Shown one piece after another: positions 1-33,419 of a stretch of DNA of 33,419 nt. The stretch spans positions 1-33,419 of the IMG/VR virus record IMGVR_UViG_3300019764_000013. One strand, 5' to 3'. Position numbers and translations under genes: made by a program. A model generated the notes under the pieces. That model was not told where the DNA came from and did no database searches. It saw nothing but the letters and a program-made list of their open reading frames with translations. This stretch comes from a virus. How positions within the stretch are numbered: the first letter of the stretch is position 1; every line of letters starts with the position of its first letter.

Positions 1-335
1 GTGTGGCATCCCTTGCGTGGCGTGGCCTAAGCGCCGGGAGTACCTTTTTTTTAAAACCAATAGAACACCACGACAACACATTGGCAACATTCCAAATCTC
101 TACAAATTGAAGGCCTTACCATTTTTTTTATATTATTACACGATTTACCAGGGAAACGCCTAAACGTTTTAAATCACTCATGTATTACGTGTATATCATT
201 TATGAATTATATTCGCTTATATGTAATATTTGACGCATCTATTAAAATAATATACACACACATACACGCACCGAATGAACGTTGGAAGCCTTTCGATATA
301 TATAAACATTTATCAACATTTTATCGTTTATTTTA
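1..335. other. Non-coding left part of the window
   Basis: I find no convincing coding region here on either strand. The first 48 bases are clearly GC-rich compared with the AT-rich remainder and end in a T-run. The rest is low-complexity AT-rich sequence with a CA-rich patch near 255-272. I see no tRNA or rRNA. It precedes the repeat-dense segment that starts at about 336. Confidence 0.6.
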
Positions 336-423
336 TTTTGCTACACATTAACGATTGATTATCAACGATTTAACGATTTTGCTACAAAAAAAATATTATT
401 GTAGCGGTTTTTGTTACACTCTT

Positions 424-448
424 AAACCCTTGAAAATGCTGGGTTTTT
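424..448. terminator. Hairpin inside the repeat region
   Basis: AAACCC at 424-429 pairs with GGGTTT at 441-446 across an 11-base loop, followed by a short T-run. It could end a transcript entering from the left, but the stem is only 6 bp. Confidence 0.35.
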
Positions 449-592
449 CCCTTTACTACTACAAAACTACAATAATAATATAAATATATATATATATAAG
501 GGCGTTTGTAATTTCGTATTTTGGTCATATACATATATTTATATATATATCTGTTGTGCGGATTTTTTTGTAGTTTTGTAGCAAAACAACGT

Positions 593-638
593 AAACCCGC
601 ATAAATAGAGGGTTTGAGGGTGTAACGGTAGCCGTTGC
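593..638. other. Two adjacent small hairpins
   Basis: AAACCC (593-598) pairs with GGGTTT (610-615). Directly after it, GTAACGG (622-628) pairs with CCGTTGC (632-638) over a three-base loop. They lie between copies of the 13-mer repeat. They may be structural parts of an origin or simply local palindromes. Confidence 0.35.
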
Positions 639-693
639 AAATTGTGTTTTTGCTACAAAATTTTGTAGCAAAATAAAAAAGTTGTTTTATTAT

Positions 694-823
694 ATTAAAA
701 TAAGCGCTTTATAATATCAATTATAAGCGCCTTATAATATAAGTTTTTCACGCTGAACTTAAACAAAAATCGTCCTTTTAAATAAGTTTTTCGCGCCGAA
801 CTATTAAAATAAGCGCTTATTTT
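694..823. repeat. Direct repeats and GCGC-centred palindromes
   Basis: ATTAAAATAAGCGCTT occurs identically at 694-709 and 803-818. AAGTTTTTCACGCTGAACT (741-759) recurs with two changes at 784-802. A perfect 18-bp palindrome centred on GCGC covers 806-823, and a near-palindrome of the same type covers 721-737. The cluster ends about 57 bases upstream of the -7 element at 880-887, so it could be an operator set for the genes starting at 918 or part of an origin. Confidence 0.6.
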
Positions 824-879
824 TAACATATCGGAATATTATTTTTTAAATATATTATGAATTAATAAAAATAATATAC

Positions 880-887
880 TATATTTG
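880..887 (+). promoter_or_regulatory. Bacteroidota -7 promoter element TATATTTG
   Basis: An exact match to TAnnTTTG, 30 bases upstream of the ATG at 918. An in-frame TTG at 885 lies inside this element, so it cannot be the start of the protein made from this promoter. That decides the start at 918. No good -33 TTTG is evident. Confidence 0.55.
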
Positions 888-917
888 AACTATATAAAAA
901 TAAAAAGTAATATTATT

Positions 918-1448
918 ATGGAAAATGAAGTGATTAAAAACAGTTTAAAAGGATTAAAGATTGGCGATTCAATGTCATTTGAATCGAAATCCCGTCAAAA
1001 CCTGAAATTAATTATTGACGAAATGGAAGAAGATTTCAAAATTATTAAGGTGTCAGAAACGATATATTCAATTTTAAGGATTGACGCTTCAGAATCGAAT
1101 GCCGTAAAAAAAGTATCTGAAGCGGTTTTCCGTTTAAATTGGTTCAATCAAATAAAAATCAATTGTTCGCCGTCTTATGCTCGCGCGTTGATTTGTAAAC
1201 ACAACAAAGAAAATTCGGATTCTATCAAAGTTAGAAAAAGCGGAAACGGTGTTGTAATATTTAGATTGAATATTAATATTGATACAACGTCAATAAATGA
1301 TTTATCTGATATGATCGACGAATTAAATTATTTAATTCATTTAAAACAAACACCGGAAACGATTCACGACGACGATTTCGACCAGGTGGCCGAAGGTGAA
1401 TCAATTGTGAATTTTGAAGACGAAATCAACGAAGAAATAATCGACTAA
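918..1448 (+). CDS. Hypothetical protein, acidic C-terminus
   Basis: A 176-residue soluble protein that I do not recognise. The start is the ATG at 918, because the upstream in-frame TTG at 885 falls within the promoter -7 element. No signal peptide or membrane segment is visible. The middle has mixed charge with a predicted alternation of strands and helices. The last 35 residues are very acidic (DDDFD near 152-156, then a Glu/Asp-rich tail), as is common for phage DNA-mimic or protein-binding tails. It is the first gene after the repeat-rich non-coding region and is the likeliest product of the promoter there. A role in replication initiation or in binding the upstream repeats is only a positional guess. 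Confidence 0.65.
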   Translation: MENEVIKNSLKGLKIGDSMSFESKSRQNLKLIIDEMEEDFKIIKVSETIYSILRIDASESNAVKKVSEAVFRLNWFNQIKINCSPSYARALICKHNKENSDSIKVRKSGNGVVIFRLNINIDTTSINDLSDMIDELNYLIHLKQTPETIHDDDFDQVAEGESIVNFEDEINEEIID

Positions 1449-1506
1449 AAAAAAGGATCGATTAATTTTAACGTGATTTGTATATGATTAGTACGTGTAA
1501 AAATAC

Positions 1507-1530
1507 AAAGTGGTCGAATTTGACCACTTT
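1507..1530. terminator. Perfect 9-bp hairpin, terminator-like
   Basis: AAAGTGGTC (1507-1515) pairs perfectly with GACCACTTT (1522-1530) around a six-base loop. It lies 59 bases after the stop of the gene at 918-1448. There is no long T-run on the + strand, so it may be a weak terminator, an RNA-stabilising 3' end or an operator. Confidence 0.45.
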
Positions 1531-1607
1531 AAAAATAGATAAATAATAACCTTAATGTTAGACATAGTAAGTATTAATTATATACGTTGTTATGCACTTT
1601 TAAAATT

Positions 1608-1790
1608 ATGGAAATAAGAAATATTACCTTGATAGACTTTCAATACAATTGCTATAATGGACTGAACTTTGAATTTCTAAATATAGAAGTAGGAAAATTT
1701 GATGGTTGTTTATTAGGTTTTGAATTAGCACCAACTTTTTTTAATATACACTTACTTTTCTTTTATTTAGAAATTAAGAAGCCTTGGTAA
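1608..1790 (+). CDS. Small hypothetical protein (60 aa)
   Basis: A 60-residue protein rich in aromatic and aliphatic residues (many Phe, Leu, Ile, Tyr), with a hydrophobic stretch near residues 39-53 that might be membrane-associated. The start is taken as the ATG at 1608; an in-frame TTG 21 bases earlier is less likely. It is isolated by about 160 bases on the left and 100 on the right, with a palindrome before it and an imperfect hairpin after it (about 1815-1846). Its cysteine and aromatic composition differs from that of its neighbours. I do not recognise the family, and it could be a stray cassette gene. Confidence 0.5.
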   Translation: MEIRNITLIDFQYNCYNGLNFEFLNIEVGKFDGCLLGFELAPTFFNIHLLFFYLEIKKPW

Positions 1791-1887
1791 TAATTTTTAT
1801 TGTGCCTAATATCCGAACATGGCGCGTTTTAATGCGCTATTGTTCACCGTTAAAATTTAAACAGTAAAACAGTAAAAAAAAAATACC

Positions 1888-2391
1888 ATGAAAAAAGAAA
1901 ACCAACAAGTCGGACCAATATCCGCAACAAGTCCGGACGGATTGACGTTTTATTCGACGATACGTCGAACAAGAAACGGTCAATATATGATAACAATTCG
2001 CGAATTTATTAGTTCAAAAAAAAATCATTACACTTTAACAAAGCGATACGGATTCAAAACGCAAGCGGCCGCCAATGACAAATTATTGAAAATCGTTCCT
2101 TCAGGTTCAGAAATCGAAGGCGATTCGGTAATAATACCCGAAAAAAAGCCGGTAACTAATAAAGATTTGATTTTGCGTTTAACTGACTTTGTTAATATAA
2201 CTACAAAAACGGACGAATTCGAATTTATATTGGGTGGTGACGGTCGTTCCCGTCCATGGAGTGAACAACGCGTCGGCAGCATCACAACAATTGAAGTTTT
2301 GCCCGGTGTAAAGTTAGAAGGCAAACAAATAGAATTGATTCAAAAATCAATTTTATCGTTTCAATCTGTCGATAAATTTATAATAAAATAA
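1888..2391 (+). CDS. Hypothetical protein (167 aa)
   Basis: A 167-residue soluble protein with no signal peptide or membrane segment. The first 70 residues are basic and look like a beta-rich domain (alternating hydrophobic residues around 18-60, with an RTRNG turn). They could bind nucleic acid in the way of small integrase-type N-terminal domains, but I cannot name a family. The remainder is mixed alpha/beta with an acidic patch near residue 112. The ATG follows an A-rich leader holding two tandem copies of ACAGTAAAA. It lies three bases upstream of the next gene, so the two are almost certainly co-transcribed and probably act together. Confidence 0.7.
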   Translation: MKKENQQVGPISATSPDGLTFYSTIRRTRNGQYMITIREFISSKKNHYTLTKRYGFKTQAAANDKLLKIVPSGSEIEGDSVIIPEKKPVTNKDLILRLTDFVNITTKTDEFEFILGGDGRSRPWSEQRVGSITTIEVLPGVKLEGKQIELIQKSILSFQSVDKFIIK

Positions 2392-2394
2392 ACC

Positions 2395-2910
2395 ATGAAA
2401 ATAACCGAATTAAAACATAAAATGAAGTCGTATCGAAAGGAATACGCAATGGAAACGAAGGAATTCGCGGATTTATCCGGAATTCCACACCAACAGATTA
2501 AAAATTATGAATCCGGAATATTAAATCCTAAGTCAGCGGCATTGAAGAAAATTTGCAAATTTATGGAATTGGACCAGGACACGACGGACGGTTTATTGCT
2601 TCAGGTTATGCGAAAAAGTTATCGCATTGAATTATTAGTTTCGGATTTTTTATCAAATAAACTTACAATCGAACAAATTGCGTCACGTGTTGAATGTTCT
2701 GAAGACTTTGTGATCAAAACGATTAATAAAAGTGACAAAAATCATTTAAAAATACAAGTTAGAAGAAAAAAAGTAAAACCCGAAAAAATTGAATATCCAG
2801 GGTCGGGACTATCTATTCAACACAATGATAAAACCGGAACGATTGGAAATTGGGACAATATGACGGACGACGAACGGGCGCCGTATATGGTAACTAAACG
2901 GCCATTTTGA
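2395..2910 (+). CDS. XRE-family HTH DNA-binding protein
   Basis: A 171-residue protein with an XRE/Cro-type helix-turn-helix at about residues 12-62: helix, the recognition pattern FADLSGIPHQQIKNYESG, then a closing helix ending near MELDQ. A second possible HTH lies at about 88-112 (LTIEQIASRVECSEDFVIKTIN), which would make two DNA-reading heads. A basic stretch RRKKVK at 122-127 follows, then a polar tail with an acidic DDDE patch. Known members of this family are repressors, activators or plasmid/phage copy-control proteins. Here the gene closes a short + operon next to the repeat-rich region, so it may bind those repeats (inference). A strong terminator follows 20 bases later. Confidence 0.8.
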   Translation: MKITELKHKMKSYRKEYAMETKEFADLSGIPHQQIKNYESGILNPKSAALKKICKFMELDQDTTDGLLLQVMRKSYRIELLVSDFLSNKLTIEQIASRVECSEDFVIKTINKSDKNHLKIQVRRKKVKPEKIEYPGSGLSIQHNDKTGTIGNWDNMTDDERAPYMVTKRPF

Positions 2911-2929
2911 TATAAAATTGGCAATCAAT

Positions 2930-2965
2930 AAAAAACCGCAACGATTTAATTCGCTGCGGTTTTTT
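2930..2965. terminator. Bidirectional rho-independent terminator
   Basis: An A6 run and CCGCA (2936-2940) pair with TGCGG (2955-2959) and a T6 run. The stem continues inward as CGA/TCG after one mismatch. It ends the + operon 918-2910. Read on the - strand it also ends a possible short RNA from the promoter element at 3002-3009. Confidence 0.85.
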
Positions 2966-2997
2966 CTTTTTAATGTGTAAAAATTAAAAACTATGGT
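2931..2997 (-). ncRNA. Candidate small RNA, about 65 nt
   Basis: On the - strand a perfect -7 element (3009-3002) is followed within about 65 bases by the bidirectional terminator at 2930-2965. There is no start codon followed by a meaningful reading frame between them. A short non-coding transcript is therefore predicted, but the start point is inferred from the promoter element alone. Confidence 0.35.
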
Positions 2998-3001
2998 TCG
3001 A

Positions 3002-3009
3002 CAAATATA
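3002..3009 (-). promoter_or_regulatory. -7 promoter element TATATTTG
   Basis: An exact element on the - strand facing the terminator at 2930-2965, with no gene between them. It may drive a short RNA. Confidence 0.45.
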
Positions 3010-3032
3010 TAAAAAAAATCAATTAGTTGTAT

Positions 3033-3070
3033 AAAAAAAAGTGGTCCGACTTACAAATTAAGTGCGGACC
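3033..3070 (-). terminator. Rho-independent terminator with 11-bp stem
   Basis: GGTCCGACTTA (3043-3053) pairs with TAAGTGCGGACC (3059-3070) with one bulged G and a five-base loop. On the - strand it is followed by a T8 run (3040-3033). It is a strong terminator for leftward transcription and weaker in the other direction. Confidence 0.8.
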
Positions 3071-3144
3071 GTTGTTTTTTACGTTAAAGGCGGCCAAATT
3101 ACGCGCCAAAGGTAAAATTATTGGTTTCTTTTCGTGCGGCCTTG
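3033..3144 (-). ncRNA. Candidate small RNA, about 110 nt
   Basis: A -7 element at 3157-3150 and a strong terminator at 3070-3033 bracket about 110 bases on the - strand. No ATG is present between them, so a structured non-coding RNA is the simplest reading. The interior contains GC-rich patches (around 3088-3107 and 3134-3142) that could form further stems. Confidence 0.4.
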
Positions 3145-3149
3145 TGGTT

Positions 3150-3157
3150 CAAATATA
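3150..3157 (-). promoter_or_regulatory. -7 promoter element TATATTTG
   Basis: An exact element on the - strand just after the stop codon of the gene at 3180-3425, facing a gene-free stretch that ends at the terminator 3070-3033. Confidence 0.45.
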
Positions 3158-3179
3158 TAAATAAAAAAACGAACTGAAG

Positions 3180-3425
3180 TCAATCAATTCGTTTTTTTTT
3201 CCAATCATACCAAACGGACAACGGTTTCGGGTAAATATTGTTAATAATTTGGTTTTTTGTGTACTTTTTCCAGGGTGTGACGTCTTGTTTTTGTTTTTTA
3301 GTGTATTGATTAACTGAACCAATAAAATCACCCTGAAACGGTTGTTTTTGCGGTTTACTTTTATTAATTATTAAAGTAATAGAGAAGGCCGCAATAATTA
3401 CGGCCAAAAATAAATAATTTTTCAT
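3180..3425 (-). CDS. Small membrane-anchored protein (81 aa)
   Basis: An 81-residue protein with an N-terminal hydrophobic segment at residues 4-21 after MKN, followed by a basic, Lys/Gln-rich soluble part ending in WYDWKKKRID. This is a single-pass membrane protein with its tail probably in the periplasm, or an uncleaved signal anchor. I do not recognise a family. It is the last gene of the leftward arm. Its upstream spacer (3426-3540) can fold into a branched structure that would form its 5' leader. The stop codon overlaps a weak A/T-flanked hairpin (about 3163-3200) that may act as its terminator. Confidence 0.65.
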   Translation of the reverse strand: MKNYLFLAVIIAAFSITLIINKSKPQKQPFQGDFIGSVNQYTKKQKQDVTPWKKYTKNQIINNIYPKPLSVWYDWKKKRID

Positions 3426-3442
3426 TTTTTCTAATTTTAAAT

Positions 3443-3510
3443 ATAAACCACCGTAAAAACATATTTATTTCGGTAGCAATCCGAAACCCTATCGTCGGGC
3501 GGTGGTTTAT
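3443..3510 (-). ncRNA. Branched RNA structure, candidate leader element
   Basis: A perfect 11-bp closing stem joins 3443-3453 (ATAAACCACCG) to 3500-3510. Inside it are a 6-bp hairpin, TTTCGG 3468-3473 with CCGAAA 3481-3486, and a short CCC/GGG hairpin at 3487-3499. Together they form a three-way junction. It fills the spacer upstream of the gene at 3180-3425 and could be its 5' leader on the - strand. It matches no riboswitch class that I recognise. Confidence 0.4.
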
Positions 3511-3539
3511 TAGTTGGGAAAACCCTATTCAACCAACTA
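3511..3539. terminator. 7-bp hairpin after the gene 3541-4017
   Basis: TAGTTGG (3511-3517) pairs with CCAACTA (3533-3539), directly after the stop codon of the - strand gene. There is no T-run, so it may be a processing or stability hairpin rather than a true terminator. Its loop holds ATAGGGTTT on the - strand, which also occurs in the neighbouring branched structure. Confidence 0.35.
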
Positions 3540-3540
3540 T

Positions 3541-4017
3541 TTATTTTTTTATTCCAAATTCGTCAATTATAGTTTTCGCCAACCTTTGCGGGTGCCTTGT
3601 GTGGTCGATTGCTTTCAATTTTGCTTCGACTTCATTCCATTCGTTTAATTCTCTATTCAAATTTTGAATTGAATTTTCGAATTCTTTGTTTTTTTCCTGG
3701 CAACGTGTCAAATCCTTCAATCTGTTTCGTGAAATATCACGGCAATCATTCAATTCCATTTGTTTTTCGCGTGTTTTATTTTTTTGAATTTCCAATCGTC
3801 CATTCAATGTTTGAATTTCAACGAATCGACTATTTTCCCGCGTTTGATTTTTTGAAATTTCTTTTTCACGTGATTCGATTATTTTTTTTAGTTTTTCAAC
3901 CGTTGCGTTTTCTTTAATTAATTTTAAATTTTGATCCATGATTTTCCCTTTACTTAAAATCAAATAGACTGAATAAATTAATAATAAAACTATTGTAATA
4001 CTTGCAAATAATAACAT
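3541..4017 (-). CDS. Membrane-anchored coiled-coil protein
   Basis: A 158-residue protein with an N-terminal transmembrane segment at about residues 2-22, followed by a long, highly charged Lys/Glu/Arg/Asn helix (about 28-135) with heptad-like spacing, then a short C-terminal segment. This topology is shared by inner-membrane spanin subunits (Rz) and by many phage membrane proteins. It lies four bases downstream of a lipoprotein gene, as in a two-gene inner/outer membrane pair. It is far from the holin-amidase cassette at 17-18.6 kb, which has its own anchored coiled-coil protein. A spanin-like or envelope-exclusion role is therefore only a hypothesis. Confidence 0.65.
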   Translation of the reverse strand: MLLFASITIVLLLIYSVYLILSKGKIMDQNLKLIKENATVEKLKKIIESREKEISKNQTRENSRFVEIQTLNGRLEIQKNKTREKQMELNDCRDISRNRLKDLTRCQEKNKEFENSIQNLNRELNEWNEVEAKLKAIDHTRHPQRLAKTIIDEFGIKK

Positions 4018-4021
4018 AATT

Positions 4022-4456
4022 TTAAATTTTTTCGATTGTAAATTTTGAAACTGAATTGTTTGGCAATATATTAAAAAGCTGCATTCGACCGTTAATTATA
4101 TCGATTGAAATCACGTCGTAATTACCTAAAAAATAAACTTCAAATCGGTTAAACGATTGGTCCCATTGATAGTTATATCCTTTAAATTTTGCCGAATCAA
4201 TTTGCCAAATTAAATTCTCATTATTTGCGTTATCCGGAACCCATTGTGACGAATTTTCGAATTTATTTTCGCGATAAATTGTTCGCCATGTTCCGTAAGT
4301 ATATGGAAGGACGTCGGCAATCAAAACACCGTCTTTTGTTTGTTTTCCTTTTACAGATTCAACCGATTCAATTGTTTCGTTCGTTGGTTCGATTGTTTCT
4401 TTTTCACATGAAACGGCAATCATTCCGATTGCGATTGCTAAAATTATTTTTTTCAT
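4022..4456 (-). CDS. Predicted lipoprotein
   Basis: A 144-residue protein starting with a lipoprotein signal peptide: MKK, a hydrophobic core at residues 4-15, and a lipobox AVSC with Cys17 as the predicted lipidated residue. The mature part begins with an acidic, Thr/Glu-rich linker (18-40) and continues into a beta-rich domain with many aromatic residues (GTWRTIYREN near 56-65, YNYQWDQSFNRFEVYF near 95-110). That resembles the small lipocalin-like lipoproteins common in Bacteroidota. No family assignment is certain. Phage lipoproteins often block superinfection or act as outer-membrane spanins. The four-base gap to the membrane-anchored coiled-coil gene supports a joint envelope role (inference). 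Confidence 0.75.
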   Translation of the reverse strand: MKKIILAIAIGMIAVSCEKETIEPTNETIESVESVKGKQTKDGVLIADVLPYTYGTWRTIYRENKFENSSQWVPDNANNENLIWQIDSAKFKGYNYQWDQSFNRFEVYFLGNYDVISIDIINGRMQLFNILPNNSVSKFTIEKI

Positions 4457-4484
4457 AATTGTTTTTTTTTACTAATTTAACTAT

Positions 4485-5501
4485 TTATTTTTGAATTTGT
4501 TTTAATTTGGCATTTTTCACCCATTCAATTAATTGGGTTTTTGTTAATTTTGATTTTTTATCCGACAAAATTTCAATTATTTGGTTTCTTAAATTATCGA
4601 ATCCGGCTTGTCCGGCTTTTTGAACGAATGCCGCGGCCTTTTTCTTGTTTTCTTCTGAAGGACCTGGCTTTTCAGGTGTTGAAACCGGCGGAAATTTTTC
4701 GTTGATTTTTAATTCAGCGTTTTCGACTGTTTTTTGCGCTGCCAAAATATCCGCTTTTAATTCTGGCGTTTCTTCTACTTGAACCGGCGCCGTTTGTTTT
4801 TCGATTTTATCAATTTTTTCGTTTACGATTTCGGTATCTACGGCCACGGCTTTTTCACGTTCTGCCAATTTAGCTTCACGCGCTTCGAGATCTGCCAAAC
4901 GTTTTTCAAAATCCTTTTTTTCTTGAATTTTTCGGGCGTTTTCTTGCTCGATTCGTTTCAATTCCTTTTGTCCTAAATCGATATAAACTTTGACGTCTTC
5001 TTCACTAAATCCGGCAATTTGTTCGGGTGTTAAAACTATAATTCCCGAAACATAATTCCCGGCAACGACTGCGAATCCATTTTCGGCGAATAATTGTTGA
5101 CGGTCTGCCAATTTCTTTTCCGCTTCGGCTTTGGCCTTGTCTTTGAATTCTTGAATATCTTTATTGATAATTGCTTCAGCTGCCGACAATTGTTCGTCCC
5201 ACGGCTTTACGAATGAAATCATATCATTTTTAAAGTCATTAAACGGACGCGTCACATCTAAACGATTTTTGTTTATTGTGGTTCGAATTTTCTTCATTTC
5301 CTTCGATCCTTTGACGGCGGCGTCGAATGTTGCTTTGTCAATTATTTTAATTGATTTATAAGTTTCAATTAATTTGTTTAAATTTTCAGGCGATTTAATC
5401 GTCGAATCTAACAAATATTTTTTAGCGTCATTCTTTACGACGTCAGCGGCTTCAATAATTGAAACGACCGCGATTCCTTCTTGTTCTTCTTTTTTACTCA
5501 T
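4485..5501 (-). CDS. Coiled-coil phage protein (338 aa)
   Basis: A 338-residue cytoplasmic protein. The first 120 residues are alpha-helical and resemble the DUF1351-type phage proteins often found beside recombination genes (a lysine- and arginine-rich region with KKIRTTINKNRLDVTRPFNDF near 69-89). A charged helix at about 118-138 is followed by a small globular part at 140-175. A long coiled coil (about 180-220, KRLADLEAREAKLAEREKAV) comes next, then a Pro/Glu-rich linker and a basic C-terminal helix. No catalytic motif is visible. It lies in the replication arm, eight bases downstream of a 56-residue gene. Function unknown; a structural or accessory role in DNA metabolism is plausible. Confidence 0.7.
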   Translation of the reverse strand: MSKKEEQEGIAVVSIIEAADVVKNDAKKYLLDSTIKSPENLNKLIETYKSIKIIDKATFDAAVKGSKEMKKIRTTINKNRLDVTRPFNDFKNDMISFVKPWDEQLSAAEAIINKDIQEFKDKAKAEAEKKLADRQQLFAENGFAVVAGNYVSGIIVLTPEQIAGFSEEDVKVYIDLGQKELKRIEQENARKIQEKKDFEKRLADLEAREAKLAEREKAVAVDTEIVNEKIDKIEKQTAPVQVEETPELKADILAAQKTVENAELKINEKFPPVSTPEKPGPSEENKKKAAAFVQKAGQAGFDNLRNQIIEILSDKKSKLTKTQLIEWVKNAKLKQIQK

Positions 5502-5508
5502 GATTTTT

Positions 5509-5679
5509 TTAATTTATTTGTGTTTTGGTGAATTTATATCCTTTATATTCAAAAGGAAATTTTTTTCTTGATAACGTCCAATAAGGCAAACCTAAATCAT
5601 GACACGCCTTTTTCAGCGACGACCACGTTTTTAAACTGCCATTTTTTTGCGTTGTTATTATTTTATTAATTCTATTCAT
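5509..5679 (-). CDS. Small HTH-like phage protein (56 aa)
   Basis: A 56-residue protein beginning MNRINKIITTQKNGS and ending KFTKTQIN. The centre (SLKKACHDLGLPYWTLSRKKFPFEYKG split over 21-47) looks like a small helix-turn-helix followed by a beta hairpin, a pattern seen in many short Bacteroidota phage and mobile-element proteins that probably bind DNA. It starts only four bases after a perfect promoter -7 element at 5691-5684, so its mRNA would be nearly or completely leaderless. The next gene starts eight bases downstream. Frame and composition are convincing despite its size; the function is inferred. Confidence 0.65.
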   Translation of the reverse strand: MNRINKIITTQKNGSLKTWSSLKKACHDLGLPYWTLSRKKFPFEYKGYKFTKTQIN

Positions 5680-5683
5680 GTGA

Positions 5684-5703
5684 CAAATATATATACAAAT
5701 ATT
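5684..5703 (-). promoter_or_regulatory. Promoter block shared with 11230-11249
   Basis: The -7 element TATATTTG is at 5691-5684. The 20-bp block CAAATATATATACAAATATT (+ strand) is identical to 11230-11249, and similarity continues beyond it for about 25 bases, including a TTTATTTGA. On the - strand a TTTG lies 20 bases upstream of the -7 element, the spacing expected of a Bacteroidota -33 box. Confidence 0.6.
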
Positions 5704-5726
5704 CGCAAAAACAAACTTTATTTGAC

Positions 5727-5761
5727 AAAAAAAACACCGAATAAAATAAATTTATCCGGTG
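5727..5761 (-). terminator. Rho-independent terminator
   Basis: CACCGAATAA (5735-5744) pairs with TTATCCGGTG (5752-5761) over 10 positions with one wobble. On the - strand it is followed by a T8 run (5734-5727). It isolates the promoter at 5684-5691 from the genes to its right. Confidence 0.8.
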
Positions 5762-5795
5762 CCACCAATAAAAATTCAACCATGAATTAATTATG
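5727..5795 (-). ncRNA. Candidate small RNA, about 70 nt
   Basis: A promoter -7 element (5808-5801) and a strong terminator (5761-5727) on the - strand bracket about 70 bases with no credible gene. One 21-codon frame starts near 5783 but runs through the terminator stem and its T-run, so it is probably not translated. Confidence 0.4.
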
Positions 5796-5800
5796 CGTTT

Positions 5801-5808
5801 CAAATATA
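5801..5808 (-). promoter_or_regulatory. -7 promoter element TATATTTG
   Basis: An exact element on the - strand starting eight bases after the stop of the gene at 5817-6122. It faces only a short gene-free stretch closed by the terminator at 5761-5727. Confidence 0.45.
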
Positions 5809-5816
5809 TATAAAAT

Positions 5817-6122
5817 CTATTTAATTAAACCCAATTTTTTCAATTTATTTTCATCGACTGAAAATTGAAATTTTGGATTTTCTTCGTATATCATGGCGTT
5901 GCATTGGTCCAACGTTAAAACGCCGTTCACCATTATACGGAAATCGTTCCATTCTTTGAAGCTGAATCCTTTTCCGCGAACTATTATTTTTAAATTTTCC
6001 GGTTCAATTATTACGTTTGCTTTTTTCATTGTATTATATTTTTTTATTCTATTTTGCCACGCGACCAAATTAATCGGTTTAGCGATTTTATTTAATTTTT
6101 TTAAAATCTCTTTTTTATTCAT
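5817..6122 (-). CDS. Hypothetical protein (101 aa)
   Basis: A 101-residue basic, soluble protein. The N-terminal 35 residues form a lysine-rich helix (KKLNKIAKPINLVAWQNRIKKY) and the rest looks alpha/beta. I recognise no domain or catalytic motif. Its ATG lies one base after the stop codon of the primase-helicase, so the two are translated from one mRNA. A small accessory to the primase-helicase is a reasonable positional guess. The stop codon is followed directly by a promoter element for a separate short transcript. Confidence 0.65.
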   Translation of the reverse strand: MNKKEILKKLNKIAKPINLVAWQNRIKKYNTMKKANVIIEPENLKIIVRGKGFSFKEWNDFRIMVNGVLTLDQCNAMIYEENPKFQFSVDENKLKKLGLIK

Positions 6123-6123
6123 A

Positions 6124-8925
6124 TTAAAACGGGATTTCGTCTTCGTTTTCGTCCCTTGCGTTTGTCAAATTTTCATTCATTGCCGACGTATATTTTTCAA
6201 CCGGGACAATTACTTCGTTTTCGTCAATTAATACGCTAATCGGAAGGCTAATCGATCGAGAACGAACGCCGGGCGTAAATTGTCGCGGCGTTTCCTTTTG
6301 TGCGCCTTTCAATCGCTCTAAAACTTTCGAATGATTGTTTTTCCATGATGTGTTTTTTATCATGTTTTTTATTTCCGGCGCTGAATTCGCGAAATATATT
6401 CGTTCTGACTTGACAATTATTCCGTTTCTTCTTAAAATATCCGTTGCGTTTTTCGGTGTGATTCTCATTGAACTCTTATTTTCTGAAGCCAACAAAATTA
6501 ATTCACCGATTGAACGTTCAACGGGTGTGAATTCTGTTTCAACTCTTAATTTTGTTGAAATAATAGTGACAAACAATTGAATTTCGTCGTTATTTGTTTC
6601 GATTCCTTTTTCTTCAGTCCAATCAATAGAAGAAACAAAATTTTTCGCGTCTTCGATTGAAATCACGTCGTCAGATTCTAACGACCAGGCACCGGCCAAC
6701 ATTGTCGCCACTTGATCACCAATTCTTTGTCCGCCTATCTCATGCGCTGCGATTTCCTTAATTATTTTAATATTTTCAATAATTACCGGCATTAATTTAA
6801 TCGTTCGCGCTTGTAAATCGTGAACAAAATCGGCCGTAACCATACTATCCCAACGATTCGATAATTTTTCAAATTCTTTGCTCAACTGCAAATCATTCGG
6901 TTTAAATCCTAAAACGGTGAAACGCGATAAATCGGCTTTTTTTGATAAATGAACACCGATTGAAGAAAACGCAAACATTGATCGAATGTTGTATGTTTTA
7001 GCGCCGCCACCTTGCGAACCGTGCAAAATCACACCCGAATCGGAAGTGGACGACGCACGCGCCAACGCGACAATGTTTTGAATTCTGTCGGCGTCCCTTT
7101 GGTCATCAATGTCAGATTCGTCAAATAATATCGGTAAAGCGTCTTTATTAAGTACCTGACGGATTCCGGCTTCGGTTGTTTTTCCAACAACTGCGATTCC
7201 GGTTTCGCCCATTAATTTACGTACAACATTCGACATTGTCCACGATTTACCCGAACCCGCCGGACCGGTCAACCAAATATTTGAACGCCATTTCAATGCG
7301 CCACTAAACGGCGCCAAAACGCACCAACCGGCCAACAATATCGCATTTGCGGGACGTTCCCAATTTAACTTCAATAATATTTCATTAATCAAAATTGATT
7401 TTTCCTTCGGAAGTGGTGTTCCTTCACCAAATCCAAGCGGCGACGCCAATTCGTAACAATGATTTGATTTAAAATCGTTCAAATTATATTTTTCGCCTTC
7501 CGATAAAATTTGCTTTCCTGAATGGATTACTAATTTTTGACCGCCTTTTCCATCACTATCCAACCACGCACCACGACCGCGAATCAATTTTTCGTCATAT
7601 GTTTCAAACTTGAATGAATTTCCAACCAAATACGCTTCGGCGGCCTTCACGTCAAACCCTGGCGATTTCTTTGGGAAATTGTCTTCCCAATAATTCAACG
7701 GGGCGATTTGCTGCAAATTTGAAGCGCTGAAGCCGGTCGAAGTTATCCGAATAACCATTTTCGCGCGGAAACTATAAAAATAATGAACAATTGAATCTTT
7801 GTCGTCTTTTAAATATCCTAAAAATCTGAAATGTTCGTTTTGTGCGTATTGCTTCGCCGGTTTTGGTGGCAATGGTGGATTTTTAGGCGGAACGATTATT
7901 TTTTCCGGTTGTTTTTTTATTGGTTCCGGTAATGGCGGAACGTCCATTTTGTTCCCGGTAATATATGCGCGTAATTCGCCCGGCTTCCATTTTTGATCGG
8001 CGCAATCCCATTTGTGCGGCTTGTCAGGTGTATTTTTAACCATCCAACAAACATTCGCAAAACCTTTGATTAATTCGTTCAAATTTATCATTGCTAAATT
8101 TCCAGGTTGTTCGCTAAATGGTTTTATTTGTCCGGCTTTTTCGTGTTTTTCACCATATTTTTGTTCTGTGTCATTATCCGGAAATAAAACAACATTTCGA
8201 TTTTTCAATGGTTTAAAATTTGTTTTCTTTAAACCATTAGCGCCACCAATCCAACACGTGGCTACGGATTTTTCCGGGTCCAATTCAGCTTGCGCAGCTT
8301 CGGCGGTTTTTTCACCTTCAACGATAATAATCGCCGCTTTTGGGTTTTTACGTATTAAATCCAGGTTATACAATGGACGATCCTTTGGAATTCCTTTCCA
8401 TGACCACGATTCAACGCCGTTTGTTTTTCCGTAAGTATATGGCAACACTTGTTTTTCGCCGTCGCCTAAATCAAAACGACATACATACGAAACAACGTCA
8501 CCGTTTGCGTTTTTATATGACCACGTTTTGTTCGGTTCCCCGAACTTATTATGGTTAATAATTGGCGTTTGTTGTGGTGGGTTTGGAATAAATGTCCATT
8601 CGGGCGCCGTTTCACGTTTTACAACTTGTTTTTTTTCAATTGAAGTATTTTCCGACAATGGTCCGCCGTTTATTTCTTCAAGTGCTTCATGAAATGGAAT
8701 TCCGTATTCCTTCAAAAATTGTATTGAATCGCCACCCTTTCCACACGCAAAACATTTGAAAACTTGTTTTCCTTCGTTTACTTGTAAACTGTCTTTATGA
8801 TCGTCATGGAATGGACAAACGCCATAAAATTCGACACCCCTTTTTGTTAATGGAACGCGTCGTTCAATTACTTCAATTATATTCGTTCGCGCTTTTAATT
8901 CGTCAATTTGAAATTTATCGGTCAT
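6124..8925 (-). CDS. Primase-helicase (CHC2, TOPRIM, P-loop)
   Basis: A 933-residue replication protein in three parts. (1) A CHC2-type zinc finger with C37, H40, C58 and C61, which reads template DNA in DnaG-like primases. (2) A TOPRIM-like catalytic fold with the conserved glutamate in IVEGEK (E204) and an acidic PDND motif (D250, D252) for metal-dependent primer synthesis. (3) After a proline-rich linker (about 328-356), a P-loop ATPase domain with Walker A GPAGSGKS (554-561) and Walker B LPILFDES (597-604), in a DUF927-like/superfamily 3-like setting. Fused primase-helicases of this type drive the fork in phages and plasmids. It is the core of the leftward replication arm. The ATG follows an A-rich leader; only a near-match (TATATTTA) to the -7 element lies upstream. 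Confidence 0.9.
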   Translation of the reverse strand: MTDKFQIDELKARTNIIEVIERRVPLTKRGVEFYGVCPFHDDHKDSLQVNEGKQVFKCFACGKGGDSIQFLKEYGIPFHEALEEINGGPLSENTSIEKKQVVKRETAPEWTFIPNPPQQTPIINHNKFGEPNKTWSYKNANGDVVSYVCRFDLGDGEKQVLPYTYGKTNGVESWSWKGIPKDRPLYNLDLIRKNPKAAIIIVEGEKTAEAAQAELDPEKSVATCWIGGANGLKKTNFKPLKNRNVVLFPDNDTEQKYGEKHEKAGQIKPFSEQPGNLAMINLNELIKGFANVCWMVKNTPDKPHKWDCADQKWKPGELRAYITGNKMDVPPLPEPIKKQPEKIIVPPKNPPLPPKPAKQYAQNEHFRFLGYLKDDKDSIVHYFYSFRAKMVIRITSTGFSASNLQQIAPLNYWEDNFPKKSPGFDVKAAEAYLVGNSFKFETYDEKLIRGRGAWLDSDGKGGQKLVIHSGKQILSEGEKYNLNDFKSNHCYELASPLGFGEGTPLPKEKSILINEILLKLNWERPANAILLAGWCVLAPFSGALKWRSNIWLTGPAGSGKSWTMSNVVRKLMGETGIAVVGKTTEAGIRQVLNKDALPILFDESDIDDQRDADRIQNIVALARASSTSDSGVILHGSQGGGAKTYNIRSMFAFSSIGVHLSKKADLSRFTVLGFKPNDLQLSKEFEKLSNRWDSMVTADFVHDLQARTIKLMPVIIENIKIIKEIAAHEIGGQRIGDQVATMLAGAWSLESDDVISIEDAKNFVSSIDWTEEKGIETNNDEIQLFVTIISTKLRVETEFTPVERSIGELILLASENKSSMRITPKNATDILRRNGIIVKSERIYFANSAPEIKNMIKNTSWKNNHSKVLERLKGAQKETPRQFTPGVRSRSISLPISVLIDENEVIVPVEKYTSAMNENLTNARDENEDEIPF

Positions 8926-8946
8926 GGTTGTTTTTTATTTGGGTTG

Positions 8947-9330
8947 CTAAATATAGTTATTTTTTGAAATAATTTCGCCTAACTTCAAAACAAAATATTC
9001 TTTGTTATATTCGGCGCCCCATTCCGGCCTACCTTTATCGATTTTAATTTCTTTTAATTCGACAACAAATTGGCGTCGGTTTTTAGCGTAACCATGCGAA
9101 AAAGTAATGGTGTCAAAATCAATAAATCGGCCACCATTTGCACGAACTAAACAAGCTGAACATGTGGCCTTTTTACATTCGAATTTTGAATTTCCTTCGC
9201 GAATATCTTTGTAACATTTTAAAAACCTTAAAAAATAATATTCTTTTAATTCTCTGTATTCTTCCAATTTTTCGCCGGCCAATATCATATCGAACCATTG
9301 TTTTTTCAATATTAAATGTAATGTTTTCAT
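8947..9330 (-). CDS. ASCH domain protein
   Basis: A 127-residue protein starting MKTLHLILKKQWFDMILAG. This is the typical start of ASCH (ASC-1 homology) proteins found in phages, where the pattern L-x-L-K-x-x-W-F-x-x-I-x-x-G-x-K-x-x-E-Y-R identifies the family (here residues 4-28). The ASCH fold is PUA-like and binds RNA or modified nucleotides; some members deacetylate N4-acetylcytidine. Two extra cysteine pairs (KCYKD, CKKATCSACL around 38-63) may bind metal. The start is the ATG at 9330; an in-frame TTG at 9399 lies inside the structured spacer and is not used. Cytoplasmic; its role in phage biology is not established. Confidence 0.8.
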   Translation of the reverse strand: MKTLHLILKKQWFDMILAGEKLEEYRELKEYYFLRFLKCYKDIREGNSKFECKKATCSACLVRANGGRFIDFDTITFSHGYAKNRRQFVVELKEIKIDKGRPEWGAEYNKEYFVLKLGEIISKNNYI

Positions 9331-9344
9331 AATTTTATTTAAAA

Positions 9345-9457
9345 AAATCCCGATTCGGACGCCATGCCGAAACAAACAACAAGCCAAGAAAATTTCCAAT
9401 CAAAAAACGTATTTGATAAAAAAAACTTGTTTTTGTACTCCTACCGGTTCGGGATTT
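9345..9457 (-). ncRNA. Branched RNA structure upstream of the ASCH gene
   Basis: A 9-bp closing stem joins AAATCCCGA (9345-9353) to TCGGGATTT (9449-9457). Inside are a TTCGG/CCGAA hairpin (9354-9358 with 9367-9371) and a longer-range AACAAG/CTTGTT pairing (9378-9383 with 9426-9431). On the - strand this would be the 5' leader of the ASCH gene. It shares its general layout and the TTCGG/CCGAA stem with the structure at 3443-3510. Confidence 0.35.
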
Positions 9458-9463
9458 ATATTT

Positions 9464-9847
9464 TCAACTTACTAAATTAACGGCGTCAGCTTCAGATCTC
9501 GCAATCCCGGAAATTCCGCCGGCTTCTTTGACCACCCGAAGGAATGTTTTTTGTTCGGGTGTCGCTTTGCCGGTTGGTGTTTTAATTTCTAACGCCGTAA
9601 ATATAGCGACTTTTTTCCCAACCATTTCCGGCGTGATTTCCTTCGTTGTCCATCCAATCAAATCGGAACTACCTTTGCACAATCCCGCATGAAGTGGACG
9701 CGCGTTTTTGATGTATTTTCCACCGTCTGAAGTTGGCGAAACATTTCCAACCCATGCCGTTCCAACATTATTTCGAAAAACTCGAACAACCTTCAGTTTT
9801 GAAACTGCAATCATAATCGATTTTTGAATATTTAATTCTTTTTTCAT
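9464..9847 (-). CDS. VRR-NUC family nuclease
   Basis: A 127-residue stand-alone VRR-NUC domain of the PD-(D/E)XK superfamily. The motif pattern is clear: SDLIGW with D62, then ALEIKT with E87 and K89, then Q99 in the ATPEQKTF segment. Stand-alone phage VRR-NUC proteins are Mg-dependent structure-specific nucleases, probably Holliday-junction resolvases. The start is the ATG at 9847, overlapping the stop of the DnaQ-like gene by four bases (ATGA), so the two are translationally coupled. A TTG nine bases earlier is unlikely. It belongs to the replication arm and would resolve recombination intermediates made by the RecE/RecT pair or by replication. Confidence 0.85.
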   Translation of the reverse strand: MKKELNIQKSIMIAVSKLKVVRVFRNNVGTAWVGNVSPTSDGGKYIKNARPLHAGLCKGSSDLIGWTTKEITPEMVGKKVAIFTALEIKTPTGKATPEQKTFLRVVKEAGGISGIARSEADAVNLVS

Positions 9848-10419
9848 ATAGTCCAATTATCGATCAAATCATTTTCTTTTAAATGTTTAAAACAACGGAT
9901 TGTCGCTTTTACGTCTGCAAGTGCATCATGTGCATTATCAAATTTACAATTAAATAACCTTTCGTGAAGTTCTTCAAGTTTTGGCCACTTCATGCGCGGC
10001 AAATTCATGAATCCCGTCGTCGATTTCATTGTGCAAACTTTCTTTGGTCTTGATTTTGTCGACATATTTAATCGAATCATTTCAGCACCTAAAACCGTGT
10101 GATCAAATGCGATATTGTGAGCCAACAAAAATTCACAACTTTCTAAACCTATTAAAAATTTTTGTATTGCTTCACGAATCGGAATTCCTTTTTCTATGTT
10201 TTCAGCGGTTGAATATCCGTTGTCTATCCAAAATTTTTGATTCGGTATTTCCCACCCGTCCGGCTTTATTAATTCGCAAAATTCTGTTATAATATTAAAT
10301 TTTTCATCCGTAACAATAAACGCCAATTGAATCACACGCGGCCAATTGTTTACGTCTTGCATTTTCGCCCCCCATTTTTTCGGAAGTCCGGTTGTTTCTG
10401 TGTCAAAAAATAGATACAT
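9844..10419 (-). CDS. DnaQ-like 3'-5' exonuclease (DEDDh)
   Basis: A 191-residue exonuclease of the DNA polymerase III epsilon family. The Exo I motif FFDTETTG gives D6 and E8. Exo II is HNIAFDH with D106. Exo III is NAHDALADV with H164 and D169, which defines the DEDDh subclass. Such enzymes remove mismatched 3' nucleotides or process DNA ends; no polymerase domain is attached and none is seen in the window. It overlaps the VRR-NUC gene by four bases. Its ATG follows about four copies of a TAAAA pentamer (- strand) that form the ribosome-binding leader, as expected for translation in Bacteroidota. Confidence 0.9.
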   Translation of the reverse strand: MYLFFDTETTGLPKKWGAKMQDVNNWPRVIQLAFIVTDEKFNIITEFCELIKPDGWEIPNQKFWIDNGYSTAENIEKGIPIREAIQKFLIGLESCEFLLAHNIAFDHTVLGAEMIRLNMSTKSRPKKVCTMKSTTGFMNLPRMKWPKLEELHERLFNCKFDNAHDALADVKATIRCFKHLKENDLIDNWTI

Positions 10420-10420
10420 A

Positions 10421-10443
10421 TTTTATTTTATTTTATTTTATTT
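10421..10443. repeat. TTTTA pentamer microsatellite
   Basis: About four and a half tandem copies of TTTTA lie directly before the DnaQ-like start codon (- strand) and overlap the stop codon of the next gene upstream. On the mRNA this is an A-rich leader. Slippage could vary its length. Confidence 0.6.
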
Positions 10444-10782
10444 AGTTGCCAAAATTATTTCGTCACGTGAACAAATTTCCTTCGCGTGCAATCGTGTTGC
10501 CTTCGGTTTATATTCTTTATATTTAATAAACGCGTCAGTCGCTTCAGCTGCCGAAATAAACAACGATTCGAAGTCGCTTCCTTCGTGTTCATTTCCAAAT
10601 ATTTCAAAAATTTTCATTTCATGTTTTTCAGTTGTTGGAATAATTTCCGAAACGTTGCAAATTTTTTGAAAATTAAAAATTGCGAATGTGACTTTGTTTT
10701 GTTTTTTTAGCTTTGCGATTGCTTTCGTTGAATCCGCCGCGTTTACAAAATAATTATTGATATTATATAAATTTGATTTCAT
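10438..10782 (-). CDS. Hypothetical protein with internal duplication
   Basis: A 114-residue soluble protein made of two similar halves. Residues 11-50 (YFVNAADSTKAIAKL... ending ICNVSEIIPT) align with residues 74-113 (LFISAAEATDAFIKY... ending ICSRDEIILAT). Shared features are a Phe-x-x-Ala-Ala start, a helix, and an Ile-Cys-x-x-x-Glu-Ile-Ile end. Small duplicated domains of this kind often bind nucleic acid or protein as pseudo-dimers, but I do not recognise the family. It sits in the middle of the replication arm between the DnaQ-like gene and two other small genes. Confidence 0.65.
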   Translation of the reverse strand: MKSNLYNINNYFVNAADSTKAIAKLKKQNKVTFAIFNFQKICNVSEIIPTTEKHEMKIFEIFGNEHEGSDFESLFISAAEATDAFIKYKEYKPKATRLHAKEICSRDEIILATK

Positions 10783-10786
10783 GATC

Positions 10787-11008
10787 TTATTTGTTAATTA
10801 TAATAGTTAGTATTAAAACGATATTTGAATCACCTATGGCGTGATAATAATCGCCGGATTGTCCTATAAATTGCACGGAACTAAAATCCGAAAACTTCAA
10901 TTTTGTTTTTCTTGTTGCTTTTCCGTTTAAATATCCGACAACCTTCCAACTTTGATTCAAAGCAATTAAAGGAAATCCGATTCGGTGTTGATTTTTTGGT
11001 GTGTTCAT
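10787..11008 (-). CDS. Small hypothetical protein (73 aa)
   Basis: A 73-residue basic protein. The centre (WKVVGYLNGKATRKTKL near 21-37) suggests a small beta-barrel-like fold. The C-terminal 12 residues (IVLILTIIINK) are hydrophobic and could be a membrane tail or a buried strand. No known family. It lies four bases upstream of the duplicated-domain gene and 13 bases downstream of the next gene, so it is part of the same mRNA. Confidence 0.55.
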   Translation of the reverse strand: MNTPKNQHRIGFPLIALNQSWKVVGYLNGKATRKTKLKFSDFSSVQFIGQSGDYYHAIGDSNIVLILTIIINK

Positions 11009-11021
11009 GGTTTTATTTTTT

Positions 11022-11198
11022 TTATTTATAAATTATCACTCCCGTTTCGTTGAAATCTGTCACAAAATTTTCACAAACAATGTCGTTTCCTAAATCGTTA
11101 CCGTTATAATTTTCGATAAAATTTAAAATTTCTTTTTCATCTCCAATCAATTCGATTTGTGATTGATTTCCGTTTGATAATGTCGCGAATACTTTCAT
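11022..11198 (-). CDS. Small acidic hypothetical protein (58 aa)
   Basis: A 58-residue acidic protein starting MKVFATLSNGNQSQIELIG. It looks like an alpha/beta fold with two short strands, a helix (KEILNFIENYNG) and a final strand. The start is the ATG at 11198, because the perfect -7 promoter element at 11237-11230 lies between this ATG and more distant in-frame starts. The leader is then about 25-30 bases. No family recognised. This promoter restarts transcription downstream of the helicase gene and shares a 20-bp block with the promoter of the small HTH-like gene at 5509-5679. Confidence 0.6.
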   Translation of the reverse strand: MKVFATLSNGNQSQIELIGDEKEILNFIENYNGNDLGNDIVCENFVTDFNETGVIIYK

Positions 11199-11229
11199 AA
11201 TAATTTCGTTTTTTTGTTTTTGTATGATA

Positions 11230-11254
11230 CAAATATATATACAAATATTTGTAT
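11230..11254 (-). promoter_or_regulatory. Promoter with 16-bp palindrome
   Basis: The -7 element TATATTTG is at 11237-11230. Just upstream on the - strand a perfect 16-bp palindrome, ATACAAATATTTGTAT, covers 11239-11254, where a repressor or activator would bind. The 20 bases 11230-11249 recur exactly at 5684-5703. Confidence 0.6.
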
Positions 11255-11263
11255 AAACTAATT

Positions 11264-12727
11264 TTATTTGAAAAATTTTCCGGTTTTCATATCCCAACGC
11301 ATTTTCGCCCAACCATTTTTATACCCGTAATCCTTTTGTATCACTAAAAAATCGGTCAATGTCTTTGCGTCTTTTATTTTCTGTTTTTTTTCTTTTTTTA
11401 TTTTTTCTTTTTCTAACTTTTCGGATTTTTTTAATTGGATCAACCTTTGTTTTTCGGCTTCCTTGTTTTCTTTTTTTCTGTTTTCTTCGTCCCTTTTCAA
11501 TTGGATCAACTCGCCTTCAATTTCCCGCGGTGATTTATATTCGGTTTTGTTAGTATGTCCGCAATATGGACAAACGGGCGCCGGTTCGTGCATTCCGAAA
11601 CATTGTTCGCATTGCTGCGCTCGAATATCCTTTTCGGCTGCGGTTTTTCGTTTGCCTTTTTTTCGTCCTTCCAACGTCCATTCCCTGACGTCGTCCGGGA
11701 AACCATGATTCAAAACGTTTCCGACATGGTCCAATATTATCGCGCGGGTTTTTCCTTCAGATAAACGAAGGGCGCGGCCTACTTGCTGAATATACAATCC
11801 GGTTGATTGTGTTGGACGTAATAAAATAGCGCATTCAATGGCCGGAATGTCAGTTCCTTCCGATATTAAATCGCATGACGTCACAATTTCGATTGAACCG
11901 TCACCCAATCCATTCAAAATTCGCGATCGTGTTTCGTCGTCCATAGTTCCATCAACTGAATACGCACGGAAACCACTTTGTCGGAAGTCTTCGGCCACGT
12001 GTTCGGCGTGACTAACTGAAACACAAAAAACAACACATGGAACGCCTGGACAAATTTTTTTGTAGTGTTCAACGGCGGAACCGGTTATCGTTGGCCGGTC
12101 CATAATTGTCGCGACTTCTTTTTGGTCATATTCCCCCCGAACGACTTTCACTTCAGAAAAATCCAATTGTTTCGGCGGTGCGTATATTATAGGTTTTACC
12201 AGGAACCCCAATTCAATCAAATCCGGCGTTTGTGGACCTACGACAATAGAATCGAACAAACCGTCCAATCCTTTACCGTCGCCACGTATTGGCGTAGCCG
12301 TCACACCTAAAATTCGAGCGCGTGAAAAATGGTCAACAATTTTTCGCCAACTTCCGGCGGTTGCGTGGTGTGCTTCGTCAATTATTATTAAATCCGGCGG
12401 TTTTATTTGATTTAGTCTTTTTATTAATGTTTGGACTGAAGCGACTTGAACGTTTGCCGAATGGTTTGGCGTATATTTAGGATTTATCAATCCGTGTTCA
12501 ACTCCGGATTTTGACAACGCCTTCGACGTTTGCCGCAATAATTCGACACGGTGAACCAAAATCAAAACTTTTTTGTTTCGTGCTGCGGTCTGTTGTGCGA
12601 TATGGCAAAAAATGACGGTTTTTCCGCCACCGGTTGCCAACACGAAAAGCGGCGCCCGTTTTTTATTAATGAATTCGGCGCGTATTGAATCGACGCCGGT
12701 TTGTTGGTATGGTCTTAATGTTAACAT
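11264..12727 (-). CDS. DEAH-box superfamily 2 helicase
   Basis: A 487-residue SF2 helicase of the ResIII/XPB-like type common in phages. Motifs seen: Q-like RPYQQTGV near residue 5, motif I ATGGGKT (31-37), motif II DEAH (117-120), motif III VTATP (142-146), and motif VI QQVGRALR (314-321). A four-cysteine zinc ribbon follows (C373, C376, C386, C389), then a long lysine/glutamate-rich coiled coil (about 396-450) and a short C-terminal module. It unwinds or translocates on duplex DNA using ATP, probably at replication initiation or during recombination. Its ATG is immediately adjacent to the methyltransferase stop codon. Confidence 0.9.
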   Translation of the reverse strand: MLTLRPYQQTGVDSIRAEFINKKRAPLFVLATGGGKTVIFCHIAQQTAARNKKVLILVHRVELLRQTSKALSKSGVEHGLINPKYTPNHSANVQVASVQTLIKRLNQIKPPDLIIIDEAHHATAGSWRKIVDHFSRARILGVTATPIRGDGKGLDGLFDSIVVGPQTPDLIELGFLVKPIIYAPPKQLDFSEVKVVRGEYDQKEVATIMDRPTITGSAVEHYKKICPGVPCVVFCVSVSHAEHVAEDFRQSGFRAYSVDGTMDDETRSRILNGLGDGSIEIVTSCDLISEGTDIPAIECAILLRPTQSTGLYIQQVGRALRLSEGKTRAIILDHVGNVLNHGFPDDVREWTLEGRKKGKRKTAAEKDIRAQQCEQCFGMHEPAPVCPYCGHTNKTEYKSPREIEGELIQLKRDEENRKKENKEAEKQRLIQLKKSEKLEKEKIKKEKKQKIKDAKTLTDFLVIQKDYGYKNGWAKMRWDMKTGKFFK

Positions 12728-13852
12728 TTAAAATTTTAGTTTTGAAATTATTAATTGCAATACTCTAACCGTGATACTGTTTCCGGCTTGTTTATACAAT
12801 TGCGAATCACTTACAACAAATTTAAACGAATCCGGGAAATCTTGCAAGCGGAAACATTCGCGCGGTGTTAATTTACGGATTTTGAATCCGTCAAATGTCC
12901 CGTGTCGGTCTTGCGTTGTGGTTTCGTAACCTTTTGACGTTGCTGATTTTACTTTGATTTCTTGGCCTTCTCCTTTATTTGTTGAAAGTGTAGGACTTAT
13001 ACCGTCAGAATCAAATACGTTTCCATTCATTCCATTGTTTGACGGGTTTGTGTTTCCTATTTTAATCATATCATAACTATGTTTTTTTGTTAATGATCCA
13101 CCACCTCCACACCTTAATGTCTTTGAACACTCATTTTTTTCAACATCTAAATAGTCAGTATTTTCAGTATTTTCAACTAATTGTTTTACCATTTTATCAC
13201 TCAAAAAATACTTTTCCTGGACATCATTTTCCAAAACGTCTTTTAATTTTTTGGTCAAATAGGTTTCTTTTGGCCATGTAAAAACGTTGTCCGAATCGTC
13301 ACGAATACCGACAATAAAAACCCGTTCGCGGTTCTGCGGAACTCCGTGTTTTTTTGAATTTAAAATCTTCCAATAAATATGATAAGGAACAGAATTTTCA
13401 AACGGAAAAATGACCGCGTTTCCGTTGACTGATTTTCCCCCCAACATATTCAACCACTCTTTAAACGTGTTACCATTATCGTCAGACAATAAACCCTTTA
13501 CATTTTCAAAAATGAAATATCGCGGATTGTTTTTTTTAATAAATTCATGAGAATTAAAAAACAAAATTCCGTTTTCTGAATCCTTTCCCTTTCTTTTTCC
13601 CGCCAAACTGAACGATTGACAAGGCGGCGACGTCATATAAATGTCAAGCGATTCGGAAGGGATTTCGCGATCATATACGTTTTCGGGATAATATTTTGGC
13701 TTGCCGTGATTAGCTATAAACGATTGACGGGCGAATTTATCCATGTCGCACGCGAATAATTCGTCAAATTTTAAATTGTTATTTTTTAATGCGTAATTGA
13801 ACGCACCAACGCCGGAAAAATCTGAACCGACTTTGATTTCTTTTTTATTCAT
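12728..13852 (-). CDS. DNA (cytosine-5) methyltransferase
   Basis: A 374-residue C5 methyltransferase. Motif I DFSGVGAFNYAL binds S-adenosylmethionine. Motif IV SPPCQSFS carries the catalytic cysteine C78. Motif VI is FENVKG (115-120), motif VIII QNRERVFIVG (173-182), and motif X ends in QAGNSI near 355-360. The target-recognition region lies between about 190 and 330 and has a Gly-rich segment (RCGGGGSL). No restriction endonuclease gene accompanies it, so it is an orphan enzyme. The usual role is to methylate phage DNA against host restriction, or to mark DNA for replication. It sits between the SSB-like gene and the helicase, downstream of a GC-rich terminator-like hairpin. Confidence 0.93.
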   Translation of the reverse strand: MNKKEIKVGSDFSGVGAFNYALKNNNLKFDELFACDMDKFARQSFIANHGKPKYYPENVYDREIPSESLDIYMTSPPCQSFSLAGKRKGKDSENGILFFNSHEFIKKNNPRYFIFENVKGLLSDDNGNTFKEWLNMLGGKSVNGNAVIFPFENSVPYHIYWKILNSKKHGVPQNRERVFIVGIRDDSDNVFTWPKETYLTKKLKDVLENDVQEKYFLSDKMVKQLVENTENTDYLDVEKNECSKTLRCGGGGSLTKKHSYDMIKIGNTNPSNNGMNGNVFDSDGISPTLSTNKGEGQEIKVKSATSKGYETTTQDRHGTFDGFKIRKLTPRECFRLQDFPDSFKFVVSDSQLYKQAGNSITVRVLQLIISKLKF

Positions 13853-13874
13853 GGTTTAAAATTTAATAATTAGT

Positions 13875-13902
13875 AAAAAACCGCCGACCGAAGCCGACGG
13901 CG
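13875..13902 (-). terminator. GC-rich terminator or attenuator
   Basis: On the - strand CGCCG (13902-13898) pairs with CGGCG (13886-13882) around a GC-rich interior, followed by a T6 run (13880-13875). It sits between the SSB-like gene and the methyltransferase, so it would reduce expression of the downstream genes relative to the SSB-like protein. Confidence 0.7.
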
Positions 13903-13909
13903 CAATAAT

Positions 13910-14260
13910 CTAAAACGGCAAATCGTCGTCACCTTCAGCGACAAACGTTTCCGCGCCGTCTGTTGTTTGTGGTGCCGCTGCATTCAACGGAACAATTTTC
14001 CAAGCGTCCAACGTGTTAAAAACTTTGACTTCGCCTTCCGGGTTGGTCCATTCACGTCCGCGAAGGTTGAAAAATACTTCGACCATGTCGCCGGGTTTAT
14101 GATTATCTAATAAATCGCAACGGTCTTGAACCGATTGAAATTGTATTGTTTGCGGATATTGTCCGGACTGATCCGTCACAACAAATTCACGCAATTTGAA
14201 TTTTTCCGAAACTTGACGCGTTTCGTTTACTGATTTTAATTCCCCTTTTAAAGTGTACAT
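13910..14260 (-). CDS. SSB-like protein, DUF3127 family
   Basis: A 116-residue protein matching the DUF3127 family, which is widespread in Bacteroidota and predicted to bind single-stranded DNA through an OB fold. The start LKGELKSVNETRQVSEKFKL and the following REFVV strand are diagnostic. The C-terminus is a flexible Ala/Thr-rich linker followed by the acidic tip DDDLPF (111-116), which copies the C-terminal peptide that bacterial SSB uses to recruit partner proteins. This strongly suggests it is the phage SSB. It lies 16 bases downstream of the regulator gene and ahead of a terminator-like hairpin, so it should be the most abundant product of this arm. Confidence 0.85.
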   Translation of the reverse strand: MYTLKGELKSVNETRQVSEKFKLREFVVTDQSGQYPQTIQFQSVQDRCDLLDNHKPGDMVEVFFNLRGREWTNPEGEVKVFNTLDAWKIVPLNAAAPQTTDGAETFVAEGDDDLPF

Positions 14261-14276
14261 AATTTATATTTGTTTG

Positions 14277-14570
14277 TTATTTACTCGATTTATTTTCGCA
14301 AAATTTACATTGTGTCGAACACGAATCGCCGTCGGCCATACAATAAAAACCGTTTTCGCGTGGTTCTTTTTCTTTTATTTCCTGGAAAACTTTTTCAATC
14401 GCGAACAATATGTCAACCGTTCCCGGATTTTTATTTTTCCAATTCGCCAAAGTGTCGCGACTTATATCGGCATCAACACAAAGTTTTGAAACGGTGATTC
14501 CGAATTCCTTGCATTTTTGCTTTATTTCTTCGTATAAATTTGTTGATTCTGTGTTTATAATTATCGACAT
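14277..14570 (-). CDS. HTH regulator with C-terminal cysteine cluster
   Basis: A 97-residue protein with a Cro/CI-like helix-turn-helix at about residues 12-62 (CKEFGITVSKLC, then VDADISRDTLANWKN as turn and recognition helix). The C-terminal tail carries C77, C84, C88 and C91, a C-x6-C-x3-C-x2-C arrangement that could bind zinc or an iron-sulfur cluster and so make the regulator respond to metal or redox state. The start is the ATG at 14570; the in-frame TTG at 14600 lies upstream of the promoter -7 element (14596-14589) and would not be transcribed. Its own promoter faces away from the recombination operon promoter, with a 16-bp palindrome between them. It is the likely switch repressor or Cro-like protein. 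Confidence 0.8.
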   Translation of the reverse strand: MSIIINTESTNLYEEIKQKCKEFGITVSKLCVDADISRDTLANWKNKNPGTVDILFAIEKVFQEIKEKEPRENGFYCMADGDSCSTQCKFCENKSSK

Positions 14571-14588
14571 GATTAAAATATTTTTCGT

Positions 14589-14596
14589 CAAATATA
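14589..14596 (-). promoter_or_regulatory. Leftward switch promoter -7 element
   Basis: TATATTTG on the - strand, 18 bases upstream of the ATG of the HTH regulator at 14570. It is the mirror of the + strand element at 14620-14627. Confidence 0.65.
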
Positions 14597-14601
14597 GCAA
14601 T

Positions 14602-14617
14602 TATTAATTAATTAATA
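14602..14617. promoter_or_regulatory. Palindromic operator between divergent promoters
   Basis: TATTAATTAATTAATA is a perfect 16-bp palindrome lying between the two divergent -7 elements, five bases from one and two from the other. This is where the -33 regions of both promoters would lie, so one bound dimer could control both. It is the natural target for the adjacent HTH regulator, though binding is inferred. Confidence 0.6.
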
Positions 14618-14619
14618 GT

Positions 14620-14627
14620 TATATTTG
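14620..14627 (+). promoter_or_regulatory. Rightward switch promoter -7 element
   Basis: TATATTTG on the + strand, 29 bases upstream of the ATG of the RecE-like gene at 14657. It drives the recombination operon. Confidence 0.7.
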
Positions 14628-14656
14628 CCAATAAATAATTAAATAATTTTTAAACC

Positions 14657-15445
14657 ATGAACGAAAACGAACAATATCACGCCGACACGACACGGATTTC
14701 GAAATCCGGTTGCGACCTTATAAACAAAACGCCGGCAAATTATTATTATAAATATTTAGATCCGAATAGAATCGCCGAAGAAAAATCAAAGGCGTTGATA
14801 ATTGGAAGCGCGTTTCATGCTTATATTTTAGAACGTGACGAATTTAATTCAATGTTTTTCACGTTGCCGGATTTTAAAGGAAAAGGATCAAGGGATAAAA
14901 AGGAACAATTTATTTTGAATAATTCAGGACGGACGCCGCTTTCAATTTCTGACTTCCAAACAATTGTCGGAATGGCTGAAGCATTAAAAAGACATAAATT
15001 AGCAAATCAATTGTTGACCGAACACGGATTCGCCGAACGTGTTTTTCATTGGACGGACGAAGAAACGGGCGCACCGTGCAAATGTAAGCCGGACCGATAC
15101 AATTCCGCCCGCAATATTATAATTGATTTAAAATCGACCGAAGACGCTTCCGAAAATGACTTTAAATTTTCAGCAAAGAAACACCGTTATTTCGTCCAAG
15201 ATCCTTTTTATACTGACGGAATGAAGGCGAACGGATTCGACGTCAAAGGCTTCGTCTTTATTAGCGTAGAAAAAAAACCGCCTTATTTAATAAACTGTTT
15301 CACATATGGCGAAGACGAAAAACAATTCGGCCGGGAACAATATCGCGAAAATCTTAAAACATACGTTGAATGTAAAAAAAACAATAAATGGCCAGGGTAC
15401 ACCCAAGAAATTAAGGATTTGGAAATCCCTGGCGTTGGATTATAA
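14657..15445 (+). CDS. RecE-like PD-(D/E)XK exonuclease
   Basis: A 262-residue nuclease of the exodeoxyribonuclease VIII/RecE C-terminal type (PDDEXK_1/DUF3799-like). The conserved histidine is in IGSAFHAYILE (H54). The catalytic core is CKPDRYN with D146 followed by IIIDLKST with D157 and K159, and a downstream YFVQDPFYTDGM contains the Q181 and Y185 typical of the family. It degrades one strand of linear duplex DNA 5'-3' to leave 3' tails for RecT, encoded 546 bases downstream in the same operon. It is the first gene of the rightward arm, with a clear promoter 29 bases upstream. The size agrees with stand-alone phage versions. Confidence 0.9.
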   Translation: MNENEQYHADTTRISKSGCDLINKTPANYYYKYLDPNRIAEEKSKALIIGSAFHAYILERDEFNSMFFTLPDFKGKGSRDKKEQFILNNSGRTPLSISDFQTIVGMAEALKRHKLANQLLTEHGFAERVFHWTDEETGAPCKCKPDRYNSARNIIIDLKSTEDASENDFKFSAKKHRYFVQDPFYTDGMKANGFDVKGFVFISVEKKPPYLINCFTYGEDEKQFGREQYRENLKTYVECKKNNKWPGYTQEIKDLEIPGVGL

Positions 15446-15470
15446 CGGACGAGAATAAACGACTTTAAAA

Positions 15471-15731
15471 ATGGAATACATACCAGAAAGTACACAAAAA
15501 CACATAGACGATTTAGTTAAAACAATAAACAAACTAAATAAAGAAATAAATAAATTAACATCTGAAAATAAAGACCTAAAAGAGCAATTACATATATATG
15601 TTGTTAACGGTATTTTGTGTGAGAATTGCCATCCTAACGAAATAGATATCACTAGATGCCCCAATTGTAACTCAACCGACCACAGAATGCACAAACCATA
15701 TAAATGTCATGACTGCGGCACTGTGTGGTAA
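15471..15731 (+). CDS. Coiled-coil zinc-ribbon protein
   Basis: An 86-residue protein with an N-terminal coiled coil (residues 8-43, leucine/lysine heptads) and a C-terminal metal-binding region with three CxxC pairs: C50/C53, C63/C66 and C79/C82. The last two pairs form a typical rubredoxin-like zinc ribbon (CPNC...CHDC). The coiled coil would make it a dimer. Such proteins bind DNA, RNA or partner proteins. It lies 25 bases after the RecE-like gene and inside the RecE-RecT operon, so it may adapt or regulate the recombinase. No specific family is recognised. Confidence 0.65.
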   Translation: MEYIPESTQKHIDDLVKTINKLNKEINKLTSENKDLKEQLHIYVVNGILCENCHPNEIDITRCPNCNSTDHRMHKPYKCHDCGTVW

Positions 15732-15749
15732 TTACCGATAACACACAAC

Positions 15750-15773
15750 TAAACGCCGTTTTAATGGCGTTTA
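15750..15773 (+). terminator. 8-bp hairpin, attenuator-like
   Basis: TAAACGCC (15750-15757) pairs with GGCGTTTA (15766-15773). It lies just after the zinc-ribbon gene and before the next start, without a strong T-run. It could be a weak attenuator within the operon, and it favours the downstream start at 15803. Confidence 0.5.
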
Positions 15774-15802
15774 AATGTAGTTATAAAATAATTATTAAAC
15801 AA

Positions 15803-15994
15803 ATGGCAATAACACGAAAAGGACTTGATAAAAAATTAAATTTTGGAAAACATTCCAAAAAAACCGCCCGCGAAATAATAGACGCCGGCAATTACGAATA
15901 TATTGAATTTTTATTCGACAAACGGATTTGTTTTTTTACTCCGGAAACGTATAAATATATAGAAAATTATAAATTAAAAATCAAAAATAAATGA
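15803..15994 (+). CDS. Exonuclease X C-terminal-like small protein
   Basis: A 63-residue protein with the pattern LNFGKHSKKTAREIIDAGNYEYIEFL (split over residues 12-37). This resembles the small C-terminal domain of exodeoxyribonuclease X (Exodeox_X_C), a fold that also occurs alone in phages, where it is thought to bind single-stranded DNA. No nuclease residues are present. The start at ATG 15803 is preferred because a hairpin lies upstream; an in-frame ATG at 15764 is inside that hairpin. Its stop overlaps the start of RecT (ATGA), indicating coupled translation and a probable auxiliary role with RecT. Confidence 0.65.
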   Translation: MAITRKGLDKKLNFGKHSKKTAREIIDAGNYEYIEFLFDKRICFFTPETYKYIENYKLKIKNK

Positions 15995-16806
15995 ATGAAT
16001 TAACAATCAAAGATTATTTTAATCAAAACGAAATTAAAACGAAATTTGCCGAACTTTTGGGCGATAAATCAACGAATTTTGTGACTTCGCTTCAACACTC
16101 AATCGGACAAAATCCGGCTTTAATGAAATGTGATCCCGAATCAATTTTCAACGCTGCGGCAACTGCTGCGGTTTTAGATATGCCAATTAATTCAAATTTA
16201 GGCGAAGCCTATATTTTGCCGTATGGTAAAAAAGCGCAATTCCAAATCGGATATAAAGGATTTATTCAATTGGCTATTCGTTCGGGACAATATTCGACAA
16301 TTGGCGCAACTCCAATATATGAAGGCCAAATCGTAAAAAACAACCCATTGACCGGCTACGTTTTCGACTTCAGCAAACCAAACGACGGAAAACCGGTTGG
16401 ATTTGCGGCGTCGTTTACATTGAAAAACGGATTCGACAAAACGATTTTCATGACATACAACGAAGTTGTTTCACACGCGAAAAAATATTCGAAGACGTTT
16501 AATAAAAAAAATAAATTTGGAAAATTGTTTGATTCACCGTGGAACAACGCCGAAGGTTTCGAAGCTATGGCGGTTAAAACAGTATTAAAAAAACTAATTA
16601 ACCAATATGGACCGAAATCGCTTGAAATGCAAACGGCCGTCGCGGCTGATCAATCTGTCGTGAATGATTACGAAAAAAACGATTTTGTTTATCCGGACAA
16701 TGAAAAAACGTCAGAAGCTGAAGGACTAAACGAACAATTTTCAACAACCGCCGAAGTTGTTGAACCAATAGTCGAAGGAAATGAAGAAAATGACGATATA
16801 ATGTAA
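15991..16806 (+). CDS. recT: RecT single-strand annealing protein
   Basis: A 271-residue RecT-family recombinase. Recognisable blocks are FVTSLQHSIGQNPALMKCDPES (split over residues 30-50), the AAATAAVLDMPINSNLGEAYILPYGKKAQFQIGYKG region (54-90), and PWNNAEGFEAMAVKTVLKKL (about 180-199). These match the conserved RecT core that anneals complementary single strands produced by a RecE-type exonuclease. The C-terminal 50 residues are an acidic, disordered tail as in other members. It is co-transcribed with the RecE-like nuclease and overlaps the upstream small gene by four bases. A long hairpin follows the stop codon. Confidence 0.95.
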   Translation: MNELTIKDYFNQNEIKTKFAELLGDKSTNFVTSLQHSIGQNPALMKCDPESIFNAAATAAVLDMPINSNLGEAYILPYGKKAQFQIGYKGFIQLAIRSGQYSTIGATPIYEGQIVKNNPLTGYVFDFSKPNDGKPVGFAASFTLKNGFDKTIFMTYNEVVSHAKKYSKTFNKKNKFGKLFDSPWNNAEGFEAMAVKTVLKKLINQYGPKSLEMQTAVAADQSVVNDYEKNDFVYPDNEKTSEAEGLNEQFSTTAEVVEPIVEGNEENDDIM

Positions 16807-16812
16807 AAAAAT

Positions 16813-16840
16813 ATGGTGGCGACATTCGTGTCGCTGCCAT
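16813..16840 (+). terminator. 12-bp hairpin with TTCG loop after recT
   Basis: ATGGTGGCGACA (16813-16824) pairs with TGTCGCTGCCAT (16829-16840), with two G-T wobbles and a TTCG tetraloop. It lies seven bases after the recT stop codon. There is no T-run, so it may stabilise the mRNA 3' end or partially terminate before the next small gene at 16853. Confidence 0.6.
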
Positions 16841-16852
16841 TATATGTAAATC

Positions 16853-17098
16853 ATGAAAAAACCAACGATTCCGATTTTACTTGTTAATGTGACATTGAGA
16901 TTTCCAACCAGGAATCCGAAAAAATTCACGTTCAAACGTTTTGAAAAATGCGTGACCAAAGGAAAAACACCCGACCAGGCGTTTAAATTTTTAAGATTAA
17001 GCAATAAGAAAAACGGCCACGTTGACAAATCAAAATGCGACATTTATTGTATTGAACCGCTGAAGGTTGTCGGAAAAACGTCAGTCGTTGACAATTGA
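16853..17098 (+). CDS. Small basic hypothetical protein (81 aa)
   Basis: An 81-residue lysine-rich protein without signal peptide or membrane segment. The pattern resembles a small alpha/beta fold (TIPILLVNVTLRF strand, RFEKCVTKGKTPDQAFKFLRL helix). I do not recognise the family. It is the last gene of the rightward arm. Its 3' end overlaps the convergent amidase gene by 18 bases, so the two transcripts run into each other. Confidence 0.6.
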   Translation: MKKPTIPILLVNVTLRFPTRNPKKFTFKRFEKCVTKGKTPDQAFKFLRLSNKKNGHVDKSKCDIYCIEPLKVVGKTSVVDN

Positions 17099-17656
17099 TT
17101 CAATCCCGGTAAAAATCGCGCGGGCGATTCTGTATTCATTTTTTAATAAAAATTGACATTCCTTTTCATTTGTCATGAATCCGCATTCAATTAACACGGC
17201 CGGACAATGTGTTCGTTTCAACATATAAAACCCGGCTTCCTTTATTCCACGATCGCGAATTTCTTTTATTAATGTTATATATTTAGAATGAATTATTTTC
17301 GCGTATTCGTCCGATTTTGTTTCGCCTTTTGACGTAAAAATTTCAAATCCGTTCGCCGATTCGTTTGAATGCCCGTTTGCGTGAATTGATACCAATATCG
17401 CGTCAGGGTGTTTTTTATAAATTTTATTTACACGTTTCACACGTTCCGACAAAGAAACGTCACGTTCTTCAGGAACTAAAATTTCGAAATCAATATCCGC
17501 CCAATCTAACAAACGCGATAATTTGGCAACAATTCCACGATTGAACACACCTTCAAATAATTGTGAACCGTCCGGCCATTTCGGCGACCGTTTTCCCTTT
17601 GTTTGGTATGTGTTGTTTAGCATTCCGCCGTGTCCGTTGTCTAAAATTATAAACAT
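17081..17656 (-). CDS. N-acetylmuramoyl-L-alanine amidase (endolysin)
   Basis: A 191-residue Amidase_3-type zinc hydrolase that cuts the bond between MurNAc and L-alanine in peptidoglycan. Zinc ligands and catalytic residues are visible: H9 in LDNGHGG, E35 in LFEG, H92 in SIHANG, and E157 in LIECGFMTN. There is no signal peptide and no separate cell-wall-binding domain, so release depends on the holin encoded upstream in the same operon. The length equals that of a bare catalytic domain. It lies two bases after the anchored coiled-coil gene and overlaps the convergent small gene by 18 bases. Confidence 0.95.
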   Translation of the reverse strand: MFIILDNGHGGMLNNTYQTKGKRSPKWPDGSQLFEGVFNRGIVAKLSRLLDWADIDFEILVPEERDVSLSERVKRVNKIYKKHPDAILVSIHANGHSNESANGFEIFTSKGETKSDEYAKIIHSKYITLIKEIRDRGIKEAGFYMLKRTHCPAVLIECGFMTNEKECQFLLKNEYRIARAIFTGIESIVND

Positions 17657-17658
17657 AA

Positions 17659-18153
17659 TTATTTTAAAATTAAAATTCCGCCCAACGCTGAATTAATTAT
17701 CATTGAAATATTTCGTTGCCTTTTAACGTCCTTGATTTCTTTGTCTTTTATTTGGATAATCGTGTCTTTTGAATCTATAATATAACGTTGTGCAATTATG
17801 ATCGAATCTTGCCCGACAATAACGTTTTTAAGATGTGAATTTTCAACGTTTAACGTGTTAATGATAGTATCTTGAATTTGAACAATTTGAAACGTGTCGC
17901 GCTGCGATTTAACTTTGTCCAATTCATGAAATAAACTATCAAACAAAACACGGGTTTCGGCTGCTGAATTTTTTTCGCGAATCACCGTTTTTTCATTATT
18001 GAAAATAATCGTGTCTTTTTCAATTATCCGCGTTTCAATTTCGTTGATTGTTGGTTGTGGAAAAACGGGTGTTTCGTTACCTCTAAAAATTAATAGGTAA
18101 AAAACACCAATAAACCCGGCAAAAATTAATATATCTTTAATTTTTAGATTCAT
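17659..18153 (-). CDS. Membrane-anchored coiled-coil lysis protein
   Basis: A 164-residue protein with an N-terminal transmembrane segment (about residues 8-24, ILIFAGFIGVFYLLIF) and a long helical region (about 38-140) with repeated DTII/DTI motifs and coiled-coil character. A C-terminal hydrophobic stretch (IINSALGGILIL, 151-163) follows. In Bacteroidota phages proteins of this form sit between holin and endolysin and may act like the inner-membrane spanin Rz. No Rz1-type lipoprotein is encoded inside or beside it, so the outer-membrane partner, if any, is not obvious. The start overlaps the holin stop region by 17 bases. Confidence 0.65.
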   Translation of the reverse strand: MNLKIKDILIFAGFIGVFYLLIFRGNETPVFPQPTINEIETRIIEKDTIIFNNEKTVIREKNSAAETRVLFDSLFHELDKVKSQRDTFQIVQIQDTIINTLNVENSHLKNVIVGQDSIIIAQRYIIDSKDTIIQIKDKEIKDVKRQRNISMIINSALGGILILK

Positions 18154-18652
18154 TATTAAATTTTTTAGCTGAAAAAATTAGTCTTTTTATGGATTTTATT
18201 TTCGTTGTAAAAATTGTTTTTAATCTTTTACCTTTCACCAAATAATATTTTTCGTCGAATGAATCAAATTCAATCAATAAAAAAATTAATCCGATTAATT
18301 TAGTTGTAACGAATTCAATCGGAAAACTTTCAAAAATCCAATTTACAACGTCATTTAAAATATATTTATCTAAAACAAACAATAAAATGATTGAGGTTTG
18401 ATATGTAATCATTTTCGAAACTAATCCCGTGCGGGTTTTTTTTGAAGTGACTTCCAACCGAACGTCCTTGTTGTCGCGTTGTGCTAATTTCTTAGCGCAC
18501 CACCTACCGGCTAAAGTGTCGAATATTATCGCCGAACCGATTAAAACTATTAGTATATGTATTGGCGCTAAATAAATAAAAAAAACCGTTAGAACTGAAA
18601 AAATTTTGGTTTTTGTTGCGGTCGCTGCTGCTGAAATCGTTGTGCTTGTCAT
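18137..18652 (-). CDS. Putative phage holin
   Basis: A 171-residue protein with hydrophobic segments at about 18-46, 86-104 and 112-128, and basic ends, matching the Bacteroidota phage holin family that resembles Phage_holin_4. It forms holes in the inner membrane at the end of infection so that the amidase reaches the cell wall. It is first in the lysis operon (holin, anchored coiled-coil protein, amidase). The ATG is seven bases after a perfect -7 element (18667-18660), so its mRNA may be leaderless or nearly so. Confidence 0.75.
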   Translation of the reverse strand: MTSTTISAAATATKTKIFSVLTVFFIYLAPIHILIVLIGSAIIFDTLAGRWCAKKLAQRDNKDVRLEVTSKKTRTGLVSKMITYQTSIILLFVLDKYILNDVVNWIFESFPIEFVTTKLIGLIFLLIEFDSFDEKYYLVKGKRLKTIFTTKIKSIKRLIFSAKKFNNESKN

Positions 18653-18659
18653 AGTTTAG

Positions 18660-18667
18660 CAAATATA
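18660..18667 (-). promoter_or_regulatory. Lysis operon -7 element
   Basis: An exact TATATTTG on the - strand, seven bases from the holin ATG. Such proximity predicts a very short or absent 5' leader. Confidence 0.6.
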
Positions 18668-18679
18668 GTAAATTATTTT

Positions 18680-18937
18680 TTAATTTTGCGGTGTAAATTG
18701 TGACAAAACTTCATGTTCTGAAATATATTCCAAAATTGCTTCCATGTTCAAACTGCCAGGGTTTGGGTTAACCGCTTCAAAACTACGTGAGTGAGGGAAC
18801 TTTGTTTCCCAAAAATGAATCTCAATTAAAAAACGATTTGTTTTTAAATTATAAAAAACCGTTTGTATTTCCATTTTAGGCGATTCTAAAATCAAACCCG
18901 CTTCAATTTCTATTGTTCCAATATATTCAAATATCAT
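18680..18937 (-). CDS. Hypothetical protein (85 aa)
   Basis: An 85-residue acidic protein with a beta-rich first half (IGTIEIEAGLILES, VFYNLKTNRFLIEIHFWE) and a helical end. I do not recognise it. It lies between the tail-terminator/adhesin gene and the lysis operon, 20 bases after the former, and is probably co-transcribed with the virion genes. It could be a chaperone or minor component for the adhesin. Confidence 0.55.
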   Translation of the reverse strand: MIFEYIGTIEIEAGLILESPKMEIQTVFYNLKTNRFLIEIHFWETKFPHSRSFEAVNPNPGSLNMEAILEYISEHEVLSQFTPQN

Positions 18938-18957
18938 TTTTTTTTATTTTTTTTTAA

Positions 18958-20703
18958 TTAATATAGCGGCCAACCTTCGAACGTTCTACATGGTACATAA
19001 AAACGTCCGGTCGCGGTCAATTGCAACCTTGACCACGGCTGCGGGTCATGTACTAACGACATACTAATCAATGTAATTGTACCGACTGGATTTGTTAGAA
19101 ATGCGCTACTTGTTAAATTACTGCCTGGCAAAAAGAATGGAGCTTGTCGCCAAACGTTATATAAAGAATTTTTAATTGTTCCATTTACAAACGTTGTGAC
19201 CATTTCTTCCTCACTCATTGCAAACCAATTTCCGGTATATCCGGCAATTGCTTCAGTCGTCCACATATCGGAATAAAAATTGGCCGGGGATTTTCCGCCG
19301 CCGGTTTCCAATGTGTTACGATAAGCAATCATTATTCCCGTTAATCTGTCAATCATTACACGATCGCCGTCTTTTGTCATGACGTCTATTTCGTTTGAAA
19401 TATTCCCGTCTTTATCTTTATACACAGTTGTTGCATCGTCATTCTCCCTATAAGTATAACCACCATTAATTCCGACAAACCTATATAAATGTTCTGTAAT
19501 TCCGGTTATTTCTGAATCATCATGAAGTATTTTCCACGGCGTTGTCGGGTCCAAAGATTGAACAAAATTATTTGTTGTTAATGTTGGAATGTGTCCGTTT
19601 GATTGCCTCCATCCGGCATCATATAAAGCGTAAGAAATTTCAGTCGAAGACGGTGGACGTAAAAATGTTACTTTTTTAACTCCCGGAACTTCAATTCGTA
19701 ATTCGTCAACCGTGTCAACAATTGGCGTTCCTACCTGGACCGGTGTTCCTTCGTCAGTCTGAACAATTATATTTTTCGAACCTTCAGCCAATACACCCGA
19801 AACACTTGAACCGTTGAATGTGTTTGAACTATCAATCAAAGTTCGTTCATTTATTCCACCGCTTGAAATTATATCGGTGTGTAAAATATCACCGTTCGAA
19901 TTTTTCAATATCTCTGTTGCGTCTGCGCATACTCCAAGCGGAACAACATATTTCGAACCATCCCAAACACCCGGCGCAATGTCGCCGTTTGTATATACAA
20001 CCGGAATGTCTACCGTTGCGCCGCTTTCAGCATCAACAATTTTAGTTCCATTCAATAAAATTTCAACGTCCGCACAAACCGGCGGAACCGGTGGCAACGT
20101 GTAATTTCCGTATGTGTAGCCTAAATCGGTTAAATCCAAAAGTGCTTGCGTTGAATATCCGTCAATCATTACGGGATCCGATGCCGTGTTTTTGTCAGGC
20201 GCTCGAACAATGAATTCAATTCGCCCCATAACAACCGAAGACGCATCCTTCGCGTTTTTTGGTTGTGCGATTTTAATGTCTTTTATCTCAGTATGTTCAA
20301 TAAATGGCGCAGCAAAACCTAAAGTTCTATATTTATGATGCGATAAAATTCCATAAATAACACCGATTAATCTTTGAAGCTTAATCGTTGCCGTTTTATC
20401 GGCTTGTTTTTCCGAATCTGTTGATTTAGCTTTTTCATAACAATCAATTAAAAACGTCATATTTCCGTCAGTCGAAGAAGCCGTTTTCAATCCTGGCGCT
20501 AAATCACTAAATCCAATAATCACGACCGGGACTTCTTCGTCGCCTACCGGTTTAAATCGCTCGACAAAAACTTCAGCGTTTAAATTAGAATCCGAATTCA
20601 ATGTCGCTTGTGACGGAAGTTCATCCGCTAAAATTGCGCCGATTTGGTGTCGAATCAATTCGAATGCCCTGGATCCGATTGGCGTTGTTATCTGTGCGGC
20701 CAT
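18958..20703 (-). CDS. Tail-terminator-like domain fused to Lcl/DUF1566-like adhesin
   Basis: A 581-residue virion protein in three parts. Residues 1-200 look like a phage tail-terminator/gp37-like domain: an N-terminal helix, then alternating strands with a helix at about 105-125. Residues about 210-335 are beta-sandwich-like spacer modules with repeated CAD starts (CADVEILLNG, CADATEILKN) seen in Bacteroidota phage fibres. The C-terminal part (about 360-581) has the signature of DUF1566/Lcl domains: IDRLTGIMIAY, GNWFAMSEEEM, LTSSAFL, and the end RLQLTATGRFYVPCRTF. Lcl domains are C-type-lectin-like and bind host surface glycans. It probably sits at a tail interface and exposes a receptor-binding head. 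The fusion is unusual; domain limits are approximate. Confidence 0.65.
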   Translation of the reverse strand: MAAQITTPIGSRAFELIRHQIGAILADELPSQATLNSDSNLNAEVFVERFKPVGDEEVPVVIIGFSDLAPGLKTASSTDGNMTFLIDCYEKAKSTDSEKQADKTATIKLQRLIGVIYGILSHHKYRTLGFAAPFIEHTEIKDIKIAQPKNAKDASSVVMGRIEFIVRAPDKNTASDPVMIDGYSTQALLDLTDLGYTYGNYTLPPVPPVCADVEILLNGTKIVDAESGATVDIPVVYTNGDIAPGVWDGSKYVVPLGVCADATEILKNSNGDILHTDIISSGGINERTLIDSSNTFNGSSVSGVLAEGSKNIIVQTDEGTPVQVGTPIVDTVDELRIEVPGVKKVTFLRPPSSTEISYALYDAGWRQSNGHIPTLTTNNFVQSLDPTTPWKILHDDSEITGITEHLYRFVGINGGYTYRENDDATTVYKDKDGNISNEIDVMTKDGDRVMIDRLTGIMIAYRNTLETGGGKSPANFYSDMWTTEAIAGYTGNWFAMSEEEMVTTFVNGTIKNSLYNVWRQAPFFLPGSNLTSSAFLTNPVGTITLISMSLVHDPQPWSRLQLTATGRFYVPCRTFEGWPLY

Positions 20704-20706
20704 AAT

Positions 20707-21084
20707 TTATTCAAAATCATTTAAAATTAATACTATCAAACCCAACGTTTCGTCAGGATAATTTTCAGAAACTAAATATTCTTTTATGTTTCCGGTCGAA
20801 TCCTTCAACGCGACACGGTGATTTTTCAACGTGCATTCGTCGGAACCGTCGCGCGTGATATATCCTTCAGCATTCAACAAAGGTTCGGAAACTGCAATCG
20901 ACGCAATTTTCGAGTTTACACGCTCGCCCGTGTCAAAATCAAACCCGGTATTGTGTTTAGTGTGTATCACGTTAACCGTTGCCGTTTCATTCGTTGGCGA
21001 CGTAAACAAACACGAAATCGCAAAATCGTTTCCGTTGCTTGTTATCTGTTGCGCGTCTGCGATTGCTTTGTCAAATAAACCCAT
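20707..21084 (-). CDS. Head-tail connector-like protein
   Basis: A 125-residue protein, mostly beta-strand after an N-terminal helix (MGLFDKAIADAQQIT). The position (after the capsid genes, before the tail-terminator-like gene) and size fit a head-completion protein comparable to lambda gpFII. A C-terminal segment with YLVSENYPDETLGLIVL is typical of such small barrels. Assignment rests on order more than sequence. The ATG lies four bases after a perfect -7 element at 21096-21089. Confidence 0.55.
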   Translation of the reverse strand: MGLFDKAIADAQQITSNGNDFAISCLFTSPTNETATVNVIHTKHNTGFDFDTGERVNSKIASIAVSEPLLNAEGYITRDGSDECTLKNHRVALKDSTGNIKEYLVSENYPDETLGLIVLILNDFE

Positions 21085-21088
21085 GTTT

Positions 21089-21096
21089 CAAATATA
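21089..21096 (-). promoter_or_regulatory. -7 promoter element TATATTTG
   Basis: An exact element on the - strand in the 12-base gap between two virion genes, four bases before the ATG at 21084. It predicts a leaderless internal transcript. Confidence 0.5.
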
Positions 21097-21456
21097 CTAA
21101 AAATTATTTGTTTCATCGTCTTCGATTGCGATTTCGACATGATTTTTTTCACGTTTATTCAACCAATCCGCCCAATATTTTCCGAATTTTGTCAATTTTC
21201 CGGACCTCTTATTTTTTCCAAATACGCTTGAAATCGTTTCGTCAGGGTTTCCAAACAAATCAATCGAAGTATTTTTCAACATCAATTTATTAAAATAAAA
21301 TTGAACGTAAACGTTTGACGTTTGATCCTTTGAGATTGCTAAATCTTTAAAAACTTTTTGACGAACTATTTTCGGTTGAAATAAAATAGTAATTAAACCG
21401 AAAACATTAAAAATCGGCGTTATAATTTGCGCGATTATATATAATAATAAACCCAT
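21097..21456 (-). CDS. Bacteroidota phage membrane protein
   Basis: A 119-residue protein with a hydrophobic N-terminal segment (residues 3-27) followed by a soluble domain containing YFNKLMLKNTSIDLFGNPDE, then a segment with VFGKNKRSGKLTKFGKYW. This pattern occurs in small proteins next to head genes in other Bacteroidota phages, but I know no function for it. The C-terminus is acidic. It could assist virion assembly at the membrane or act during entry. Confidence 0.55.
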   Translation of the reverse strand: MGLLLYIIAQIITPIFNVFGLITILFQPKIVRQKVFKDLAISKDQTSNVYVQFYFNKLMLKNTSIDLFGNPDETISSVFGKNKRSGKLTKFGKYWADWLNKREKNHVEIAIEDDETNNF

Positions 21457-21469
21457 AATAAAAAAAAAA

Positions 21470-22474
21470 TTATATATTATTTTTCTTTAAAAATCCATTT
21501 GCTTCACCCGTCACAATTGTATTAGTATCTGAAACCGATTCGATTGTGACTTTCAAATCAATCATTTGTTCAACAACAAATAAAGGCGGACCGAGGTATT
21601 TATAATCTTGTGAATCTGTTATTTCTGTATTTCTTACGGCATTAAAAACGTTAGATAAAACCGGCTTTGCTCTAACTGTTATATTTGCCGAACCTGCCGA
21701 ACCATTTGCGCGGGCCATTCTTATCGTGAAACTAGGAATCAATAATGTGTAACCATTTGGGACCGTAGTGACAAAAACTTGCGTTTGATTTAATCCAGGG
21801 CCAACAGTCGCGAAAACTTTCGAATTGTCTGTTTTATATCTCAATTCTAATTTACCGACGTTTCCGTTTTCACTTCCGGCCGTTACAACAACAATTCGAT
21901 TCGCTCGACTATATATCGCCGCCCCAAGCGAAACGGGTGTCGTTCCATCAAGAAAAACCGGAACATCGTCCATTTTGTTAAAATTAGAATCTAATAAACC
22001 CGTGACCAACACCATACGCGCACCGGTTCCGGCTGCGGTGTCGTTGTTGCTATCTGACACGATTTCCAATTCGTCAAAAGTGTCAGGAAACCCGGTATAT
22101 ATCCCGCCTTTTTCCCATATATCTTGCGGCGTTGTCCCCGTGTCAATGTCCGGATTTCTACCAAATTTATAAAAAGGCTCATAACCATCAATATTTCCCA
22201 ATGACGCTTCCGTGTTGTATTCCTGAAGTGCAATCAATGGCCCGGTATTCGCCAAATAAAAGGATTTAAAACTTTCTTTTGTGTATAATATCCCCGATTG
22301 GTTTAAAACTTCATTAGATTTAATCGTTTGCGTTCCAATTTTTGGACTTGTGATTGTATATTCTAAGTCTTCGGCGTCTGTTGGTTCAACCTTTACGATT
22401 GCGCGGTGTTCTGTTGTTATTCCGCCATCCTTAACAAAAAAGAAATAATTTAATTTTGTGAAAATTTGAATCAT
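21470..22474 (-). CDS. Structural protein with GTGAR motif
   Basis: A 334-residue beta-rich virion protein. The region at about 131-165, with DIWEKGGIYTGFPDTFDELEI then DTAAGTGARMVLVTGLL, matches a pattern found in structural proteins of several unrelated phages (a W-G-G-x-Y-x-F-P turn followed by a TAAGTGA loop). These are usually decoration or fibre-like proteins on the capsid or tail. Further repeats of short strands fill the C-terminal half. The start is the ATG at 22474; a TTG nine bases earlier is less likely. It lies downstream of a perfect terminator at 22491-22524, so it may have its own promoter. Confidence 0.65.
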   Translation of the reverse strand: MIQIFTKLNYFFFVKDGGITTEHRAIVKVEPTDAEDLEYTITSPKIGTQTIKSNEVLNQSGILYTKESFKSFYLANTGPLIALQEYNTEASLGNIDGYEPFYKFGRNPDIDTGTTPQDIWEKGGIYTGFPDTFDELEIVSDSNNDTAAGTGARMVLVTGLLDSNFNKMDDVPVFLDGTTPVSLGAAIYSRANRIVVVTAGSENGNVGKLELRYKTDNSKVFATVGPGLNQTQVFVTTVPNGYTLLIPSFTIRMARANGSAGSANITVRAKPVLSNVFNAVRNTEITDSQDYKYLGPPLFVVEQMIDLKVTIESVSDTNTIVTGEANGFLKKNNI

Positions 22475-22490
22475 GTTTTTCAATATATAA

Positions 22491-22524
22491 AAAAAAACCG
22501 ATATTTAAAAAAATATCGGTTTTT
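22491..22524. terminator. Perfect 9-bp bidirectional terminator
   Basis: CCGATATTT (22498-22506) pairs with AAATATCGG (22511-22519) over a four-base loop, flanked by A7 and T5 runs. It works on either strand and would stop leftward transcription after the small gene at 22552-22893. Confidence 0.85.
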
Positions 22525-22551
22525 CAATTTTTGTAATTACCGAAACCGGTT

Positions 22552-22893
22552 TTATTTTTTTTCTTCGTATGCTGCAATTGCTAATTTTGCAACCTCTGAC
22601 GCTTCTTCAGCTGCTTTGATTGCCGCTTCTTTGTCGTCACCTTCAGCCGCTTCAGCTTCCAACGCTTTATCGTTTGCGTCTTTTTGCGCTTCTTCAGCTG
22701 CCAACCTTAATTTTTTAACGGCTGCCGTTTCTTTTTTTTCTTTGATTTCTTCTAAAATCTTTAATCTTGCTAATTCCTTAGCGTTTCCCGTTGGGAAATC
22801 TTTTTCGGAAACTTCGTCCCCAATTTTAAAAGTTCGTCCGCCGAATCCGCCGACATTTCCTTTTTTTACTTTGTACTTTTTTATATTGGCCAT
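22552..22893 (-). CDS. Alanine-rich head-associated protein
   Basis: A 113-residue protein. The N-terminal 50 residues form a small basic beta domain (KYKVKKGNVGGFGGRTFKIG, then DEVSEKDFP). The rest is an alanine/glutamate/lysine-rich helix of about 60 residues. It follows the capsid gene in the position held by lambda gpFI, whose sequence is also alanine- and charge-rich and which assists packaging. The match is by position and composition only. It lies between two strong terminators, so its expression is separated from that of the capsid. Confidence 0.5.
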   Translation of the reverse strand: MANIKKYKVKKGNVGGFGGRTFKIGDEVSEKDFPTGNAKELARLKILEEIKEKKETAAVKKLRLAAEEAQKDANDKALEAEAAEGDDKEAAIKAAEEASEVAKLAIAAYEEKK

Positions 22894-22906
22894 TTTAAAA
22901 AATGTT

Positions 22907-22936
22907 AAAAAACACCCGGTTTTTTACCGGGTGTTT
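22907..22936 (-). terminator. Strong terminator after the capsid gene
   Basis: AAACACCCGGT (22910-22920) pairs perfectly over 11 bp with ACCGGGTGTTT (22926-22936). On the - strand a T6 run follows. It lies 11 bases after the capsid stop codon and would cap the abundant capsid transcript. Confidence 0.9.
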
Positions 22937-22947
22937 AGATTAATAAT

Positions 22948-24114
22948 TTAATTTAATACTTCAACTGTGTAAATTGTATCGATTGCCGTAGGAATAGGAA
23001 GTGGCGCACTTTTTACGTGGATTGTATGTTCTCCCGCTTTTGCGTCTCTAAAATCTTGAACTAAATACGCGCCTCTTTGTGGGATTGAACCGTCTTCGCC
23101 AATTAATTGTGGTACTGCCGCATAAGCTAAATTGAAATTTGTAATTTCAGGAAGTAAAACAACTTTTTTCGGGTTGATGTATTCCGTTAAGTTACCCGCT
23201 TCGTTTTTATAATATTGTGGGTAAGCCCATAAACGAACTTTATATGAACCGCAAGTCAATGTCCCGTGCATTGTCGCACCTTCGGCGTTTCTTTGTGGCT
23301 CTCTAATCATGTCCAAGCTAAAATCTTTAATATCGCCTCTATCTTGTACGATAGTATTTTCCAATAATGCCGTTAAGGCTTCAGATCCTAAAATCGCGTT
23401 AAATGTTCCGCCATTGAATTTTCCTTCTTTTCTTATAAATTCACAACCTGACTGTAATACTTTATAAGGTGAAACCGTTCCGACTGAAAAATCATTCGCT
23501 ACATTATACGCAACAATTGAAGCCGCTTTTCTTCCGAAGTCAATATCTGTTCCGTTTTTAAGTGTAACGACACCCGTTTCGAAAATTTGTGAACATTGAA
23601 CCTCGATCGCTCTTTCGATTTTCTTTTGTAACTCCATTACATTTTCCCCGGTTTCCTGAACTAATTGCGCGAAAAACGTTGTGTCGTTTGTTCTTGCCAT
23701 TGCGATAACCGTGTCATATAATTTATGATTGTTCGCCGTCAAATATTCATCGTAAAACGGTGGTAAAAACTCTTTTTGTGTTTCCTTTGAAAATGTGTTT
23801 CTATTTCCGTCCGAATATCTATTCACGTCGACCGCGACTTTTTCGTCACCTCTACGAACTGCAATTGATACATATTTCGTGAATGATTCAACCGGAGTGA
23901 AAAACGACTTTAAAAAGCCACTAACTGCGATTTTTTCACGATAAACCGCCACAACTTTCGAAGTGAAAAGGCTTTGCGCCTGAACTGTTGGAATAATAGT
24001 TGACATTGCAACCGATCCCATTGAAGGAACTAAAAGTCCAACGGCTATTCCGCCAATTCCTAAAATTGGAAAAGCGATTGCCGCTAATACGATAAAACTT
24101 AATAATTTTTTCAT
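22948..24114 (-). CDS. Major capsid protein with signal-like N-terminus
   Basis: A 388-residue major capsid protein of the lambda gpE/HK97 fold (capsid protein E family). The body from about residue 48 contains SLFTSKVVAVYREK, KSFFTPVESFTKYVSIAV, and NRYSDGNRNTFSKET followed by KEFLPPFYDEY, typical of this family, and ends with beta-rich P-domain-like segments. Order (protease, decoration, capsid) supports it. Odd feature: the first 47 residues look like a signal peptide or membrane segment (MKK, hydrophobic 4-31, ending TVQAQ). A later in-frame ATG at residue 37 (MSTIIPT) would give a normal start. The precursor segment may instead be a delta-domain removed by the protease. Confidence 0.85.
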   Translation of the reverse strand: MKKLLSFIVLAAIAFPILGIGGIAVGLLVPSMGSVAMSTIIPTVQAQSLFTSKVVAVYREKIAVSGFLKSFFTPVESFTKYVSIAVRRGDEKVAVDVNRYSDGNRNTFSKETQKEFLPPFYDEYLTANNHKLYDTVIAMARTNDTTFFAQLVQETGENVMELQKKIERAIEVQCSQIFETGVVTLKNGTDIDFGRKAASIVAYNVANDFSVGTVSPYKVLQSGCEFIRKEGKFNGGTFNAILGSEALTALLENTIVQDRGDIKDFSLDMIREPQRNAEGATMHGTLTCGSYKVRLWAYPQYYKNEAGNLTEYINPKKVVLLPEITNFNLAYAAVPQLIGEDGSIPQRGAYLVQDFRDAKAGEHTIHVKSAPLPIPTAIDTIYTVEVLN

Positions 24115-24152
24115 TTTATTTTTTCTTTTTTTATTTTGTAAATTTATTTATT

Positions 24153-24587
24153 TTAATTGTCTGCGATTGTGTTTTCAGTCGAAGTGATTAATTTAATCCC
24201 AAGCGTATCGCCTAAAATTCTGTCTTCTAAACTTCTACCGTCTACAAGTGTAGCCATTGTGTCAGATCCATCTAAAACAACTAAATCCTTGTCTACTTTT
24301 CCGGAAACTGCAACCGAAAACGTTGGCGTTTCACCTGATTCGATTGTGTGGTCACCCACTAAAACCCCATAAGGAATTTCCGAACCGTCTGACGCCCCTG
24401 ATTTCAATTCCAAAAGTTTACCCGTCGCGGCAACTTTTCCCATCAATTGGCCATCGGCCAAAACAACTTGCGCACCTGGCGCCGTATATTCTACACTCTC
24501 AAACGAATTTGAACCGATGAAAATATCCTTTCTTTCGTATTGGAATGTTGCTTGATTTTCTGTCTGTGTTGGTGTTGTAACTCCCAT
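24153..24587 (-). CDS. Head decoration protein (lambda gpD-like)
   Basis: A 144-residue small beta protein with the layout of the HDPD family (lambda gpD). It has a flexible N-terminus, then VVLADGQLMGKVAATGKLLEL and IPYGVLVGDHTIESG (turns with D-G-x-x-x-G-K and the P-x-G-V-L-V pattern), and a C-terminal LGDTLGIKLI strand. Trimers bind the three-fold sites of the expanded capsid and stabilise it. It lies between the protease/scaffold gene and the major capsid gene, exactly as in the lambda order. Confidence 0.85.
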   Translation of the reverse strand: MGVTTPTQTENQATFQYERKDIFIGSNSFESVEYTAPGAQVVLADGQLMGKVAATGKLLELKSGASDGSEIPYGVLVGDHTIESGETPTFSVAVSGKVDKDLVVLDGSDTMATLVDGRSLEDRILGDTLGIKLITSTENTIADN

Positions 24588-24602
24588 TATATAAAAAATT
24601 TA

Positions 24603-25526
24603 TTATTTTAAACCTAATTGAATGTCTATTGATGCCGACATCGCTTCGATTGTTTCTTTTTCTTTTGAAACAACTTCGTCCGTTGTAATAGCTTCGGCGC
24701 TTTCAGTTTCAAGGGCGTTCCCTGGATTTTCTTTTTTTGCTTTAATTTCTGCCAATACTTCGGCGCGGATTGCTTCTTTTTCCGCTTTTTTTGCTTCAGC
24801 TTGCGCAACTTCTTCAGCGCGTTCCGCTTTTTCTTTTGCCACACCTTCAGCAACAACGCTCGCGTATGCTTCCGGGTGGTTCTTTTTGAATTCCTCTTTT
24901 GTCATTTTTTCGACTTTTGGTTGTTCTTCTTTTTTGTTTTCCGGTTTTGGCCTATAATTTGCCGCAACTTCGAACTTCTTTGAATCAATTATCGCCGTCA
25001 TTTCCGGCGTTAACTTATTAATTTTTTTTATTAAACCGATTTTTTTCGCTTCTTTTGCCGTCAACTTTACGTCGATACGTGAATCCATCGAAAAAATATC
25101 GTTGATTTTTACGTCTTTTAATTTTTCAAACGCTTCAACGTCAATTTTATTAATAAACGATTTTTTCAAATGGTCGTTTATTGATTTTAAATTGGCTTTT
25201 AATTCGTCCGTGAATCTTTCAGAACTTTCAATCCATTCCGGATATGCGGCACGGTGAACAATGAATTCAGAAACGTCCAACGCTTCAACATTTTCAACCA
25301 TTGCAACGAAGAAAAATCCCGACGAATTCGCGCGGCCGTCAACTTTTAAAACTTTTTCGCCTTCGAACTCGTTAAATTTCGCAACCATTCCGAACGCCGC
25401 TTGCGGGTCCCCGCCGTTGGTGTCCATCCTAACGACTAACGAATCGCCATCAACTGAATTAATTGCGTTGATAAAACTTTCCGCCGTATAACTATAAATA
25501 TCGCTATAAATTAAAACTTCGTTCAT
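24603..25526 (-). CDS. ClpP-like prohead protease with scaffold tail
   Basis: A 307-residue protein. The N-terminal 190 residues form a ClpP/crotonase-fold serine protease (S14/S49-like): DTNGGDPQAAF, the nucleophile serine in GRANSSGF (S68 or S69), and the histidine in EFIVHRAAYP (H91). The C-terminal 110 residues are a charged, alanine/lysine/glutamate-rich helix resembling a scaffold, as in lambda C/Nu3 where protease and scaffold share a reading frame. It shapes the prohead and then cleaves proteins within it. The start is the ATG at 25526 within MNEVLIYSDIYSYTAE; upstream in-frame codons have no domain support. Confidence 0.85.
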   Translation of the reverse strand: MNEVLIYSDIYSYTAESFINAINSVDGDSLVVRMDTNGGDPQAAFGMVAKFNEFEGEKVLKVDGRANSSGFFFVAMVENVEALDVSEFIVHRAAYPEWIESSERFTDELKANLKSINDHLKKSFINKIDVEAFEKLKDVKINDIFSMDSRIDVKLTAKEAKKIGLIKKINKLTPEMTAIIDSKKFEVAANYRPKPENKKEEQPKVEKMTKEEFKKNHPEAYASVVAEGVAKEKAERAEEVAQAEAKKAEKEAIRAEVLAEIKAKKENPGNALETESAEAITTDEVVSKEKETIEAMSASIDIQLGLK

Positions 25527-25592
25527 ATTCAACAAAACTAAATGTTTTACAATTATTATTTTTTTATATGCCGTAAAATTCGGCAAATTAAT

Positions 25593-25600
25593 TATATTTG
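25593..25600 (+). promoter_or_regulatory. Promoter of the reversed RHH-like gene
   Basis: TATATTTG on the + strand, five bases before the ATG at 25606, implying a leaderless mRNA. A short inverted repeat, GCCG/CGGC (25570-25573 and 25581-25584), lies just upstream and could be an operator. Confidence 0.6.
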
Positions 25601-25605
25601 TAATT

Positions 25606-25980
25606 ATGGAAAATTTAAGAATATATCACACCCCCGACGAACTAATTAATAAAATTAAAATTTTAGCACGTGACCGCGGCGAAACCGTGTCCGATTTTCT
25701 TCGGCCGGTAATTCGTGAAATTTCAAATAAAAATGAAGTCGGTCAGATATTCGAAACGGAATTGTCTGAACTTGCGTTGACCGGTATTTCAAAAACTGTC
25801 ATGAATAATTTAAAAATAACCGCTAAAAAAATAAACGTAACAGTTCCGCAACTGTTACGCCTTGAATTGTTTTATTTTATTGAAAATCAATCCGAATTTA
25901 ATAAATCATTATTTGAAGCGCCTTCCGGATTAGTATCGAAGCCGGCGTCTTCAGCTTGCAACAATTCCAATGATGCTTGA
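25606..25980 (+). CDS. Tandem ribbon-helix-helix-like protein
   Basis: A 124-residue protein encoded against the direction of all surrounding virion genes. It contains two similar units: residues about 3-40 (LRIYHTPDELINKIKILARD, then RGETVSDFLRPVIREI) and about 53-93 (LALTGISKTVMNNLKITAKK, then INVTVPQLLRLELFYFI). Each has a short strand, a helix, a turn and a second helix, as in ribbon-helix-helix repressors. A duplicated unit would act as a single-chain dimer. It has its own promoter with no leader. The last 94 bases overlap the 3' end of the portal gene on the other strand. It is probably an autonomously expressed regulator; the target is unknown. Confidence 0.6.
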   Translation: MENLRIYHTPDELINKIKILARDRGETVSDFLRPVIREISNKNEVGQIFETELSELALTGISKTVMNNLKITAKKINVTVPQLLRLELFYFIENQSEFNKSLFEAPSGLVSKPASSACNNSNDA

Positions 25981-27476
25981 TCGATATTTGAAACCGAATC
26001 GCCACCGTTTAAAACTTCCGTTGCTCGTTCCAATGTAGTCAATGGAACGTTTCGGAACTGTGTCCCAAGTTTTTCGCGTTCTGCCTTTGCTTCCTTCAAT
26101 GGGTCAATGTGCGGAAACATCGGTCCGGTGAATCTAACGTTTTGATATGCTTCAATTATTGAATAATTATTTTCTTTGTAAGCCTTCATAAATCCAGGCG
26201 CTACAATTTTATTTTTTTCAACTTCAGTAAATAACCAAAAATTAAAAATCGGTTCATAAAATTCAACTTGAAATTTATTTCGTTCGACGTCGATAGTATG
26301 TTCCCAATCCTTCGTCGCTGCTCTCGAAGCTGAAAAACTGTCGTTGTATATACTCCAAGCCACATTCGGCGGAATTCCAAGCGCCCCGCAAATTATATCG
26401 GAATTCTTTTCGTAAAATTCCTTAAAATGAAGTTCTTGTTGTGAATCAATCGATTTTAATTTCGAACCGATTGGCATATTAACAACCATTTTGTTTGTTG
26501 TTGCTGCGACTGAATTCGTTAAAACTTGCCCGGATTCGTCAACCGCTTCAACTCTTTGGTTTGTATCGTTTCCAAGTGCCGCCGCCATTTGTGCGACCAT
26601 AGGATTTTCACCGTCTGAAGTTGCGTCATGTTCAATTATATAAGGGATTTTCTGACGTTCTTCAGCACCACCGACCGCGGCTTCCTTATATCTGTCGATT
26701 TTCTTCAATGTTTCCAATGAAGTCGAAATCACCGGAACACCTCGCAAATTGTCTTTTCGATATTTAGATCCATAAACTAAAAACGCCATGCGCAAACCGG
26801 TAGTCGCTGACCACGCCTTAATTCTTCTATGTTTTTGACCAATTTTTCCGGGGATATGGTACGCAATATGTTTTCCGGTTTTATCTATTTCGACACCGTG
26901 AACAATTCTATTCCCATTCACTACGTGTTGACCTAAAATTGGGCTTTTAATGTGTGCGCCGTCAATAGTTTCGACTTTCACTTCTTTATTAATATACCTT
27001 AAAACGACTAATTGATCACCGCCAATTTTAGAACCTTTGAAAGTTTCTTTTGCGATTTCGTTCAATGTTTCCATATTATTAAACGACGCCCGTTTCGATT
27101 TCGAAAATAAATTGAAACGTGCTTCAGTTATCGAATTAAATTTTTCGGTGTCTATTTTAACACCTTCACTTTCAAAAATCAATTTCGACGGTTCGCATTG
27201 TAATTTTAAACCCTTGTCAATTATCCAAATCGTAAAACGGTCAAAAACGGTTCGGGCAATTTCATTTTCCAAATACGCTTGCCATGAACGAACACGCAAA
27301 ACAGAATAATCCAATAAATAATCAATCGCCGGACCAATTTCGCCCGCGTTTTTTTCACCGTCAAAACTAACGGTGTACGATCCGGCCAAATGTGTCGCAC
27401 TTGAAACGGGACGTTTCGCCCTAATCTTTGGACTTTCTGTTGTTGATTTAGTAATGTTAAAACCGAATATTTTCAT
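25887..27476 (-). CDS. Portal protein (lambda gpB family)
   Basis: A 529-residue portal of the lambda family. Supporting segments are RVRSWQAYLENEIARTVFDRF (split over residues 61-81), KIGGDQLVVLRY, ETIDGAHIKSP, RGVPVISTSLETLKKIDRYKEA (about 245-266), and IICGALGIPPNVAWSIYNDSFSASRAA (about 361-387). The last is the highly conserved helix and loop of lambda-type portals. Twelve copies form the ring through which DNA enters the head and to which the tail joins. Its C-terminal 31 codons are overlapped by the oppositely oriented RHH-like gene. The W-position gene ends directly at its start codon. Confidence 0.92.
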   Translation of the reverse strand: MKIFGFNITKSTTESPKIRAKRPVSSATHLAGSYTVSFDGEKNAGEIGPAIDYLLDYSVLRVRSWQAYLENEIARTVFDRFTIWIIDKGLKLQCEPSKLIFESEGVKIDTEKFNSITEARFNLFSKSKRASFNNMETLNEIAKETFKGSKIGGDQLVVLRYINKEVKVETIDGAHIKSPILGQHVVNGNRIVHGVEIDKTGKHIAYHIPGKIGQKHRRIKAWSATTGLRMAFLVYGSKYRKDNLRGVPVISTSLETLKKIDRYKEAAVGGAEERQKIPYIIEHDATSDGENPMVAQMAAALGNDTNQRVEAVDESGQVLTNSVAATTNKMVVNMPIGSKLKSIDSQQELHFKEFYEKNSDIICGALGIPPNVAWSIYNDSFSASRAATKDWEHTIDVERNKFQVEFYEPIFNFWLFTEVEKNKIVAPGFMKAYKENNYSIIEAYQNVRFTGPMFPHIDPLKEAKAEREKLGTQFRNVPLTTLERATEVLNGGDSVSNIDQASLELLQAEDAGFDTNPEGASNNDLLNSD

Positions 27477-27782
27477 TTATCTAAAATTTTTATAATTGGT
27501 TAATTTAAAAGTTCGCGGCGTTAATTTATTATTATAAATTTGTCGAATTTTTTCATATTCTTTTATTGCCGCCGTAACTTGCCCCGGTGTTGTATATTCA
27601 ACCTCTTGTTTTGTTTGTCCGGTGTCGATTTTATATTGAATCATGTTCCCGTTTCCAACCGAAACAAGGGCCGTATTTATCAATGATTCGATTATCGCGT
27701 CAATTTGTGCGATTTTTTCTATTATTTGCGAACGTGATCGGCCGCAATTTGTTAATTTGAAATATAAAATTTTATTTGACAT
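27477..27782 (-). CDS. gpW-position head-tail joining protein
   Basis: A 101-residue protein with two helices (KIAQIDAIIESLINTAL and TPGQVTAAIKEYEKIRQIYNN) around a beta hairpin (MIQYKIDTGQTKQEVEYTT). This helix-hairpin-helix layout, its size and its place immediately before the portal fit lambda gpW, which stabilises filled heads and readies them for tail joining. The sequence similarity is weak, so the assignment is mainly by fold pattern and order. Its ATG lies five bases from a perfect -7 element (27795-27788). Confidence 0.6.
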   Translation of the reverse strand: MSNKILYFKLTNCGRSRSQIIEKIAQIDAIIESLINTALVSVGNGNMIQYKIDTGQTKQEVEYTTPGQVTAAIKEYEKIRQIYNNKLTPRTFKLTNYKNFR

Positions 27783-27787
27783 AGTTA

Positions 27788-27795
27788 CAAATATA
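27788..27795 (-). promoter_or_regulatory. Head operon -7 element
   Basis: An exact TATATTTG on the - strand between the baseplate and head blocks, five bases before the ATG at 27782. It would start a leaderless transcript of the head genes. Confidence 0.6.
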
Positions 27796-27805
27796 AGTAT
27801 TTTTT

Positions 27806-28342
27806 TTATAATGTTTTAATTTCTTCAATTTTAGCGCCTGAAATTGAAGCCGTCGAAGGTGTCGCCGGTATCTGTGAAGGGATTGGCGTAGGTGGCACCG
27901 GTGGCCCCGTTGCGGCCGTTGCGTGCATATGTGAATTAAATGCCGAAACTAAATCGTTTAAATCTGATTTTATTTGATTAAATCCGGATTCTAATTCGTT
28001 AAATCTGACAAGGAAATCGGAATTTCCGCCAATTTCTGCCGTCCCGTCATTTTTTAAATGAATAGCAAAAACGACATTTCCGTCCGAATCTGTTGAAAAA
28101 ATTCGTTTTTCCCCAATATCCGCGATTTGGTTTTTATTTATATATCCAATTATGACCGGGTTTCCAATGTCTGAAGTCGGAGAATATACGGCCACCATAT
28201 TTTCAACCGGGTTCGAATCGTCACCGAATGAAGACGCGACCTTCGTTTCCTGGACATCGTCTTTTCCCCATCCTAACGACTTGACCAAACGGCGGCCAAT
28301 ATCGTCGGCCTTTGTTGATATTATTTTTACGAATCTATTCAT
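27806..28342 (-). CDS. Baseplate spike, Mu gp45-like
   Basis: A 178-residue central spike protein of the Mu gp45/P2 gpV type. The N-terminal half is an OB-fold-like domain (MVAVYSPTSDIGNPVIIGY). A beta-helix-like stretch follows (FAIHLKNDGTAEIGG). Near the end, FNSHMHA supplies H138 and H140, the H-x-H motif that binds an iron ion at the tip in this family. The C-terminus is proline-rich then ISGAKIEEIKTL. Three copies form the needle that pierces the outer membrane during contraction. The start overlaps the gp44-like gene by eight bases. Confidence 0.85.
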   Translation of the reverse strand: MNRFVKIISTKADDIGRRLVKSLGWGKDDVQETKVASSFGDDSNPVENMVAVYSPTSDIGNPVIIGYINKNQIADIGEKRIFSTDSDGNVVFAIHLKNDGTAEIGGNSDFLVRFNELESGFNQIKSDLNDLVSAFNSHMHATAATGPPVPPTPIPSQIPATPSTASISGAKIEEIKTL

Positions 28343-29438
28343 TTAAAGCGTGCAAATTAATATTTCTGAATACTGAAATTACTTTTTCATCGTTGTAAAC
28401 TTCAGGTAAAACACAATTTATTGTCGCGACTGTTTTTTCGTTGTCGCCTTCAAAATTAATTGATTCAATAAACCAATTTTTTTTATAATACAAATATAAT
28501 TCCGGCGCATATACTGAAATTAAATTGTTTGGTTTTATTATTTTACCATCGACCACCCAACGATCCGTCACGATTGTTAATTTTACATTTCGAAGTTCAT
28601 CGCCTAACATTCTGCGCGCTGCGGATTTCGTATCGTTGTCAGTTCCTGAAGTTTGCGAAGTAACTTTCGGACGAAGAACCGATCCAATGACATACGGATT
28701 TCGAATTGTATATGAACCCGCGTTTCCGCCATCTATTGACGCGGACTTTTGAACGGTAATATGTGAGTGCATCGCCTGGCCATTGTAATCCATCGAAATA
28801 CGTGTCGCCGGCGCTGCTTCTTTTGTCCCATCAATTTCGAATAGTGGTTTTTGATTCGTGTTCGCCTTCGTGAAATATAATTGACCGGCCGCATTGTGTG
28901 AAATAATAATGTCTTTTTGTGTCGCCATTGTCGACAAATAATCCTTTATTGTTTGAGTAGCTGAAGCCGTTGAATTTTTAAAACTTCCGGACATAGCCGA
29001 TTCGACTGCCGGATCAATATCCATTGTTAAATTATAGTTTCGTTTAAATGGTCTAATTAATTTTTGCGCGATTTGCTTCAGCGACAACCCGTTCGATTGT
29101 AGCGGATAAATTGACGGCGGGATTTGACAATCCTCTAAAACTCCCGGTTTTGAATATCCGCCAAACGTTGCCAAAACTTTTTTGTTTTCTTGTGTGAAAT
29201 TTTGAGATGTTAAAACACCCGTCAAAAACATTTCGCCATTATATTCCAATGTCACTTCGTGAAAATGCGTCACGCAAGCCAACTCCTTAATTTCAACGTC
29301 AAACGGATCCAAATAAAATTTGAAACTAAACGTCGAACCAACTGCATCATGTACCAAATTAAAACGAAACGCGTTGAAATATTCAACTTTTCTGTTTCGA
29401 AACCTATCATATATTTTTAATATTATACCCGAAGCCAT
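28335..29438 (-). CDS. Baseplate hub, Mu gp44-like
   Basis: A 367-residue hub protein related to Mu gp44/late-control D. Features include the start ILKIYDRFRNRKVEYFNAF, the early barrel (FHEVTLEYNGEMFLTGVL), a LysM-like or helical insert at about 118-150 (LSLKQIAQKLIRPF), the repeated beta domains (MDYNGQAMHSHITVQK), and the end GDNEKTVATINCVLP. It forms the trimeric ring that holds the spike encoded by the next gene. Order N-like, P-like, gp45-like is the same as in Mu. A near-match to the -7 element lies just upstream. Confidence 0.85.
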   Translation of the reverse strand: MASGIILKIYDRFRNRKVEYFNAFRFNLVHDAVGSTFSFKFYLDPFDVEIKELACVTHFHEVTLEYNGEMFLTGVLTSQNFTQENKKVLATFGGYSKPGVLEDCQIPPSIYPLQSNGLSLKQIAQKLIRPFKRNYNLTMDIDPAVESAMSGSFKNSTASATQTIKDYLSTMATQKDIIISHNAAGQLYFTKANTNQKPLFEIDGTKEAAPATRISMDYNGQAMHSHITVQKSASIDGGNAGSYTIRNPYVIGSVLRPKVTSQTSGTDNDTKSAARRMLGDELRNVKLTIVTDRWVVDGKIIKPNNLISVYAPELYLYYKKNWFIESINFEGDNEKTVATINCVLPEVYNDEKVISVFRNINLHALNE

Positions 29439-29441
29439 ATT

Positions 29442-30668
29442 TTAAATATAATAAACAATTTTTCGTCCTTTATTTATTTGAAATAATTCAGAAAATGACA
29501 AATTGTTTTGATTAATAAATTTATTCAACATTGAATCGCCGTCGTCTAATCCGTAAAATCTATGTGCTAAAACAATGGCGTTTGAATCACAATCCAAAAA
29601 AATCGACCTTTGTGATTGTGCTTCCAATGCAACACCCAATAAATTCGCCGTCCCGAAATTAACCAATCCGATTAATTCATTTAAACTGTCGAAATCTGGG
29701 ACATATGAATCGACCGTGTCGTTTGTATCTGTTTGCAAATCTTGCAATATATCCAAATATGATTCCCATGACGCCAAAATCAAATCAATTATTTCAATTA
29801 CTTCAATTGAATTTTGAAAATCGTCGTCCGCCGGATTTATTGAAGCGTTTACCATTGCGGAAATTATCGCCGCCCCGGTCATTTCAAAAATTGTTTTATC
29901 GTTAAAAGTTGTTAAATTTTCTAAATCTGTCGAAATACTTGATAATTGATTGGCTAATAATGTAAGTCGGTTTTTTACTTTGTTTATAAATAACGAAGGA
30001 TAAACATATAAATCGACTACATATTGCGCCGCCGTGCTTGTATTAGCTGCCAATGTAGAAACCGCCGCGTTTGCTTTTTGATATAATTGAAAATATTCGT
30101 TCGCCTGGTCGCCGGATTTTACCGATTCAGCACCCAATGAATATAATTTGTCGTTGTTTCCGGTCATTCTCGCTGAATCTGCTGCGGTCGCTTGAACATT
30201 CGCCGAAAACGATTCAATTAACGCCGTTTGTGTATTCTCATAATCAAACGCGATTTTATTTTGTGGGTCTTCTAAAATTCGCGGATATTCGTCCGAAATT
30301 GTTTCGATAAATTCCCCAACTATTTTAGTGACATTTAATCCGGTTGGGTCATATTCCAACGTTGTCGGTTGGACTGTTTTTAATCCATAAAATGGATGTG
30401 ATATTTGAAACGGCCTTTTGTCCTTTGCTGAAATTTCAAAGGCTAAAGATTCGTCCAAATGGTTTTCACCTTGAAAAAAAAACGTCAATTTCATACGCGT
30501 TCCTTTAACTAATGATCTTTTGACCAATGTTCCTTCAATGTTTGGAAATTCAAATTCCGCAACATTAAAATTTGTCGTTTTTGGGTCCAATAAATACAAG
30601 GGGAAATATTTTTTTCCGTCCCCCGTTGTTATCTCTAAACCCTTTTTTAATTTTTCCGTCCAACTCAT
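29442..30668 (-). CDS. Mu gp43 (N)-like tail protein
   Basis: A 408-residue protein in the position of Mu N (DNA circularisation family, gp43). The N-terminal 120 residues form a beta-rich hub-attachment domain (YFPLYLLDPKTTNFNVAEFEFPN; KLTFFFQGENHLDESLAFE, each within residues 20-80). The middle (about 140-340) is helical and rich in Thr/Ala/Asn. The last 30 residues (LNKFINQNNLSFSELFQIN) resemble a LysM-like module that docks on the hub. In Mu-like phages this protein links tape measure and hub. Its ATG overlaps the stop of the preceding gene (TAATG). Confidence 0.7.
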   Translation of the reverse strand: MSWTEKLKKGLEITTGDGKKYFPLYLLDPKTTNFNVAEFEFPNIEGTLVKRSLVKGTRMKLTFFFQGENHLDESLAFEISAKDKRPFQISHPFYGLKTVQPTTLEYDPTGLNVTKIVGEFIETISDEYPRILEDPQNKIAFDYENTQTALIESFSANVQATAADSARMTGNNDKLYSLGAESVKSGDQANEYFQLYQKANAAVSTLAANTSTAAQYVVDLYVYPSLFINKVKNRLTLLANQLSSISTDLENLTTFNDKTIFEMTGAAIISAMVNASINPADDDFQNSIEVIEIIDLILASWESYLDILQDLQTDTNDTVDSYVPDFDSLNELIGLVNFGTANLLGVALEAQSQRSIFLDCDSNAIVLAHRFYGLDDGDSMLNKFINQNNLSFSELFQINKGRKIVYYI

Positions 30669-31384
30669 TATCGCAATACTTTTTCGAACTGCCTTTCGGC
30701 TTCTTTTATATATATATCCGTTGCCTTTTTCATTGTTTTTTCGGTTGCTTTTTTCATGAAGTGCGTCGCCTTCACTCTAACCGATCGGCCTTTTTTATAC
30801 GAATATAGTGAATCTAATTTGAAATTGATTCGTCCTTTTTTCTTTTTTATACTTTTCACACGAAATAAAGTGTCTTTTGTTAAAACATGGCCACCAATTC
30901 CGGCAATTAAAACCGAACGGATTAGTTTTTGTCCGTCTGAAGTTCCGCGGGTTTTGGAAACGTTCACAATGTTTTTAATTCGTCCCATTCTATTCGGACC
31001 ACGAACCGAACGTTTTCCACTTCTCGACACTCTCGCTTTGTCTGTCGGTATAAATGAACGACCGCCAATTTTTCCGCCGTGTTCTTGCTGCTCTAAATCC
31101 TGGACCGCTTCGTTTGTTCCATTAAAAGGAACGAAACCGATTTTCGATTCCATAGACTGAACCGCAAAACCTCGCGCCATTTCAACACGTGACGACGCCT
31201 TGAAAAAGTTTTTTCGACGCGAAATAAATGTTTTTTCAACAACTTCCGGCATCGTGTTTTTTTTAACGTCAAAGGCCAACCCGTTCAAAGTTCCACGAAC
31301 TGCATTCGGAAAAGCCGATTTGCTCAACTTTTCCAATTTATTCGTGTGAATAATAACTTCATCCGTATCGACATTAAATTCCAT
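30668..31384 (-). CDS. Minor tail protein Z-like
   Basis: A 238-residue very basic protein. The start, with AFPNAVRGTLNGLAFDVKKNTM then PEVVEKTFISRRKNFFKASSRV (residues 24-67), follows the pattern of the Minor_tail_Z/tail-completion family, in which an NxxAxxV helix is followed by a basic region. The C-terminal part ends in charged helices (ATEKTMKKATDIYIKEAERQ). Such proteins cap or complete tails. Its placement inside the baseplate block is unusual for that role, so a baseplate scaffold is the alternative. One-base overlap with the next gene. Confidence 0.6.
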   Translation of the reverse strand: MEFNVDTDEVIIHTNKLEKLSKSAFPNAVRGTLNGLAFDVKKNTMPEVVEKTFISRRKNFFKASSRVEMARGFAVQSMESKIGFVPFNGTNEAVQDLEQQEHGGKIGGRSFIPTDKARVSRSGKRSVRGPNRMGRIKNIVNVSKTRGTSDGQKLIRSVLIAGIGGHVLTKDTLFRVKSIKKKKGRINFKLDSLYSYKKGRSVRVKATHFMKKATEKTMKKATDIYIKEAERQFEKVLR

Positions 31385-31387
31385 ATT

Positions 31388-31939
31388 TTAACTATATACA
31401 CGAACTTCGAACGAAGTGTTGTCCAATGCTGAATCGACACGCGTTCCGCTTCCATCATTTACATAAAACGCTAATTGTGTGTTGGAATTCCTTTCAACTG
31501 TATATGTGTGGTCTTCTTTGTCGCCATTTATAGAAACCCATGTTTTTCCGTCAATAAATACCGGATTCGAACTATTTATCGTAAAACGTCCGGCCGATAA
31601 TCTCGCTATTGAAATAACCGTGTTCATTCTTTGATGTAAAACGGAAGGCGTTGGCGCTGAAGTTCCTGGTTGTGAAATTAACGCCGTATAAACTTGAAAA
31701 GGTGTTGTCATTTGTTGAAACGCTTCATATAATTGGAAGTCGTTGTCTTCATTATCCGGCAAATTGTTTGCCGTGATTCCAGATTCGTTGAACATTCTTT
31801 CGAAAAATTGAACATAATCCGCCAACAATTCAGAATCAATAGGCGTTCCATTAAATGTTCCGTCGTCGTCTTTTATGTTTCCATATGGAATTCCAACGTT
31901 TGCCGGAATTGTATTTGTTTTATTTACTGTTAAAATCAT
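31388..31939 (-). CDS. Short tail-fibre-like baseplate protein
   Basis: A 183-residue protein. The N-terminal 75 residues contain DGTFNGTPIDSELLADYVQFFE and NNLPDNEDNDFQLYEAFQQM, a pattern common at the attachment end of phage fibre and wedge proteins. The C-terminal half is a beta-sandwich-like domain (RFTINSSNPVFIDGKTWVSI; TYTVERNSNTQLAFYV). It lies directly after the gp48-like gene, where Mu-like phages encode fibre proteins. It is short, so it may be an adaptor to which another fibre binds, possibly the 581-residue adhesin. Confidence 0.6.
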   Translation of the reverse strand: MILTVNKTNTIPANVGIPYGNIKDDDGTFNGTPIDSELLADYVQFFERMFNESGITANNLPDNEDNDFQLYEAFQQMTTPFQVYTALISQPGTSAPTPSVLHQRMNTVISIARLSAGRFTINSSNPVFIDGKTWVSINGDKEDHTYTVERNSNTQLAFYVNDGSGTRVDSALDNTSFEVRVYS

Positions 31940-31944
31940 ACTTT

Positions 31945-32610
31945 TTATATATAGTTTATATTTAAAAACGCGACCGTTTGGACCGGTTTAATTTTCAAAA
32001 TTAATTGTCTGAATTCAGCTTCACGCAACGCCGAAACATTCGCCGAAGTTCCAAAAACTGCGCCACCAATTACAAACGTTGAACGGTAGTCGGTAGAAAC
32101 AACAAAATTTTTGTCGATTTCATTATCTAATGAATTTACAACCTTGAATAAAAAAGGCGCCGCCCCGACTTGATATTGTCCACATTGTATTTGATTTAAT
32201 TGAATAACTGATCCAACCACCGGAATTTCCGACAAATTTTCATGAACATAAACATCGAATCCGGCCGCCTGAAGTGAATTTTCTAAATAATCCCAACTTT
32301 GACGCGCCGGAATGTCGCCGGGGTGATTCATTTTCCTAATTATCGCGGCTTTACGGTCTGCCAATGGTAAACCCGAACCATTTATCATTCCCAAACGGTT
32401 CTCCCATTTCGAAGCGTCTTCAGCCGTAAAATTAACATTGTCCGGTAATATTTGAAATAATATTGAATTAACATCGTCCACGGCTTGTTTTTCACTTTCC
32501 GCCAATCCTTCGACTAACTTGTCTAAATTTCCGCCTTCGGGATAATTAAACGCCCGTCCGGTTGGAAAAAGTTGTCGTGTTAGTTTTTTTATTAAATCAA
32601 TATTAAACAT
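31945..32610 (-). CDS. Baseplate wedge, Mu gp48-like (DUF2313)
   Basis: A 221-residue protein of the DUF2313/YmfQ family. Diagnostic features are the start LTRQLFPTGRAFNYPEGG, the helical region with VNSILFQILPDNVNFTAEDA, the KWENRLGM motif (about residues 68-75), and a C-terminal beta domain. It joins baseplate wedges to gpJ-like proteins in contractile tails. It overlaps the gp47-like gene by eight bases, the usual tight coupling of the J-I pair. Confidence 0.88.
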   Translation of the reverse strand: MFNIDLIKKLTRQLFPTGRAFNYPEGGNLDKLVEGLAESEKQAVDDVNSILFQILPDNVNFTAEDASKWENRLGMINGSGLPLADRKAAIIRKMNHPGDIPARQSWDYLENSLQAAGFDVYVHENLSEIPVVGSVIQLNQIQCGQYQVGAAPFLFKVVNSLDNEIDKNFVVSTDYRSTFVIGGAVFGTSANVSALREAEFRQLILKIKPVQTVAFLNINYI

Positions 32611-33419
32611 AATTAATTGAATTTAGGTTCGGAATATCACCGTTTAAAAATTGATATGTTGAAACCGAAACCGCATCGACTTGTAAATCAACCGCACCAA
32701 AAACACTTCCGGGATTTGATTCCAAAATCAACGAAATTATTTTATTTGTGTCAAATATATCGTTTTTATTAGCTACTATGTCAATAGATCCAACAAACGG
32801 ACGAATTGTTTCAAGGTCTGTTTTAATAGCGTCAAAAATAGACGCTTCAATCGTCGGAGTAATTCCGGTAAATCCTGAAATATCAATGTCAATTGTTTTA
32901 ATTGTCACCGGTAAATAATTAACCGCATGAACTCCAAGCGGTTTTCGTGAAGGTCTGTCGACTGTTGGGTCTTCGATTGCGGTTTCAACGTCTGACAACG
33001 TAGCCGCCGAAGGTGTTCCAAATCCGTCAGTCGAATCCGCTGCCGTTGCTTCAATAAATAGATTTATTTCGTTATTTACTCCGGTTGCTGCATATGGGTA
33101 TGACTGTTCTACCGATTGAACATCGGACGCCCAAACACGATAGTCGGCACCCGCGCCCCCTTGTGGTTCTAATCTGTACGCGTCTAAAACTTTACGTCGA
33201 TAGTCTTCAATTTCTTCGGCTGATTGTGGCGGAACAACTTCAGCCGTTACCGTTCCAACGTCTTCAACTTGTGCAATTGGCGCCGTCAATGTTAATTCGT
33301 TTGATAAATCCAAACGGAAATCCAATCCAGGATCCAACGAACGCAATTGAATTAATTCGGTCCCACCCGTCAAAGTGTAGGCCGTATCTAAAACATACAA
33401 TGAACCGGGCGACGTTGAA
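32603..33419 (-). CDS. Baseplate J, Mu gp47-like (partial)
   Basis: The C-terminal 265-plus residues of a Baseplate_J protein; the reading frame runs off the right edge without a start. Matching features are ALGA-like spacer strands, the helix EEIEDYRRKVLDAYRLEPQ followed by GGAGADYRVWA, the DRPSRKPLGVHAVNY segment, and a final beta region ending LNSINYV. This family forms the ring of wedges around the hub in contractile-tailed phages. A TTG at 33398-33400 is in frame but is not the start, because the preceding codons read on without a stop. It is coupled to the gp48-like gene. Confidence 0.9.
   Translation of the reverse strand, partial: STSPGSLYVLDTAYTLTGGTELIQLRSLDPGLDFRLDLSNELTLTAPIAQVEDVGTVTAEVVPPQSAEEIEDYRRKVLDAYRLEPQGGAGADYRVWASDVQSVEQSYPYAATGVNNEINLFIEATAADSTDGFGTPSAATLSDVETAIEDPTVDRPSRKPLGVHAVNYLPVTIKTIDIDISGFTGITPTIEASIFDAIKTDLETIRPFVGSIDIVANKNDIFDTNKIISLILESNPGSVFGAVDLQVDAVSVSTYQFLNGDIPNLNSINYV

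Follow-up and report, generated by a model that had tools for sequence, protein, structure and literature searches.

A probable replication origin made of inverted tandem iterons around an A+T-rich tract in a tailed phage genome

Organization of the locus

The DNA analyzed here, referred to as the window, is a complete and linear IMG/VR record of 33,419 bp. Family scans identified tail and head genes of myovirus type (baseplate J and hub, portal, major head protein), together with RecT/exonuclease, a DEAD helicase and a primase-helicase; a VRR-NUC gene is also encoded. The host is likely to be flavobacterial because the portal shares 36–39% identity with the portals of Flavobacterium phages. 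Complete-looking related contigs have 46–47 kb, which suggests that roughly 13 kb is absent from the window genome. Iteron plasmid origins would have a RepA-type initiator plus DnaA boxes; among the genes examined, the family scans assigned none to the RepA type. No Rfam family was found in positions 1–3000. Note that positions 1533–1622 and about 1797–1860 correspond to a segment that shares 81% identity with Tenacibaculum phage JQ (MT002873 3883-3972), where a small open stretch is followed by GCCTAAC...GTTAGGT, an attC-like hairpin. The segment may be an integron-cassette-like insert common to two flavobacterial phages; it was not found in a search of plasmids.

The left end of the window is noncoding, with no open reading frame of 60 or more amino acids in positions 1–884. 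The original prediction had described in this gene-free region a 13-mer array in both orientations, a 14-bp inverted repeat around a TA-rich core and a 26-bp palindrome, features that are all confirmed (Table 1). Four exact copies of the 13-mer TTTTGTAGCAAAA are present in the window, every one within positions 377–673, and a fifth copy carries two mismatches. At up to one mismatch there is no further match in the 33,419-bp record outside the four. When two mismatches are allowed the total of six copies is at chance level (6.15 expected), and the case for the 13-mer is therefore made by its exact, clustered copies. Four occurrences within positions 1–917 of a 13-mer that uses all four letters were reached in none of 1,000 shuffles (maximum 2). 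The TGTAG core occurs nine times in positions 336–673, while in 5,000 dinucleotide shuffles of this stretch it averaged 0.52 and never exceeded 4; its density in positions 1–917 is 22 times that of the remaining window.

The inverted repeat and the palindrome are both perfect. Each 14-bp arm of the former consists of two tandem TGTAG sites with an 8-bp period, the two arms being mutually inverted. These inverted tandem TGTAG pairs across the A+T-rich tract are the most telling feature of the locus. Additional TGTAG sites, two weak hairpins and the palindrome are found outside the inner pairs. The exact 22-bp core of the palindrome has no match in viral contigs. A search with the pattern TTTTGCTACA...TGTAGCAAAA retrieved nine contigs, all devoid of arrays, and was discarded.

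Table 1. Features of the window that are relevant for the putative origin.
Position	Strand	Feature	Remark
1–44		Probable genome terminus (cos right end)	Counterpart of the relatives' putative cohesive overhang in its first ~13 bases
336–348	-	Outer iteron, degenerate copy of TTTTGTAGCAAAA	Two mismatches
377–389	-	Outer iteron, exact 13-mer	
400–404	+	Outer TGTAG core	TTGTAGCGG
424–446		Hairpin AAACCC-loop-GGGTTT	Weak fold, z about -2
459–472	-	Left inner iteron pair, CTACAAAACTACAA	Two TGTAG sites, 8-bp period
473–567		A+T-rich tract, ~95 bp	80% A+T; probable melting region
568–581	+	Right inner iteron pair, TTGTAGTTTTGTAG	Two TGTAG sites
574–586	+	Exact 13-mer	Overlaps right inner iteron pair
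593–615		Second hairpin AAACCC-loop-GGGTTT	Weak fold
648–673		Perfect palindrome, 26 bp	Two 13-mers head to head (648–660, -; 661–673, +)
918–1448	+	Conserved gene flanking the putative origin	Acidic C-terminus, no known family; remote homologues in L019, L020 and L099 (23–24% identity)
6124–8925	-	Primase-helicase, proposed initiator	CHC2 zinc ribbon, TOPRIM-like DUF6371, AAA+ helicase
6376–6588	-	Predicted C-terminal winged helix, proposed iteron reader	Residues ~780–850

A second set of repeats is located between the array and the 918–1448 gene, at positions 693–820 (TATTAAAATAAGCGCTT, ATAAGCGCYTTATAATAT and AAGTTTTTCNCGCNGAACT, two copies each), near a Bacteroidetes-type -7 element (TATATTTG) at about 883–890. 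These repeats are likely the operator of the 918–2910 genes, possibly for the XRE protein.

Related phages and the genome terminus

Relatives of the window were found by a search with a primase-helicase alignment as query; single-sequence queries, either of the XRE protein or of the primase-helicase alone, retrieved no relatives among viral contigs. The primase-helicases of the IMG/VR contigs L019 and L020 (47.4 and 46.3 kb) show 43% identity to that of the window, and the one of L099 shows 48%. The latter is a metagenome-assembled contig whose label Phycisphaerales is probably due to mis-binning. Genes and gene order are common to the window and these three contigs. Each of these contigs carries a noncoding region, about 0.9–1.0 kb long, that adjoins the remote homologue of the 918–1448 gene, with one additional small gene in between in L099. 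This region holds both inner tandem pairs, with their 8-bp period, around 94–117 bp of A+T-rich DNA. The iteron word itself drifts, being TGTAG with TGTAGTAA flanks in L099 and mostly TGTTGCAA in L019 and L020. The array layout is thus in place in the relatives while its letters diverge, a pattern that would be expected of a protein-bound origin.

The same 13 bases, ATAAATGCGAAGC, are found at both ends of L019 and of L020 as a direct terminal repeat. Filled-in 5' cohesive ends would leave such a repeat, which is a candidate 13-nt cos overhang. A lambda-type GpA terminase is encoded at the opposite end (L181:1074-3146). The window start aligns base for base with the repeat-bearing ends of L019 and L020 and its base 1 is, for this reason, probably a cos end; the other end of the window is missing. 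When positions 1–44 of the window and the ends of L019, L020 and L099 are compared, the contigs of three independent phages begin at the same homologous base, the 13-bp repeat being present in two. Of the contigs retrieved with the terminus pattern CGCTGGGAGTACCTTA, one was a true relative and four were chance matches. Past the cos-like end of L099, positions 15380–15483 carry an open frame ending ALGGSGGGHDKACGAVVPKAKIKKFITELNKK that is reminiscent of a DHHA1 motif; this would be host DNA or else the opposite end of the genome joined to the contig.

Distribution of the iteron architecture

The signature ACTACANNACTACA-N{90,120}-TGTNGTTTTGTNG has four matches in 2.9 million viral contigs, namely L019, L020, L191 and L192, while the reversed-pattern control has none in the same contigs; the TGTAG signature is absent from 395 Bacteroidia genomes. 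The inner pairs are kept in L019, L020, L099, L191 and L192. In L191 the virion genes are different and Firmicute-like, and the array is flanked on one side by the C-terminal end of a phage helicase (PHROG 256, E 8.5e-15) and on the other by a VRR-NUC gene. L192 has a terminase and a portal of another kind. Since the virion genes of these two contigs differ, and VRR-NUC and DEAD helicase genes are also found in the window, the element seems to move together with replication genes and not with virion genes. Several GGAATAnATTATATAnATGTATnATATAATG-like repeat copies adjoin the array of L192 (9640–9900).

A word-free test was applied to 97 loci (1.53 Mb in total) that encode relatives of the primase-helicase. 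It identifies a 6-mer repeated at a given period whose reverse complement is repeated at the same period 70–170 bp away. The spacings of 8 and 9 were noticed post hoc, so that spacings 6–14 and a reversed control were run alongside. For 6-mers, seven of the nine matches at period 8 are located 55–88 bp behind the primase-helicase gene, as are all eight matches at period 9 (55–161 bp behind it); the remaining periods gave none and the reversed controls none near the gene in the 97 loci. With 5-mers at period 8 or 9, 27 of the 97 loci, which are partly non-independent as related loci are counted more than once, have a match 5–161 bp behind the gene, versus eight matches elsewhere in the 1.5 Mb. 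Periods 6, 7, 10, 11 and 12 gave no 5-mer match near the primase-helicase gene. About ten iteron words are used, including TGTAAC, TGTTAC, TCTCAC, TGTCAC, CCTAAC, CGTAAG, CTGAC and TGTAG, a variation that suggests several independent lines. The array of the window, like those of its closest three relatives (L019, L020, L099), is found 5–8 kb from the primase-helicase gene (5.4 kb from its 3' end in the window) and not directly behind it, so that the link between the two is drawn there by analogy.

The primase-helicase as candidate initiator

The AlphaFold2 model of the 933-residue primase-helicase has a pLDDT of 85.7. The best structural match of its helicase half is SCCmec Cch (5dgk; Z 15.8, 416 residues aligned, rmsd 6.8), and a Z of 14.1 is obtained with SaPI5 PriRep (7ola); note that MCM helicases score nearly as well and that the rmsd of the fold matches is high. 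SaPIbov1 Rep (8tch, E 2.8e-6) is included in the Foldseek match list. In the model, residues ~780–850 form a helix-turn-helix with a beta hairpin, and this segment, which is conserved across the family, is likely a winged helix. The predicted Cch/SaPI Rep-like fold and the winged-helix end make the primase-helicase the best candidate initiator, and we regard it with good confidence as the most probable one. The original prediction had listed this protein as a possible binder of the array. Its candidacy as a putative binder is supported by the predicted fold and by the presence of the same architecture behind homologous genes in the 27 loci. Within residues 796–850, the recognition helix tends to end in LRR or LRQ in the TGTAG/TGTTG group and in LER or LGR in the other proteins; since common ancestry confounds this tendency, we make no claim from it.

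In the mechanism that we propose, the primase-helicase would bind the iterons through its C-terminal winged helix and would probably act as two hexamers of opposite polarity. It would melt the A+T-rich tract and load itself without a separate loader, its CHC2/TOPRIM half then priming both forks. The outer sites and the 26-bp palindrome may bring in extra initiator molecules.

Origin of replication versus other functions

The conservation of the layout in relatives and its likeness to the annotated origin of phage Sfi21 (see the last section) strongly support the replication origin put forward in the original prediction. On this sequence evidence we assign a probability of about 0.88 to positions 336–673 being the phage's origin of DNA replication; a further origin may exist within the absent ~13 kb. 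An inflection of GC skew had also been anticipated at the array. The cumulative skew turns instead near 3.5 kb, at a switch in gene direction, and the test is uninformative.

The array could be an origin whose initiator is another protein, for instance the 918–1448 product recruiting the primase-helicase. The family of this product does flank the array in the window and in its nearest relatives. It is, however, conserved at only 23–24% identity, has an acidic tail and displays no recognizable DNA-binding fold, its low-confidence model being too poor for a structure search; moreover, in the 27 other loci the architecture follows the primase-helicase gene. We thus consider this variant unlikely. 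Less probable still is the cooperative operator that had been offered as the alternative to an origin, with the XRE regulator (2395–2910) or another repressor of the 918–2910 genes as its ligand. Inverted sites in noncoding DNA upstream of genes that include the XRE one would suit such a role, and a regulator is expected to be conserved with its site, but no XRE homologue was found in L019, L020 and L099, which keep the array, or in other collections. The likely promoter of the 918–2910 genes is 200–550 bp away from the sites, the different repeat set at 693–820 is closer to it, and tandem pairs on the two sides of an A+T-rich tract are origin-like. The XRE protein is thus disfavored as binder.

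The proximity of the array to the probable cos end (336–673 bp in the window, similar in L019, L020 and L099) would also be compatible with a packaging element, that is, a cosB-like site bound by terminase. Repeats of a cosB site would be expected on that side of the cos cut where the terminase genes lie, but the array is on the opposite one, and L191 and the 27 primase loci have the same architecture among replication genes; a packaging role is accordingly about as improbable as that of an operator, if not slightly more so. Clusters of inverted sites are also found at partition and attP loci, where they act with ParB or a tyrosine integrase. Neither a tyrosine integrase nor a ParB_N match was detected in the incomplete window record or in two relatives of 46–47 kb, and a parS-like site or attP arm sites are the least credible of these explanations. 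An origin served by the primase-helicase is the reading retained below.

Comparison with known origins

The origins of PICIs are stated to "always" have an A+T-rich region with a set of iterons on either side (PMC6092414), and the C-terminal domain of SaPI Rep recognizes iterons just downstream of its own gene (PMC7581432). The window shares with these systems the two iteron sets (459–472 and 568–581) around A+T-rich DNA (473–567), and its helicase, of similar predicted fold, would likewise load itself. It differs in being a full-size tailed phage whose helicase is fused to a CHC2/TOPRIM primase. PICI origins are, in addition, immediately 3' of rep, as is the architecture behind the primase-helicase genes of the same family in the 27 loci, whereas the window origin would be 5.4 kb from the gene and beside cos. 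The array probably works like PICI and Sfi21 origins; we do not class it among the PICI origins, since it is located apart from the initiator gene and so breaks the PICI rule. SCCmec Cch provides the best structural match, and the related Cch2 binds iterons behind its own gene (PMC7581432), at a putative origin. The Cch2 site has just three iterons, and this system is not a phage and lacks the fused primase.

The closest parallel in layout is offered by Streptococcus thermophilus phage Sfi21, whose record annotates a 302-bp noncoding "origin of replication" (PER element) that is described as an independent origin activated by infection (PMC6356513). It is composed of a hairpin, AGTTACTTAGTTACT, an A+T tract, GTAACTAAGTAACTA and a second hairpin (L193 8540-8720). 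Window positions 424–615 have the same parts in the same order within one noncoding element: AAACCC/GGGTTT hairpin, tandem 8-bp pair, A+T tract, inverted pair and second hairpin. The Sfi21 iteron is GTTACTTA-like instead of TGTAG, and the Sfi21 origin is found directly behind a D5/DUF5906 helicase gene without fused CHC2 primase. In the cultured Synechococcus phage S-H1 (MK105819) the gene of a primase-helicase relative (33.6% identity) is followed by repeats of the CCTAACGGT type, then by a short run of A+T-rich DNA and by the repeats in inverted form. This candidate, directly behind the gene (L017 about 3250-3390), is a probable origin in a cultured phage; its repeats are imperfect, have another iteron and were spotted by eye, not by the exact test.

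We lean towards the view that inverted iteron pairs around an A+T tract define a widespread class of tailed-phage origins paired with Cch/SaPI-Rep-like primase-helicases, their layout not being a PICI hallmark (contra PMC6092414). Iteron words would be swapped among lineages and read by the winged helix, so that specificity could be readable as a code. The origins of most environmental phages are unknown, and the layout gives a simple sequence rule to locate them beside one helicase family. Since about ten iteron words are paired with homologous winged helices, the specificity between initiator and origin is open to a direct test. The same organization in full-size phages, namely the window, its relatives and Sfi21, bears on the source of the PICI replication module. 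Judged against the open-access literature, this kind of origin is known, while its setting and its breadth among tailed phages appear to be new; such breadth would contradict the published statement that confines the organization to PICIs (PMC6092414).
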